DNA from: Apteryx mantelli
Lineage: Eukaryota; Chordata; Aves; Apterygiformes; Apterygidae
Reading direction: 5' to 3'
NCBI RefSeq assembly: GCF_036417845.1
Contig: NC_089978.1
Coordinates: 87,042,007-87,106,006, forward strand
Length of the DNA: 64,000 nucleotides
A program made the position numbers and the translations under genes. The notes beneath the pieces are model-generated. The model was given only the letters and a program-made list of their open reading frames with translations. It searched no databases and was not told where the DNA came from. Positions 1 to 64,000 of this stretch are shown here, one piece after another (the stretch's first letter is position 1; every line of letters starts with the position of its first letter).

Positions 1-3000
1 AGTACTTTTGCACCAGGCTTAATAAATAATTAATATACAGTTTTCAGCAATGCTTGTTTTTCACACACTGCTTTTTGTGTTATCCAGGCAGTGCTATGCC
101 ATAATCAAATAACAGTTAACTGATTGCGTTTCCTCCCCCCTGTGATTTATGTCTAGGAGCAAATAAGGAAAGAGAATCACTCTTGAAAAGCTGTCCTTGA
201 AGTCCCGTTCTACAATAGTTTTCTTTTCTTTTTTTCTTTTTTTTTTTAACTGGGATCAGAAAAACATAAATTGAAGTATATCTTCAAAGTGTTCGGGGGG
301 TTGTTTGCCACATGACTCATACCGACTTTAATCGGAGTCACATGCTAAACTCCCATGCACCACTTTTTGAAATTTTTAAAGTGCTACTGCTTTCCAGAAG
401 AGTCCCAAATGAAAGGCTACTTTTGTTTTCTTCTTCCGGAGTGCCCACACTGTTCAAATCGTGGTCTTCAAGCTGCGGCAGGGACAGGGGGAAATATAGA
501 AAGGAGAAAAAAAAGGGGCTGGAGGAGTAAGCGCTAACGCAACACCTCCCTGCCTCCTGCACATCAGCGCGCCGCCCTGGCTAACTCAGCCACCTTCCCG
601 GCCAAGGGTCGAGGGAGATGCTGCACTAAAGAGCGCTGAAGTATTTACATCCTCTCTTCCGTTACCAGCGTCTACCATGATTAAAGCCAATTACCTTCCC
701 TCTGTTTGGTGGGATTACATGCATTTTCAGCAGGGTCTGTCTTTCTCCCCTGATAGTTCCTGCTTAAGCTTCTCATTACAGAGCCTTAAAATCATTGCAA
801 TTATCTTGGCATCTTAAAATATTCCCATCTTTGGGAAAGATCTGTCTTTGGTAAAGAACAGATCAAATACAAAGAAAAGTTCCGCCGAAAAAAAAGAAAT
901 CCCCTCTGAGATATAAGCAGCATTTTCTCTTTTAAACAAGAAAACAAGGAAACCTCCCGCTCTTCCCCACCCTCTTCACCATCCTCTACCCCCAAAACAG
1001 GTCATGTATTAGCCTGCTGTCAGGTCAAATGGCTGAGCATGATTTAGAGGGATAAAAAACATGTTAGAGCAAACTCAGAGCAGATTGTTCCAAGTGCACA
1101 CATGGCTAATCCTTGCCTGGGACCAGGCAGCCTGGGCACCATAGATATGAGAATCTCTCCAGGTTTCTTTGAAGTATGGGCAAGTATATTAAAGCAAGAG
1201 GAAAGCACCGATTCCTTCAGGTGTTGATATGTGTTTATTGGCTGTGATTTTTATGAGTTGGGGAAAGAAGCAGAAATGCTGGTGTATGGTAATTGAAATG
1301 TATGGGGTTGGTGTAAGAGACCATTCCACGATCAAGGGAAGGTGACAGAGCCCTTTCAGAGGACTGTTTTTCAGCCTTTGCTAATGTTGCTGCATAAAGG
1401 GTCCTGGCACTAATGCTACCTTTAATGGTGTAAGTGCGAAGCTGTGAATCATCCTCACGACGATTATAAATAGCAATACATCCTCAGGCACTCAGAGCCA
1501 GGACCCCATAGCATTTTAAAACACTGGCTTTCAAAAGCGTTTCAGTGCTGCTGGCAAGGTGAGGGCTTGGTAGGACTGGCGGCGGCTGCCTGCTGCAGCT
1601 CCGGCAGTGGTGTCATTGGGTGCTGCCGCTTCCTGATTAGGGAGGGCAGCCGAGGCCCTGCCAGATAACAACAGCTGGCCAGGAGCTGTTTCTTCTGCTT
1701 GCCGTTGTCAAGCCATGCTTGCGAGTTATGCGTGCCCTGAGCCAGGAAAGAAAAAACACGTGGGGTGTAAATCCTGCAGTCGGCGGCTCCGTGTAGGCTC
1801 TTTGGTCATTTCAGTGAACCATTTATGCAAGCACAAGCTGATGGACCAGGTCCCCACAATACATCCACAGCATGAAGGTGACACCATGACCTCAGGGCTA
1901 TCACCCCCATGGCTTTCCCTGGACATGGCTATTTTTCTTCCAGGAAATGTCATGTAGATAGAATCTGAGGATATTTTTCTGGCAGCCCAAGTGGTGTTAC
2001 GGCTTGGCCAGACATCCAGAAATGCTGGACAAATGGCCACGCCATGCGCATAAATCACCTCCATGGTGTGCCCGCGGCGAGCCCCGCATTTGCAGGGATG
2101 TTTAGCACACGTTCACTAGCCTTCCCTACAGATGGCCTGTGCAGGTACCGTAAATCAGAGCCATCCTGACATGCCCGGTGCAGCACATCTGCCCAGCGCA
2201 TGCTGGGAAATCCTCTTCAGAAATGCTTCTTTTCCACAGGCTGCGCATGGCGGACCCACGGACGCTTGGGCAGACTTGCCTGCCCAGCCTGCAGGGTCTC
2301 GCTCCTCCAGGAAGCTGAGAGGAGCCTGGAGAGCTCTTCCTCTGTCTTATTTTTCAGCACACTTTTGTCCTCGTTTCTTTGTCCACTTCCCTTCTCTCAA
2401 TGATGTGGGAAGGTGAGGAAGGCGCTGCCAAAGACTGGGGAGAGATGCAGGCTCAGCGCGGATCCCACACGGCATCCCCAGACCGTGCACCGTAGGGCTG
2501 CACGTGCCCTTGCCCACACCCTCCTATCCAAAGCCGAGGGATGTCGGCTCCTCTTCCCTTAAAGTTCAGAGAGAATTTCTTAAAAACAGAGTGTAATTTA
2601 TCTGTGCTGGAAAAGGAATTCTCTTACGATCTTGCCTAGAACGAGGGCTGGCAAGAAAGCTGTGCCACTTCATAATGTATTTGCTGCTTCTGGAGTTTTT
2701 GCACTAAAGCAGAACTAAACTGGCTGTTTGAAAAGGGGGAAAAGAGAGAGAGAGTACTGCTTTCTCTCAAGATGGCCCGCAACCAGCAGTCAGAGCACTT
2801 GCCATAAAGGAAAGGGGTTTCTGTCTGAAAAGGGCATTTTGGATGTCACTGTTCATATGTGACATGTTATGACCTTCACTGTGGCATAGACAAACTGAAA
2901 GCAGACCCTAAAGATACATTGCAGAAAGCTGCGGTGGCAGCAAGGGAGGTTACATTTTCTTCTTTCTCCTATTTCATCCCACAAGGTGGTCGGATTACAG

Positions 3001-3560
3001 TACAAAAAAAAAGAGGGGAGGTTATTCCTCAAATCCAAGATTGATAGGTCCTGCACTGCACCCGACCGTTTTGTGCATCCCTGCCATATGGCCAATGCTG
3101 GGGGCATGAGCAGTTCTCCGGGTGGCAAAGAAAGGGTTGAGGTGACAGGGCTACATTACTCCCCTGGGACCTCCTTTGCAGAAGGGCCCACGAGGTGCCA
3201 ACGGAGCCCACTGCAGCCAGACAGGGCTTTGCCAATATGCTGCTTTTCCTGAGCTGTCAGCCTCCTCCTCCTTACGACAGGCTCAATTACAGTAGCCCCT
3301 TGATATTTTAAGCATATGCATAGGGTTCAGCGAGCCCTTTGCTGCACCAGAAGCCAAGACCTAGCGTAAAGATATCTTTTCAGTCCTACGACTGAACCTT
3401 CTAAAGGTAACAGTCAGTATAGGCAGCATTTGTTTGTGTGCTGCTTTATTTCTTTCTTCATGTAGTTTGCTGGAAAACCAGCCTGACCTTGCCAGCTGGT
3501 CAAAAAATTTAGTCGCTTAGTTTCTTGTCACAACACGCAGATTTTGTCTAAAGCAAACTG
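1..3560. other. Unique non-coding sequence
   Basis: No recognisable exon, RNA gene or interspersed repeat is visible. The stretch includes a T-rich tract at about 220-249. It has modest CpG-containing patches at about 530-660, 1560-1660 and 2050-2500. A GCATGCTGGGA word at 2198-2208 resembles half of the ZNF143-type promoter motif, but a single partial match means little. Short open frames occur on both strands, the longest 112 codons at 1726-2064 minus; they overlap each other and show no domain. Confidence 0.6.
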
Positions 3561-3900
3561 TTTCGTAAGAAACATTGACTATTTCCACCAAATTTTTTGA
3601 CAGGAAAATGTTGAAACATTGCATTTTGAAAAATTGTGATCATTTGTGGTCAATTGCCAGTGCTTCAGCTATGCTAAAGTCTTGCACTTCAAGGTGATTA
3701 AAATTTTTTTATACTAAAATATGCAAAATATTTAGGTAGCCAAAACAAAATCATCAGTGGTATCCAAGGAAAATGGTTTGAATGTTTCAAAAAATTCTAT
3801 AGACAATTTCCAAATTTCATCTTTTTTTTTTTTTGGAGATAAAATGTTAAAATTTTGTGTCAAAATTTTGCCCAAATCAGAACTTTAACCATAACAGCCC
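3561..3900. other. AT-rich patch with repeated AAAATTTT-type words
   Basis: This stretch is strongly AT-rich and repeats words such as AAAATTTT, AAAATGTT and TTTTGAAAAATT. Near 3848-3872 there is a short direct repeat of AAAATTTTG. It also has a poly-T run near 3819-3835. Such composition occurs in some old amniote DNA-transposon relics, but I cannot name a family, so I treat it as low-complexity sequence of unknown origin. Confidence 0.35.
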
Positions 3901-6188
3901 AATGAGGTCAAACAAAGATGCAGCACTCCAAGATGGAAGGGACCTTCTATTTTCCTATTTATGATGTGTTCTTCACTGTGGTTTTATAGCACTTGAAAGC
4001 GAGAGAAATTCAGGTCATCCAGCGTAGCCCTGCGTATGCGTGAGAAGAGTATGGGCATAGTTGGGCGTTATCTCATAAGATACATAGCCAGATTTAGGAA
4101 ATGAGAGTTAATGAAAGGGACCTCAACTCAGCAAAGGGAAACATAAGCACTCTGTATTGCTAATTTTGTGGAATAAATGGAACAGATAAATGTATTGAAT
4201 AAGACAGTGAAGTCAGTGACAGTACCATCAGTGGACAGATCATTATTAATGGAGCACCTGTCTCCTGGCCAATCTCCCAAGGTCTTCTCCATCTCAGAAG
4301 AGCCTAACCAATAATTTATAAAGTTCTTCTTTTTCTGGAATTTTTATGTCACTAGTGCAAAACATCTTTAGCAGAAAAGGCTGAGCTCATTCTGGAGCAC
4401 CCTGCAGCCCCATGGTTGTATCATAGTCCTAGGAATTGGGTTGATTCCTCTCAGGCTGAGGGTGGATTTGAAGCCAAGTTTCTGACATACCAGTTGCTCT
4501 CTGTGCTGGACTGGGGCGCAAGGGAATTTTTGCAGGCAGTTTTGTGAATCCATTCCTTCATTTCCTTGCTTTTATGACATGAGTAAAAATCAGAATGTTC
4601 TATTTTAGGTTCTTTGGCCAAAAGGAGAAATTGCCTTTCTTGTTTGTACTTTGATGAGGAAAAATAAATGAAAATTATTTCAGGTTGATCTGACTCTATT
4701 TTTACCTTCTTCTTTAGGTCATCTGATGAAACAAAAGGCAGTTATTCATATAACATTATCCTAAACCCGAAGTGGTTAGCAACATCCTTCCCTTTAGAGA
4801 TGCTACCTGGTTTCTGCTTCCATTGAAAGTCTGTTCTGGTGTCCAAATATGAATCAAGAATCTCTCCTGTCCAAGTCTACATCTTGATGACCAGTTAGTT
4901 CATTAACACTGAATAACTGGGAAAAAAAGTCATTACTCTTCTGTTGGTCATACCTAGTACCCTCCAAGGAGGTATCCGTGTGTTAGAGAAGAGGTTCATT
5001 GGCTTAGTTAAGATGTTTATTACTGTCCCTTGTATAATAAAGCCATCAGTCAGGATGTAGAAGGGTGAGGGAGAAGGGAGAGCCAAATCACAGTGAGAGG
5101 ATTTGTGCGTAGATAGTTGCATATAGGTTTTTTTTATTTTTAAATGTTGATAGGAGAATGAGATCCAATAAGATATACAGCCCCGTAGCTGTACACATGT
5201 GCTGTTATAATGCAGCCATTCATTCAAAAAGGCTGGCAATGGTTAAGGTGGCAGATTTATTGTGTGTACCGCAGGTTAAGGATCATAGGTCATTTTGCAA
5301 ATATCCTTTTCAGGTGTCTGTAAATTCCTGTAAAAACACACACAAAGTACAAGAACACTCAGAAGAGTTATTTTTTTATTACCTTCCTGATTCAGAGCCT
5401 GAATGAAAATGAGATAAACGTATTGTTACTGGGAATACTGGGAGTGTGCTAACGGCTCAAGGTAGGAGTCCTCTGCTCTCCTGAAAGGCTGAAACAGCTG
5501 AAGTTATCTCTTCCCTGCACTTAGGCCTGTATTTCATTTCACAAAATGCCATAACAGACCATAAACTTCCCTGCTGTTGAGCAAAGTCTGCTTTTAACTC
5601 CGGTTCAGAATATGAATCTCCACCACGGGGTAACATAACCAACCTAACCACCCTTTAAAAGGCCGCCCTGACCCCACTTCCCATACATACAGTACTTAAT
5701 GAGAAGCTTAACTGTAGCCAGCCTTAATTTTAGATGATTTATTAGCGCTTACGCAGACTATGAGACAGTAGCTAAAGTGAGGGCAGGCGTTCAGGGCCAG
5801 CCACAAGCATGGCCCGAGCCGGCCAGCATCCTGCACAGAGGGGCTGCCTCTTTGGGAGCTGCTGGGCACTGCCTGCCCCAGCTCCAGGGCTGCCCTTGAG
5901 GGTCTCATGGGTGCCATGGAAACCTGCCTGGATGCCCTGCCAGCCCAGGGCTGAGGGGCGCACACATCGGTGTCTGCGGACTCTCCAGCTTCATCGACTC
6001 GGGACCGAAGATGCTGTAATAAGTCTTATGGTCCTCCCCGCCCCGAGGAGGCAACGGTGCAGAGTCATGCCGCCTAATAATCTGGAGATGACCCACCCCT
6101 TGTCTTTCACCATGTCGGCATGATGGATCGGCAGCCACCACAGCTGCATTTCCAGGAGCCCCGCAGCCCTGCCGTGGCCAGGCAACTG
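3901..6188. other. Unique non-coding sequence, GC-rich at its right end
   Basis: Nothing recognisable as gene or repeat is seen from 3901 to about 5760. From about 5790 to 6180 the sequence becomes GC-rich and leads directly into the 12-bp minisatellite. Open frames on both strands here (for example 5809-6123 plus and 5905-6477 minus) overlap one another and have no recognisable domain. Confidence 0.5.
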
Positions 6189-6452
6189 CTGTTGCGATCC
6201 CTGCTGCAATTCCTGCTGCAATCCCTGCTGCAATCCCTGCCATGATTTGCATTGCAATCCCTGCTACAATTCCTGCTGCAATTACCACTGCAATTCTGGC
6301 TGCAGGTCCTGCTGCAATCCCAACTGTGATCCCAGCTGCAATTCCTGCTGCAATCCCTGCTGCAATGCCCACTGCAATTTCTGCTGCAATCCCCACTGCA
6401 ATTCCCCCTGCAATCCCTGCTGCGATTCCCACTGCGATTCCCACTGTGATTC
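6189..6452. repeat. Minisatellite, 22 units of 12 bp
   Basis: The unit is close to CTGCTGCAATCC, with variants at most positions (CCACTGCAATTC, CCACTGCGATTC, CAACTGTGATCC). Counting in register from 6189 to 6452 gives 264 bp, exactly 22 units, with no indel that breaks the 12-bp phase. Because 12 is a multiple of three, several frames on both strands stay open across it. They read as tetrapeptide arrays: Ala-Ala-Ile-Pro and Cys-Cys-Asn-Ser/Pro on plus, Gly-Ile-Ala-Ala and Arg-Asn-Cys-Ser on minus. Those frames follow from the repeat and do not indicate a gene. Unit divergence suggests an array of some age rather than a fresh expansion. Confidence 0.95.
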
Positions 6453-9400
6453 CTGTGACCACCACAGGGAACCTCAAGGCTGGCCCCCTGCCAGCCAGTC
6501 ACCAAGCACTGAGATTATTGCAGTTTTGGCAGGGCCTGTGGCAGCGACCAGTCCTTACAGATGAAAGGGACCCGCATGACTTTTTTTTTTTTTTTTTTAA
6601 TGTAGGATTTGGCAGACAAGCTAGCCAGGGGCATTAGTGGCATAACATGAATAATAGTTTCTGACAGAAGGAGGTCACACAGCCCATTTCAGCCCATCCA
6701 CCTACGTGGCAGAAAGAAACATGATGAGGCAGGAACACTAAGTTCTTGTCTAAGTTTTCTGACCATTCACTGTGCTACTGTAGATGCTTTGGCAGCCTTT
6801 CTAGCTTCGTTGCATGTTAATTAATGTGGCTGGTAAGAATTTTTTTTTTTTACCAAAAAAAAAGAGGATTTTGCTGACAAGGTGCCTCAGCTCCCTTCCA
6901 GTATAATTTTTGGCTGTAATTGTGGAAAGTCTCCTTCTTCTGTAAAAACAATGTCGTCTTAAAAGTTTAGTTTAACTCATTGGTATGGTTCTACGTTCAC
7001 CGGAAACAATGGTTTTGGTAGATGAATTCTTCTGTTAACTGGTTTGACAAATTAATTCAAGCACAGAAAAAAAAAAGTGAGGTCTCTTGAGCACTTCAGA
7101 ACCAAATGATACATTTTGAAAAATGACTGGGTTTTACTTTCTGAGCCATTCCTTGTAATAAGTCTACAAGACATTTTTTTTTTCAAGGCTGTTCAGATCT
7201 CAACTGCATTCCACCAAACTCCATGGAGAAACCTCACCTGATCTAAGAGGTTATTTGTTCTATCCTGATGAAGCAGAACCTAAGCTGCTACCAGCTGGTA
7301 TATTTGCACCAATATGCTTAGGCGGCAGACGTATCTGCAGTGACATTGGTGATTTGTTATCTGGAAAATAACATTTTGATTAGCAGAATCAGTATTTTTG
7401 CCAGGTTCCCTGAACAGGGCCCTCCTGCCTTGACCCAGGACCCTGGTAGACACAGTGCAGCCAAGGCTGGCTCTGACTTTCAGGAGGCCTGGCCTATTAG
7501 TAAGGTAGGTCTTGACTTGCTACTGCAGCAGAGCATTTCTGGTGCCCTCCATACTGTGCTACATCCAAAGAAACATGGAGCTCCTTTTTATGAAGGTGTG
7601 TGTGCGGCCTTCATCGCTGCATTTATTGTTCATGTTAGTTCATGCTATGCTCCCTTTCATGAGCCTGTTTTGCTCTCACTTCAATTTAATTTGGCCTCTT
7701 CATTGTATGAAGCAGTATTAAGTAACCATACACTCTCCAGTTACATTATATTTGCTTGTTGCTTAAGTGGAGTCTTATCAGAATCAGTAACACCACACAA
7801 TACCCTACTTTTTTGCATGTAACTTACTTAAATGCTTCCTTTCTAAGGTAAAGAGCTGCAGATGTGCTCCAGGGCTCTTTACTCAGAGTATATATCAAGA
7901 GAGATGGAGATTTTTTGGTTTATTTGTTTCTAATTCCCTTTTTTTTAATAATTAAAAAAAATATATATATATATAGTTTGAAGAAATGCTGCAGGCATTT
8001 TTCGTAATACTTCAAATACTTCTGAACGGTTAAAATCTAATAGAAAAATGTTCTCTCACCTCTCAGACCCTGTTGTCTGGGATGTAGAAAAAGCTGTGTG
8101 CATCCCACCTTCCATGAGCTCATCCCTGAGTGCCCCGTGTATGTGCAAGAGAGGGAAGGGATGTGGCTTGGAGGTAGCAAAGGGGCAGTTTGGTAACCCC
8201 CACATGAGCATAGGTCTCCTTCCCTGTTGCCCTAAAGCATGATCTTTTTGCAGTGCTGCAAAAGTAGGTTTGGAGCTTTTTTGGCAGTATTTTGTTCTGG
8301 TATAAATGGCAGCACAATATACAGGAGGGTGGAAAACTGTGTTGGCGGAGAGACCCACTTCAACCCTTATCATTCGAACACTATATTACCCAGACTGGCC
8401 CTAAATATACTGGTAATGCTAGCATGAGAATTATTACACTCCATTCAAAATGAATCTTTCTTTTCAAGGGAAAATTTGTGTTGAAGCCAAGTTTTAAGAT
8501 GTCAAATTCTGTAGCTGTTCGCACTTCTACTGCAATTGGAGGAACATATTACAATGATGTTTTTGAAATAACCTGCAAGGAGGTTAGGTACCCTAAGTCT
8601 CATGACAATTCAAAATCCCTAGACTCTTTTGGAAATCACCCTTTATTTGCTGTACCAGTTTCCTCACTCCAGCAAAAATATGCTTCATTCACTTCTTTGC
8701 AACTGCTCCTTATTTCATTTGGGAAAAAGGAAAGCACGAGTTAGTTCCACTTCATTCAAAAGTGATACAGCAATTTTTCAGCATTTTCCCTGAGCTGTGT
8801 CCTTGAATTCACTTTGTCTATTCAGCAGCCATTTTTCATCCCAACTGTACTTCTGGCACAGCCAAGTCAGACTGGTGATGAGCAAGGCCAATGGAAGATC
8901 ATGTCTGTATCGAGCAAAATGCCTGGCTCCCTAGCTACAAATAAGGCTGTGCCAGAACTCCCAGCTTAAGTGAGAATTTTGTGCTAAGGCAGTGAGGTCA
9001 CTGTGACCTTCAGAAAGATTACTTCATGCATTTTTACTTCAATAGGTGTCAACAACTGTGCTGAGATAGCTTGGTTTGTGCTGGAGCCCAGAAAGGGCAA
9101 GAGAAATTAGACACTTCGCTTTGGTTGGCATTTTAAATCAAAAAAAAAGTCCTGCTTTCTTTTTATTTGCTCAGCCTAATACAAACCTGCTTTTATGTTT
9201 ACCTTTATGGTCCTGTAATGAAATTCAAACTCAGAAGCAGAGCACAGCAGCTCAGTAAGGGAGCAGTGACCGAAAGACCTCCCTCTGTAACCTTTCAAGA
9301 CCACCCTTTCAGGGCTACCTCTTGTTTTTGTCTAACCTGTTTTAACTCCACCAAGGCACCTTGCTGCCCACATCCAACCAGACCTCAGCACAGCCCTGGC

Positions 9401-11536
9401 GAGGCAGTCCCATATGGCCGACGAGCTCCTTCCCCACTGCTTGGGGTTCTCTGTGCTTAATTGCAGGGCAGGCTGGGCACGAAAACAAAATCCCATAATA
9501 GGAAGAAGAAGACTTCATCAAAAATGGATGCTGGCAGCAAGCTCAGCCTTGCGAATCAGCCTGGATCACTGCTTGCTTCACAAAGCCGAGCTGCAAATAT
9601 CTGCCTCTCCCTGGCCTGCAAATACAATAACCCGAACAGGGACAAGTGCACCAGAACGATTACAGAAAGCAAACAAGCAGTACTTCTACCAATGACAACA
9701 GGAACAACTGAACCTCGTATTAACTCCTTAACTCTTTCCGAGCTATTTGACTTTCCCTTACTACTCTGCTTCCAAAATTACCTGCCCTCTATTCAGAAGC
9801 ATTGCTACACAGCAGTAACACTGTTTAATAGTGTGCAAACATAATCAAAATATATTAATATGAGATGTAGTACATCCTATAAAAAGAATTTCTATAAATA
9901 ACTCCCTGAATTCTTCAAAGTCACATGAGTCATGGTTTCTTCTGCTTTTGCATTGTTGCGTATTCATATAGCAGAATTTTTCTGGCATGGACATTTGTGG
10001 AAACTGAATTTTAAGAACGTGCCTGAGGACTAGAGAAAAATGAATCTTACATTTGGCAGGGATGGCAATTCACACTGGAATATCAATGTGCCAAGAATCT
10101 GGAGATCAGAAACAGTGTTCTACGATTTCTGCCTAATCATGACCAGCTTGCAGCTTTCAAATATTAAGCACCTGCATAATGGTGTTTGGAATCAGCCGAA
10201 CCACTGAATTAAAGATTTGCAATATAATTCAGATAATCAAGTATATTTGAAGAAACTACAATCCACTCTCTCAATATCCACAGGTAGTAACAGGAGACTC
10301 AGTCCATCAGGCAAATTATTCATTGCCATCCCTCCACTCCTCTCAAATCCAAAGGGTCTGATTCGGCTGGAAATGGTGCTCTCTGATTGCCTCGTCTCCT
10401 GATGTGTGGCTGGATTTACCCACTGCAGAATAATTTTCTTCAGTACTAAACACACTATAATTCCCCTGTATCTTTTGACTGACTTTTGGAACTAGAATTT
10501 AAATTAGGGGCATCATGTGCAGACACACACAAAGCAAACCTGCACCCTCAGGTTTTAAAAAAAGACCTACAGCCTAAATTTAAATCATCTAATATACAGA
10601 AGAAAGATGGATGAGGACACTGAAATTGTAACGTGGCATTTTCCAGCTCTGCAGTCACTACCACAACTTCAACTTGCAATTATCAAAAACTGGCCGGTCT
10701 ATGAAATAGCTCCCTTGTATCAATACAGTTTTTTGTAGGTTGTTGAACTCAGTCCAAATTTTAGTAAGGTGCAATTTGACTCTTTTAGCAACAAGATTAT
10801 CTGGGCAGTCAGTTCTGAGGGAGTTCAAAGGCTCCATGCTTCTGGCCAGGGCTGGCAGAAAAACTTAAGGAATTTGCTACCTCCAGTCATCTGGGAGGAA
10901 ATCTGCAGAACCTTGGCCTACACAATTTATATATCAGAAATATTTCTTGAGGAAAAAAATATATGTGATCTTCTCCTCTCCCTGCTGTCTCCTCATCAAC
11001 CTTAAAAGAGCAAAATAAAGCTTCCTTATTGCAAAGCCACAAACAGAGAATTGCCTACAAGCACAGCACTGGACATGATGGTGAGTCTTGAGTCAGGATG
11101 GAGGTGAGGGTAGGCTTAGGACAAACACTGTGCCCTGAGGACACACCAATACATTTCTGCTCATTTTTTCTCATTTCTCTCTAATCCCAGCAGCTGTTTC
11201 CTGTGTTGCTGAAGTAAAGGCTGCTTTTAACTCAGCTGGGTCAATATTACCCATTATGATACAGCTATCTTAGCTAACTGTCTGCATGTGGACCAGGTAC
11301 ATTCAGAAAGAAGGAAAAAGTCTCTTTTATATTGTTTTTCTATCACAAGTCTCACCCCAGCTTTATGGCAGTTGATGCACAAAACTAATGTATACTTGCA
11401 AAAATAATATTCCTACCCAAGTCTCCCCTCATTTTCTTTCCACTTGCTTTTAGTGGAGCAACTAAAATAAAATCAGCTTCCTTTTCCTAAAATTAATCCT
11501 AGTGCCTCTTTTCCTCCTCACAAGGGGTTCCCAGTT
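6453..11536. other. Unique non-coding sequence with simple tracts
   Basis: I see no gene or recognisable interspersed repeat. Simple tracts are a poly-T run at about 6582-6599, another near 6840-6851, and an AT dinucleotide run at 7960-7975. The open frame at 7340-7822 plus (160 codons) has no recognisable domain and overlaps another plus-strand frame. The 9461-9844 plus frame is likewise featureless. Confidence 0.55.
7960..7975. repeat. (AT)n microsatellite
   Basis: Eight AT dinucleotides follow an A-rich stretch. A short simple repeat. Confidence 0.9.
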
Positions 11537-11674
11537 CCTGATATCTTTCTCCCAGTCTCCCCATATATCTCTCCCATAGCTCTTTCATCTCTGGCACTGG
11601 GCTACCTCATGAGCTTCTCACTCAGAACATGTGCCTGCGATCCCATGGCAAAAAATTGAGGCTCTGTCCCTTTG

Positions 11675-11706
<32 letters not shown>

Positions 11707-11740
11707 ACGTAATAGCACAATGAGCCAAGAACCCCTCTGC
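11537..11740 (+). repeat. Direct repeat, copy 1 (contains a GAT tract)
   Basis: This ~204-bp block recurs almost unchanged at 12917-13117. By hand I count about six mismatches plus one GAT-unit difference, about 97% identity. It includes a GAT trinucleotide tract at about 11678-11706. The match ends at TCTGC, after which the flanks of the two copies are unrelated. It does not resemble any repeat family I know. It could be a local duplication, or the ends of a small LTR-type element with about 1.18 kb between them. Confidence 0.9.
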
Positions 11741-12916
11741 TTCCCAAGATGATGGGTCCAGAGCATGGTGCCCTATGCTCTCTTCCTTTGTTTGGTTCTA
11801 ACTCAGGAAACTTCTGATTGTGTTGCCCCTCACAGCTTCTGGCTAAACCTTGTCATTGCAACAGACCCCAATTTGCTCCTGTGCTGTCCCCACGTGTCTG
11901 GTGAAGTGCTGCCAGAGCAGGCACTGAGGAGGTGGAAGAGAGGAGCTGTGCTGAGAAGAGCTTGTAGTTCACAGCTGAAAATGTCCCTCAGCTGCCTCTG
12001 GCACTGTATTGTATTATAGAAAAGTAATCTCTCTGCTACCTGGCCAGAAGGTCACTGCATGGTCTACGCTCTTCTAGTCTTACTTCTTCTTAAAACGTTC
12101 GGTTTTTCACAACACCTGGCCCATCACCATGCACTAGCCAAAAAAAATAGAGGCAACATAGGAGCTCTCCCTCATGGTCTTTCTGTAGCCATCAGTGGCT
12201 GCTGTGTTCATAGGGTCAGTCACACCTGGAGATGTTGGAGGAAAAACATCCCTCCTGAGGGGTCATTGTTCCCCCCATAATACTCCCAACATGCTCCTCA
12301 GCCGGAGGGGGAGGATGCCATGTCTCAGTGCTCTTTAACTGTGTATTTTATGATCCCAGAGCTACAGACTCCATTCATTGTTCACCCATGGCCTGCCCAG
12401 CTGAAGCCCTGCTGATATACTAGTAGGCTAAAATCAAGGCTTTTTCCAGCAGATGAAGCAATAAATAAGCTTACAAACTCTAGAGGCCAATATCAACACA
12501 GAGGAGGAAGGGGTAGGAGACTTGGTACTGCTGTGAAGGAGTGAGAATAACACAGGGGAGGTCAGGCAAAGGGGGCAGGATCGGGCTGTTGCACATGCTG
12601 CTGTTCATCGTGTGCACCTTCATCCGTCAGGAGCGCATCTACAATGGGAAGAGGGTTTTTCAGAGCTCTGGACCCTTCTCCCAGGCCATGAAGATCTGCA
12701 GAGCTTTCTTTGGTCTCCTTGGGCTTTATGGGTTAGCTGGAAGGGAGCGCCCCATCTGCAGCTCTTCTGGGTGCTCAGCGGCCTTGGGGGCTGGGGCAGG
12801 GAATGAAGCTGTGACCTTCTCTGCTCTCTGTTCCCTAATGTCACAAGCCAGGCCTCTGTCCAACCTCTCAAAAGAGATGGCCTAGCACAAACTCCCCAGT
12901 CCTCCACCTTCCCTTC
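11741..12916. other. Interval between the two direct repeats
   Basis: About 1.18 kb lies between the two ~200-bp direct repeats. I see no gag, pol or other recognisable domain, no clear primer binding site, and no convincing long frame. The longest is 114 codons at 12541-12885 plus, overlapped by frames on both strands. If the repeats are LTRs, this would be a non-autonomous interior. If they arose by duplication, it is ordinary spacer. Confidence 0.5.
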
Positions 12917-13117
12917 CCTGGTATCTTTCTCCCAGTCTCCCCATATATCTCTCCCATAGCTCTTTCATCTCTGGCACTGGGCTACCTCATGAGCTTCTCA
13001 CTCAGGACATGTGCCTGCGATCTCATGGCAAAAAATTGAAGCTCTGTCCCTTTGTGGATGATGATGATGATGATGATGATGATACGTAATAGCACAAGGA
13101 GCCAAGAACCCTTCTGC
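12917..13117 (+). repeat. Direct repeat, copy 2 (contains a GAT tract)
   Basis: This is the second copy of the block at 11537-11740, in the same orientation and offset by 1380 bp. It has one GAT unit fewer, with the tract at about 13058-13083. Mismatches to copy 1 are scattered single substitutions. Downstream sequence (CTCCGTGGAAGCC) does not match the downstream flank of copy 1, so this is not a simple tandem duplication of a 1380-bp unit. Confidence 0.9.
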
Positions 13118-13756
13118 CTCCGTGGAAGCCATCCTGAGCCTTACCCAGGTGCTGACATTTCCCTCCTGGCATCATCTCTGCTTCTTTCAAGTTTACTTTC
13201 AAAATGGGATATTTTGCTAGTTTCCCACCCAGGAGAAGTACTTGACGGCACTTGCCCATCTCCCACTTCCATCTTCGCCTTCCTGCTGGCCAGGTACCAC
13301 AGGGAGGGAATGTGAGAGCTGCACCAGGAGAAGAAACACAGAAATTGCACAGTCCAAAACCCCAGAAACAAAAGCGGAGAAACAGAAGAACACGCACACA
13401 CAAAACTTGCCAACAAAGCACAGGCAGTTCCTTGCCACCTTTATCACCCCAAATGTTTCTTTGAAATTATATCCTTGCTCCCTTCACCCATTCACCCAAC
13501 AGCAGCCTCGTTTCTATGACACTAACACTATACTGCTTTACATTTAGGACACTGAGGTCACAGAAAGTGCTTATACCATGAAGTTATCTCCTCTTGACTG
13601 AAAGCTTTCTGCAACTGTATATTGCATTCAATGTTTGGGGTTGCTGATCCATTATTTGAAAAGGGGACAAAACCCACACTTTTTGCTTTTTGGCTGGCTG
13701 AAGATTTAACCTCCATTCACCAAAAAAATGTGATGGTATGAAAGGATGACTATTTC

Positions 13757-13757
<1 letters not shown>

Positions 13758-13794
<37 letters not shown>

Positions 13795-13829
13795 GCATTG
13801 TTATCATTATTATTATCATTATTATTATG
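13758..13829. repeat. (ATT)n microsatellite
   Basis: About twelve uninterrupted ATT units are followed by interrupted ones (GCATTG, ATC variants). Confidence 0.95.
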
Positions 13830-14365
13830 TTACTATCCATCTGCTCTAGTTGTGACATGCAAAGCTTGTACAGTTAACACCACTCAGCATGACTGAGTTA
13901 TTTTCGCACTGATGCAGTAAGAGGGGAAAGTGTCTATTTGTTGTATTTGATTTCATGAAAAGGCAGAGCACTTTATGACTTCTCCATTCCAGGCACAATG
14001 ATACAGTGTCAGGTGCTGTAGCTTATTTTCCGTCTCTTTCCTTTGCCTGCAGAAGCAAAATAACTCACATCTGCAGAAGTCACAGGTAGGACGTTAATCA
14101 AAACCACAGCAGGGATCCAAAAGTAGTTCCTGAAGCAGGAAACTGTTAGAACAGTATACAAGATCATTATTTTACCTATACACTCAGTGAACCTACCCAC
14201 AGACAAGAACTTAAACAATAGAAAAAAGAAAAAAGCATAGGTAATCAAAACCTAATACCAATACTCCGTAAGAACATATGTTCATTTGTGTTCAGTTGCT
14301 ATTCATTTCTCCTCAAAGGTTAGGTGCTATGTGAATGAAAAATATCCAGTTTATATTATGTGTTA

Positions 14366-14393
14366 ATATATACACATGTGTATACATGTGTGT
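14366..14393. other. Alternating purine-pyrimidine run
   Basis: Twenty-eight bases alternate strictly between purine and pyrimidine and contain the palindrome TACACATGTGTA. Such runs can adopt Z-DNA under negative supercoiling; the many TA steps make this one weaker than the GC-rich run at 26968-26994. Confidence 0.6.
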
Positions 14394-15377
14394 TTAAATG
14401 TGCTGCATGCATATACGCAAGGCAGAGATCTTTTACAAATATATCTTTGCAAAGACTACTAAATACGTTGGTGTGAAATGAAATATTTTCTTTAAATGAT
14501 CATAAAATGCGTCTCTAAAATGTCACCGCTTATTTTATTTTCCCAGCTTGCCCCACAGTTCACTTTAGACTGAAACTAATTTAAATTACTTTGTAGCTCC
14601 CAGCAATAAAAGGAATTTAGTAATTTGCAGTTCATTTGCCCTTGCTATTCTTGGAAACAGTATTTGAGGTTGTCCAATTCTTTGCATTAGGAAACGTGCA
14701 CAGTGCAAGTAACAGTCATGTCATGCCTGGTAGATTTTGCCAAGGAAACTATTGGTTTTTGCAGCTTTGAAATTCTGGGATAATTGACATGCGCTCCATT
14801 CCCACAGAATAGCTGCGATCCTCATCACAGCCTGGCTATGGATGAGTTTAGTGAACATTGTATTTCCCAAGTGGTGGCTAAGCTAACTTAATTAGGGAAG
14901 TGCCTTTATCCCACCCCGGACAAAGGCTGCCCTTTATGAAGCACTGTTGAGAAAACAGCTCTGAGGCAAAGGTACTGGGCACTGCCTGTACAGAGGTGGC
15001 TCTTCCTTGGGCTGGAGCTTCTGGGATTGAATGGAGGGGATAAAATCTTGGGGAAAAAAAGAAAAAAACAGGAGGTAAATTTCTAACCTTCCCAGCTGAC
15101 AAAAAAATGTGACTCAGGCACAGGTGTCCCAGTGGGGCACCCCCTCCCCAGAGTCGCTCACCACTTGTCCAGAGGGGCAGAGGGGCGCTTGTCATGGCCC
15201 ATTTCCCCCGGGTGCCAGAGTACGGCCACAGCCACTCTGTGGCGGGAGCTGGTCTGCGGTCCATGCCCAAGATGTGCCCACGATTGCCCATTGCGTGAGG
15301 CAGGGTCCAGCCACCGTGGGCCCTTCCCACACCTACGCCCCATGGCAGCCCAGGCCAAGGGGCTGCAGTCAAATAAA

Positions 15378-15399
15378 ATGCAAATAAATCAATGCAAAT
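15378..15399 (+). promoter_or_regulatory. Tandem POU octamer sites
   Basis: Two perfect octamer words, ATGCAAAT, lie at 15378-15385 and 15392-15399. Their starts are 14 bp apart in the same orientation. Octamers bind POU-domain factors such as Oct-1. The 14-bp segments around the two octamers are similar, as if the site had been duplicated. No gene or promoter is seen nearby, so function is inference. Confidence 0.35.
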
Positions 15400-16948
15400 G
15401 AATAAGTCCACTCAAGCAGATTTGCTAACAAGCCCACATGCGCTGCTGGGAGAGACGTGGAGGTGGAAGTTCTCGCCTCAGATTGACTCTTGTGGCTTTT
15501 TGTCCCTCTGTGCTTCTGTCTCATCGTGCTCTACATCTGCCTGCTCTATTCAGGTCACCTCTGGGGCAGAAGCTGTATTTGCGGGGAGAGCAGCTCAGTA
15601 CTGTCAGCTCTGCTCTGCACAGGACCTGAACCATCCCGGATGGAGCCCGATGCCTTCGCTGCAGTATAAATCATTATTATTGGACAGTGCAGGAATAACA
15701 AGCGAGGAAAATACGTTAGCTGAGAAATCAAACTTCAGTGCTAATAAAAGGGAGGAGACAAAGCAGCATCATAAAAATGATATCTCAATGCTAATGGCTG
15801 CAAACGAACAAGTAATAGCATACATAAAACAACATTAGAGGGAAAGCATTTCTCTGGATGTAGTAGCTGCTTCCCCATATGCCGTAGGTTTCTTCTTCTC
15901 ATTCTGTCCCTTGAATAGTCAGTGTAAAAGCATGGGAGGAAAATATGCGTGTGCAATGGGGTACTATGATTTTGAGGTTTGTTTTTAAACTGAAGGTCTC
16001 TTACTCAGGCTAGTAAAAGTTGTACTCTCTCAAGATTCCCCAAAGGGCTTCTGGAATTAAAAGCATAATTCTGACAGCTTCTCCAAAACAAAAAAATATG
16101 TTTTCTTTTCCTTTGTCTTAAGTATATTTTCATCTTAGTTGCTCCCAAGCCTTAACTCTCAGCAAAGGACAGGGAGTGCTTGTGTCTCTTGACTCTGCCG
16201 AGGTCATCATCAAGGGATCAAGCCTAGTGACAGTGGAGGTGCAGGGCACTTTGGGCATTTCATACACACCCCTACTCTGACAAGAACCCCAGAGCTCTGC
16301 TTGATTTCTCATTATGAAGAGAAACCAGTTTCTTCTTGGGAAATTTTGTCCATGCTTTCAATTAGATCCCTAATCTGACAGCTCTCCAAGTCATGCAGTA
16401 ATGATAATCTGCACACTAGGATTTCTGAGGGTAAGTTTTGGTCTTGTAAATTGGACCTGCCCATATCATGATAACCACACACACAGGGAAAGTTAGGGAA
16501 AAGGAGGGAGGGAGTAAAAAAATATCTGTGCCTTGAATTCAACCACTGTCTTAAAGGTGCTTTTCTGGAGAAAGAGAAGCTCTACAGTAATGAAATGCAT
16601 TGCAATTTTTGCTTTTAGTTGAATTTTGAAGCAAATAAAACCATTATTTTTCCTGAATCTTTCTGCATTGCTCTGATTTCACTCTTAAGAGTTCTGCCAG
16701 GACTGGAAGTATCTGTGCTGCCCAGTAGCAGCAGTTTCTGAGTGCAGGGATGTCCCTCAATTTCCTGAAAATCATATGCTTGTACCTTCCCATGTCGTAA
16801 AGGTAATTAGGGACCAAGATTTCAAATAAATAAGAGATGGCATTAAAACAACAGTTGTGGATTGCTTTAATTTAATTTCCCCCCAAACAGCTCAGCAGCA
16901 ACATATGGCTCTCAGTGAGATCCTCCTGTTACACAGTTTGGCAGCTGG

Positions 16949-17050
16949 GTTGACTGAGACATGAGGTCAGGTGACTTGCAAAGGGCACAGAGTGAGTCCG
17001 CATCTCTGTTTAGGGGAGAAAAGCCAAACTTCAGACCCAGTTCCCTTTCT
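16949..17050 (-). mobile_element. MIR-like SINE relic, minus strand
   Basis: Read on the plus strand, the block runs GACTGAGACATGAGG, then a segment close to GTGACTTGCAAAGGGCACAG, then AGCCAAACTTCAGACCCAG. This follows the order of the complement of the MIR SINE: ACTGAGGCACAGAGAGG, GTGACTTGCCCAAGGTCAC, then the region holding the tRNA B box. The match is patchy, as expected of a very old element. Compared from memory only. Confidence 0.45.
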
Positions 17051-18424
17051 ATATTGCTCTTGGCTCTGAGGGCTGAGCCTGTGGGATAGTTCCCAGCTAC
17101 AGAAACTACAAATAGGATCTTTCCATGGATAGAAGAAAGCTTCAGATGCCAAAGTGAGAGCATTTCATGAGCACTGTTATTTCCATAATAAGCAATAATT
17201 GTACCAGTTCATGACAAGCCCGTGACAAGGATTTTGTGGGATATTTTCCAGTTCTGTGGAGTTTAAGAGTTTAACAGTTCCTGAAGGAACCATTAAATCA
17301 TCCCATATGGCTTCCTGTATGTTGTCAGTCACTGCACCCTCAAAATTTACACTAAATCCGAAGATCCTGGTTAGGTCAAAGACCTCAGACTTGAGGAACA
17401 AAAGCTGTGTCACTGGCAAAGGGCACCCAATGCCAACTTGCCTGAGGTCCTCCCAGTGGCATGGGACTGCCTAGGTGCTGCATACCCCATGTGGCAATCC
17501 CAGGTACGGCAGGGAGCTTGGTTTTCACTTTGGTAGGCTCCTGTATAGTTAGGGCTTTTTTTGTGCGTCCTTGAAAAAGTCCTCCTTGGCCTGTCATGTT
17601 GTCCCTGCTTGTGTTTATAGGTCTGTGTACAGCCAGGTTGCCTAAGCAAAATAGATGCTCAGTCAGACATCTTATCTGACTCCTGTGCTTTCATACAAAT
17701 GGAAATAGTTTTAAAAGTACCATGTGGGGTCATCTGCTTAGATTACATGCTCAGTTTATCCTAGTAATGTGCCTTGGCAGATATATATCTGATCTCCTTT
17801 ATCTGGGTGGTTTCTCATTGCATGGCAAAGTGTCTCAGCAAGTGCATTTTACACTGTCCTGCCACATCCTTCACTAATAAATTTACTTTTTATTAATGTT
17901 GCTCTTTGCTGCCCTGAGCACATACAGTTCACTGATTCCCATCAGAAGTGAAACACTGTGCAACTGTTAAAAAATTGAGGCCTAAAAATAAGTAGGTAAT
18001 AAAGATTCGAGGGTGAAGTTGCACAGAGAAGGTAGCATGAATGAGGGGTCACAGGCTTGCAATGCCATGCCAGCTGAGTTGTATTCCTCTCTTTGATTCA
18101 CTGTGTGCAACCTCATGGAAAAATCACTTAAAAGATGATTTTTCCCTATTACACAGATGGGGAAAGATGTAAATGCTGTGGCCTCTTCAGACAAGTGCTG
18201 GCTAGTGCCTTTTCTTTATTTATGATGAGTTGCACAACACACCATGCACATCTAGGTGCTCTGATGAGATTTTGCCAACAGGCACACATGTGCTCACACA
18301 TACATCCATAGTGTTTTAAAAAAATAAATATCGCACAGTGAACAGTATATGTAGTTCTTTGATACTGAAAGGGGAACCCATGGAAGAAAGAACTGTGGCA
18401 GAAAGAGTATCTGTTGCATTAACT
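17051..18424. other. Unique non-coding sequence
   Basis: No gene is recognised. The stretch contains a possible plus-strand MIR relic at 18095-18165. Short frames at 17177-17649 on the minus strand show no domain. Confidence 0.5.
18095..18165 (+). mobile_element. Possible MIR-like relic, plus strand
   Basis: The words CACTGTGTGCAACCTCATGG, AAATCACTTAA and then ACACAGATGGGGAAAGATG follow the order of the MIR core and 3' end (GTGTGACCTTGGGCAAGTCACTTAA, then CATCTGTAAAATGGGG). In places the match is poor, so this is only a candidate. Confidence 0.3.
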
Positions 18425-19290
18425 TAATTAAGGTGCTTAGGATCAAAGGGTAGGATGGGATTCAGTTTCCCACCTAGGCATCTAGGACTTGTTCACAGTG
18501 TGGCTTGTGTGGGCCTGGCCTTTAAGCTCCTATGGTAGTCAGTGAGCATCTAGTAAATCTACCAAACAGCCTAGGGATGAATTCAGCTGACAAAATGTAG
18601 ATGTCCTCTGCACAGGCCTCTGGCACTGTACTGGCTGTACTGGCAAGGATGCAGTTGCTGAAACATCTAGCACTAGCTGAGATGGCCAGGGTAGCCTTAA
18701 AGCCCTCCAGCCGCTGCTCAAGGGGCTGTAGGTCTCCAGCTGGTCCTGTGCCATGCCTGCTGGCAGGTGCTTTGGGTGCCCTAGAGCATCTCCACTGGCA
18801 TGGGGTGCCTGTGCTCAGGTAACCAGATCCTACTCTCAATTCCCACTGACCATGTGGGAGGTTGGACAACCAGCTCATGTGGAAATACCTAAAACAGGGG
18901 TCTGAGCATGGAGCTGAGTCCAGGTCCTCTAGGTTCCCCCAAAGTGCCAGTGGCAAAGAGAAGGTAGCTGAGACTGGAGAATTAACGTAATACTCTGAAT
19001 TGCCAAACACAGCACAAGCCAGTGGCCCATCTACAGGTGTCTAGAGCAGTCAAAGGTGCCATTAGATGTCCCACCTGGTCCAGGTTGCACTGCTCTCCCC
19101 AGGTCCTGTGGCATACCCACCAGCCGCTGCAGATACTTTGGGGCATCTCGAATGGCACTAGGGGCCTGTGTAGGGGCAGCCACGTCAAAAGCACAGCCTC
19201 TCCTCTGCAGACCCTTGCAGGACCCTAGCCTCCTACCTAAGGCACCTGACATTAATGATAGAAATATTGTCTTGGCCACCACACTTTGAT
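18425..19290. repeat. Possible old unidentified repeat (LTR-like texture)
   Basis: This block has a composition unlike its flanks and many CCTAGG/GCATCTAG words. There is an approximate internal direct repeat: 18733-18820 resembles 19093-19176. Shared words are GGTCCTGTG, GCAT, CTTTGGG, GCATCTC, ATGG and GGGGTGCCTGTG/AGGGGCCTGTG. I estimate roughly two-thirds identity. This texture is seen in old endogenous retrovirus LTRs of birds and reptiles, but I cannot name a family. The 162-codon minus frame at 18522-19010 lies within it and shows no retroviral motif. Confidence 0.3.
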
Positions 19291-20844
19291 TTTAAGGAAC
19301 AAGATTTCAAAAGACCATCAAGCTTCCATTCAGAGACTGCCATTTGACCTCCACAAACAGTATTTCTGTGTTGACATATTATAAGCTATATGGAAAACTA
19401 TTCACAAAGTGCCTTTCCTCGCAAATTGATTCCTTGCTCAGCAATCTGCATTGCAACTGAGAGATCAAAGTATTGCAAAGCTTTGGCTCACACTCACAAA
19501 CTGTGGTTTCTCCTACATTACTAATTGCACCGTTATTTTTTTGTAAATTGTTATTAAAGTGTTACCACAGAAAAAGCAAATCTATTTGTCATCTGTGTAA
19601 TTTCTGCATTTACTTCAGCTTGGGCAATCAGAATCAGCAAGGGCAGCTTCCTTTTCCTACTCTAATTAACTCTCAGGTTTTAATGAGATAGTGTTTGGGC
19701 TCAGTTAGCACAAGGTTATGAGGATTAAAAGACTTAGAAGACATTTGTGGTCTCAGTTGCTGCTGCTGTTATTTTAAAGTTTCTTTTAATATCACTTCAG
19801 ATAAATGCTGTGCTTGGGTTCTTTTTTTGGCTGAGAAAGGATGGGGAAATTGTGCTGCTTCCAAATCTGGAGGTTGTCAGCTTGGCCTCCAGTTAAATTC
19901 ACTTACACTTTCTCTTTCTTGTGGTTTCCACCTATATAGTACTGAAATACAGCATTTTGTTACCTATTAAAGTGTCACTCTCAGTGATATTGTGAAGCTA
20001 TTAAATTCTACTGGATCATCCTTTGTGAACAGGAGGATGTTGAGAGAGCCACAGCCCCATCTTTCAGCTATTATCTGGTATTCGACGTCCTCCAATTAGT
20101 ATGCACAATAAATCTAGTCCAAGACCCCCCACTGCTTTATGTCATTTCTGTATTAACCTCACTGCTTCCCAATGTGTTCCTATTATTAAGCCATTTAAAG
20201 ACTTCCCTTCATTCACTTACCAGCACTATGTCTCATTTTCCGTCTTTCAGATATTTGCATACATTTCCATAGGTTCACTTGACATGACTTCAGCTGTTGT
20301 TTTTTTAATTAAAGATTATTTCCAATATACTTTCTTTATTCCGTCCTCCTTGTGTGTGTTATCCTCCTTATCTCTATGAGATTACAATGACGGGGTTGAG
20401 AGCAGATTGTCATTTCATGTGTTTAAGAAGCCAACCATTTAAGTCTTCCTTGGTAATTTCCAGGCTAAAATTGAGTTTTCAGACACTTTTGGTCAATGAA
20501 AAATATAAAATTATTAATGTATTGCATTATATGATCCCATTTGCAGTTCCTACACTGTGGGATCTGGCAGGCTATTGAATCAGGAGGGTGCTCCTTTTGC
20601 TAAATAGCGTCAAAGGCAGAAGGCTTTTGCTGGATGGGAAACTTGGAGGCAGGGGCTACAGATCCAAAGATGGTGTAAAGGATCTCAAGCCAAAGAAAAC
20701 TGAAAATTACTCGTCTAACTATCTCTGGAATTGTGATATTTTAGAAAAACACTGATGGAGACATCAGAGGGTAGCTGCTGGTTTCTGCAAATAGGTTGTG
20801 TTTTGGTGGTGGTGGTATTTTGCATCCATGCATTGTTTTGCACC
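19291..20844. other. Unique non-coding sequence
   Basis: AT-rich, with no gene or recognisable repeat. A short GGT run at about 20806-20817 precedes the CR1 fragment. Confidence 0.5.
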
Positions 20845-21095
20845 AAGGCTGAGTGAGCTGGTCTTGTTCAGCCTGGAGAAGAGACGGCTTTGGGGGGACC
20901 TAGCAGCAGCCCCCCAGTGCCTACAGGGAGGGCATCAAGGAGCTGGAGCTGGGCTCTTTTCAGTGGTGCACGGCAGAAGGATGAGAGACAACAGACCTGC
21001 GCTGAAATGAGAGGGTCAGACTGGGTCTAAGGAGGAACTTTTTCCCCATGAGGACAGTCAGGCAGTGGAGCAGGTTGCCCAACGAGGTTGCTTAG
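20845..21095 (+). mobile_element. CR1 LINE fragment, plus strand
   Basis: The sequence is colinear with the 3' part of avian CR1. The order is GGCTGAGTGAGCTGG, then TTGTTCAGCCTGGAGAAGAG, GGGGGACCTA, GGCTCTTTTCAGTGGTGC, AGGAGGAACTTTTTCCCCATGAGG, and GGAGCAGGTTGCCCAACGAGGTTG. Several diagnostic words have diverged. It is truncated at the 5' side, as most CR1 copies are. It also lacks the terminal octamer tail, which has been lost or eroded after about 21095. The copy is dead and carries no open reverse transcriptase frame. Confidence 0.85.
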
Positions 21096-24000
21096 CAGGG
21101 GTGAGGAGCGAGGCTGAACCCTGCCAGCTTCCTTGCCATGATGCTGCCGAAAAAAGACCTTCCTCAAGGAGGTGTATTGGGGAGAAAAGGCAGCAATGCT
21201 CCCCCATCTCTCTTCTCCATAAAGGAACAGAGTGGAAAGGAAAGATATTTCACCCCATGCTGGTAGCTTGCTTATGGGTGAGGCGGAACATCCTCTTGTC
21301 TCCTCCCTTCTCAGAGGTCTTTCTCTGAGGTTATGTGCCCTTCCAATACATTATACATTAAAAAAACTTTGAAAAAACATGAAAGAGAGAAAATAATTGG
21401 AAAATAAAGGCTGCAGCAAGTTCCCTCTGAGTTCTGAGCACATTAATGCAAAAATGTTCAAAAATAATAAACTAAGGGAAACCCCAAGGAAAGGTATATA
21501 ATGTATAAACTGTGTATCTGCTTCCTTTTTTATCCTCTCTGGTATAGGAATGAGGAACCAAGCATGTTTAGAAAATTCTCCATTTGTTTCTCTGCAAGGC
21601 AGGCTGGGTATTACACCATTGCTATATATCTAATATGTCAAACCACTACGTTTCACTGTCTGGAGCTCAATAAATAGCTTTTGTTCCCCTTATCAGTAAA
21701 AATGCTGATTTTAGTACTGAATAAACTATTCCTTGGGTAGGGAGCACAATATAACATCAGAAGAAATCCTTTTATGTGGATTTCTACATTCTAATCTAAA
21801 CTCTCACTTAAAAGGTGATTTTGAATTCTCATCTCAAAAGTACAAAGGTGGAGAGTGGCTGGCCTGGCTTTGTTTGTGCTCCTGGTTTTCATACTCAGTA
21901 ATGGTTTTACTTTTGAAGTCTCTAGGAAAAGAGCGTGAAGTTCATTTTCCAAGGCTGACGTGGGAAATGAGCTTTTTTCCTCCATCTGAGCAGCATTTGA
22001 GGTTCATGGCTTTGCCGAACAGAATGGATGGTGAGGATTGCTGCCAGTGCCAGGGGGCAGTAGCTTTGCTGTCTCCCTCCCACCCGCACCAGAGCACGTG
22101 TTTCGTAGGCTCCCGTCGCCTCTCCATTTCACCACCCTGAGTGACCTTCCTTTGCGCCGGCCTGGCGGTCACCAGGGCATGGAGTATAAAACCTCCATCA
22201 ATGATCCTCTGTTGCCGATTAACGTGCCTTGTCATGGGTTCTTATTTTCACCAAAGAAGCACAAGGCACCACCAACAATATTGAAATCTATTTCTTTTGT
22301 TTCTCCTCCCTCCCACCTCGCGCACGCACACAGCACCACAAACAAGGAGCCTCTGCAGATGGGGAGAGCCAGCGCAGCAGAGGGAGACCCAATTCCCACA
22401 GCCCGCAAGCCAGGAGGTCCTGCAGCCGCAGCTCCAAAACCACCGCGATAGCATCAGTTTTATTAGAACGGCCGGCCCTCAGATCCACAAAGAGGGAAAT
22501 CAAATAAACCTTGGTTTTCTGTTTTCTTTCCTGGCCTGTTAATTGGAACAACAAAGTATGAGCTCATAAATCTGTAGCTATATTGCCAACTGGAACAAAA
22601 GAAATCTCGGCTTCTGGAAACCAAGGAGGTGCTGTGCATTAACCAACTGTCAGTGGAAATAAGCTGCTTCTCAAGGCAGACATTATCATTGTTTCTTCCC
22701 CATCTGCCTGCCTGCAGTATGAACTGTGCTCTCTTCAGCTATTAAAAGGCAATTCAAAAGAGTACAAGTGGGCAACGTCTGACATGATAGAGGAGAAAAA
22801 AGGAGGAAATGGGCAATTGTAAGGGATTTAAATAACTCTCCATTTGGAAGTCTTTCCATTTCCAAGTGTTTTTGACCACCCCTGGTTGAAAGGGTAGGTT
22901 GTGCTATAACTGCATTCCTAAGGAGCAGATATCTCTCTTCTTAGAAAGGGTGGCTGGATTTTACTGAGTGGCTCCTTCCAGGCATTTCTGTGCTCCACAC
23001 AGAGGAGGGAAAAGCAACTGTTTTCCCTTCCCCTTCAACTCATGTTCCTTTTTTTTATTCTAGATGATTAAAAAATAGCATTGCTACTGACTGTGGTAGT
23101 CTGTTTGAGAAGCAGATGTTTCTTTAAGGAAGTGAAAGCAGCTTAAACTTCTGTGATGGGCTGATTCCTAATTCCTTGACCAAGAGCTGAAATTATCTTT
23201 ACATAACTTTGAAGAGGACATGGTATTTGTCTCGCTGAGGAAGCAGTACTCTACAGTAAGCCTCTGAGTAGGGCTGAGTCTTTGCAAGAATTTATATCCC
23301 CTTAGGGACAATGCCTCTGGTTTATCTATTTAAAAAAAAAAAAGTCATTTCAGAGAACTAATTGATTATGGAAGTGGTTTAAAGTATTGAAGATACTAGG
23401 TTTGGTGACCAATAAGAGCTTACTGAGATTATTACAAGTCAGCTTTAGTGACCTGCTTTTCTTCATTTTGCTGCCAGTGATGGCTTGGGAGGTAACTGAA
23501 AATAGAAGTGATATGTTACAATCTCATTACAACAAAAATACATCTCAGGCTAGCACATTTACAAAAAAGGAATCCTAAATGTATAGGAAGCTATAGTTAC
23601 CTTAGAAAAAGATCTTTGGCATTTATATGTTTTGAAGTTATTGTCCTTTTGCAGACACTTGTGCGCCTTGCCTCCATCAAACACTTGTAAGACTTGTTCT
23701 CAGCATAGCAAGCATCCTGGCAACATAAATCCCTGTCTGTGCAGGATGAAAGCCGTTTGATCTGTCTCAGTCAGCCACATGAAGTGGAACAATCTCTAGT
23801 TGTGAACTTAATAATAACTTAAATAAAATGAAGAGCATTTGTTGTTTTGTAACCAATTTAAATACACAGGCACACATACATGCACATAACATGGGAAAAA
23901 AGATCGTATGAAAGAGAATACTAAGCAGCCAGATACGCTGGATAATACCTCCTCGTCACATCTGGATTTACCACCATACCGTCTGCCTCATCGTCTTGCA

Positions 24001-26689
24001 GAGTTACCTGCAAGGTGACGCCCTGGCGGGATCTGCCTTTGGGTAGCTCAGTCACTGCTGTAGGGGCCAGCACCACGTTTTTCCCTTGCTGGGCAGAATT
24101 AGGACAGCCCTCTTCCCCTAGAGAGCTGCGCCTGGGCAACTGTCTGTGCTGGGGACCACCTCTCCGCTATTCTTCCATTTCTGAAAGTTTTTTGGGTGGG
24201 TACTGTATGATTAATAGCACCTAGAGATGGCTGACAATTTTCTGATTTGAAATGGAAAAAAATCCACCGTTACTGCCACTTTTTTTTTTTTGCTTTGTTG
24301 CAGGGGACTGCTGGATTTTGACCAGATACCTACTCCAGCTCTGGGTTCATTTGATTACACAGGGAGACTGGAGTGATCTCTCCCTCCAGTACCATTCATC
24401 ATGTTGGTAGTGGAGCACCTTCCCATGCTGCTGACTGCGCACAGTCCCTGTTCAGCAGCACACATGGTCTCTGCTTTGGCGAGCCTAAAACCTCGCATCC
24501 AGCCCTCTCAAGAGTTACCGGCAGCAAGCATTGCTCAAAAGGCTTTTGTTTCATGAGGAGACCAAGAGGGAGGGGAGGGGAGGGGAGGAGGGAGAAAAGG
24601 GCCAGGAGGATGAGGATGGGCACTGGGGGAATGCAACCAGGTCTGCTCCAGGAGCAGGTGAGGAGAGGCCCAAGGAGAAAGGGAGCATTTGTGCTTACGG
24701 TTAGTTAGTGGAGGGAAAAGGATGTGACAGACTTTTGGCTGGGCCAGCACGAAGCTGATGCTTGGAAGGAGCAGCTTGGCCGCACCAGCAAGGGCTGTGC
24801 CTGGGCCAAGGGGGCAGCTGGGCAGAAGGGCGACGGAGGCGTGGGAGATGCCAGGAGGAGGCCAGGTGCCACAGCGGGCTCGCAGGAGCCACCCCAGTTT
24901 GTCCAGCCAGCACCAAGCGGTAGTGGTGCCCTCAGCTTGCTCAGCAGGTGGAGGAGAGCTGGTCCCCAGGGCTTCATCATACCCACCAGGGTCTGCTCCA
25001 GCTCCTGGGAGCTGCAGTGGAAAGTTATTTAGTCTCATACTAGTTTCATTGGAAATTTTCTTTTTGCTTTTTCTTGTTAGGGGCATGGGCTGTGCATGTA
25101 GCTTCCAGCTGGATGTGGATATGTGCATTATACCAGCACAGAGACATCAAGGAAGCTCTCTAGATAGAGCAGATTGCAGCAGAATAGCTCAGAAACCAGC
25201 CTGGTGCAAGGACATAAAACTCTGTCCTCTACCTGCTGTGCTGGCATCCCAAAGACAAAACAGTCAGCATCAAGGTCTTGGTACTTAACTAGCACCCAGC
25301 ATATCCCAGATATCATCGTGGCTGTGTCTGCAGTGTGCCAGGCAGTGCCTGGCCCCTGATCTCTGCACCCAGCGGACCTGCCACAGCTCAGCAGAGGCAC
25401 CAGGGCGCAGCTGCACACATCTGGATCCCATTCGGACACAGGGAAGCAGTCCTGTATCCCATCATTTAAACACATCCATAAAGCACCAAGATAATGACAA
25501 TGCTCAGAAATGATCCCCTCCTCACAGCTGAGAGAACTGTCTCTTATAAACTCATCAGGGCAAGAGAGAGACTTTCCTGAGTCCTTTTGTGTCTGAGACT
25601 GTGGTACAAAATCCCACAGGGGACTAAGAAATCTTTCTGTCTTTAAGCACACAGTATATTTCTTTGGCCTGAACTTTCTCATTTAAACACATACCAGCAT
25701 GTACGTTAAAAGAAAAAAAAAATCAGTCCAATGCAAAGCACTCTCCTACACACACAGTTCTTCCCCGGAGAGGAGATGAGAGAAAGAGCAAACCACATGT
25801 GACAGATGTTAGTCACGTCGCTTAATGCACCGCTGGCAGGCTCTCAGAAACCACAGTGAAAGGACAGTTGGAGAGTCCCTACAAGATTAGTGCATTAATA
25901 GTTTCAGATTCTCCGCAAAGATACAATTACATACTGTTAGTATGTACACAAATTGTAGTTGTTTTTTCTTTAGCTGTTAGTGTCAAGGGAAATCGATTTT
26001 ACAGACTATTAAAATCCTATTTATTTGCAGAAAACCCATTTTTAAATAGCAATTAGCCATTTTATTGAGCTATATACAAGTCGTTTATATTTTGGTTATT
26101 TATGTTGTGTGCAATATAGGACTAGAATTTCATAATTTCCTGACTTGGGTGATATTCTGTGCAAGGGTATATTTTGGTTTCTGCTGCTGTGTCAGGCTAA
26201 TGCCACTGTTGCTATGGTAATGGTGATGTTTGAGTCTGCTTTGTCACCTTTGTCCTGCTTTTTTTTTTTAAAACACACATTCATGCTGCAGAGGCCTGGA
26301 AAGCAGGTGGAGGGTTTGCTGTGGGAGCTCAGCCCCATCCCTTGTTTATTTATTCATAAAATATTATAAAGCATTGTGGCAATTTCATAGACGAATAAAG
26401 TTTAAAGCCAGCAGAGCTCATCAGATCTTCTAAAGCCAGTCTTCCATATAAATGTCACCTAGTTATCCTATGGCAGCCCATAAATCCTGGTTGGTAAAGC
26501 AGGTCTTTCAGCAAAGCATCCCAGCTTAGTTAGAAGACACCAGAAACTATCAATCCATCATTCCCTTGTGCAAATTAATCCAAGGGCTTAGAAGCCCTTC
26601 GCGGTTTAGAAAAAGTCTGCCAAATTTTTATTTGAAATTATTGGACTTAGCTTCCAGTCATTCACTCTTGCTTCGCCTTTCTCAGCTAA
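21096..26689. other. Non-coding sequence, GC-rich in the middle
   Basis: No gene is recognised. 22530-22870 is repeat-free sequence that could be a conserved non-coding element. 23900-25030 is GC-richer and gives several overlapping frames on both strands. The largest is 24535-25128 minus (197 codons), which is low-complexity Pro/Ser/Leu-rich and matches no family I know. 25850-26160 is AT-rich, repeat-free sequence of possible regulatory character. Confidence 0.5.
24568..24592 (+). other. G-quadruplex motif
   Basis: GGGAGGGGAGGGGAGGGG is followed by AGGAGGG. This gives at least four G-runs of three or more with single-base loops, the pattern of a very stable parallel G-quadruplex. It lies in a polypurine stretch at about 24555-24612. 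Confidence 0.85.
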
Positions 26690-27080
26690 GGAGCTTTTGG
26701 GGACCTGGTATTTGCACCTGAGGAAGGGCTGGTGCTGGCGGTCAGGAAGCCCTCGGCCCCCTCTCGGAAACACTTCAGCGACTGAGCCGCTGCCTCTCTC
26801 CCCGACGGCCCCGCTGCAGCCCTCCGCCTCTGCCGTGGCTCCCCCGCGCACCCTCCCTGGCAGGGCGAAATCCTGCTGCAAATGTGGAAATCCAGCCTGC
26901 GCGCGGCGTTCAGGGGTCCATTCATTAAAAGTCTTGCTTGGGGAGAAAAATCACCCTCCCCACACGCTGCGCACATGTGCACGCACATGCGCACCCTCTG
27001 TGGGCAGCAGCTCACAAGTGCTTTCCCTGGACCATTGAGCCAGGGGCTCGCGTGGAGCTGTTTGCCCCCTGTGACCGCCA
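26690..27080. promoter_or_regulatory. CpG island-like segment, part 1
   Basis: By hand count the ~190 bp at about 26730-26920 contain about 17 CpG dinucleotides, far above the surrounding sequence, and 26960-27075 adds about seven more. Dense CpG in a bird genome usually marks unmethylated promoters or regulatory elements. No TATA box, known first exon or recognisable protein frame was identified. The 113-codon plus frame (26697-27038) and 109-codon minus frame (26686-27015) overlap head to head and are explained by the low stop frequency of GC-rich DNA. Confidence 0.5.
26968..26994. other. Z-DNA-prone alternating run
   Basis: Twenty-seven consecutive bases alternate pyrimidine and purine without a break, mostly as GC and AC/GT steps (TGCGCACATGTGCACGCACA and on). 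This favours the Z conformation under supercoiling. It sits inside the CpG-rich segment. Confidence 0.75.
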
Positions 27081-27680
27081 GTGCTTTTTCAAGGTCACTG
27101 CATCTCCCAATGTGATCCCTAGTCTCGAGGTATCACTCTCAAAAGTGTGCTTTTTTCTTCTTTTTCTTTTGTTTTTCCATTTGACCGCAGTTAAACACAT
27201 TTTGCTTGTCTGGGTGCAGCTTCCTGTGCGATTCAGATAGCCTTTCTGCCTTGTTTACCCTTCCACCTTTCTTCGGATGAAGCGCGCATTTTATCAGCGG
27301 GGATTTCATATTTGTTTCCACATCTCTAAAGAACGTGCTGGGGAGCGCTTGTGCATGGATCTCCAAGCAGCCCCAGTAGAAACGCCTGCACCTGATGATG
27401 CATCTATTTTTTTTCAGTGCTGTCACTCTGTTTTCTCAGTATTGTGAAGTGTATCAAACACGAAGCAAGGCACAGGCTCCTCAGCCAGCTCTTTCCGAAT
27501 TCCTGAGTTTGAGCTTTTTCGAAATGTTAATCTCCAGTGGAGCTGCTGAACGCTGTCCTTGACTGCTCGCGGATGCAAAACACTTATTTCATCATTCCCC
27601 GCTTGGACTTGTCATACGTGAGAAGTCAATAAGGCCTGACCTCTTGGATAATTTCTATAATTCTCAGAGAAAAGTGAGAA
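27081..27680. other. Spacer inside the CpG-rich domain
   Basis: Sequence of intermediate composition between two CpG clusters. It contains a T/C-rich tract at about 27148-27180. No gene is recognised. Confidence 0.45.
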
Positions 27681-28400
27681 GAAGTGCTTCAAGCTTGCCG
27701 GATTACTCAGCTCCCCGCGAGAACGCCAAGAGCAGTGCATGGCACGCGCACACGTCACCTCCGGCAGAGGCCAGGAGAGCGCGTGCACACGAGGGCGGCA
27801 AGCAGCAGCAAGGGGAGCACCACAGAGCGGACCCCTTGCTGGGGCAACCCACGGCGCCTCCGCTTCCGTAAAGGGGGATTTGGGGCCTTCCAGGAAAGCT
27901 CACGAGCTTGCACCCTGAGAAATTACAAACAAAACCACTTATTCCCACTTCTGCACCGCCTCCAGCACAGTCCTGTGCTCACATGTGCCCTAGAGACTCT
28001 CCCCAGGCTCTGGGGTGAGCAGGCAGCTGCTCGCACCCTGCCCTGCAGTGGCCAGCAGTGGCGGGGGGGGGCCGAAATTCGCCTCCAATGGCAGGAGTAC
28101 GAATAGCCCCATACTAGCAGTCAGCATTACTCACAGTGTTCCTAAACCAGCATTAAAAGTCATGAAACTCTAATTCACTTCAAGCTTTGTTTGGGGCTGA
28201 GAAATTGCAAATGTTTTCTTCTGAACTGCATAGGCTTCTGAACAGCAAGACCTCCCTGTGGGCGCCATTTCGTGCCCTGGCCGCCGCAGCAGGAGTGCAA
28301 TTCGCCGTGTTTCACTCTCAGTGCAGACAGCAGCGCGGGCACAGAGCTAATGCAAGGTGCCCTTGGGGGCTGCAGCCTGCAGATGGGTATTTCCATGTGT
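27681..28400. promoter_or_regulatory. CpG island-like segment, part 2
   Basis: Around 27700-27875 there are roughly 15-20 CpGs (CCCCGCGAG, CACGCGCACACGTCACC, GAGCGCGTGCACACG, ACGGCGCCTCCGCTTCCG). A further cluster lies at 28260-28345. A CACGTCAC word at about 27752 resembles a CREB/E-box-like site. A G-run occurs near 28062-28070. The 140-codon plus frame (27684-28106) is Arg/Gln/Pro-rich and has no domain. Together with 26690-27080 this makes a CpG-enriched domain of about 1.7 kb. Confidence 0.45.
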
Positions 28401-31291
28401 TTAATAGTTGGGATCCAGGCTATCCTAAACTTCCCAACGGTACCAGGCGGCTTTAACTAGAACGCTTCTCATTTCTGAAATGTTCAGTTTGGGCAAATTG
28501 AACAAAACGGCAATTAGCCTCAAGGTATCCAGGGATCACCCTCTATCTCCTGTGTGCACATGATGCCATGAAACTGTTTTGGGAAGCGACAAAGAGAGTA
28601 TCCCTGACCCTCGCTGTCTCTACAGGAGGAGGCAGAGCCGCTCCAAAATCTTTGATTTGCTGTGTGTGCTTCAACGGCACTGGCGGTGCTTGGTTTTACA
28701 GCACCAAAATATTAACTGCAGTAATTTGAGATAGCCCATAAAGAAATCTCGTGCAACTGTGTAAGCACAGCGATATGGTTAGAGTTGCTGTCTGACACTC
28801 AGTCCTGGTGGGATCAAGGCCAGGGTCCACAGTCCTTCCTGGCTCTTCCTAAAATGCAATTGTCAGTTTTTAAGCAGTGTTTGTCCCTTACAGAGCTATA
28901 AAACTACCTTTTAAGATGCAGAAAGACACAAAATCATTGTGAAGTTCTTCTGTTTTCCAGTATAGTCTGTATTTTTTAAAGGCTTCCAAAAATCATAAGA
29001 ATTGAAGGGAAACTATGCAGAGGTGGACCCTACTTTTTCAAGAAAGCAGAAACCAGAGAATGCTGAAAAATAAAAACCATCACTCTAAACCATTACTTGT
29101 TTCACTGCACAAATGCCAAATATATCAGCTATGTTTTGTCTTCTCTGTCCTTTCTGGGTAAATGCCAGGATCATGAACATCAGGGCTATTAAAGCAGCTG
29201 CAGCTTCGTTAGACACAGGCCTGCCTATGTCTGAAAGTGAACATCACCTTTAGCAAAACACAAAATCTCTTAAAATCTGCCAGAGAGATTTTTCCCTACC
29301 ATGGTTGCAGCTGAGCCCTAGGATAGAAGAATTAGTGGAGCATTTGATTTCTGCACAGCACAAGGCCAGGAGGGTCAGGGGCAGTCGCGTCACTCTGGGC
29401 CACCTTCACCTTCGCCCTCAGCAAGCTCCATCCTGCAGGGGCCAGCGGGGTTGGCCAGAGTCAGGGCAGGCACGGGCTGCTCACGGGAAGGAGTGGGGTG
29501 TTTTTCCTGGATCCAGTTAGGAGCGAGTCACCTGTTTATTATTTATTTCAATTATTCCTCCCTGATAAATTACACAAAAAAAGGTCAGCACTGTTATGCC
29601 ACCCTACTTGCATCCTTGCTGTTACATGTTCCCGTTGTGACTTTCTTGCCCCATAACGGTTGCAAGTGCGCGGAGCAACTACCCGACAGGTCGCCAGGCT
29701 CTTTCTCCCAGAGGCCGGATGTGGTGTCATCTGCTTCCCTCTGCTTTTTGTTTGTGGTATTTTTATTTTTATTTTGCAGAAGGGTGGGGTACTCTTGTGT
29801 TTCTTTCTCCTCTCCTCCTCCAAAGATGGGCTGAAACTTGACCTCCTGATTGTTCAGCCCAGACGCTCTCAGGGAAGCACTGAGTGGTAAATGAGGCTCC
29901 AAATGCAGGAAGAGATTACTGTATTTTTCTTTTCCTTTTTAAAATGTTGAATAGATGAAAATAGATGGTAATCAACAAACCTGTGGCTAGAGGAAAAATC
30001 CCTTTAACTCACATTTTACTTCAATTACATTCAGGACAAAGAAACACATTGCACCATGTGCATGAATAGATGCTTTATTATTCAAAACAAGCTTCAAAGA
30101 GCATTACGTCCCCTATAGAAAATATGCAATCAGTGTTTAATTCAATGGTAGGATGCAAATTTAAATTCCCATAAGGGGAAGACTGTTAATGCCATTTAAA
30201 TTGGTTGTAAATTACAGATAATACGCTTGAGACCCGAATACAGATTAGCAGAGTGTTGCTTTATGAATCCAGCCCTACTTTGAACTTATTGTGTATTTAT
30301 CTATGGACAATAAGACAATGAGGGCTTGTTTACACTCACATTTTGTTATCTGTCTCTGTACATACGCAGAAAAAGAACATTTTGCTTTTAAGATGCAGCA
30401 GATACTAGTTCCACTGTGATGAGGATTGCTTATTTGGAGATGCTCTTTGGGTGCAACCATATCTGCCTTCCTATCTGTCTGCTCCAGTGTAGCATGTTTC
30501 AAGCCCTCAAATCACTCAAAATTTAGCCTAAAGGAATCACCATTTCCCTATTTCATTAGCAGCTGATGGAAAGTCCTGCTTACAACTCACCAGTTATGCA
30601 TGTACTCAGGACAGCAGCCCTTTGCAGGAATCAGAGGTGGCCGATGTCTTTGCTGCGTTCAGTAGCATGACCATTTAGCGACTGTGAGTACAGTGTGTCG
30701 CTCCCCATTACATAGCTGCTGAGGGAGAAGCCCAGGCTCTAGGTGAGAACTTTGGGGGGGGGGGGTTTTCCAGAGAAAAACAAGTTCTGTGGCTTTATCC
30801 TTTGCACACCAAAATAATCATTAAAAACAACTGATACACTTTAAGACTAGGCTGTTTAAAATGAGCTGTGCATATCATACGCTACCACGTCTGTTTACTG
30901 TTACTCTCTAGCTCATTTCTTACCCATTCTTTTGCTGCGTTTGTATAAGACAATAACTTATAGACCCAAGAATTTTTATTTTGTGAAAAGCAACGAACTA
31001 GTCATTTGAGAAGCAGCTCTGCAAACCGCTAGTGGTTTGAATGAGCTTTTCTGGTATGGATCCCATTAATGGCACGCTAGCAACCATTTTGCTGGGCTCT
31101 GTCATGAGAAATTTTGGAGCACGTTTCTGCACATTCTTCAGGTCAAGAATGCATTTTGTGTGTCCCCAGGTGTGTACGTGTTACATCAGCATATTAGGTA
31201 TTATAGCATATTATAAACTGAGTAAAACTATTTTGTGTAGCAAAAGCACCATACTTTGTGGTTACTTTTTTTTCACGGCAGTACCGCTTAT
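28401..31291. other. Unique non-coding sequence left of the CR1/U2 insertion
   Basis: No gene is recognised. A weak tRNA-like patch lies at 28767-28826. 29930-30300 is AT-rich and repeat-free, with an ATGCAAAT octamer at 30153-30160. A run of about 13 G residues lies near 30752-30765. Nothing else stands out. Confidence 0.5.
28767..28826 (+). other. Weak tRNA-like or tRNA-SINE-like patch
   Basis: GGTTAGAG resembles a tRNA D-loop. About 25 bases later, CCTGG-TGGGATCAAGG-CCAGG resembles a T arm with a five-base stem but an over-long loop. The acceptor stem cannot be closed convincingly. It may be a degenerate tRNA pseudogene, the head of an old SINE, or coincidence. Confidence 0.15.
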
Positions 31292-31560
31292 CACAGAATC
31301 ACAGAATCACAGAGTGGTTGAGGTTGGAAGGGACCTCTGGAGATCATCTAGTCCAACCCCCCTGCTCAAGCAGGGTCACCTAGAGCACATTGCACAGGAT
31401 CGCGTCCAGGTGGGTTTTGAATATCTCCAGAGAAGGAGACTCCACAACCTCTCTGGGCAACCTGTTCCAGTGCTCTGTCACCCTCACAGTAAAGAAGTTT
31501 CTCTTCATATTCAGATGGAACTTCCTGTGTTTTGGTTTGTGCCCGTTGCCTCTTGTCCAA
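31292..31560 (-). mobile_element. CR1 LINE 3' end, minus strand
   Basis: Read on the plus strand this begins with CACAGAATCACAGAATCACAG, the complement of the tandem octamer at the CR1 3' terminus. It continues through GGTTGGAAGGGACCTCTGGAG, GATCATCTAGTCCAACCC, CAAGCAGGGTCACCTAGAGC, TTTTGAATATCTCCAGAGAAGG, ACTCCACAACCTCTCTGGGC and GTTGCCTCTTGTCC. This is an almost consensus avian CR1 3' region of about 270 bp, so it is a relatively young copy. It is 5'-truncated in an unusual way: where CR1 should continue, the sequence becomes T-rich (minus strand) and then U2 snRNA. Confidence 0.95.
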
Positions 31561-31569
31561 AAAGAAAAA

Positions 31570-31653
31570 GTCCTCTCATCGAAGATGCATCAGATATTAA
31601 ACTGATAAGAACAGATACTACACCTGATCTTAGCCAAAAGGCCGAGAAGCGAT
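31570..31653 (-). pseudogene. U2 snRNA 5' fragment (nt 1-84), fused to CR1
   Basis: The minus strand starts exactly at the U2 5' end (ATCGCTTCTCGGCC). It runs 84 nt without an indel to GAGAGGAC, corresponding to U2 nucleotides 1-84. Compared from memory with human U2 I count about seven substitutions, mostly after nucleotide 65. The branch-point recognition segment around GTAGTA is intact. The rest of U2 (Sm-site region, stem-loops III and IV) is missing, and no snRNA-type upstream promoter element is apparent, so this is a non-functional copy. Between it and the CR1 tail lie about ten T-rich bases (CTTTTTCTTTTTGGAC). These could be untemplated, or a remnant of the U2 Sm region joined through the shared TTTTTGGA. 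Confidence 0.92.
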
Positions 31654-31659
31654 CTTATC

Positions 31660-32329
31660 TACTGAGGTTAATGGAAATGTGGTCATTGATGTAGAATGCT
31701 ATTTTTTGAACATTTTTTACTTTGAATGGACACGTGTGTGTGCAGGGAGAGAGGGTGGAGGGGACAGAGCTCAAATGCTTTCATTGTTTCCAAGCCTTTC
31801 GGCTCCACCTCATGAAATGCCCATTTCAGCATTACTTGGAGTTTACACAACTGATTGCATATTCATCCTAAGGTGACTGTGGATGGAAAACCATTTATCC
31901 ATCTCACTTTTCTCTTACAGTTTTCAGGCCCATCCAGTTGTTTAATACAGACGAAAAGCAGACTGGTAGCAGCATCCATCAGTGTGTCTTATTAGTGGTG
32001 GCAGAAAGCGGTTTGTCATCAATACCAGTGGACCTAGTACAGTTTGCTCCCGCTCGCTCTGTTTCTTGGCACCTGGGCCTGGCATTACATTGTCCCCACA
32101 GTTATTGCCCCACTGCCCACAGTTGCAGCTTGCACAGCTTTAAAGAGGAATGAGAGGACTCTGGGGTCTGCCTCAGTATGACATTTAGCCTGCCCTTCTG
32201 CAACTACATGGAGATAATAAATAATCCCACCCAAGAGCATCTGCAATGAGACCATAAGTCTGTTTCACAGAGGAGCATTTCTCCTCAGGGCTTCTCAGTC
32301 CGGCTTAAGGACTAGACCTGTATGCTGAT
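31660..32329. other. Unique non-coding sequence
   Basis: Spacer between the CR1/U2 chimera and the older CR1. No gene or repeat is recognised. Confidence 0.5.
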
Positions 32330-33640
32330 CTCTGGGTAATAACTTCCAGTGGTTAGCCACACTGCAAAAAAAGGGTACACCTAATTGCTATTCTGAATGT
32401 GTCTAGCTTAAGCTTCCAAGCACTGGATCTCATAATGCTTTTGTGTCATATTAAGGAGCTCATTGCCATCAGAAAGCTCTTCTTAAGTAGGACTCAGAGA
32501 TTCTTATCGAGCCTCATCTTAAATTTCTCTCATGTAAACTAATTAGCTCTCGCTTCTGCAGGCTCCAGTGCCAAAGCATGTGGCTCACTCCTAGACCTTT
32601 CCAAGTGATCCTGACTGCTTCTGATGTCTGGACACCAGGACAGGACTCAGCATTACAGTAATGCTCTCACAGACAGATAATTTCATTGTATGCTGTGATG
32701 ATACCATATCTCTATTTCTACTTGCTTAGATGTTCTTGAATCCCACTTTGTTCCTCCAGCTAAATCATTACACCAGAAGGAACATATTCCATTATTTATC
32801 TCATATGACTTCAGTTATTTACCTCCTGTGACTTCCGAGCCTATTTAGCATCAATGCTTTCCAGAATACAACCCCTCATCTTACGTTTCTGATCTACTTC
32901 CTCTATTTCTAAATTCATAGCTGTGACTAGACATATATGAAAATGCATGTGGTTCACCTCAGCACTCCTCACCAAAGATGTAGGTCTTTCCAGGTTCTAA
33001 AAACTATATCAGATAACATTAGATCAAGATTAGCCTCCCACTACAACCACTGTCTATGGGATTGCCCTTCCCTACCAATTTCTTTTTCAGTCTATCAGTT
33101 AACTAGTTTGAATGTGGGCTGTTGGTTTTGTATAGTGTTCTTTTTCCCCAAAATACAGAAATTCAGGTACTTATGGCAATACAGTTATCTGTATCCTCCA
33201 GACTTGTGACATCATCAAAAATATTCCATTAAGTATATCTGACAAAACCTGTTTTCCATAAAATGTTCTTCATTGCCATTAATCACACTCTCATCTTTTA
33301 ATTTTTTTTCTGATTGCATCCCCTATCAGCCTTTCCCATGGCTTTACCCGGGTTCAATGCCAAGATAACTGGTTTAGTGTCTCTTGTATCATTCCATTGC
33401 CTTTCTAAAATATTGGCCTGACATTAGCTTTTAGGGACTTCTTGGTCTTCTTTTCATTTGTTTTTATTCCTCATTCCCTCTCCCATCTTTTGGGGATTTC
33501 CCCAGTGCTTAAAGACAGCTCAGAGGACTTTTCTGCCTGTTGTTTTGTTGCTCTTGGGCTCAAATTACTTAGGCCTACAGATCTTAAATAGTTACAGTTT
33601 ACTGATAACAGCAGTTAGGATTTCAGATCCGTATTTGCTA
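32330..33640 (-). mobile_element. Ancient CR1 LINE, 3' half, minus strand
   Basis: The plus strand is colinear over about 1.3 kb with the complement of the old amniote CR1 consensus. In order: the TTAAGCTTCCAAGCACTGGATCT-like segment, GAAAGCTCTTCTTAAGTAGG, GTCTGGACACCAGGACAGGACTC, TGTCTATCAGTTAACTAG-like, GTGGGCTGTTGGTTTTGTATAG, GACTTGTGACATCATCAAAAATATTCC, GACAAAACCTGTTTTCCATAAA, CTTTACCCGGGTTCAATGCCAAGATAACTGG, AAATATTGGCCTGACATTAGC, and TTGGGGATTTCCCCAGTGC. The consensus counterparts come from the end of the reverse transcriptase region to near the 3' end. Many substitutions and indels are present and no frame is open, so it is a dead, very old copy. Confidence 0.8.
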
Positions 33641-36600
33641 TGTAGAGGGAAGGCATATCTCCCTGCCGAAGTTCAGACACTGATCTAGGTTTAGTTCTGG
33701 GCTCTTCCACTGCTTTTGTAGCGTGAATGAGCACAAAACATTTATGTTTGTGGGCCAGCTCTGCCTTCGCTTCATACTTTACCTGCTGACTTGCACCAGT
33801 TCAACATGGGCATAAATTAGCAAATCAGACCGACATTTATCGCTGCACGTTCAGTGCTGCCATCTCAAACCTGACTGTGCCCTGACTGAAGTAATTTGGT
33901 TTTGAAATTGGCATGATTAGCATTATAAGTGGGCTCAGGATTTTAGGATGCAATTTTTGAAGATTCCTGCTATCATTAAGTACCAAGTTTCTTGGGATCC
34001 CCTTAGGGTGATGTGAGTAAGTTAAAGGAGTTTGTTAACGAGAAATGGGTATGTGTATCTTCCTTTCAGCCTCCACACCATGGCCAAAAGTCAATGTCAC
34101 TGCAAGGAGGAAGAGAGCAGAGTCATGTCCAACATATGCTGGACCTTTCTCCGCAATGGGCTTGGTCCTGCCCTGCGCCCCTCCGTGATTCCCACTGCCG
34201 GAGGTACCAACACTTCGTAGTCTCAAGGCCACAGGAGCATCTCTTCCAAAACTTGGCCAACTTAAACACTGTAATTACTTGACTGTCTTATTTAATTAAA
34301 GCCATGTGTGTGCTACTACCATGTCATGGTAGGATTGCTTATAGACATGACAGACAGGAATCTCCCTCTGTCCTTCAACCTGAGCCCCTGCCCCACTCAC
34401 CTCTTTTAATCATGATGTTCTCAGCATAATTAAAACAATTTCCTCCTTTGTCTTGTCAGCTGCAGCTTCCAGCTTGCAACCTCTTTTTGACTGATGATTA
34501 AAATGTCTTCAAAAGGAAACTCAGCGCAGGCCTTCAACTGCCTGGGGGTGCTGCCACCCCTGCCTCACCCCCTCCTTCCTGTCTCAACTCACGCAGAATG
34601 TGTGCCCAACCTGTCCTCATGTCCTCACTCACTTGAATACATGTATTGCTTCAGAGCCAAGCAGACTAGAGCACTCTGTAGCATGGGCAGGTGCCAAAGC
34701 AAAACAGACTGGAGCAATGTGGGTCAGAGAAGGGTTAAATAAAGGCTTAAAACCTCCCTGGCTCACAGTCTGGTAGCCTATTTCATCATGCACAGGGCTG
34801 TCTAGCATTTATGACTTTGAACAGAGAGCCAAGTTTGCTCTCCGAGTTTCTGTATGAAATAGTGTGATAACATATCAAGCAGCTAATGTCAAGAGACTTT
34901 GGGCTATATTCATAAATGCTTCAGTGAATCGGTAAAGACACAATAAATTATTGCTTCAGAAGTTTCTTCATTCACCTGCTCCAGGCAAATGGGAAAAGGA
35001 CAATCAATATTTCTTTTTGAAATGCCAGAAATCCTAAACATATGAAATTTCTTGACAGTCCCTACATTTGCACTGGGATTTTATGAGGTTGCATCAGTTG
35101 ACCTTCCCCCTTTCAGAGTTCAAGCAAGTTAAAAAAAAAAAAAAAATTGTAATAAATATAGCCACAGATGGATTTAAGCACAATACCACAAGCCAAGGGG
35201 TGTTCAGTAATCCAGAAAATGGGCCATATTCTAAAGGCAGTTCATTCTGAATTTACAGTGAAGAAACTGATAAAATTTCCCATTGAAATGGGAATGAAAT
35301 GGAGTTCAATGAAACAAAGTTTTGCTCAGTAAAAGCCTCTGATTCTGAGCCAGCGCTTTAACAAAGCTTTATAGATTAGAGAACAGGACACTTTTGTTTG
35401 TTTGTTTCTAACAAGAGCAGAGATTTAAGGAGGAAAGGAGAAAGAAGGCAGTGGAACTGCCCCCACTGCCACCTGCAAGCCGGTTGTCGCTCATTTGCAA
35501 TGCTGCGATAGCATGAGGCTCATAACAGGTTGTGTGGCCATTTGTCATATGGGCTCTTGTCTTCAATGTCTTTTAGCTTATGAAGCCATTGACCTTCTTC
35601 TTCCTTTCTGTCTTTTGGTCTGCTTTTGTTCCTGGCATGCCCGTTTCCTACTCAGGCACTTCCATACATTTCTCCGTGCACAGGAAAAGTGACCTTCAGG
35701 TTTCACAAAGCTATCTTTTCCCTTTTCTAAGTTTCTCCTGAAAACTTTCCTCAGCCATGATACCTCCAAATCTCTGCCATCTGGGGCTGGTTAGGCAAAT
35801 ATGAGCTGTGACTTCTGGTTTTCTGCAGACTCTGGTCCTTTTATTGTTCCCCCACCTTTCTAACCCATTTCTCAGCCTGTTTTGCCCACCCCTTGTACCC
35901 CATTTACATGCAGGTTTCATGGCGAGGCTCTCCTTTTTGCAACTCACCTGCACAGCCCCCAGCACAGAGCCTTTGCCATCATCAGCTCCTCTGGCTGACA
36001 TTACCGAGAGGAAGTGGTGTGGGGATTTGCCCGGCATATTCCTCTTGCACTCCCCATAGGCAGCACAGTCAGGGACCTCGCTGCCCGCATGCTGAAAGCG
36101 CCGGGGGGCTGTGCAGTGACACCCTGGCTTTCTGAAGGTGGACTCGCAGCAATTAAATAGTTAAATACCCAGCTCATTGCCAAGTCCAGTCACCCTTACG
36201 CTGCTCACAAACACTGCTTCGTGCTTTGATCAGTATTTTCACAGTGCTAGGTGCTTCATGGAAAAGTCTAAATCTGAGCACTTAGGCATTCCCAATCTGC
36301 TTATTGGGCTGGCACAAGGCAGCCCGGTTCAGACGTGGTTCTCATGGAGACGCAACTCCTGCAGCATAACCCTACCTCGGGGAGAGACAGCAGATCAAAA
36401 CACTGCTGGGTCTCACTGACAGAAATACTGTGTGTCAGTAAATAACTTCCAGTTTATAAAACCGGTTTGTCAGTGCAAAGAACAGGAAAGCCATTTGCCG
36501 ACTGTGTCTCATCTCTGTCCCTAAATATATAACACATACCATATATGTGGAGGTGAGACCTATGTGATAAATTGCAGAGCAATGTGCTAAATGAATTTGT

Positions 36601-39600
36601 ATTGCACCCCCAACAGCTTCCCCTGCCCTCTGACTTTTATTCCATCTCTCAGGATTTACTCTAACATTCCTCTGAACAGCCACCATTTAAAAACAAAAAA
36701 AAAACTAACCTAGAAAGCCCACCATCACCAAAAGAACCCAGCCACCTGCTAGAGGATTTTTTTCCTTCTTCCAGATGTGGGAATTTCCGCAGAATGTAAC
36801 CTGTCCAGAGCAGGATGAGCAAGATGTAGTCCTTGACGAGTTAATAGCTTTTTTATACAAAACACCACCATGAGCCTAAGGCTTTCCATTCTGCAGCACT
36901 GTACAAGAATGCAAACTGGTTACAAAGTCCTTCTTTTTGCTGTGGCAGCCTTTCAGCACAAGTATGGCATATGGGAAACCAGAGAATCAGACCATGCAAT
37001 GTACAAATTTAATCCTTCAGAGAAAGAAATGAGAGAGTCATGTCACTGGGAAAGAGAGCTTTCCTGTTTCCTAGGGACGCTCATTTTAGATCTGGAAGAG
37101 CTCCCAGGAAAGGACTTAAGGAAGAGAGACCTTTCCTCTTGAAAACACAATTTTGGCTCATTTCAGAGGAGCTTTTCTGGTTTTCTGTGGCCATGGATAA
37201 CTGGATTCAGAGCAAGTGAAGCATTTGCCTTTACCAGTAAAAGGATACAGAAACTGAATAGTATTTTTAAAGCTTTCCTAACCTAGGTTTGCCTGTTTTT
37301 CCCTAACATGTTTGGCCTCTGCAGCATCACCATCATCTGGTATGTACACATTTTATTTACATTAATGTAGCACAACCCATGTAATTTACTTGGATGAAGT
37401 CAAATTGATTCAATTTTGTGCTTTTGATTCTATTGCTAAGAGCTAATTCTCTTTTAGTTCATGCATTAGAGCCTGGTGCTCTCAGGATCAGAAAGTCTCA
37501 GAGGCCATGATTTACCATTTAGCAATGACCATGAAGAATTAGGTAGCAGTGAATTTGTAGCAATATATAAAAATATGATAGCATTTAAGTATGTAGCATT
37601 ATTAATTCAAAGAACCAGCAGTGAACTATAATGTGAATCATCTGTGTTCTCAAACCTGTTGCAGCTTACTTCATCCATTACTAGTGATCGTGCATATAAG
37701 CTGTTGTCAATTATTTCTATCCACGTTACATAGAAACACAGTCCAGAAGTGCTTCTGACCATCAAAGCCAAGGGATGCCTTGTAATTCAACAGTTAGGTT
37801 TATTAGCTGATCTGAGTCCAGTGAACCCTCAGAGGCCTGTGGCAGCATGACGATGGCCATGACCTGAAGACACAGAAGTTGGGGGAATTGAAGGGACCTT
37901 GGTGGCATCTAGTGGGCTTACACAAGGATGTATATTCTGAGTCAACATGAAGATCATTGTTCTCACCAATACAGACGAAGGAAGGCTGAATCCATGTGAT
38001 TTCCTTAGCAATGGGGACTTTCATGTCTTTGGAGAATGAGTGAGATTTACTTCAAACTTCTTTAATAAAAGAAAATTATGATAAACCATTCTCCAGGCAA
38101 GAGCTGTAAATACCACTGTGTATATTGGCTTTTAAAATAGAGACATTAGCCAGAATATCTCAGACTGTGTAATCCAGGGTCTTTTATCATTTCATCTTCC
38201 AGTTACGATAGGAAAGGAAGTGATGTCTGGAAGATAAATTTCACACGTAGAAGAAAATCCCACACTTAAAATATACATAATACTTGAACAGTGCAATAGA
38301 AATGCCAGTTTTATTATTTTTCAAAAAATGGACTTAAAAACTCAGTGCCTCTTGCAAAACAGCTAAGTTTTTGAAAGCCACCTAAGCCTTTATATGATTC
38401 AGAGCTTTCCCTTCTTCAACATAATAGGAACCAAAAATATTATAGTCTAATAATCCCAGGGTATTTTTCATGACATGTTGATGTGTAGCAATGGGCTAAG
38501 CAGTGGGTTATTAAACATAAATTACAGTAATGCCTATTTCCCAGTAGAATGGAGGATGCAGACTTCACAGATTTCTAAGGTTAAAATATAACAATGATTT
38601 TGACCAATCTTCCAGATCTTGTATGGAGGCAGACATTTATACTTCACCTTCATGTGTGATATAGCTATTGAACAAAATTAAATGGCAGAGCAGATGCAGT
38701 CGATATGTGATGTATATGATTCACTGACCTTATGGAAGCAGTGAGGAAATCAGACTTCACAACTGTTCATAGTCTGTTCGTTGTTCATGGAATGTTATGA
38801 TCAATAGGTGGAAAAGATTGGGAGGTTATATTGAAAACAGGATAGTCCAAATGAAAGAAACGTGTCCTTGCCATGCGATCTATAGCTAATGTGCAATTAT
38901 CAAACTGGAAACCTGCTTTTAATATGGCATGTAGGAAACAGGATGTTACAGAAAACGAGGACTAAAGCAGCTCAGCAATTTTTTTTTTCACCTAAATAAA
39001 ACAGAGAATTAGGACAGCCTTAGTGGAAAACTGCAAGCTCTCTAGGACTAGGACTGTCCTCTTTATGTGGCTGTAGTGTACCTAGGTAAAGGTGCCTGAC
39101 CAGACTGACATAACCAGCTCTGTCTGCTCCTGACTGGTCCTGTGCTGGCATCTGTCCCCACTCTTGATCAGTCTTTCTTGGCCATATCTGACCCAGCAGA
39201 CCAACCTGTGCATCAGCTTGATGGTGTCAGATACCTGAACTACTGGTGAGAATTAAGAAAGCTTAAAAATCTGCCTGTCCGCAGAGCAAAAGTGGCTCTG
39301 AGGCTTTTTATCTCCTAGTCCCTATATCCCACCTACAGAGATGGCCTTGAAGGATGGGGGGTGGCTCCACAGTGAGTGAAGAAAAGAGATTTTTGTGCTG
39401 CATGCTGCTATCTGAAATGTATAAGCCCATAGATACACACAGACATATATTGCAGTGTGGAAACTACACTGTGCAGTAGACCATATGTATGTGTTCCTCA
39501 TAGGAGAAGCTCATCCAGAAGCCGCTGCTTCTTAGCCTGGAGAGAGAAAATTTTCTTCACAGGTGGGTAACAAGGACTATACAACATCGCCTCTCACCAA

Positions 39601-41737
39601 CTGGTCAGCAGCATAATGTTTCCCCAGCTCCACTGGAAATATCTTTCCTAACTCATCTTGAAACAGTGTTTGCATTTCATAGTGCTGCATTGCCCTGGTG
39701 ATGCACAGCTGTCCTGTGCCTGACCAGCAGTCCCAGGTTTTTCTGCCCTGTGTGTAATTTCTGACACACGAGCCTCCAGCTTATGACAGAAATGCTTGTT
39801 CAGTCCCTAAGTGCGAGACCTTGCATTCAATAACTATTGAATTTCATTTGCTTTCTATTACTCTGGCCTTCAAGGTCACTCAGCTTTTCCTGCTCAGTCC
39901 AGCACCGCACCTTGGCCAGCTCATAGTGCTGGGGGAGGCTTTCCTGACTCCTGCCAACAGCAGTGTTTTGAAGACCAAGATGAATGTTCAATAGCTCTCC
40001 ATGGCTCATGCATTTCCCCCACCTCACGGTTTCACTTGTAGCCCACAGAGTGACCAACTCAGACTGTGCTTTTGGAGCATAGGTTTACACAAAAGGCAGT
40101 TTTCTGACTTACAAGGACTCTCCTGCAACAGCATCTGATGGGGACTGGAAAGCATATAGAGGAGACAGCTGGTGAAAACCCCATGCTACATCCAGTTAAG
40201 GTGAAACAGAATTTGAAGACTTCAGGAGGATTTGTTTTTCTGAGAGTATTTTCCAAAATAGCACTGGGACACAGTTTACAGGGCACCTCTGGCTCTCTGC
40301 CTGTATCTGTGTGTGTCTGCACTCTGTACAGCGGCTGTGGCCTTTGTTTACAGAGTGATTCTGGGGCCATGTATGGGAATGCCAGGGTGTTTTGGCCAGC
40401 CTCCCTCAGCACAGGTGTAAAAATCCTGATTTAAGACTAATTATGGCAAAGTAATTATTTCTGAGCCATGATGGCAGGCAGGCTCAATTAGCTCTAAATA
40501 GGATATAAGTAGTGTGGGGAGAAGACCTTCTGTCAGGAGAATCGAAGCTAGACGAGGCCTAGGAAACCCTAGACAAGCAAAATAAATAGGAATCTTTTCA
40601 AGCTGAGGATTAGGTTGTGTTACTGCTTCTCAGTTTCCAGTAACCCCAAATCCTGGCAAAAAGGGTAGCAGAAGGTTGGGCTTTTTGTGTTCTGCTGTGG
40701 ATGGGAAAGGGCCTTGCACTAGCCACTACTTTCTCTTTGTCAGGGTAATTTTCTCCAAGCTGATTTTACCGCTATTGCCAGCACCCATATCCGCGTAGCT
40801 GCATCTGCAGCTTTCTGTGCTAGGCAGAGGAGTCTGAGCAACACACTTCATGTGCTTACCAGAAACCGATCAGACACAATTTCCTTCAGATTGCCAAAGG
40901 AAATCCTGCTTGATTTTTGCCTTGTTTATTCCATGCACAGCCTTACGGCGAGCGTTTCATGCCTTTGGGTTTCCTCCCAATCAATAGACATGGACTGCTA
41001 GGCAGCTGCATTTTCAAGAGCTAAATGTAAAGACATTCAAGAGGATTTCTGACTCATTAATAATGTTTTACAGCGTTATCTCGAAAAATATTTACAGCTT
41101 TTCTTAAATGTTACAACTAACTTGCTGATTTTAATATACATTTGTCCCTTGGGTTTTTCACCCATTAAGATAGATTAAGTGACTATTCTAATGTACAATA
41201 GCAGATTTTGCCCTGTGGTTTAGTGGCTGGCTGTGGTTGACTGATACCCAGCCCTCTGAATCCCTGCTGAGCATCTAAGCTCTATGAGCTGCAGTGAATG
41301 CATTTAATCTACATAAAAAGAACACAAATTGCATGTTAGCCTTTTTGAGCCTAGTAATCAGTTTTACAGTTTACTTCATACATTTCTCTGCAGTCCTAGT
41401 GGCTCCAAGGAGGTTCCAAGGATTCTTCTTTTTTTTTTTCCTCTTCCTGTCTCACGTAAAAGAAAAGTGTTTGCATTTTGATTGTGCTCATTCCATGACC
41501 CCTGTAATTTAACCATTGTTCATATTTAGTGCCGACTGGAGTCCTGCAGGGCAGCTGATAACAATAATTTGTAATAAAGCATATGCAAGCTCTATTTTTT
41601 TTATTCTTGTTTTCCCTAATAATGTGAAATTAAATTTGTTAATTAAAACAGATGAAACCAAATAGGATTCTGGGGCTGCAAAAATACTTGGATTATCCTG
41701 GCCTCATATTTAGGATGATTATAATATTCGGCATGTA
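33641..41737. other. Long unique non-coding stretch
   Basis: No gene or well-supported interspersed repeat is visible over 8 kb. Notable minor items are a 15-base poly-A at about 35131-35145 and a small palindrome TTCCCATT-GA-AATGGGAA at 35277-35294. There are also repeat-free AT-rich blocks, for example 41030-41640 with many TAAT words. Open frames are all under about 120 codons and overlap on both strands. Confidence 0.5.
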
Positions 41738-41862
41738 TATAGTGCTTCAAAGCAGCATAGCAGTTAATCCTTAGCCTACCACCCCTCTGAAGTGTATTGT
41801 TATTCCTCAATTTGCAGATGAGGATGCCTAAGCAAAGAGGTTAACTCCAGAATTATCCCAAG
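41738..41862 (-). mobile_element. MIR-type SINE relic, minus strand
   Basis: The plus strand reads AGTGCTTCAAAGCAG, TTAATCCTTAGCCTACCACCC, TGTATTGTTATTCCTCAATT, TGCAGATGAGGATGCCTAAG, AAAGAGGTTAAC. The MIR/L2 3' region, complemented, is AGTGCTTTACAAAGC, TTAATCCTCACAACAACCC, GGTATTATTATCCCCATTTT, ACAGATGAGGAAACTGAGG, CAGAGAGGTTAAG. Order and spacing agree well. It is a diverged fossil, not active. Confidence 0.7.
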
Positions 41863-42647
41863 CCTGTACAGGCACAAGTGGTTTGCTGCAGGCTCCCACA
41901 GAAGTGTGATTTTGGATAATCAGGAGATTATCACGGAAGCCTGTAGGTCCCTGAGCTTTTCTGGGGTGAAGGATTTGCAGGTGACGTCCCAAAATACTCC
42001 AAGATGCTATGGGTTTAGTGGGAGCTCTCTGAACCAGAGGATGCGCCCTTGGCACATCCTGCCAGTCTAGTCATGGTGGCATCACATGTAGACCACAAGG
42101 TGCAAATTCAATTGCTCATCTGCCAGGGGATGCCATGTGTAGCATGCAGATGAGAAGCTCATCCCAAAATTATTACAATCCCAAACACATACACATGTCT
42201 TAGGACTCAAAAAAAACCCAAACAAAACAAAACTAAAAACTAAGGGGAAAAAAACACCAAAAATACTCTTTAGACCAAACAGTCTTCTGTCAAAAAGCAG
42301 TTTCAGCTAGATGTTTTGTGGGGTAATGTTGATATCAGTGTTGACAGATGAGAAAATATTTTAACCATCCATTTCAATTCAGTTCCAACTCATGTGATTT
42401 TGACGTTTCTGTGTTGCCCTTTTCATGTACAAATATGCCTTGGTGTGCAAACAAAAACAAAAAGGAAGTTAAACGTACCAAAACATGATGTCTTGGCAGC
42501 TCTAAAAATTATTTTGGAGGGGATTTTCTTTTTCTGGGAAACCAAAGCATGTTGCGCTATGTTCAAGTGCTTAGTGCTGCTCCCTCCCCCCAGCACTGCA
42601 AATGCTTGAACTACAAAATCCTGGTTCCTGACCAGATCTAGAGATAA
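41863..42647. other. Non-coding sequence with an A-rich tract
   Basis: An A-rich stretch lies at about 42208-42270 (AAAACCCAAACAAAACAAAA and on). No gene is recognised. Confidence 0.5.
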
Positions 42648-42930
42648 TGTGTGAGATTATGCGAGTGTGCGCAAGCTGGGGTTTACATTGGCTGGGGCTA
42701 GTTTTCTAGTTATGACTCATGTGCTATAAAAGTCCTCTTCGGCACTGTGAGAACAAAGCTGCAGCGCTCTGCTTCTTCTATGGAAAAAGCAAGCAGCACG
42801 CAGGCTGAGCAGGGAGCCATCAGAACCCAGGCTGCGCTGAAAGACCAACTCGGTCTAAAAAGCTTATTTTTTATCCAGTTATTAGAGAATAAAGGGTAAC
42901 CCTGAAGATTGCCCCTGTAGTGTGTCTGCA
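42648..42930 (+). mobile_element. Candidate solo LTR of an endogenous retrovirus
   Basis: The 283-bp segment starts TGTGTGAG and ends GTCTGCA, the TG...CA ends of an LTR. It has an AP-1 site ATGACTCAT at 42712-42720, a TATA box CTATAAAAG at 42724-42732, and a polyadenylation signal AATAAA at 42888-42893. The end lies about 37 bp beyond the signal, giving U3-R-U5 proportions that fit a short avian retroviral LTR. The bases just outside are GATAA (42643-42647) and GACAA (42931-42935), one mismatch apart, as expected of an aged 5-bp target duplication. No primer binding site or viral interior follows, so it would be a solo LTR. The alternative is a host promoter with a fortuitous downstream AATAAA. 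Confidence 0.5.
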
Positions 42931-45900
42931 GACAAGGTCCAGTGGCAGTGTGCCAGCCCTACCCACACAGCTAAAAAGACCCCAAAGGAGGCATTTTGCC
43001 ATCGCAAACTGAGCTACAACTTGATGACACGTGATAATACTTTCGCAAAGAGATTAGGCTGGATGTTCCTAATGTATTGTGCACTACCCAACCGGGCTGT
43101 GAGACGTGGGATAGCCTTGCTGAAGGGGATGGTCATAAATCAGCCCATGACACAAGCTAATGAGGAACATGATGAGGGGTTAGAAGCTGAGGGCTGCTGA
43201 TAGCAAACAAAGCTGATGTGGCTGGGAACATCGTGTACAGCCTGGAAAGCGGCTTGCAGGCTCTGTCAGAAAGAAAGACAAGAGAAAACATTAAAAGACT
43301 CTTCTTCAAATTTTCCCCAAAATATTTACCTCCAGGAGATAGTAAATTCTGCCAGCTCAAAAGGTTGAATGTTCCAGAAAGCTGTGAGGATGTTGAAAAC
43401 AGATTACATGTTTTTTCCTTAGAGAAATTCTTCAGGACATCTGGTGGACAGCTATAAAATTTCCCTATATTATGTTTTAATTGCATTTTGAGATTGTTAG
43501 GCTAAGCATCCTCTGCTTTAAAAAGAGCAAACTTCATGCTTAAAGTATACAAAAAATTAAAAGATCTACTAAAAACTGTAACTATGTTTTGGTAAGTTGT
43601 CACTCCTAACTCGGTTTATTATAAATAATGGAGATGGGAACATTAAAACATGAGCTCCAGCAATTTTCACCAAGAGTCCAACAAAGAAAAAGACTATAGG
43701 TGTTGACAAGAATTGTTTGGTGAAGAATGATATTGCATATTCCAGAGCCTGTGAACATCAGCTTTACATAAACTTCTTCCATATGAGACGCTAATCAGGA
43801 AGGAGAACTGAGGAATCTGAAAACAATCAACATTTCCCATTTCAAAATCAAAATGTTTACTATGAATATTTCTCCGTATTCCTATGTATTGAAAATGCAT
43901 GAATCATTCTGGTTGTGCATGGACTGACCTGAAGTGGAAACAACTTCTGAGAAAATAGGTGTGTTAAACAGGCCCAGAGTTGAGAAATCCACACCTTTAG
44001 GGCTGAACCATCCAAAAGGGTTTGTTTTGGGGAGGAATTAAGGAGTCCTGGGATAGGTATTTCAGGGATTCAAATGAATAAAAAAAGGACTAGAAAGTGC
44101 CAGTGAATTAGAACCTGGGAGGTTTAAAAGAACAAATGTAAGGAGGAAGCCAGCAGCAAATGAAACTAGAATTGCAGATATATACATGCAGTTTAGACAA
44201 ATAGATAGAGTGCTATATGTCCTACAAATTAACTGAAAGTATTCACAGATTTAATGTAATAGCCATTTGCAAAAGATGAGTATACATAGAAATATATTCA
44301 TGTGAATATAGGTCATATGTATATGAGTATATATAAAAATATGAGTATATTTTGCATACCTTTTGAAGCAGAATTCAGAAGGGAGGAATAACTTTCAGAA
44401 AAGTAAACAATTATATTTGACAGAGTATAAGCAGGATTTCGATTTTGCATTTTGAAATGACACTTTCATTTTCATAAATGCAAAATGCATTCGGAAAAGA
44501 AAAGGGGTCGGTTGCCCTATTTACCTTTGTACAGAGCTCTGGTGGGAGACTATGGTTTGATTGAAAAATATATGATGTTCCCAAGGGAACTGATTCTTGG
44601 AACAGAATCACTAGTAGCCATTAGACTGATCAGAGACCAGATGATCTTTTGCTCTCAAGTTATGCTAGTATAAAGCCAGAGAAGTTCAGCTGGCTTCAAG
44701 GACTTGTATTACGGTCACCTGGCAAGCTTGTATTCTTCAGCTAAAAGAAACAAACCAAAATAATGATGACCGGAGTATTGCTCCTAGCTCAGAGCAGCTC
44801 TGCGGAAGAAATCAAGGCCTGGCTCAGGAAACACGGTTGAACTCTTAGGGAACAACAGTCTTCGCATCAGTCCAACTCCTTCCACTCTCAGCTGACATGG
44901 TGTACTCTGTAAGCAGTGATTTGGAAACGTGGAGCTGGATGCTTTTGCTGCCTTGTCCTAGACCGCACCTTCATTTTGCAGGGGGTCGAGAAGAGCACCC
45001 GCTGGAAACGCACCCAGCCCAAGACAGGAGCAGGGGACAGAGCTCCTCCCTAACTCACCTCTCATCCAGGGGAGCGAGGCAGTTATTTCCCCATACGTTG
45101 TGCAATAGCTCACTTGCTGTCATCACCTGTCCCAGCAAAGAGGAGGGCAGAGCTCAGAGCTCTGGCAGAGCTCCTCCCTGACCCTGTTCACACAGCAGGC
45201 AGTGGCACACAAATGACACCTTTCTCCGCACCACAGCAGCAGTTGCTGTGCGGGATGTGGCACAGGTCATCGAAGGTCCCGTAGTGGTTGTGGCAGTCTA
45301 GCCTTGTGTGAGCTAAACCGAGCGAATCCAACCTCTCCCAAAGCCAGACCCCCCAATCACTCACTCCTTTTGGCAGCTAGAGGCAAAGAGGGAGGTTTTA
45401 CTGGAAAGCACAAGGAAAGAAGAAGCAACCTTAAAAAAAAAAACAGTAAGGAAGCTGAGCTCCACAGTGCAAGCATGCAGCACTGCCAGTGAAGATATAT
45501 CAGCTTATTATCAGTGTCACACAGCATTTATGAGCTCATGTAAGAGAAGCCATGGTTATGTTTGCATGTGTACAGAGGCTTGTACTACCTGGCCTCAAGC
45601 CTGAAGATCTTCCTGTGATCGGAAAGAATGCAGGATTCCAGTTATGGGTGCTAAGAGGCCATATGGGCAAAGGAGAAATAGGAAATTAGCCTCTTATTTC
45701 ATAATGAGGATACTTGCCAGAGAGTGAGAAGCTCATGGAGATCACCAGGACAACTAAAGAACTTGCAGACAAACTAATGGTTTATTTTCAAACCTATACA
45801 CTAACTGCTCTTTGCAGTGAACATCAAGAGGCTTCTAAAAACAAGCCTTACAAGTTGATGAGACAACCCAAAAAGGAAGAATGAGCATTCACCAGAACCA

Positions 45901-47194
45901 AACACAGAAATGTGACAGTGACAACAGTCAGTGCAAAGAGACTGCAGCTCAAATATCTCCGTGTGATGTGCTCATGCCATTCCTATTTAAACCAGAAGTG
46001 ATTTCATCAGTTCATGTTAGGGGCAAAACTTGCATTAAACCATGGAGCACAGCAGTTTCCTAACAATGACTTTTCGGCTAAACTGCTCAAAGCAACATTG
46101 TTCTAGGAAGGCTCAGGACACCATGCCCAAGGCCCCTGGGCATGCTGTCAGTCTGACATGCCTATCATCTCTAGTCCCTACTAGAGAGAGCACCAGGCAG
46201 TATGTGCCGCCACTGCTCCTCCTGCCAGAGTGCCCAGAAGATCATAGGGACTTCTCATCCTTGTTTTCTCAAAGTCTGCGGGAAACACTGGGGCTTGATC
46301 TGACCTCTGCCTACAGCCATATCAAAGTGGGTCAAATATTCAGCATGCACTATTTGAGAATGCACTGTTAAGACTGGTACTCCAAATTATCTATATATTT
46401 TTCATGTCCATTTTTTTCTCTAAATGTTCTTGGGGAATATTTTTTTTTAATTACATTTTTTCTGTGAAATGAATCTGAAAGATTAATGCAAAGTCAAGCA
46501 ATCTTTTTTACTTAAAGTCCCTCACACATATTAAAAAGAGAAAAAAGGAACATCTACCTACTCTTGGGGAGCAAATATTTATACATTGAAATTCTGCAGT
46601 AATAATTTGACTCCAGTGTTCCTACTGCCAACAAGAAATGCCAGCACTATGCATACTCTTTCAAATAACACAGTATATTTGGAACTTTAAGTGCCTTGAA
46701 GCTAGAACAATCTCAAAATTGGAGTGTTTAACCCACAAGTAACTGAACACAGCCACAGTGGAGCACCTTCAGACAGCTGCAAGTGTCCATGCTCTGCAAG
46801 AAGAGGCTCAGGATCAGAAACAGAAGAGAAAATCTTGTGGTAGCATGCCCAGCTTCCCTCTACCCACTTTCAGGGCTATCGCCATGTAGCTCCAACCCAT
46901 GGTCTTTCTAATCATACATGGCCACAGTGATGTGTCATGTACCTCAATCTCTTCTCCTGGCAATTTTGCTACATACCAGGCACTTTCCCCTCCAAAAAAG
47001 CCTAATCTAAGCTTTCCTTTCCTTGACCTTTGGCCAACACTCACTGTCCTACCATAAATAATTCCCTACCTTTGTTTAAACAGTTAAACTGCAGGTATTT
47101 ATTGCCTGTGATCATATTCCCTCGGACTTTTCCTGTCATTGCTAATATACTGTTCTGTAGTCACTCATCGTAAGTTTTGTCCTCCAGTATGATC
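42931..47194. other. Non-coding sequence
   Basis: No gene is recognised. The 92-codon plus frame at 42922-43200 follows the candidate LTR but shows no gag-like motif. There is a small palindrome TATATTCA-TG-TGAATATA at 44293-44310 within an AT-rich stretch (44270-44350). The word AGAGCTCCTCCCT is repeated near 45039 and 45168. Confidence 0.5.
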
Positions 47195-47330
47195 TTTTCC
47201 TTCCTTCCTTCCTCTCTTCCTTCCTTCCATCATTCTGTCTGTCCATCCATCCATCTGCTCATCCTTCCTTCCGTTCATCCATATGTTCCTCCTCTGTCCA
47301 TCCGTCCTTCTGTACTTCCACCCCTCCTGA
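47195..47330. repeat. (TTCC)n / (TCCA)n compound microsatellite
   Basis: TTCC units are followed by CCAT/TCCA units and an interrupted TTCC/GTCC series. The 163-codon minus frame 47165-47656 reads through it and is a by-product (Gly-Arg-Lys, Met-Asp-Gly-type repeats). Confidence 0.9.
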
Positions 47331-50300
47331 CCTGACTGCAAAGACAAGACACACGCAGAGCTCAGACCCACATGGCTGCCTAGATGCCACCTCCAGGTAT
47401 TAGGTACAATTCTTCCTCTACACCCTACAAAGCAGCGCTGTAGCTTTTCCTCAGCCCTCTTTCCTTTTGCTATCCACTGCCAAACTTGCATTTCCTTGAG
47501 CACATGACAGCTACAAGACCCTGTGAGAAGAGCCCTTTGGCCAGGACCCCCTTCATCCCGGGCAGAAGTGGGACTACGTGAGTGCACCTCTCCCTGCAGC
47601 ACTGGGGCACAAAAATTAGAACTGAATGAATCCTCTCCTGGACAGCCAAATAACAACCCTTTAGTGAATATTTGTTTCTATGGCTTGGATGATCTTTTTT
47701 TCAGCCTGCTTACGGTGAATAGACAAGCAAAGGAGATTACCAAAAGGAGCACATGAAGAAGTAATGTGTTCGCAGCCAATTTACGAGGAAGATAAACTTG
47801 TCTTTCGAACGATGGGGAAAGAAGGGCTGCTGCAGTGGTGCAAAGGGAATGCTTTTTGTGTGGAGTGTACGAAACCCACCAGATTGTCACAGTTTTCACT
47901 TGGCTAATAGTGACTGATCCCATGTAACCCTGCTCCCAAACAACGCTATTATACCCAAGCTAAGGACAGTCAAATTTCATTAGCTCTTCTGCAAAACATA
48001 TGGAGGAAACAAAATATTGGAGGATACTCCAGTGACAGTTAATGACATTACTGAAATTACTATAAATATCATCTTTAATCTAATCAAAAACAGTATATCA
48101 AAGGCATTAAAGCTGCAGATGCTTACTGTGCCGGGGGGAACCAAATGAAGCCTTACAGATGTGTCATACTGTGAAGTTATATTTGCATAATAGAAAATGA
48201 ATGCTCGTCGTATCTCGGGTTTCTACTGCTTTTTAGATCGGGGAGATCTGGACATTACATTTAGTGAAAATCTTTTTAGGTAGCCTAAGGTTAAGGCAGA
48301 CAAAGACAAACAAAAATATAAATCAGCTGCAGACAAAAAAATCCCAATGAATGGACACTTTATCCCTGCTAATTATTATCTGAACTATTCTATGACGTAT
48401 TTAATTAGCATCATTTCTCTTTAAAACACATTTTGCTGAACTGATGCTGATTATGGGGTGAGAATTGACAAAGTAGCATCAATAATTTAATTAACTGGTT
48501 AACACATTTTCTTCTTTCTTAATTTCTGCTTTTGATTTTCATATAGCTGCTTTTAGATTCTGAATTTTCAGGAGGTTTGTTTCTGGGCAACCGGAGGTAG
48601 TGATGAGTGAGAGGGACCCTGTCAGCCTGACCTTTGCAATATTATTTTGCTATTGTAGACAGAGAATGCTTTTGTGCCCTTGTGGGGTCTTGAGCACCTC
48701 AGTGAACACTTCTGGGAAATAAGATAACAGGTGTACGTTTATTAAGCACAAGCGCAATACTGCTTACTGCTGGAAAAATGAACAGGGGCACCTCACCTCC
48801 CACTGCTGTGCTCAGATTTATTCTCCAGTCGAGATAAGAACAAGAGACGCTCCCCCACTTCCACACAGCATTACTTCCCGAGCCTGAATATTTCCAAAAC
48901 GCCAGAGCTACAACAGCTTCAGGCTTCTACAAGCAGGAACCAGGACAGGTTTACTGACTTGGCCAACACACTGCTGCTGCCATGTTGTGCTCTCCTATGT
49001 CAACCCAGGGCACTAAGTTGCTGGGACAACAAAAATCTCATTAAAAGAGTTTCTAATAACAGTTCATTTGACATCATACCAACAGAAGGAAGAGGGGTAA
49101 GAAAAGAAGTGTAATTTGTTTGTTTTAATTATTTCAAGAGAAGGTGTTTCCAAACTGGGAGAAAGGCATGGTGAACTGATGATAGCACAGGAATAGAAAG
49201 CAGAAATTTGGAGATTACTGTAAATACTTTTGTTCTGACCAAACCTGTACCACTATCTGTTCATCTTGGCCACCTCCGCTCAGCAGCACCTCGCTCTGAA
49301 GACTATTTAAACCTCAACCATGTTTTTCCCTGAGCTGTTCTGCTCTCCCAACAGTCCTACCTCCAGCTGCTCTTGCTTTGATCGTGACCTGAGTTTCCTT
49401 TTTGGTAGGATGAGAGTAGAGCTTGTTCTTGGTAAAGAAATCCTAAATCGGAAGGGCCAAGTTCTGCATTAAATGAGGGTGACACTAATGTAAAGGACCA
49501 GCCAAGTGTCTCACAGGCATTTCACGCACTTGGGTTATATGGGAGGAGGTGAGGGTCCAGCAGCAATGCATTTTGTCCCCCCCCCCCAGCTCTTTGGAAG
49601 GAGATTTTGGGGTTGTCCTAAATGGATTGTGTTGGAAATAGGCATTATCATGGGCAGGGCAGAGAAGAACAAAATGGTCCTAGTAACTTAGCACAATGTG
49701 GATGGACAGTGGTCACCCCTTTGCTCATAAACCACAGTAACAACCGCTTTGCACTGAGATGGACAGCAGAGCTCTGTCTTCATGTGGTGGCTGAGGATGG
49801 ATTTCACTAGACTGCATACTAGATTTTACCTGGCACAGGGCCCACATGTGCTCTAACTGGAGAAAATGGATTTTGCCCTAAAAGATTATGTGCCTGGATT
49901 TATTTATGCTGTAATTTGCATGAAGATATTAACTTTAAAATTAGTCCCAAAAAGCACCAGGAAAAGAAGGAGGTTGACTGGAAAAAGGATTTCAGTTCAG
50001 TCTTAATTTAAAGTGGAAAATAATGTTTGCACTGCTGCATGCCAAATATATTAGAAGGATTTGAGATTATAATGTAGACTAGGTTAATGGCAGTTTCATA
50101 ATCTAATCTGCTGCTGAATTCTGATTTTAGCAACCCATCTTTCCTCTTCTGGCTTAGAAGGTCTTTGTGTTTTTGTAAATTTAGTAGATTCGGAGAGTTC
50201 AGGGTTGAAAGCTCAGTGATTTAAATTCACTATGGTGCTAAGTGCTAAGGCTTAAGTGTGGTGAATAATTGCAGCGTGGAGTCTATTATACATCACAAAT

Positions 50301-53300
50301 TCTCCAGCTCTCCAGGCCAGCAACCAAACCCAGCCCAGGGATCTCCCACCTAGCCCCATGGGCTGCTGCCCACTCGGTGCACCACATCCTCCTCTTTTTC
50401 AGAAGTTTGCACCAGGAGTACTTAGGTCTGCTCTCAGACCCCGGAAGCAGCTGCTACAGGAGACATCAGCAACTTTACCTTTAAACATAGCTCATTTGCT
50501 CCACTTTCAGTAGTGCCATAAAACAAGGAAAGTGTACTGAAAGGCAAGCCTGGGAAGCGTGGGCCAAATACTGTGGCTTTCTGGGGATCCTCTTATCCAC
50601 GGGTAGGGGGAGGACTCCCTGTGTCCCCACTGCCTCCTGGCCATGGGGGAGCTTGGTGCAGGCAGTCACCTCGTTGTGCCTGCTTTCTCCTGGGTGCCAG
50701 CAAGCAAAGGAAGGGATTTGGGGGTGACCTCGGAAAGACTCAGGCCACGCAAACCCCAGGCACGTGAATCCCATTGAGTAACAAGCCACACTGGCTTGTT
50801 TTCCCCCAAGACCTGTAAAGGGATTTCGAATGCGCTGTGCTCCTCTTAGGGCAGATCTGATGTGTGGCATCACCCTGTTGTCTTGGGTTTTTCCAGCTGC
50901 GTGAATGTACATGAAGTGACTATGCCTTTTGAATGATGCTTTTAAGACAGCGCGACTGAAAATATTGACAGGCACAACGTGGATTTAGTACTTTGATATT
51001 TATGGGGGAAGACTGGGGAAGGAGGAGGGGAATGTCCGACAGTTTGGAAGGGGAATACGTAAGGAAGGTGAAGAAGAAGAAGCAGTCAGCAACTGGTACG
51101 CCTAACCTACAAATGTCAGCTTTACAGAGTGAGTCAGTCTAAAAATAACCTCCAATTGTCTTCAAGCTATTCTAGCAGCACAGTGAAAGCACAAGTGGTT
51201 GGGAAAAATCACCAGTGGGGGGAAGAAGGATTCTGTGTATGCTTTCTACAAAAGCCTATGCTTTTAGAAAATTCTGATTAAAAAAAGGAAAGAAATGCCA
51301 GGCTCTCAGAAGTCTAGAACCAAGTTAACCTTGTTTAACTGTATTCACTCTATTATTTTACCTCTATTTATTTTACCTCTGAAAAGCCTCATAGGCTGGA
51401 TTCCAAATATTCCCTGAAATGTTGTAAACGTAAAACATGGGTATCCTTGCGGAATTACATGAGAATGTACACCCTCATCCAGACTTTCTAGACTCAATAT
51501 TTTAAATTAGAGTATTGAGTATCTCTCCCTATAATTTGCATGCTTTCTTTTTTAGCAGTCTCCCTGTTTGTTTACTGCCTGTAAACTATTCCTGTCTCTT
51601 TTTGGAGATCATTGAAACACAGATTGTCTATGGCAGCACTACATTAATCCAAAATAATATTTCAGAATCATTTTTTAACACCTGATCCAGAAATCTGTGG
51701 ATGTTACCATTGTTCTCCTAGCTGAAGCCATTGCTCTACAACAGGTGCATAGAGGCTTCAAACGTAATAAGAGCCAGAATAATTTCATCGCCATCCCATC
51801 TCTATGCACTAACATTTGGTATGGCAAACAAACAAACACCAAAAGAGAGGATCTGACACGTGACGTTTAAAAGAAGCAAGCTAAAATGCCTTTGAAAGCC
51901 ATGAAAACAAAAAACCTCTCCAATGAGATATAGGACTGCTGTTTACCTGCAAATGTTCCCAAGTTAGAACATGTTGCTGGAGATTAGAGGGACTTTTTTT
52001 TCATTAATACTACAGAACACTCTGGTTAAGATCTCACTTCCAACTGGGAGCAAAGATTTGGGAGTCCTTCAGGTCTGGAACTAGTGATTTTTTCAAAAGT
52101 GGAGGTTTTAAACAGTTAAGCCTGGGAAGTACCCCTTTTCAGACCTAAAACCTTCCTCTTCTACCCCATTATATTCCCTTTTTCTACACTGTGAGTGGAA
52201 GAATCGTGCAGTGAGGTTCTTTACTTAGATTCCTAATGTCTCTGTGGTCTCCCATGGTATGTGCATTGCCACAGCAAAGTGAAGAAGGTCGAGTGTGCCC
52301 AAACCCCACAAGCTGCTGCTGCTCCTGCTGATGCAGCTGCTTGGGAAAAATTAACCGTGAGGATGTGGAGGACAGTGATAAGGGAGGCGGTGTGCCAAGG
52401 AGGGTAGCGCTGCACTGAAGACGCGCCGTGCGGCACGCCAGGTTGGGAGGATTGCAAGGGCTGCGGTTGCTGTAGGCTCAGTCCTGCAGCATGTGCACCA
52501 TCATGCCTACGTCTCCGTGCAATGGCAGCTTGCATTAGTGGTGGGACCAGACCCTCTTCTCTGAATGCTGCTTCCTAGGGAGACACGAGTGATAGTAAGA
52601 GTCATGTGAGTATATCTTCCTCATAGGGAGACATTGTTAGGTATTCATAAATTTACCTACCTAAACTGTGCTGAGTTTTAACACCCTAGGGTAGCATGCT
52701 TAACCCATCAAAGACTGGGAGTGCAAGGAAGATGCAGAGCAGGGAGTAATAAATCACACATATGGACACATTTGAAAGAAGTGGCCCAAAAGCACTGTTT
52801 AAGCTGTCAATTGATTATTTGGATCTTTCCTGGATTCACTGGAATCAGTCTCAGACATGGACCCACACCATAGAAATATAGCTGGACTTCATCAGACCAC
52901 TACATTTGGACTCCAACCATCCAACCTTTTACTGTTGCAGGAGCTCCATATGTGGCTCAAACATGCCAGGTGGCCTAAAATATATGCTGTCCTAAATACT
53001 CCAACACCTCTCCCACTCCGCAAAGCCACCAAACGGCAGACATGTAGTAAACACAGAACTGAATTCCCTCAGATATGTGAGCTACTGATGGCAAAATCGA
53101 GTACTTTCAGTTCAAGAGATCAGTTCTCCAGTTTGTGTGGTAAATTGATTTGTTTTACTCACTTATGCCCTCTTTCCTAGTTCATTTAAATAACACCTCT
53201 CTGAGAGTGCGGATGGCAGGAGGCTTTGGCGACAGAGAGCCAGGGCTGTTTATATTTACATCATTGGTCTGAATCCAACAGAGACTGATAGTGAAAGAAA

Positions 53301-53390
53301 ATATTAGCCATCTGCCCAATGCTTGATAGCCTTTACAGCAATAAAACCAAGCATGGATTAGATATGGAGGTTGTCTGAATCTCCCTCACT
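47331..53390. other. Long non-coding stretch with a candidate regulatory block
   Basis: No gene is recognised. 48020-48520 is repeat-free and AT-rich, with several homeodomain-type TAATTA words, an HNF1-like TTAATTAACTGGTTAAC, and a GATCGGGGAGATC palindrome-like word. It has the look of a developmental enhancer, but this is inference. A C-run of about ten lies near 49577-49588. The 164-codon minus frame (50481-50975) has no known domain. Confidence 0.45.
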
Positions 53391-53449
53391 AGGGCTGACC
53401 ATCCAGTTTGGAGAAGGGCTTCCTCAACAAAATGGAAATGGTCAGCCCT
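53391..53449. other. Near-perfect 59-nt hairpin, candidate microRNA precursor
   Basis: The ends are a perfect 12-bp inverted repeat, AGGGCTGACCAT (53391-53402) and ATGGTCAGCCCT (53438-53449). Inside, CCAGTTTG pairs with CAAAATGG with one mismatch, next to a two-base bulge. Further in, GAGAA pairs with TTCCTC with one bulged C, leaving a GGGC tetraloop. That gives about 24 pairs, almost no unpaired sequence, and arms of the 22-nt scale seen in pre-miRNAs. I do not recognise either arm as a known miRNA. A small fold-back transposon is the alternative, but no clear target duplication is seen. Confidence 0.75.
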
Positions 53450-56400
53450 GCTGCTGCCCTGGCTGACCTGCTGTTCAACGCTCAGGGACCTCTCATACAG
53501 ATCACCTGATAGCTTTTAGAAACACTAACTTTTTACAAATATTGAAGGAAAAATATTGAAGAGGGGAAAATGACTGTATACTCCATTGTTCTTTCTCATG
53601 GTGCATTACACTGTTTATAAACTAACAGATGCCACACAATGTTCAGCGTTTCTGGAAGCTCTTACAAAGGCACAGTTGGAAGGTAGACCTTGTCCATTAT
53701 TTCACTACTGTGATGTTCTTCCTTGCCAAAACAGAGTTCTGTATTTTAATATTTCCTACTTGCAATTACATTTTGCCACATGCAAAAATCCCTCAGATGT
53801 AAAGGTAGCACTTTGTGCAGTTTACAGCCTTAGACCTGAGGTGTATGTAGTTCACATACTCCATCTGTCAGCATCTCTAGTGGATGTGCAGGGTGTTGAA
53901 GGCCACTGTCTTCATTCACGTGATCTTATTTTTCCTTTGCTGCCTCACCTACAACATATGGAACAGCCTCTTGTACAGGTCACTTCTCTGCAAAATGGAC
54001 TACCTTGGGCATTGCTGTACAATCACAGTAGCCGATAATATGAGACTAGTAGGGCCACACCTCACTAATTAAAACTAAATAGACTAAATAGATAAAATAT
54101 CTTAAATCTGATTCAGGGGATCAATGCCCTGAGAACAGCTAGGTGCTCTGCCCCCTCCGGAAATTGTTGGACTTGCAGCAGAATCAACCGGGGACAGGTA
54201 AGGAGAAGATTATGCTCCCACGCATCGGTGGATTTTGTAGCCCTTCTGCCCTGACTTCCCTGGAGACCTCACTGGTCACAGGAAAACTGCAAGAACAAGG
54301 GGAAGGGTCGTGCTGCTGCCATGGTGTGGGCAAGGGTTTGGTGCCCTTTATTCTCCGCTGTCCTGGCAGAGGTCCTCAGCACCTGCCTGTGTGCTGCCTG
54401 TGTGTATTGGGGGGTGGTAAATGTGTGTGCCGGGGTCATGAATTTAGCCTTTTGCTACCTCCAGGATAAAGTGTATAGAAGGAGCTGCTTAACTGATGCT
54501 TACTCATGGGGACTTGATTCCCCCGTACGTGGAGCACAGTGGACAACAGCATGTTTACAAGCAAAGCATTTCACGTGAGAGTGGTTGTCAGGTGGCAACA
54601 TATATGTCACCGGTTGACTGGCCTAGTGCATTTCAGCAAACAATGTTCTTTCCCTCTTACACAGTAGTCTTGTGGCAAAACATTTGCATTGCCTTGGGTT
54701 TTTTTGTGTGCCCCAGACAAAAGAGTCCATAACACAAATGATGGACTTGATCACATCAGCTACTCTTTATCATGTAAGGCAGTAATAAATGCATAGAGAA
54801 GTAACATCCCTCAGGACAATTTGGGCACTATGCAAAGGTCACTCTCTTCAGACCCTAATTGCTCAGCAAAACTGACATTTAAATTGTATATCATTAAAAT
54901 CATAACAAATTTATTTACCTCCTCCCTTATTGGGATCGTTTTTGCATACATTACACGTTCGATATATCACATGCTATTGAGGTCAGAGGGCATTTGCATC
55001 ATAAAATAATGTCTCAGGGAATCACGATGACACTGGGTGCTAGGCTCAAGAGTATTATTCATTTACTGGCTGCCCTTGCAGGAGCTCTCACAAAACCCCA
55101 ACAACTGGAGAGGGCCAATGTTCTCTGGGCTTTGCAGAACAGTATGGGGGCTGTATTAAGAAGGGCAAATAATACAGTAAATAAAGTAAGCAAATAATAG
55201 GGTGAACCATTCTGGACTGTAAAAAGGGAGTTGTAGCAAGAAGCATATGTAATAAGTTGTGCATGTGCATCTCTGATTTAGTCTGAACCATTCCTTCAGA
55301 GTGAGCATTGACATATATATGTATATAGGTGTATGTCTAGATATCTTTCTGTCTATTTCAATCAAGCCTGAATTTTCCAGTTATTAAAAACAGCACTGTT
55401 TTTAGGAATTGGATACCCTGCTCATCTAACATACATCTAGTAGGCATTTTCTCTCTCACTCATCATGATTAGACTTCAAATGCAGCATTTTAGCTTCATC
55501 AGCCTTGAAACCTTATTTGCCGCTATCATAGCACCTCCATGTTCCTATTTGCTATAATACGATTAGTTGAAGGCAGACAAGCTAAAACCAAGTTTAAATG
55601 AGATAGAATAATTTTAGGTATCCTCAGTATTCTCTAAGTCTATTTCACTTTTTTGCATTCATTTCTTTGGTATATGTAGTTATTTACTTACCTTTGCAGT
55701 GCACTTCAGGACACTTGGAGTTGTGTACCATAAAAGAGAAAAAAGATCTTGTAACTATAATCATGACAGCCTGATGCCAGTGCCAGAGGCTGAAGGAGGT
55801 ATAGCTTCCCTTCTTAACTGAAGATGAAATAAATCTGACTAGGTATTTCTCTGTGTGTTTAGCTCTTCATTTCCTTTCTTCCATACAGAGACTGTGGAGG
55901 ACAGAGGAATCATATGATCTCCTAGAACGCATTCAGAAAATGTTTATTCGCTGTTCTACGAGGCCTGAACCAATGCCTACTGGACTCTTTCCAGTTCATT
56001 GAATTTTTTTTTTTTAATTTAGGTTGGGGGAATATTTTTGGTGAATAACGAACTTGTCAAAAAACGCAGTTTTGAAGAAACAACTTGCAAAATTGGGTCA
56101 TACTTGGTAAACAGTGTTGGCTGTGATAGAAACAGGAAACATTCATAAGAACCTAACTGAGACATTCCATGTTTTTCTTTGGAAATGTTATCTTTGTTTC
56201 ACATGTGGCATATTTCTTTTTCAAAGGCTACAAAGAGGGGTCTGGTTGGTTAGACTCTGTAGTCACAATCTTTTTGTTTGTTTGAGACTGGCCACTGAAT
56301 CAAAGGATTATATACAAGTTCCTTCTTCTTTTCCATCCTATCTCCTCTGTTCATATCACCTCTGCTTGCTTTTTGCTGCCTGCCTTCATAATTTTCAAAC

Positions 56401-59400
56401 CCCCTCCCTGGCACTGACTCAGCTGAACAGATTCTAAACTATTAATCTCTACATTTTTTGTAAGCAAAAGATGCTGTCAATGGCTGGCAGCAACCTCTTA
56501 CATGAAAGCTTATGCAAAATACAACAGACAGGTATGCTGCTGTGCTTTCATGTATTGATCTCAAAACACACTATAAAGGAGACTTGAGGTAAAATCTGTA
56601 GCCTGCATGAGATTCGTCAGTGGGCCAAGGTGTTATTTCCTCTTCCCTATGGGGAGGGAACAGTGAAGAACCGAAAGGGACTACAGTATCTCATCCATAA
56701 CAGACCCTTCAAAGGGTAACCCTTCCACCTGCAGGAAACATCGCTGCCTGCTAAATCTATAGTATATCCCATGCCTCTACAAGTCATCAGGGTTCCTTCT
56801 GATAAAAGCAAGCCAAGTCACTGAGGGCTGCATTTTTCATTGCTCTGTTGGCCTGTTCCTCATGCTGGCATATATGTGGAGAACATACCAGCCTGAGACC
56901 AGATCCCACACTGGTTTTCCTGGCCAGTGCCAGGTCCTGACAGCTCCTGTTGAGTGCACAGGCCAGCCTTTGCCTGCCCTGGGGCTGGCGGTGTGGCTTG
57001 GATGGCTGCAGGCAGGAAGGCTGGCACACAAACTGGGATCGCTCTCCCTTTCCAGCTGTCACGCTCCTGGCAAGGCTGGTCAGCATAGGCCAGCTGGTTG
57101 CTCCGGTGGGGTGCAGGAGATGGGAACACAGCACCAGCTCCCTGAAAGACGTGTGGCGTGTGCTGCAGAGCGCAAGCAAGCTTTGGAGGTGGTGGCCCTG
57201 TTGGGTTTGACTGATCACAGCTGGCTTCTCTTCTGGTTTTGTTCTCTGTGAGGTTAGCTTCTGGAAAATCAGTATTTTGACCTATCTGCCTTCCTGACTC
57301 TCTTCTGAACTGCCTCATTTCCTCTCTGCTAGTGCAACAGAGGCGGCCTGAAATCTCTCTTCCCATTGTGCTTCTAAGTGACTTTCCATCTATTCAATCT
57401 ATCATTAAAATTCAATGCAAAGACTTCCTTTCAGAAAAAAAAATCAAGGAACAGAGCACTCCTTTCCTCTTATGATGTTGTCTGATTTTATCAACCATGC
57501 CCAGATACTTCATTTTGCCATTACAAGTCAGGAACTCAAACGCCGAAACCAAACATGTACAGGAGTTTCCCTGGGACATTGTTCTTTTTTGGGGGGGTTG
57601 GGGTTTTTTTCTTCTGCACTGCAGGACTGAATGGTATAATGGTGGATATTGGAAACAAACTCTTGAGCAGTGTAAGGGCCATCATTAACACTGACAAAAG
57701 CAGTTTGTGAGGCTGAGCCACGATCAAATAAATGAGAACTGGTAGAAGAAGCTATCGTGTTTGTGAACAACTTATGAATGTGAGGCCCAAGTCATCAATC
57801 ACTTTCATGAATCAATTAACTTTGTGATACTCTGTATATAGATGGGCTCAAACTGAGGATTTCCCTTTGATTTAAGCGGAGACGCCCTTGTCCTGAATTG
57901 TTAATTCTCCTTGCATGGGGCAAGACACTTCCCCTAATTTTCTTCAAATGTGTAACTCCAGTCATCACTGTCATTGCCCCCCACCCTTCACAGCACCTCC
58001 ACCTCCACACTTCTCCACCAAAAGTGCCTGGCATGCCAACCTCACTCCCAAAAGGACAAAGATACATTTATCCTCTGAAAACAAAAGAGAAAAGGTTTGG
58101 ACTGCTCTTTTCAAGAGGGGATTTGTCATGTTATTCCTTCCTGGCTCCACAGCCAAAACGTACACTGACTACTAGGACCCTACTTTCACCTTCATCCATG
58201 GAAGAATTTAATTAATCTTTCCATATTGGCAGCCGAACAACATTTCCTGAACAGAAAAATAAATGTTAATTTTCAGAGGTAATTAACAGTCACTGAATGA
58301 GACTAAAGGGCTTTCATCAAAATTACCAATCAGCTCAAATTTGAAGAGATTCTCTCCTCCTCATTGCTTCTTCATCTCATTCAGCCAGTCCTGCTGAATT
58401 AGTGCCTAATAGAGTCTCAAACATATTCATATCCTGTCAAATTCCCATCCTCCCAAAGAACTGTCCCTTTCAAATGTTAATATAGAGGGCGTATGATGTG
58501 CACTCATTGCTATTTTGGATTTAACAGCTGGCTGCATTGCACCAGGAGTAGCTGTGTGAACTTAAGTAAAAGATGTGAGTGTGTGTGCATGCGTGTGTGC
58601 ATGTATGGGTAAACGCCTACTCTTTTGCAAATGATACCCTGTATCTTAAATAATGTTTTCCTAATAGCTCCTTGCAAGCTTATTCATTTTTAGCCCACCA
58701 CAGTTCCTCGAGGAGAAAGTGCTACAGCTTTACAACAAACAAGAATATTTTCTAATCCCCAAGACCCAGTTTTGCAGCCCTTTTCTCAAACAAGTTCCTG
58801 CTCAGCAGATGACTGGGCCATCATCAGTAGTGGGGCACTGGTGGCCCTCAGCAGGAGTTAAGCATTTACAAAAGTCTCTTCAGGCTATCCTCACCTTAGC
58901 CAACTGCCGGACAGCTTCAGGGGTTACTCGCTATTACAAGACTTCAGATGTTCTCAACAGTGGTCAACTCACACACATCGGGGTGCCTCTGTATAGAGAC
59001 ATGTGATCTCAGGACAGGTCCCCGCAGTGCAATCTGAGAAAAGAAAGTAGAAGTCCTCCCATGTCATCATGGTGAAAAAGGTTCCTTCTTCCTGTTTTGT
59101 TAAATATTTTAGGCCTGATCCAAAGACCCATGGGGTTGGTAGGGAGATTTCCACTGGCTCCAGCCAAACCTGGCCTATAATCCTGGCAACCCCGGGTGAT
59201 CTTGTGGTGACACCCAACAAGCAGAATTTCTACTGAGTCCTTTCCGTGCGCTATATCAGGGCACTTCTGAAGACAGCACTAGATGGGCACAGAGCATGAC
59301 CTCAGTTAACAACATATACTACATGAAAGCTAATAATTCTGGCTAAAACATATTCAAAATAGGATGCTTGAAGCAAAACTAATGCATTATTCACTGCTTA

Positions 59401-62400
59401 TTGGGAATACAAGAACATAGAGATAGACATCTGAGCCTTGGGCCTTTTCTGAGATGTACTGTACACTGGCTTAGTGTGCTTATAGCATTACAGTGACTCT
59501 CATGACCATAGATTTTTCATTACTAACATTATTTAAAATCTTGCCTTGTGATTAAATAAAAAACAAAAAATTTATGAGTATTCAGCTTTGCTTTCTAGTC
59601 ATATACAGCAATGAGAGATGTTTACAATGCCATATTCATTTCCCTGGTGTAAAATATGCCCTTCTTCTACCTGCAAATTAAATCAAACAAGTATTTGGCG
59701 AAAGTCACAGGGTGAAAAAAGGGCAAAAATTGACAATTTCTTGGTAGGTAGCTCAAGACAGTTCTGAACAGAGCGCAAACCTAATCAATTCTGAGACAAA
59801 ATGCAGACCCTGCTAACATTACTCTTCTCAAAATAGAATTAAAGACTGTAAGAGAAGGAGAAAAATGTGGTATTTTATATACTTGCAATATATAAATGCA
59901 AATCTTTGTAAAACATTTCAACAGTCAGTGTGACAGCAGCATTGTAGAAAACCAGACTGGGATTCATCTAATTGTATGTAGATAGCCTGCAATATAGATA
60001 CCTGAATCTGAACTAATTGCCCTTTATTCCTTTTACAGTCAATAGAGAAACACAGACACTTTGGGAGAGTGATTTATTTCTTCCTAAAGTAGATGTCTAA
60101 GAAAGGTCAAATGAACTGCATCCTAAAAGTGCCTATTTCTCTCCACTGACCATAAAGGATGAAAAGAATGACTAGCTCAGATGTAAATTAATACACCGTA
60201 GACATTCACACCCTGTGGGTTGGTGAGGAGGTGGGGGATGTTAAAGTGCACCCCTGTATCCCCATCTGACACAGTGAAAAGAATTGCGAAATAAAGACAG
60301 AGAACTCTTCCTTTTCCTCCCCAAAGACAGATTTCCAGATTTTCATCAGGTGAGAAATTTTAGTTTGAGGTATTTTTCTGTACACCAGATGGAACTCTAT
60401 CATATGCTCAGGCCTGTCCCATGGCATCATATCAGTCAGATAAGCAAACTTATTTTGCAATTGCTTCTACAAAGAATCTCACACAATTTTGGACATCAGC
60501 ACTTCCAACAAGCAAGCCTGATTAACAGCACTGCCGAAGGCTTCCTGGATCCAGAAGCAGCTTGACTGGATCCCAGTGATAGTTTTACAAGGTATGTCTT
60601 GCCTAAACAGTTCTGAGGCCAAGTTCTGATCTTGGCTGATCTTTAAGTGCAACTGCAAGTTGGCTTCAGTAGCATGTCTTTTATGCAGCAAATTCTCTTT
60701 AAGACATCACCAACATCTCTTGAGGGATTGACATGGGACCCACTTATTCCCTGCTGGAAAATAGACTGAACTATAAAAGCGACACATTTATATGCACTAC
60801 TTTTATCCAGAACTCTCACTAGCTTCCCCATGATTTATCCTTTTAAAAAGCCACACACTAATGAAGCTGGTTTGCCTGTGATACCTTTGTTCATCTCAAT
60901 GATCGTTTTCAGGATAATCAAATTATGGCACGATTTCTAATGAACACTCATACATTTCATTGAAAAGAGAAATAATTGTGAGAGGAAGCATCACCTGAAG
61001 TCAGGGTGCTTGATTTCAATATTCTTGGGCTTGTATTTTTCATGGTTGATCCCCGAAACAATGTCTAAAAAGCCAGCACTTCAGTTTCAGATACCTCAGA
61101 AAAAGGCATTTTTGAAATGTAAAAGGAAAATCAAAATACATTCACATCTGTTAGCATGTGATCTTATTATAAGGTAAGTTAAAAAATACAGCTACACCAG
61201 GCTGACACTCACTATATCAAAAATCAGAAGGTACTATGGTCACATTACCAGCAACAAAGCTGTGCTGGGTGATTTATTATAATGTCACTAAAACCTCCTG
61301 ATATATTTAGAAAGCGGTGATGGTAAAGGTTATAATTCCTTTGAGGGACAATAGTGATGAAATAAACCACGAGGGTCAAGTGGATTATGACCTCATGAAA
61401 ACTCGAATAATGGAGATGGAGCTTTGTAAACTTCCTTATAATAGATAATGCCTTAAACAATTTTAAAGCTGCTTAGTACTCAGTTCAGTCCTGCCATGGG
61501 CTTCCTACTGTCTCTATGTTATTAGAGCAAAACTGGAAATTACTTCTGTCACTACAAATCTTGCCTCTGCTCAAAATTTCCATTTTACATACTATGAGCA
61601 CTCTTGCAATGTTCTGAAGTTTACAACAGATAGTATGCAGGCACCCGTCTGCGAATTTTCCCTACCTAAAATTTATGGTGTGGGTGCTTATACAGAATTT
61701 GTGAATCCAGTTTAGAGCTTGTAATGCATCCTGGATTGTTATATTAATAATCATACCTGACAGCATTTATTTTGCTACTGTATAGTATTGTCATGGGATC
61801 AAAATGTTTCTATGAGATCATGCAATAGGGAAAGATGAATGATACTGCTGACTGTTTTACGTGCTTTGCAAAAAGAAATACTAATAGTCCTTGGTATGCT
61901 TATCAGCACAGGCAATATACACAGTGCATGCAAATTCTGTATAAACAATTATGTTAACCACCTGACTTTACAACAGAGCTTATTTATACAGGAGTTCACT
62001 AGTGCCGTATGCTTGAACGCCAGTGTAGAAGCCTAACAGCAAATGTTGACCACCCTTACGCGCCTAAGTATGTTCTAGTTCATGAATGCTGTAAAACAGT
62101 AAATGGGATCATTCCCACAAAGATTTGTGTCCATGAGTCACTTGACTAAGGTTACTCATGTACATAGTTTGGGCTCCTTCATTTGCATTCCTACTGTAGC
62201 TTGCCTCCTGCACATCAACCTACCTGAGCAGAGCAAGTCTTTCTTCTGGCATTATATCAAAATTTAAACTACTAAACTGGCAGGTTCTGGAGAAATTGTG
62301 TGGATAAAACAGGCATACTGAGGCATACCTGTAGAGTTTCATAAACTAATGGATAAAAAAATTCCTCTCCCAGCAACACAGAGAAGGGTTTGAGGCCATG

Positions 62401-63439
62401 CTATCTCAACTTCAAAGACAGGGGGAAAGAGGGAGAGACAAGAAGATGACATAATGCTTACCTGCTTGTGTAATAGCATTGGTGATGGCAGGCCTGTGAG
62501 AGCATCAGTTTGAGATGTGAATGGGGCAATCAGCTGTCATTGACAGGGGGATTTTTGATTGATTTTAAATTAAGGTCACTGTCCCCAGGCCACAGCTAGA
62601 TTTGATTATTTCTGGCACATTTTAGAAGGGTGAGAGAAACTTGTTTGCAACCATCTCTTCAGCGACTCAATGTATAATGAAGGTTTTTCCAGTGGGCTTT
62701 GGCACCTCAAACTTCCATAATGCACAGTGCATCTGTACAACATTGCCATTCTCCCACTGAAATTAGCAGCCGACCTTCTTTCAAAATGTAATTTTGCATA
62801 ACAGGCTTTTACTATTAAGAGTTTGTGACATCACCACAAATGTCATCTTCACTCTTCCCAAGAGTGTGCATAGAATACAACAGACTCATCCATAACTGTG
62901 CATGTTCCAGTCTACAACTGATACATCACAGAGTGAAATATCAGTCCATGTGTGACTTAATAAATACATTTAACAACATCCTTTCCAGTTCTTGATAGAA
63001 GGTTGTAATGCAATCTAAACACTCCTGTGACAGCTGACAATCCTGCAACATTAACTGCTCCATTCTTCCAAAACAGAACATTTTCGCACTGTTAAATTCA
63101 ACAGTTGAAAAACACTGTTTTATTGTTGAGTGACCACATTCTCCTAACAGTCCTGGCCACTGTGCTACACAGCCCAATTGGTTGCAAATGTTCCTGGCTG
63201 CCCCTCTACATATTTACAAGACTCCTCCACTTACTTCTACTGTCATCTTCCAGAAAGCCACTTACCCTTCTTAGCACAAAATTTTACAGAATACTTGCAT
63301 TAAGAAAATTGTGGGCAGCACAAAATCAACCCAGATATGATGTTAAATCAAAGAGCTGCATTCACTACTGACAGGTATACAGTGGCTATTAACGGATGCA
63401 TAGTGAAAAGCATAAGAACAGAGCAAGCCCAGCCTCGAA
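53450..63439. other. Long non-coding stretch
   Basis: No gene or well-supported interspersed repeat is visible over 10 kb. Minor items are a poly-T at about 56007-56016, a G-run followed by T-rich sequence at 57589-57611, the alternating run at 58579-58607, and an AT/TATATG-rich patch at 55312-55328. The 150-codon plus frame at 53586-54038 and the overlapping minus frames at 56787-57366 have no recognisable domains. Confidence 0.5.
58579..58607. other. Z-DNA-prone GT/GC alternating run
   Basis: Twenty-nine bases alternate purine and pyrimidine (GTGTGTGTGCATGCGTGTGT and on). It is an interrupted GT microsatellite, prone to the Z conformation. Confidence 0.7.
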
Positions 63440-64000
63440 CCATTTGTGGCCTAGGGGACTTTTTTCAAGCTGTGATTTAGCTGCCTCAGTGGATTTCCCT
63501 TCTGAAAGTTTGTCCAGTCTTCTCTTGAACCCACATAAACTTTTAGCATTCAGAGCATCCTATGGCAAGGAGCTCCACAGCTGTATCTTGAATGAAGAAG
63601 CTCCTCCTCATGGTCATTTGAACCTGCCATCCACTTAGCCTCATTTAATGGCCTCTGCCTCTTGTACTGGAAGGCACAGCAGTCCATCCCTATTCTCTAT
63701 CCATGCCACTCACGATTTTAGGGACCTCTATCATATCTCTCCTCAGTTGTCTCTTTTCCAGGCTGCACATGCCTAATCAGAAAGCCATTTCATGCCATCA
63801 GTCATTACTGTTAGCCTCCTCTGTACCATTTCCAGCTCTACCATGCTCCTTCTGAGATGGTGAGATGAGAGCTACAACAGTATTCAGGATGCAGATGCAC
63901 CGTGGATTTATAGCATAGCATAAAATCTCTGTTTTCTCCTCCATTGCTTTGCTAACAATTCCTAACATCTGACTCACTCTTTTGGCCATGGCTGAGCACT
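63440..64000 (-). mobile_element. Ancient CR1 LINE, minus strand, runs off the window
   Basis: The plus strand follows the complement of an old amniote CR1/L3-type consensus nearly phrase by phrase. Examples are GTCCAGTCTTCTCTTGAACCC, CTATGGCAAGGAGCTCCACAG, GAATGAAGAAGCTCCTCC, ACGATTTTAGGGACCTC, TATCATATCTCTCCTCAG, TTGTCTCTTTTCCAGGCTG, CCTCCTCTGTACCATTTCC, AGTATTCAGGATGCAGATG, ACCGTGGATTTATAGCATAG, and CAATTCCTAACATCTGACTC. It is heavily mutated and has no open frame. Its 5' part lies beyond position 64000. Confidence 0.88.

Follow-up and report, generated by a model that had tools for sequence, protein, structure and literature searches.

U1 and U2 snRNA-CR1 chimeras in the genome of Apteryx mantelli: recurrent insertions that point to template jumping by a CR1 LINE

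The closest described relatives of the element reported here are the mammalian U6/L1 and other snRNA-L1 chimeras (Doucet 2015, PMC4476161; Law & Burns 2026, PMC13174262). All snRNAs from U1 to U6 have been reported joined to L1 (PMC13174262), and snRNA chimeras with L2 and RTE have been reported as well (PMC4476161; PMC13174262), among them U6-L2 and U6-RTE chimeras in platypus and lizard (PMC4476161). Going by the cited parts of these papers, the eleven bird chimeras presented below resemble the snRNA-L1 chimeras in carrying an snRNA, often truncated, at the 5' end of the LINE, in being one insertion with a target-site duplication and in recurring as independent events. They differ in that the CR1 clade is used and that U1 and U2 are found, often 3'-shortened, with a T-rich linker at most seams and with short or no duplications. 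L2 shares with CR1 the need for its own 3' end, and the platypus U6-L2 duplications of 1-9 bp are as short as those of the bird chimeras, whereas the platypus U6 parts are almost all 5'-truncated (PMC4476161) and the snRNA match starts at nt 1-4 in 11/11 bird chimeras, always in sense. From birds, a single copy of a U6-CR1 element in turkey has been described, but a gap in the sequence kept its authors from a conclusion (PMC4476161). The passerine PittSINE and TguSINE1 also carry a small RNA on a CR1 tail, and template switching has been proposed for them (PMC5729268), but there the head is a tRNA and the element an amplified family, whereas among the bird snRNA chimeras no two junctions are alike and no sign of amplification was seen.

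The locus analyzed here lies in a stretch of 64,000 nt of the Apteryx mantelli genome, hereafter the window, and its anatomy can be read from the sequence. On the minus strand the order is GATAAG (CTTATC on the plus strand), U2 nt 1-87, the linker TTCTTTTT, a CR1 tail and again GATAAG, with U2 and CR1 head to tail. The 5' copy of the target-site duplication is read directly at 31654-31659 and scores as a 6-nt duplication in the flank test described below. It is followed by the U2 part (31567-31653), which starts at the exact 5' end of U2 and is identical to the seven U2 genes of the C37 array at 83 of 87 positions, the four mismatches all being transitions. The 8-nt linker (31559-31566) could be assigned neither to U2 nor to CR1. 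The 5'-truncated CR1 tail with its 3' end occupies 31291-31558 and differs from the majority of 27 tails at 8 of 260 positions. It ends in three octamers (31291-31314), one variant CTCTGTGA and then two perfect TTCTGTGA, and the 3' copy of GATAAG (31287-31292) overlaps the last octamer with its GA. All of these minus-strand features had been named in an earlier sequence-only reading, and the linker, the near-consensus tail with its octamers and the flanking CTTATC words are borne out; of the U2 part, which it had given as nt 1-84, the exact start stands and the extent is corrected to nt 1-87 by the genome's own U2 genes. Thus the locus has the build of a LINE-snRNA chimera, in which a sense snRNA heads a truncated LINE that keeps its 3' end, with U2 and CR1 lying within one target-site duplication.

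Both halves hold up when aligned to other copies in the same genome. The Rfam U2 model matches at 31653-31531 on the minus strand (94.1 bits, E = 1.6e-17), and a scan of the window with Rfam returned nothing besides U2, whether the cut-off was the gathering score or E = 1. Several other copies match the CR1 part at approximately 95% identity over 260 nt, and many more match its start at 96%. The CR1 part also matches the CR1 tail of a second U2 chimera, L028, at 90% over 261 nt, and that of a third, L029, at 81% over 227 nt, the latter element carrying an RVT_1 domain. With TTCTGTGA octamers (as defined for avian CR1 in PMC2612034) and relatives with reverse transcriptase, the tail is that of an avian-type CR1 LINE. 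A tRNA-CR1 SINE of the TguSINE1/PittSINE type was considered and rejected, the head being U2 and the number of tRNA genes in the window being 0. Elsewhere in the window, 6189-6455 hold a tandem array of about 36-nt (12-nt) units with the consensus CTGCTGCAATTC.

Covariance-model searches of the same genome gave 25 U2 and 39 U1 matches (from the best 46 of 73,984 and the best 42 of 26,736 candidates, respectively). Seven U2 and eleven U1 array genes are among the matches listed, and there are at least 46 non-array copies. We call a copy young if it matches the genes at 84.5% identity or more across a minimum of 81 nt, which applies to 12 among the 46 non-array matches listed; three of the 34 older ones (L016, L020 and L023) reach 84-88% identity, but only over 32-63 nt. 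Among these matches the young copies go together with CR1: a sense CR1 lies 8-58 nt downstream of the matched snRNA in 11/12 young against 0/34 older copies listed (P = 9e-10). Eight of the eleven chimeras contain U1 (L072-L078 and L083) and three contain U2 (the window locus, L028 and L029). The CR1 reference set included pieces of L028 and L029, which makes their rows in this count circular, and the CR1 identity of these two therefore rests on the separate matches and the RVT_1 evidence; in L029 the first approximately 500 nt after U2 have no independent CR1 match among the loci examined and no Pfam match. The CR1 3' end with its octamers was seen in 9/11 chimeras, while the CR1 of L083 ends short of the octamers and L078 yielded no such end. 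Among the array genes, no CR1 was present within 60 nt downstream in eleven U1 rows and one U2 row, and the seven U2 gene loci (L031-L037) gave no CR1 match.

Starts at nt 1-4, sense order and CR1 3' octamers are what is expected of target-primed reverse transcription that switches to a second RNA. We regard the window locus as the product of a single CR1 retrotransposition with a jump from CR1 RNA to U2, a reading to which we assign a probability of roughly 80%. The CR1 enzyme would nick the target, prime on the CR1 3' end at the octamers and copy approximately 268 nt of CR1 RNA; copying would go on from the 3' end of a U2 snRNA ending at about nt 87, giving a T-rich junction, until the copy reached the U2 5' end and the insertion closed, leaving a short target-site duplication. 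For the set as a whole we likewise infer that the enzyme jumped in the course of target-primed reverse transcription and so made the join, with acceptors that would often have been 3'-shortened U1/U2 molecules. The sequence-only reading had proposed such a jump to U2, and of this the single CR1-driven insertion is sustained, but the same data also fit a ligation of the two RNAs beforehand. Joining of U2 and CR1 RNA by an RtcB-type ligase, followed by reverse transcription of the fused RNA, would give the same order, orientation and duplication as a template jump, and Moldovan is said to have reported RNA ligation for human U6/L1 in 2019. PMC13174262, in the part cited, also gives ligation as a route next to template switching. 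The extra T-rich linker would nevertheless be more natural for an end-to-end jump. RtcB furthermore needs a 2',3'-cyclic phosphate or a 3' phosphate, whereas a 3' OH is expected on U1/U2 and on uridylated fragments that have escaped trimming by USB1 or a similar enzyme, and we consider prior ligation unlikely.

Two unrelated insertions, in which CR1 came to lie next to a U2 fragment already present or U2 next to a CR1 already present, would be helped by CR1 being common and by GATAAG having only 6 nt, two of them in the octamer, but we find this very improbable. A chance neighbor is difficult to reconcile with the proximity of sense CR1 to young copies (within 58 nt at 11/12, against 0/34 older copies listed), and among the matches listed the U2 part of the window otherwise matches just the seven array genes of U2 together with L028 and L029. 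Furthermore, the flank 5' of the snRNA and the flank 3' of CR1 at nine loci gave a summed match of 34 nt, compared with a mean of 20.7 nt after re-pairing (P = 0.00025; 20,000 re-pairings, with L078 and L083 omitted to leave the nine chimeras with an octamer end). True flank pairs thus match better than re-paired ones, as single insertions should. Shared flank amounts to 4-6 nt in 5/9 tested loci (GATAAG in the window, AAACAA in L028, TGGTT in L072, AAAT in L029 and GAAG in L073) and to 2-3 nt in 4/9, namely L074-L077, which have no convincing duplication; since the matches at single loci are this short, the claim of single insertion is a statistical one for the set, together with the window's own 6 nt. 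In divergence the two halves are compatible with a common age, no difference being seen between 4/87 in U2 and 8/260 in CR1 (P = 0.50, a weak test at 87 nt); for this comparison with the 27 CR1 tails L042 was removed by hand and tails failing the length filter, L029 among them, were dropped. That the window locus is one copy of a SINE-like family, headed by U2 and tailed by CR1, is in our view also very improbable. Such heads have a counterpart in the crocodilian SINEU, reportedly described by Kojima in 2015 as snRNA-headed SINEs with U1/U2-derived 5' heads on a retroposon, and said to be amplified families moved by Tx1. SINEU so described share the U1/U2 heads with the bird set but are amplified, whereas the bird set consists of single CR1 chimeras. 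Passerine tRNA-CR1 SINEs exist as well (PMC5729268). When the window's junction was sought elsewhere, as the sequence-only reading had proposed, the 146-nt query matched as a whole only itself among the best 40 of 648 candidates; the other 39 matches listed cover the U2 part or the CR1 part, with that of L040 extending 6 nt into the linker. A further point against such a family is that U1 and U2 lack an internal promoter.

The eleven chimeras themselves appear to be independent of each other. The snRNA 3' breakpoints lie at 87 (window), 106 and 187 (L029) for U2 and at 164, 163, 151-158 (L074, depending on the method), 156, 156, 119, 113-115 and 83 for U1, and no pair among the eleven has both breakpoints in common. 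The closest pair is L073 and L076, with U1 ends at 163 and 156 and CR1 starts approximately 11 nt apart, where the flanks are dissimilar and the common changes are at CpG only. Among the eight U1 chimeras 27 of 28 pairs have no non-CpG mutation in common, and the remaining pair, L077 and L083, has one. With hardly any mutation outside CpG in common, the U1 chimeras were each copied from an intact U1 product, and a mutated source behind all of them is rejected. Neither many copies with one head-body junction, as in families of the SINEU type (among the best 40 of 648 candidates), nor a common U1 source copy was found; the U1/U2-CR1 set is a recurrent accident, seen eleven times in this genome, and not an amplified family.

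A T-rich piece is present at the seam in 9/11 chimeras and absent in L073 and L076. Examples are TTCTTTTT in the window, T20 in L028, TAAGTTTTTTT in L072, eleven T after U1 in L074 and more than 30 T in L077. In L029, U2 is matched to nt 187, followed by A and then by TTTTT where the gene reads T; U2 may receive an A after transcription. A by-eye criterion, which asked for a run of five T or more from the end of the snRNA to the start of CR1 (for controls, in the approximately 15-17 nt before CR1), gave 9/11 chimeras against 1/19 ordinary 5'-truncated CR1 starts (P = 3.5e-5), or against 3/19 when runs crossing into CR1 are counted (P = 6e-4), both under a criterion chosen after the data had been seen, with counts entered by hand and chimera seams of unequal length. 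Two seams are doubtful, as the CR1 start of L029 was not placed independently and the T5 of L075 lies 16-20 nt before one BLAST start; not counting these as positive gives 7/11 against 1/19 or 3/19 (P = 0.0011 or 0.012). For comparison, when 17-nt pieces were drawn at random from the window, 3.4% contained such a run. Counting T automatically over the 12 nt that precede CR1 showed no difference between 10 chimeras and 14 controls (P = 0.29). Several of the automatic CR1 starts were wrong, falling in the U1 part in L073 and L076, at a late match in L075 and L078 and in the T run in L083, and the junctions were therefore scored by eye. The controls are copies similar in sequence to the window's own CR1 tail and are not matched to the subfamily of each chimera. 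Of L040-L059, 14/20 were used, leaving out L042 (the L073 site), L043, L052, L053 and L057 (which run off the locus) and L058 (fragmented); of L103-L112, 5/10 were used, leaving out L106, L109, L110 and L111 (no start inside) and L108 (upstream sequence resembling CR1). The linkers of L075 (plus strand) and L078 (minus strand) have the 14-mer TATTTTTATCTTTT in common, which is in no other locus examined and could be either chance in T-rich sequence or a template common to both.

As a tentative explanation, the T-rich linkers may be fossil oligo(U) tails, with the CR1 reverse transcriptase jumping end-to-end onto U1/U2 that had been shortened and uridylated by quality control. Consistent with this, the U2 part of the window stops 3 nt past a stem-loop predicted from the fold of U2 1-87 and before the Sm site, which we take to lie downstream of nt 87, and L077 stops 2 nt past the last predicted helix of U1 1-119. 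It fits less well that L028 and the full-length cases presumably retain the Sm site. Truncated U1/U2 without the Sm site are known decay forms, and those of U2 are reported to feed into a uridylylation pathway (Ishikawa 2014, 2018). Uridylation and degradation are also said to follow when snRNAs lose the Sm site or are shortened at the 3' end (PMC10584915). In human cells, the targets of DIS3L2, snRNAs included, carry oligo(U) tails of typically 6-8 nt, but according to the same source mature and partly trimmed snRNAs are mostly without uridylation, which is found on 3'-extended forms (PMC5069555). The seams would also fit untemplated dA added by the CR1 enzyme as it runs off the CR1 RNA before the jump. 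If the oligo(U) explanation were true, the genome would archive intermediates of snRNA decay from the germline, and LINE template jumping would favor uridylated decay products as acceptors. The T-rich seams offer a testable link between 3'-end decay of snRNAs and which RNA a LINE enzyme takes as acceptor.

In the titles and abstracts of the open-access papers listed, we found no U1- or U2-CR1 chimeras in birds, the turkey U6-CR1 copy being the nearest case, and it looks as if the kind is already known while CR1 with U1/U2 and T-rich seams is new as a variant. The set supplies for CR1 what the turkey U6-CR1 case left open. Suh is said in 2015 to have credited the low number of retrocopies in birds to CR1 needing its own 3' end. 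Since 11/12 of the recent dispersed U1/U2 copies found are CR1 chimeras, this restriction seems to hold, with template jumping as a way round it, in agreement with what had been proposed from the window's sequence. Each chimera could in addition serve as a presence/absence marker in bird phylogeny.

The sole exception among the 12 young copies listed is L071 (C3:140140293-140140456), a 99.4% match to U1 nt 2-164 that lies approximately 190 kb from the U1 array, has flanks unlike those of the array and is without CR1. Either a variant gene or a retrocopy that arose without CR1 would explain it, and it stands against a strict rule that a young copy is a CR1 chimera; lacking both CR1 and array flanks, it suggests that recent copies may also have arisen in ways other than CR1 chimeras. 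A search for U6 gave 12 weak matches, the best at 63 bits, and no clear intact U6 gene among the best 48 of 163,443 candidates. The 34 older U1/U2 copies (L079-L082, L084-L089, L094-L102 and L011-L025) are 67-88% identical to the genes and many are near full length, with no downstream CR1 found; they are possibly products of earlier, different machinery. With regard to the CR1 starts, those of the U1 chimeras L073 and L076 and of L050, L107 and L112 fall within a short stretch around GCTGATACACCAGAGGGCTGTGCTGCC, which is possibly a hotspot of CR1 5' truncation. Finally, the 5' flank of L075 ends in CCACTTACCTG directly before the U1 start GTACTTACCTG, so that a match between the target and the 5' end of U1 is possible.
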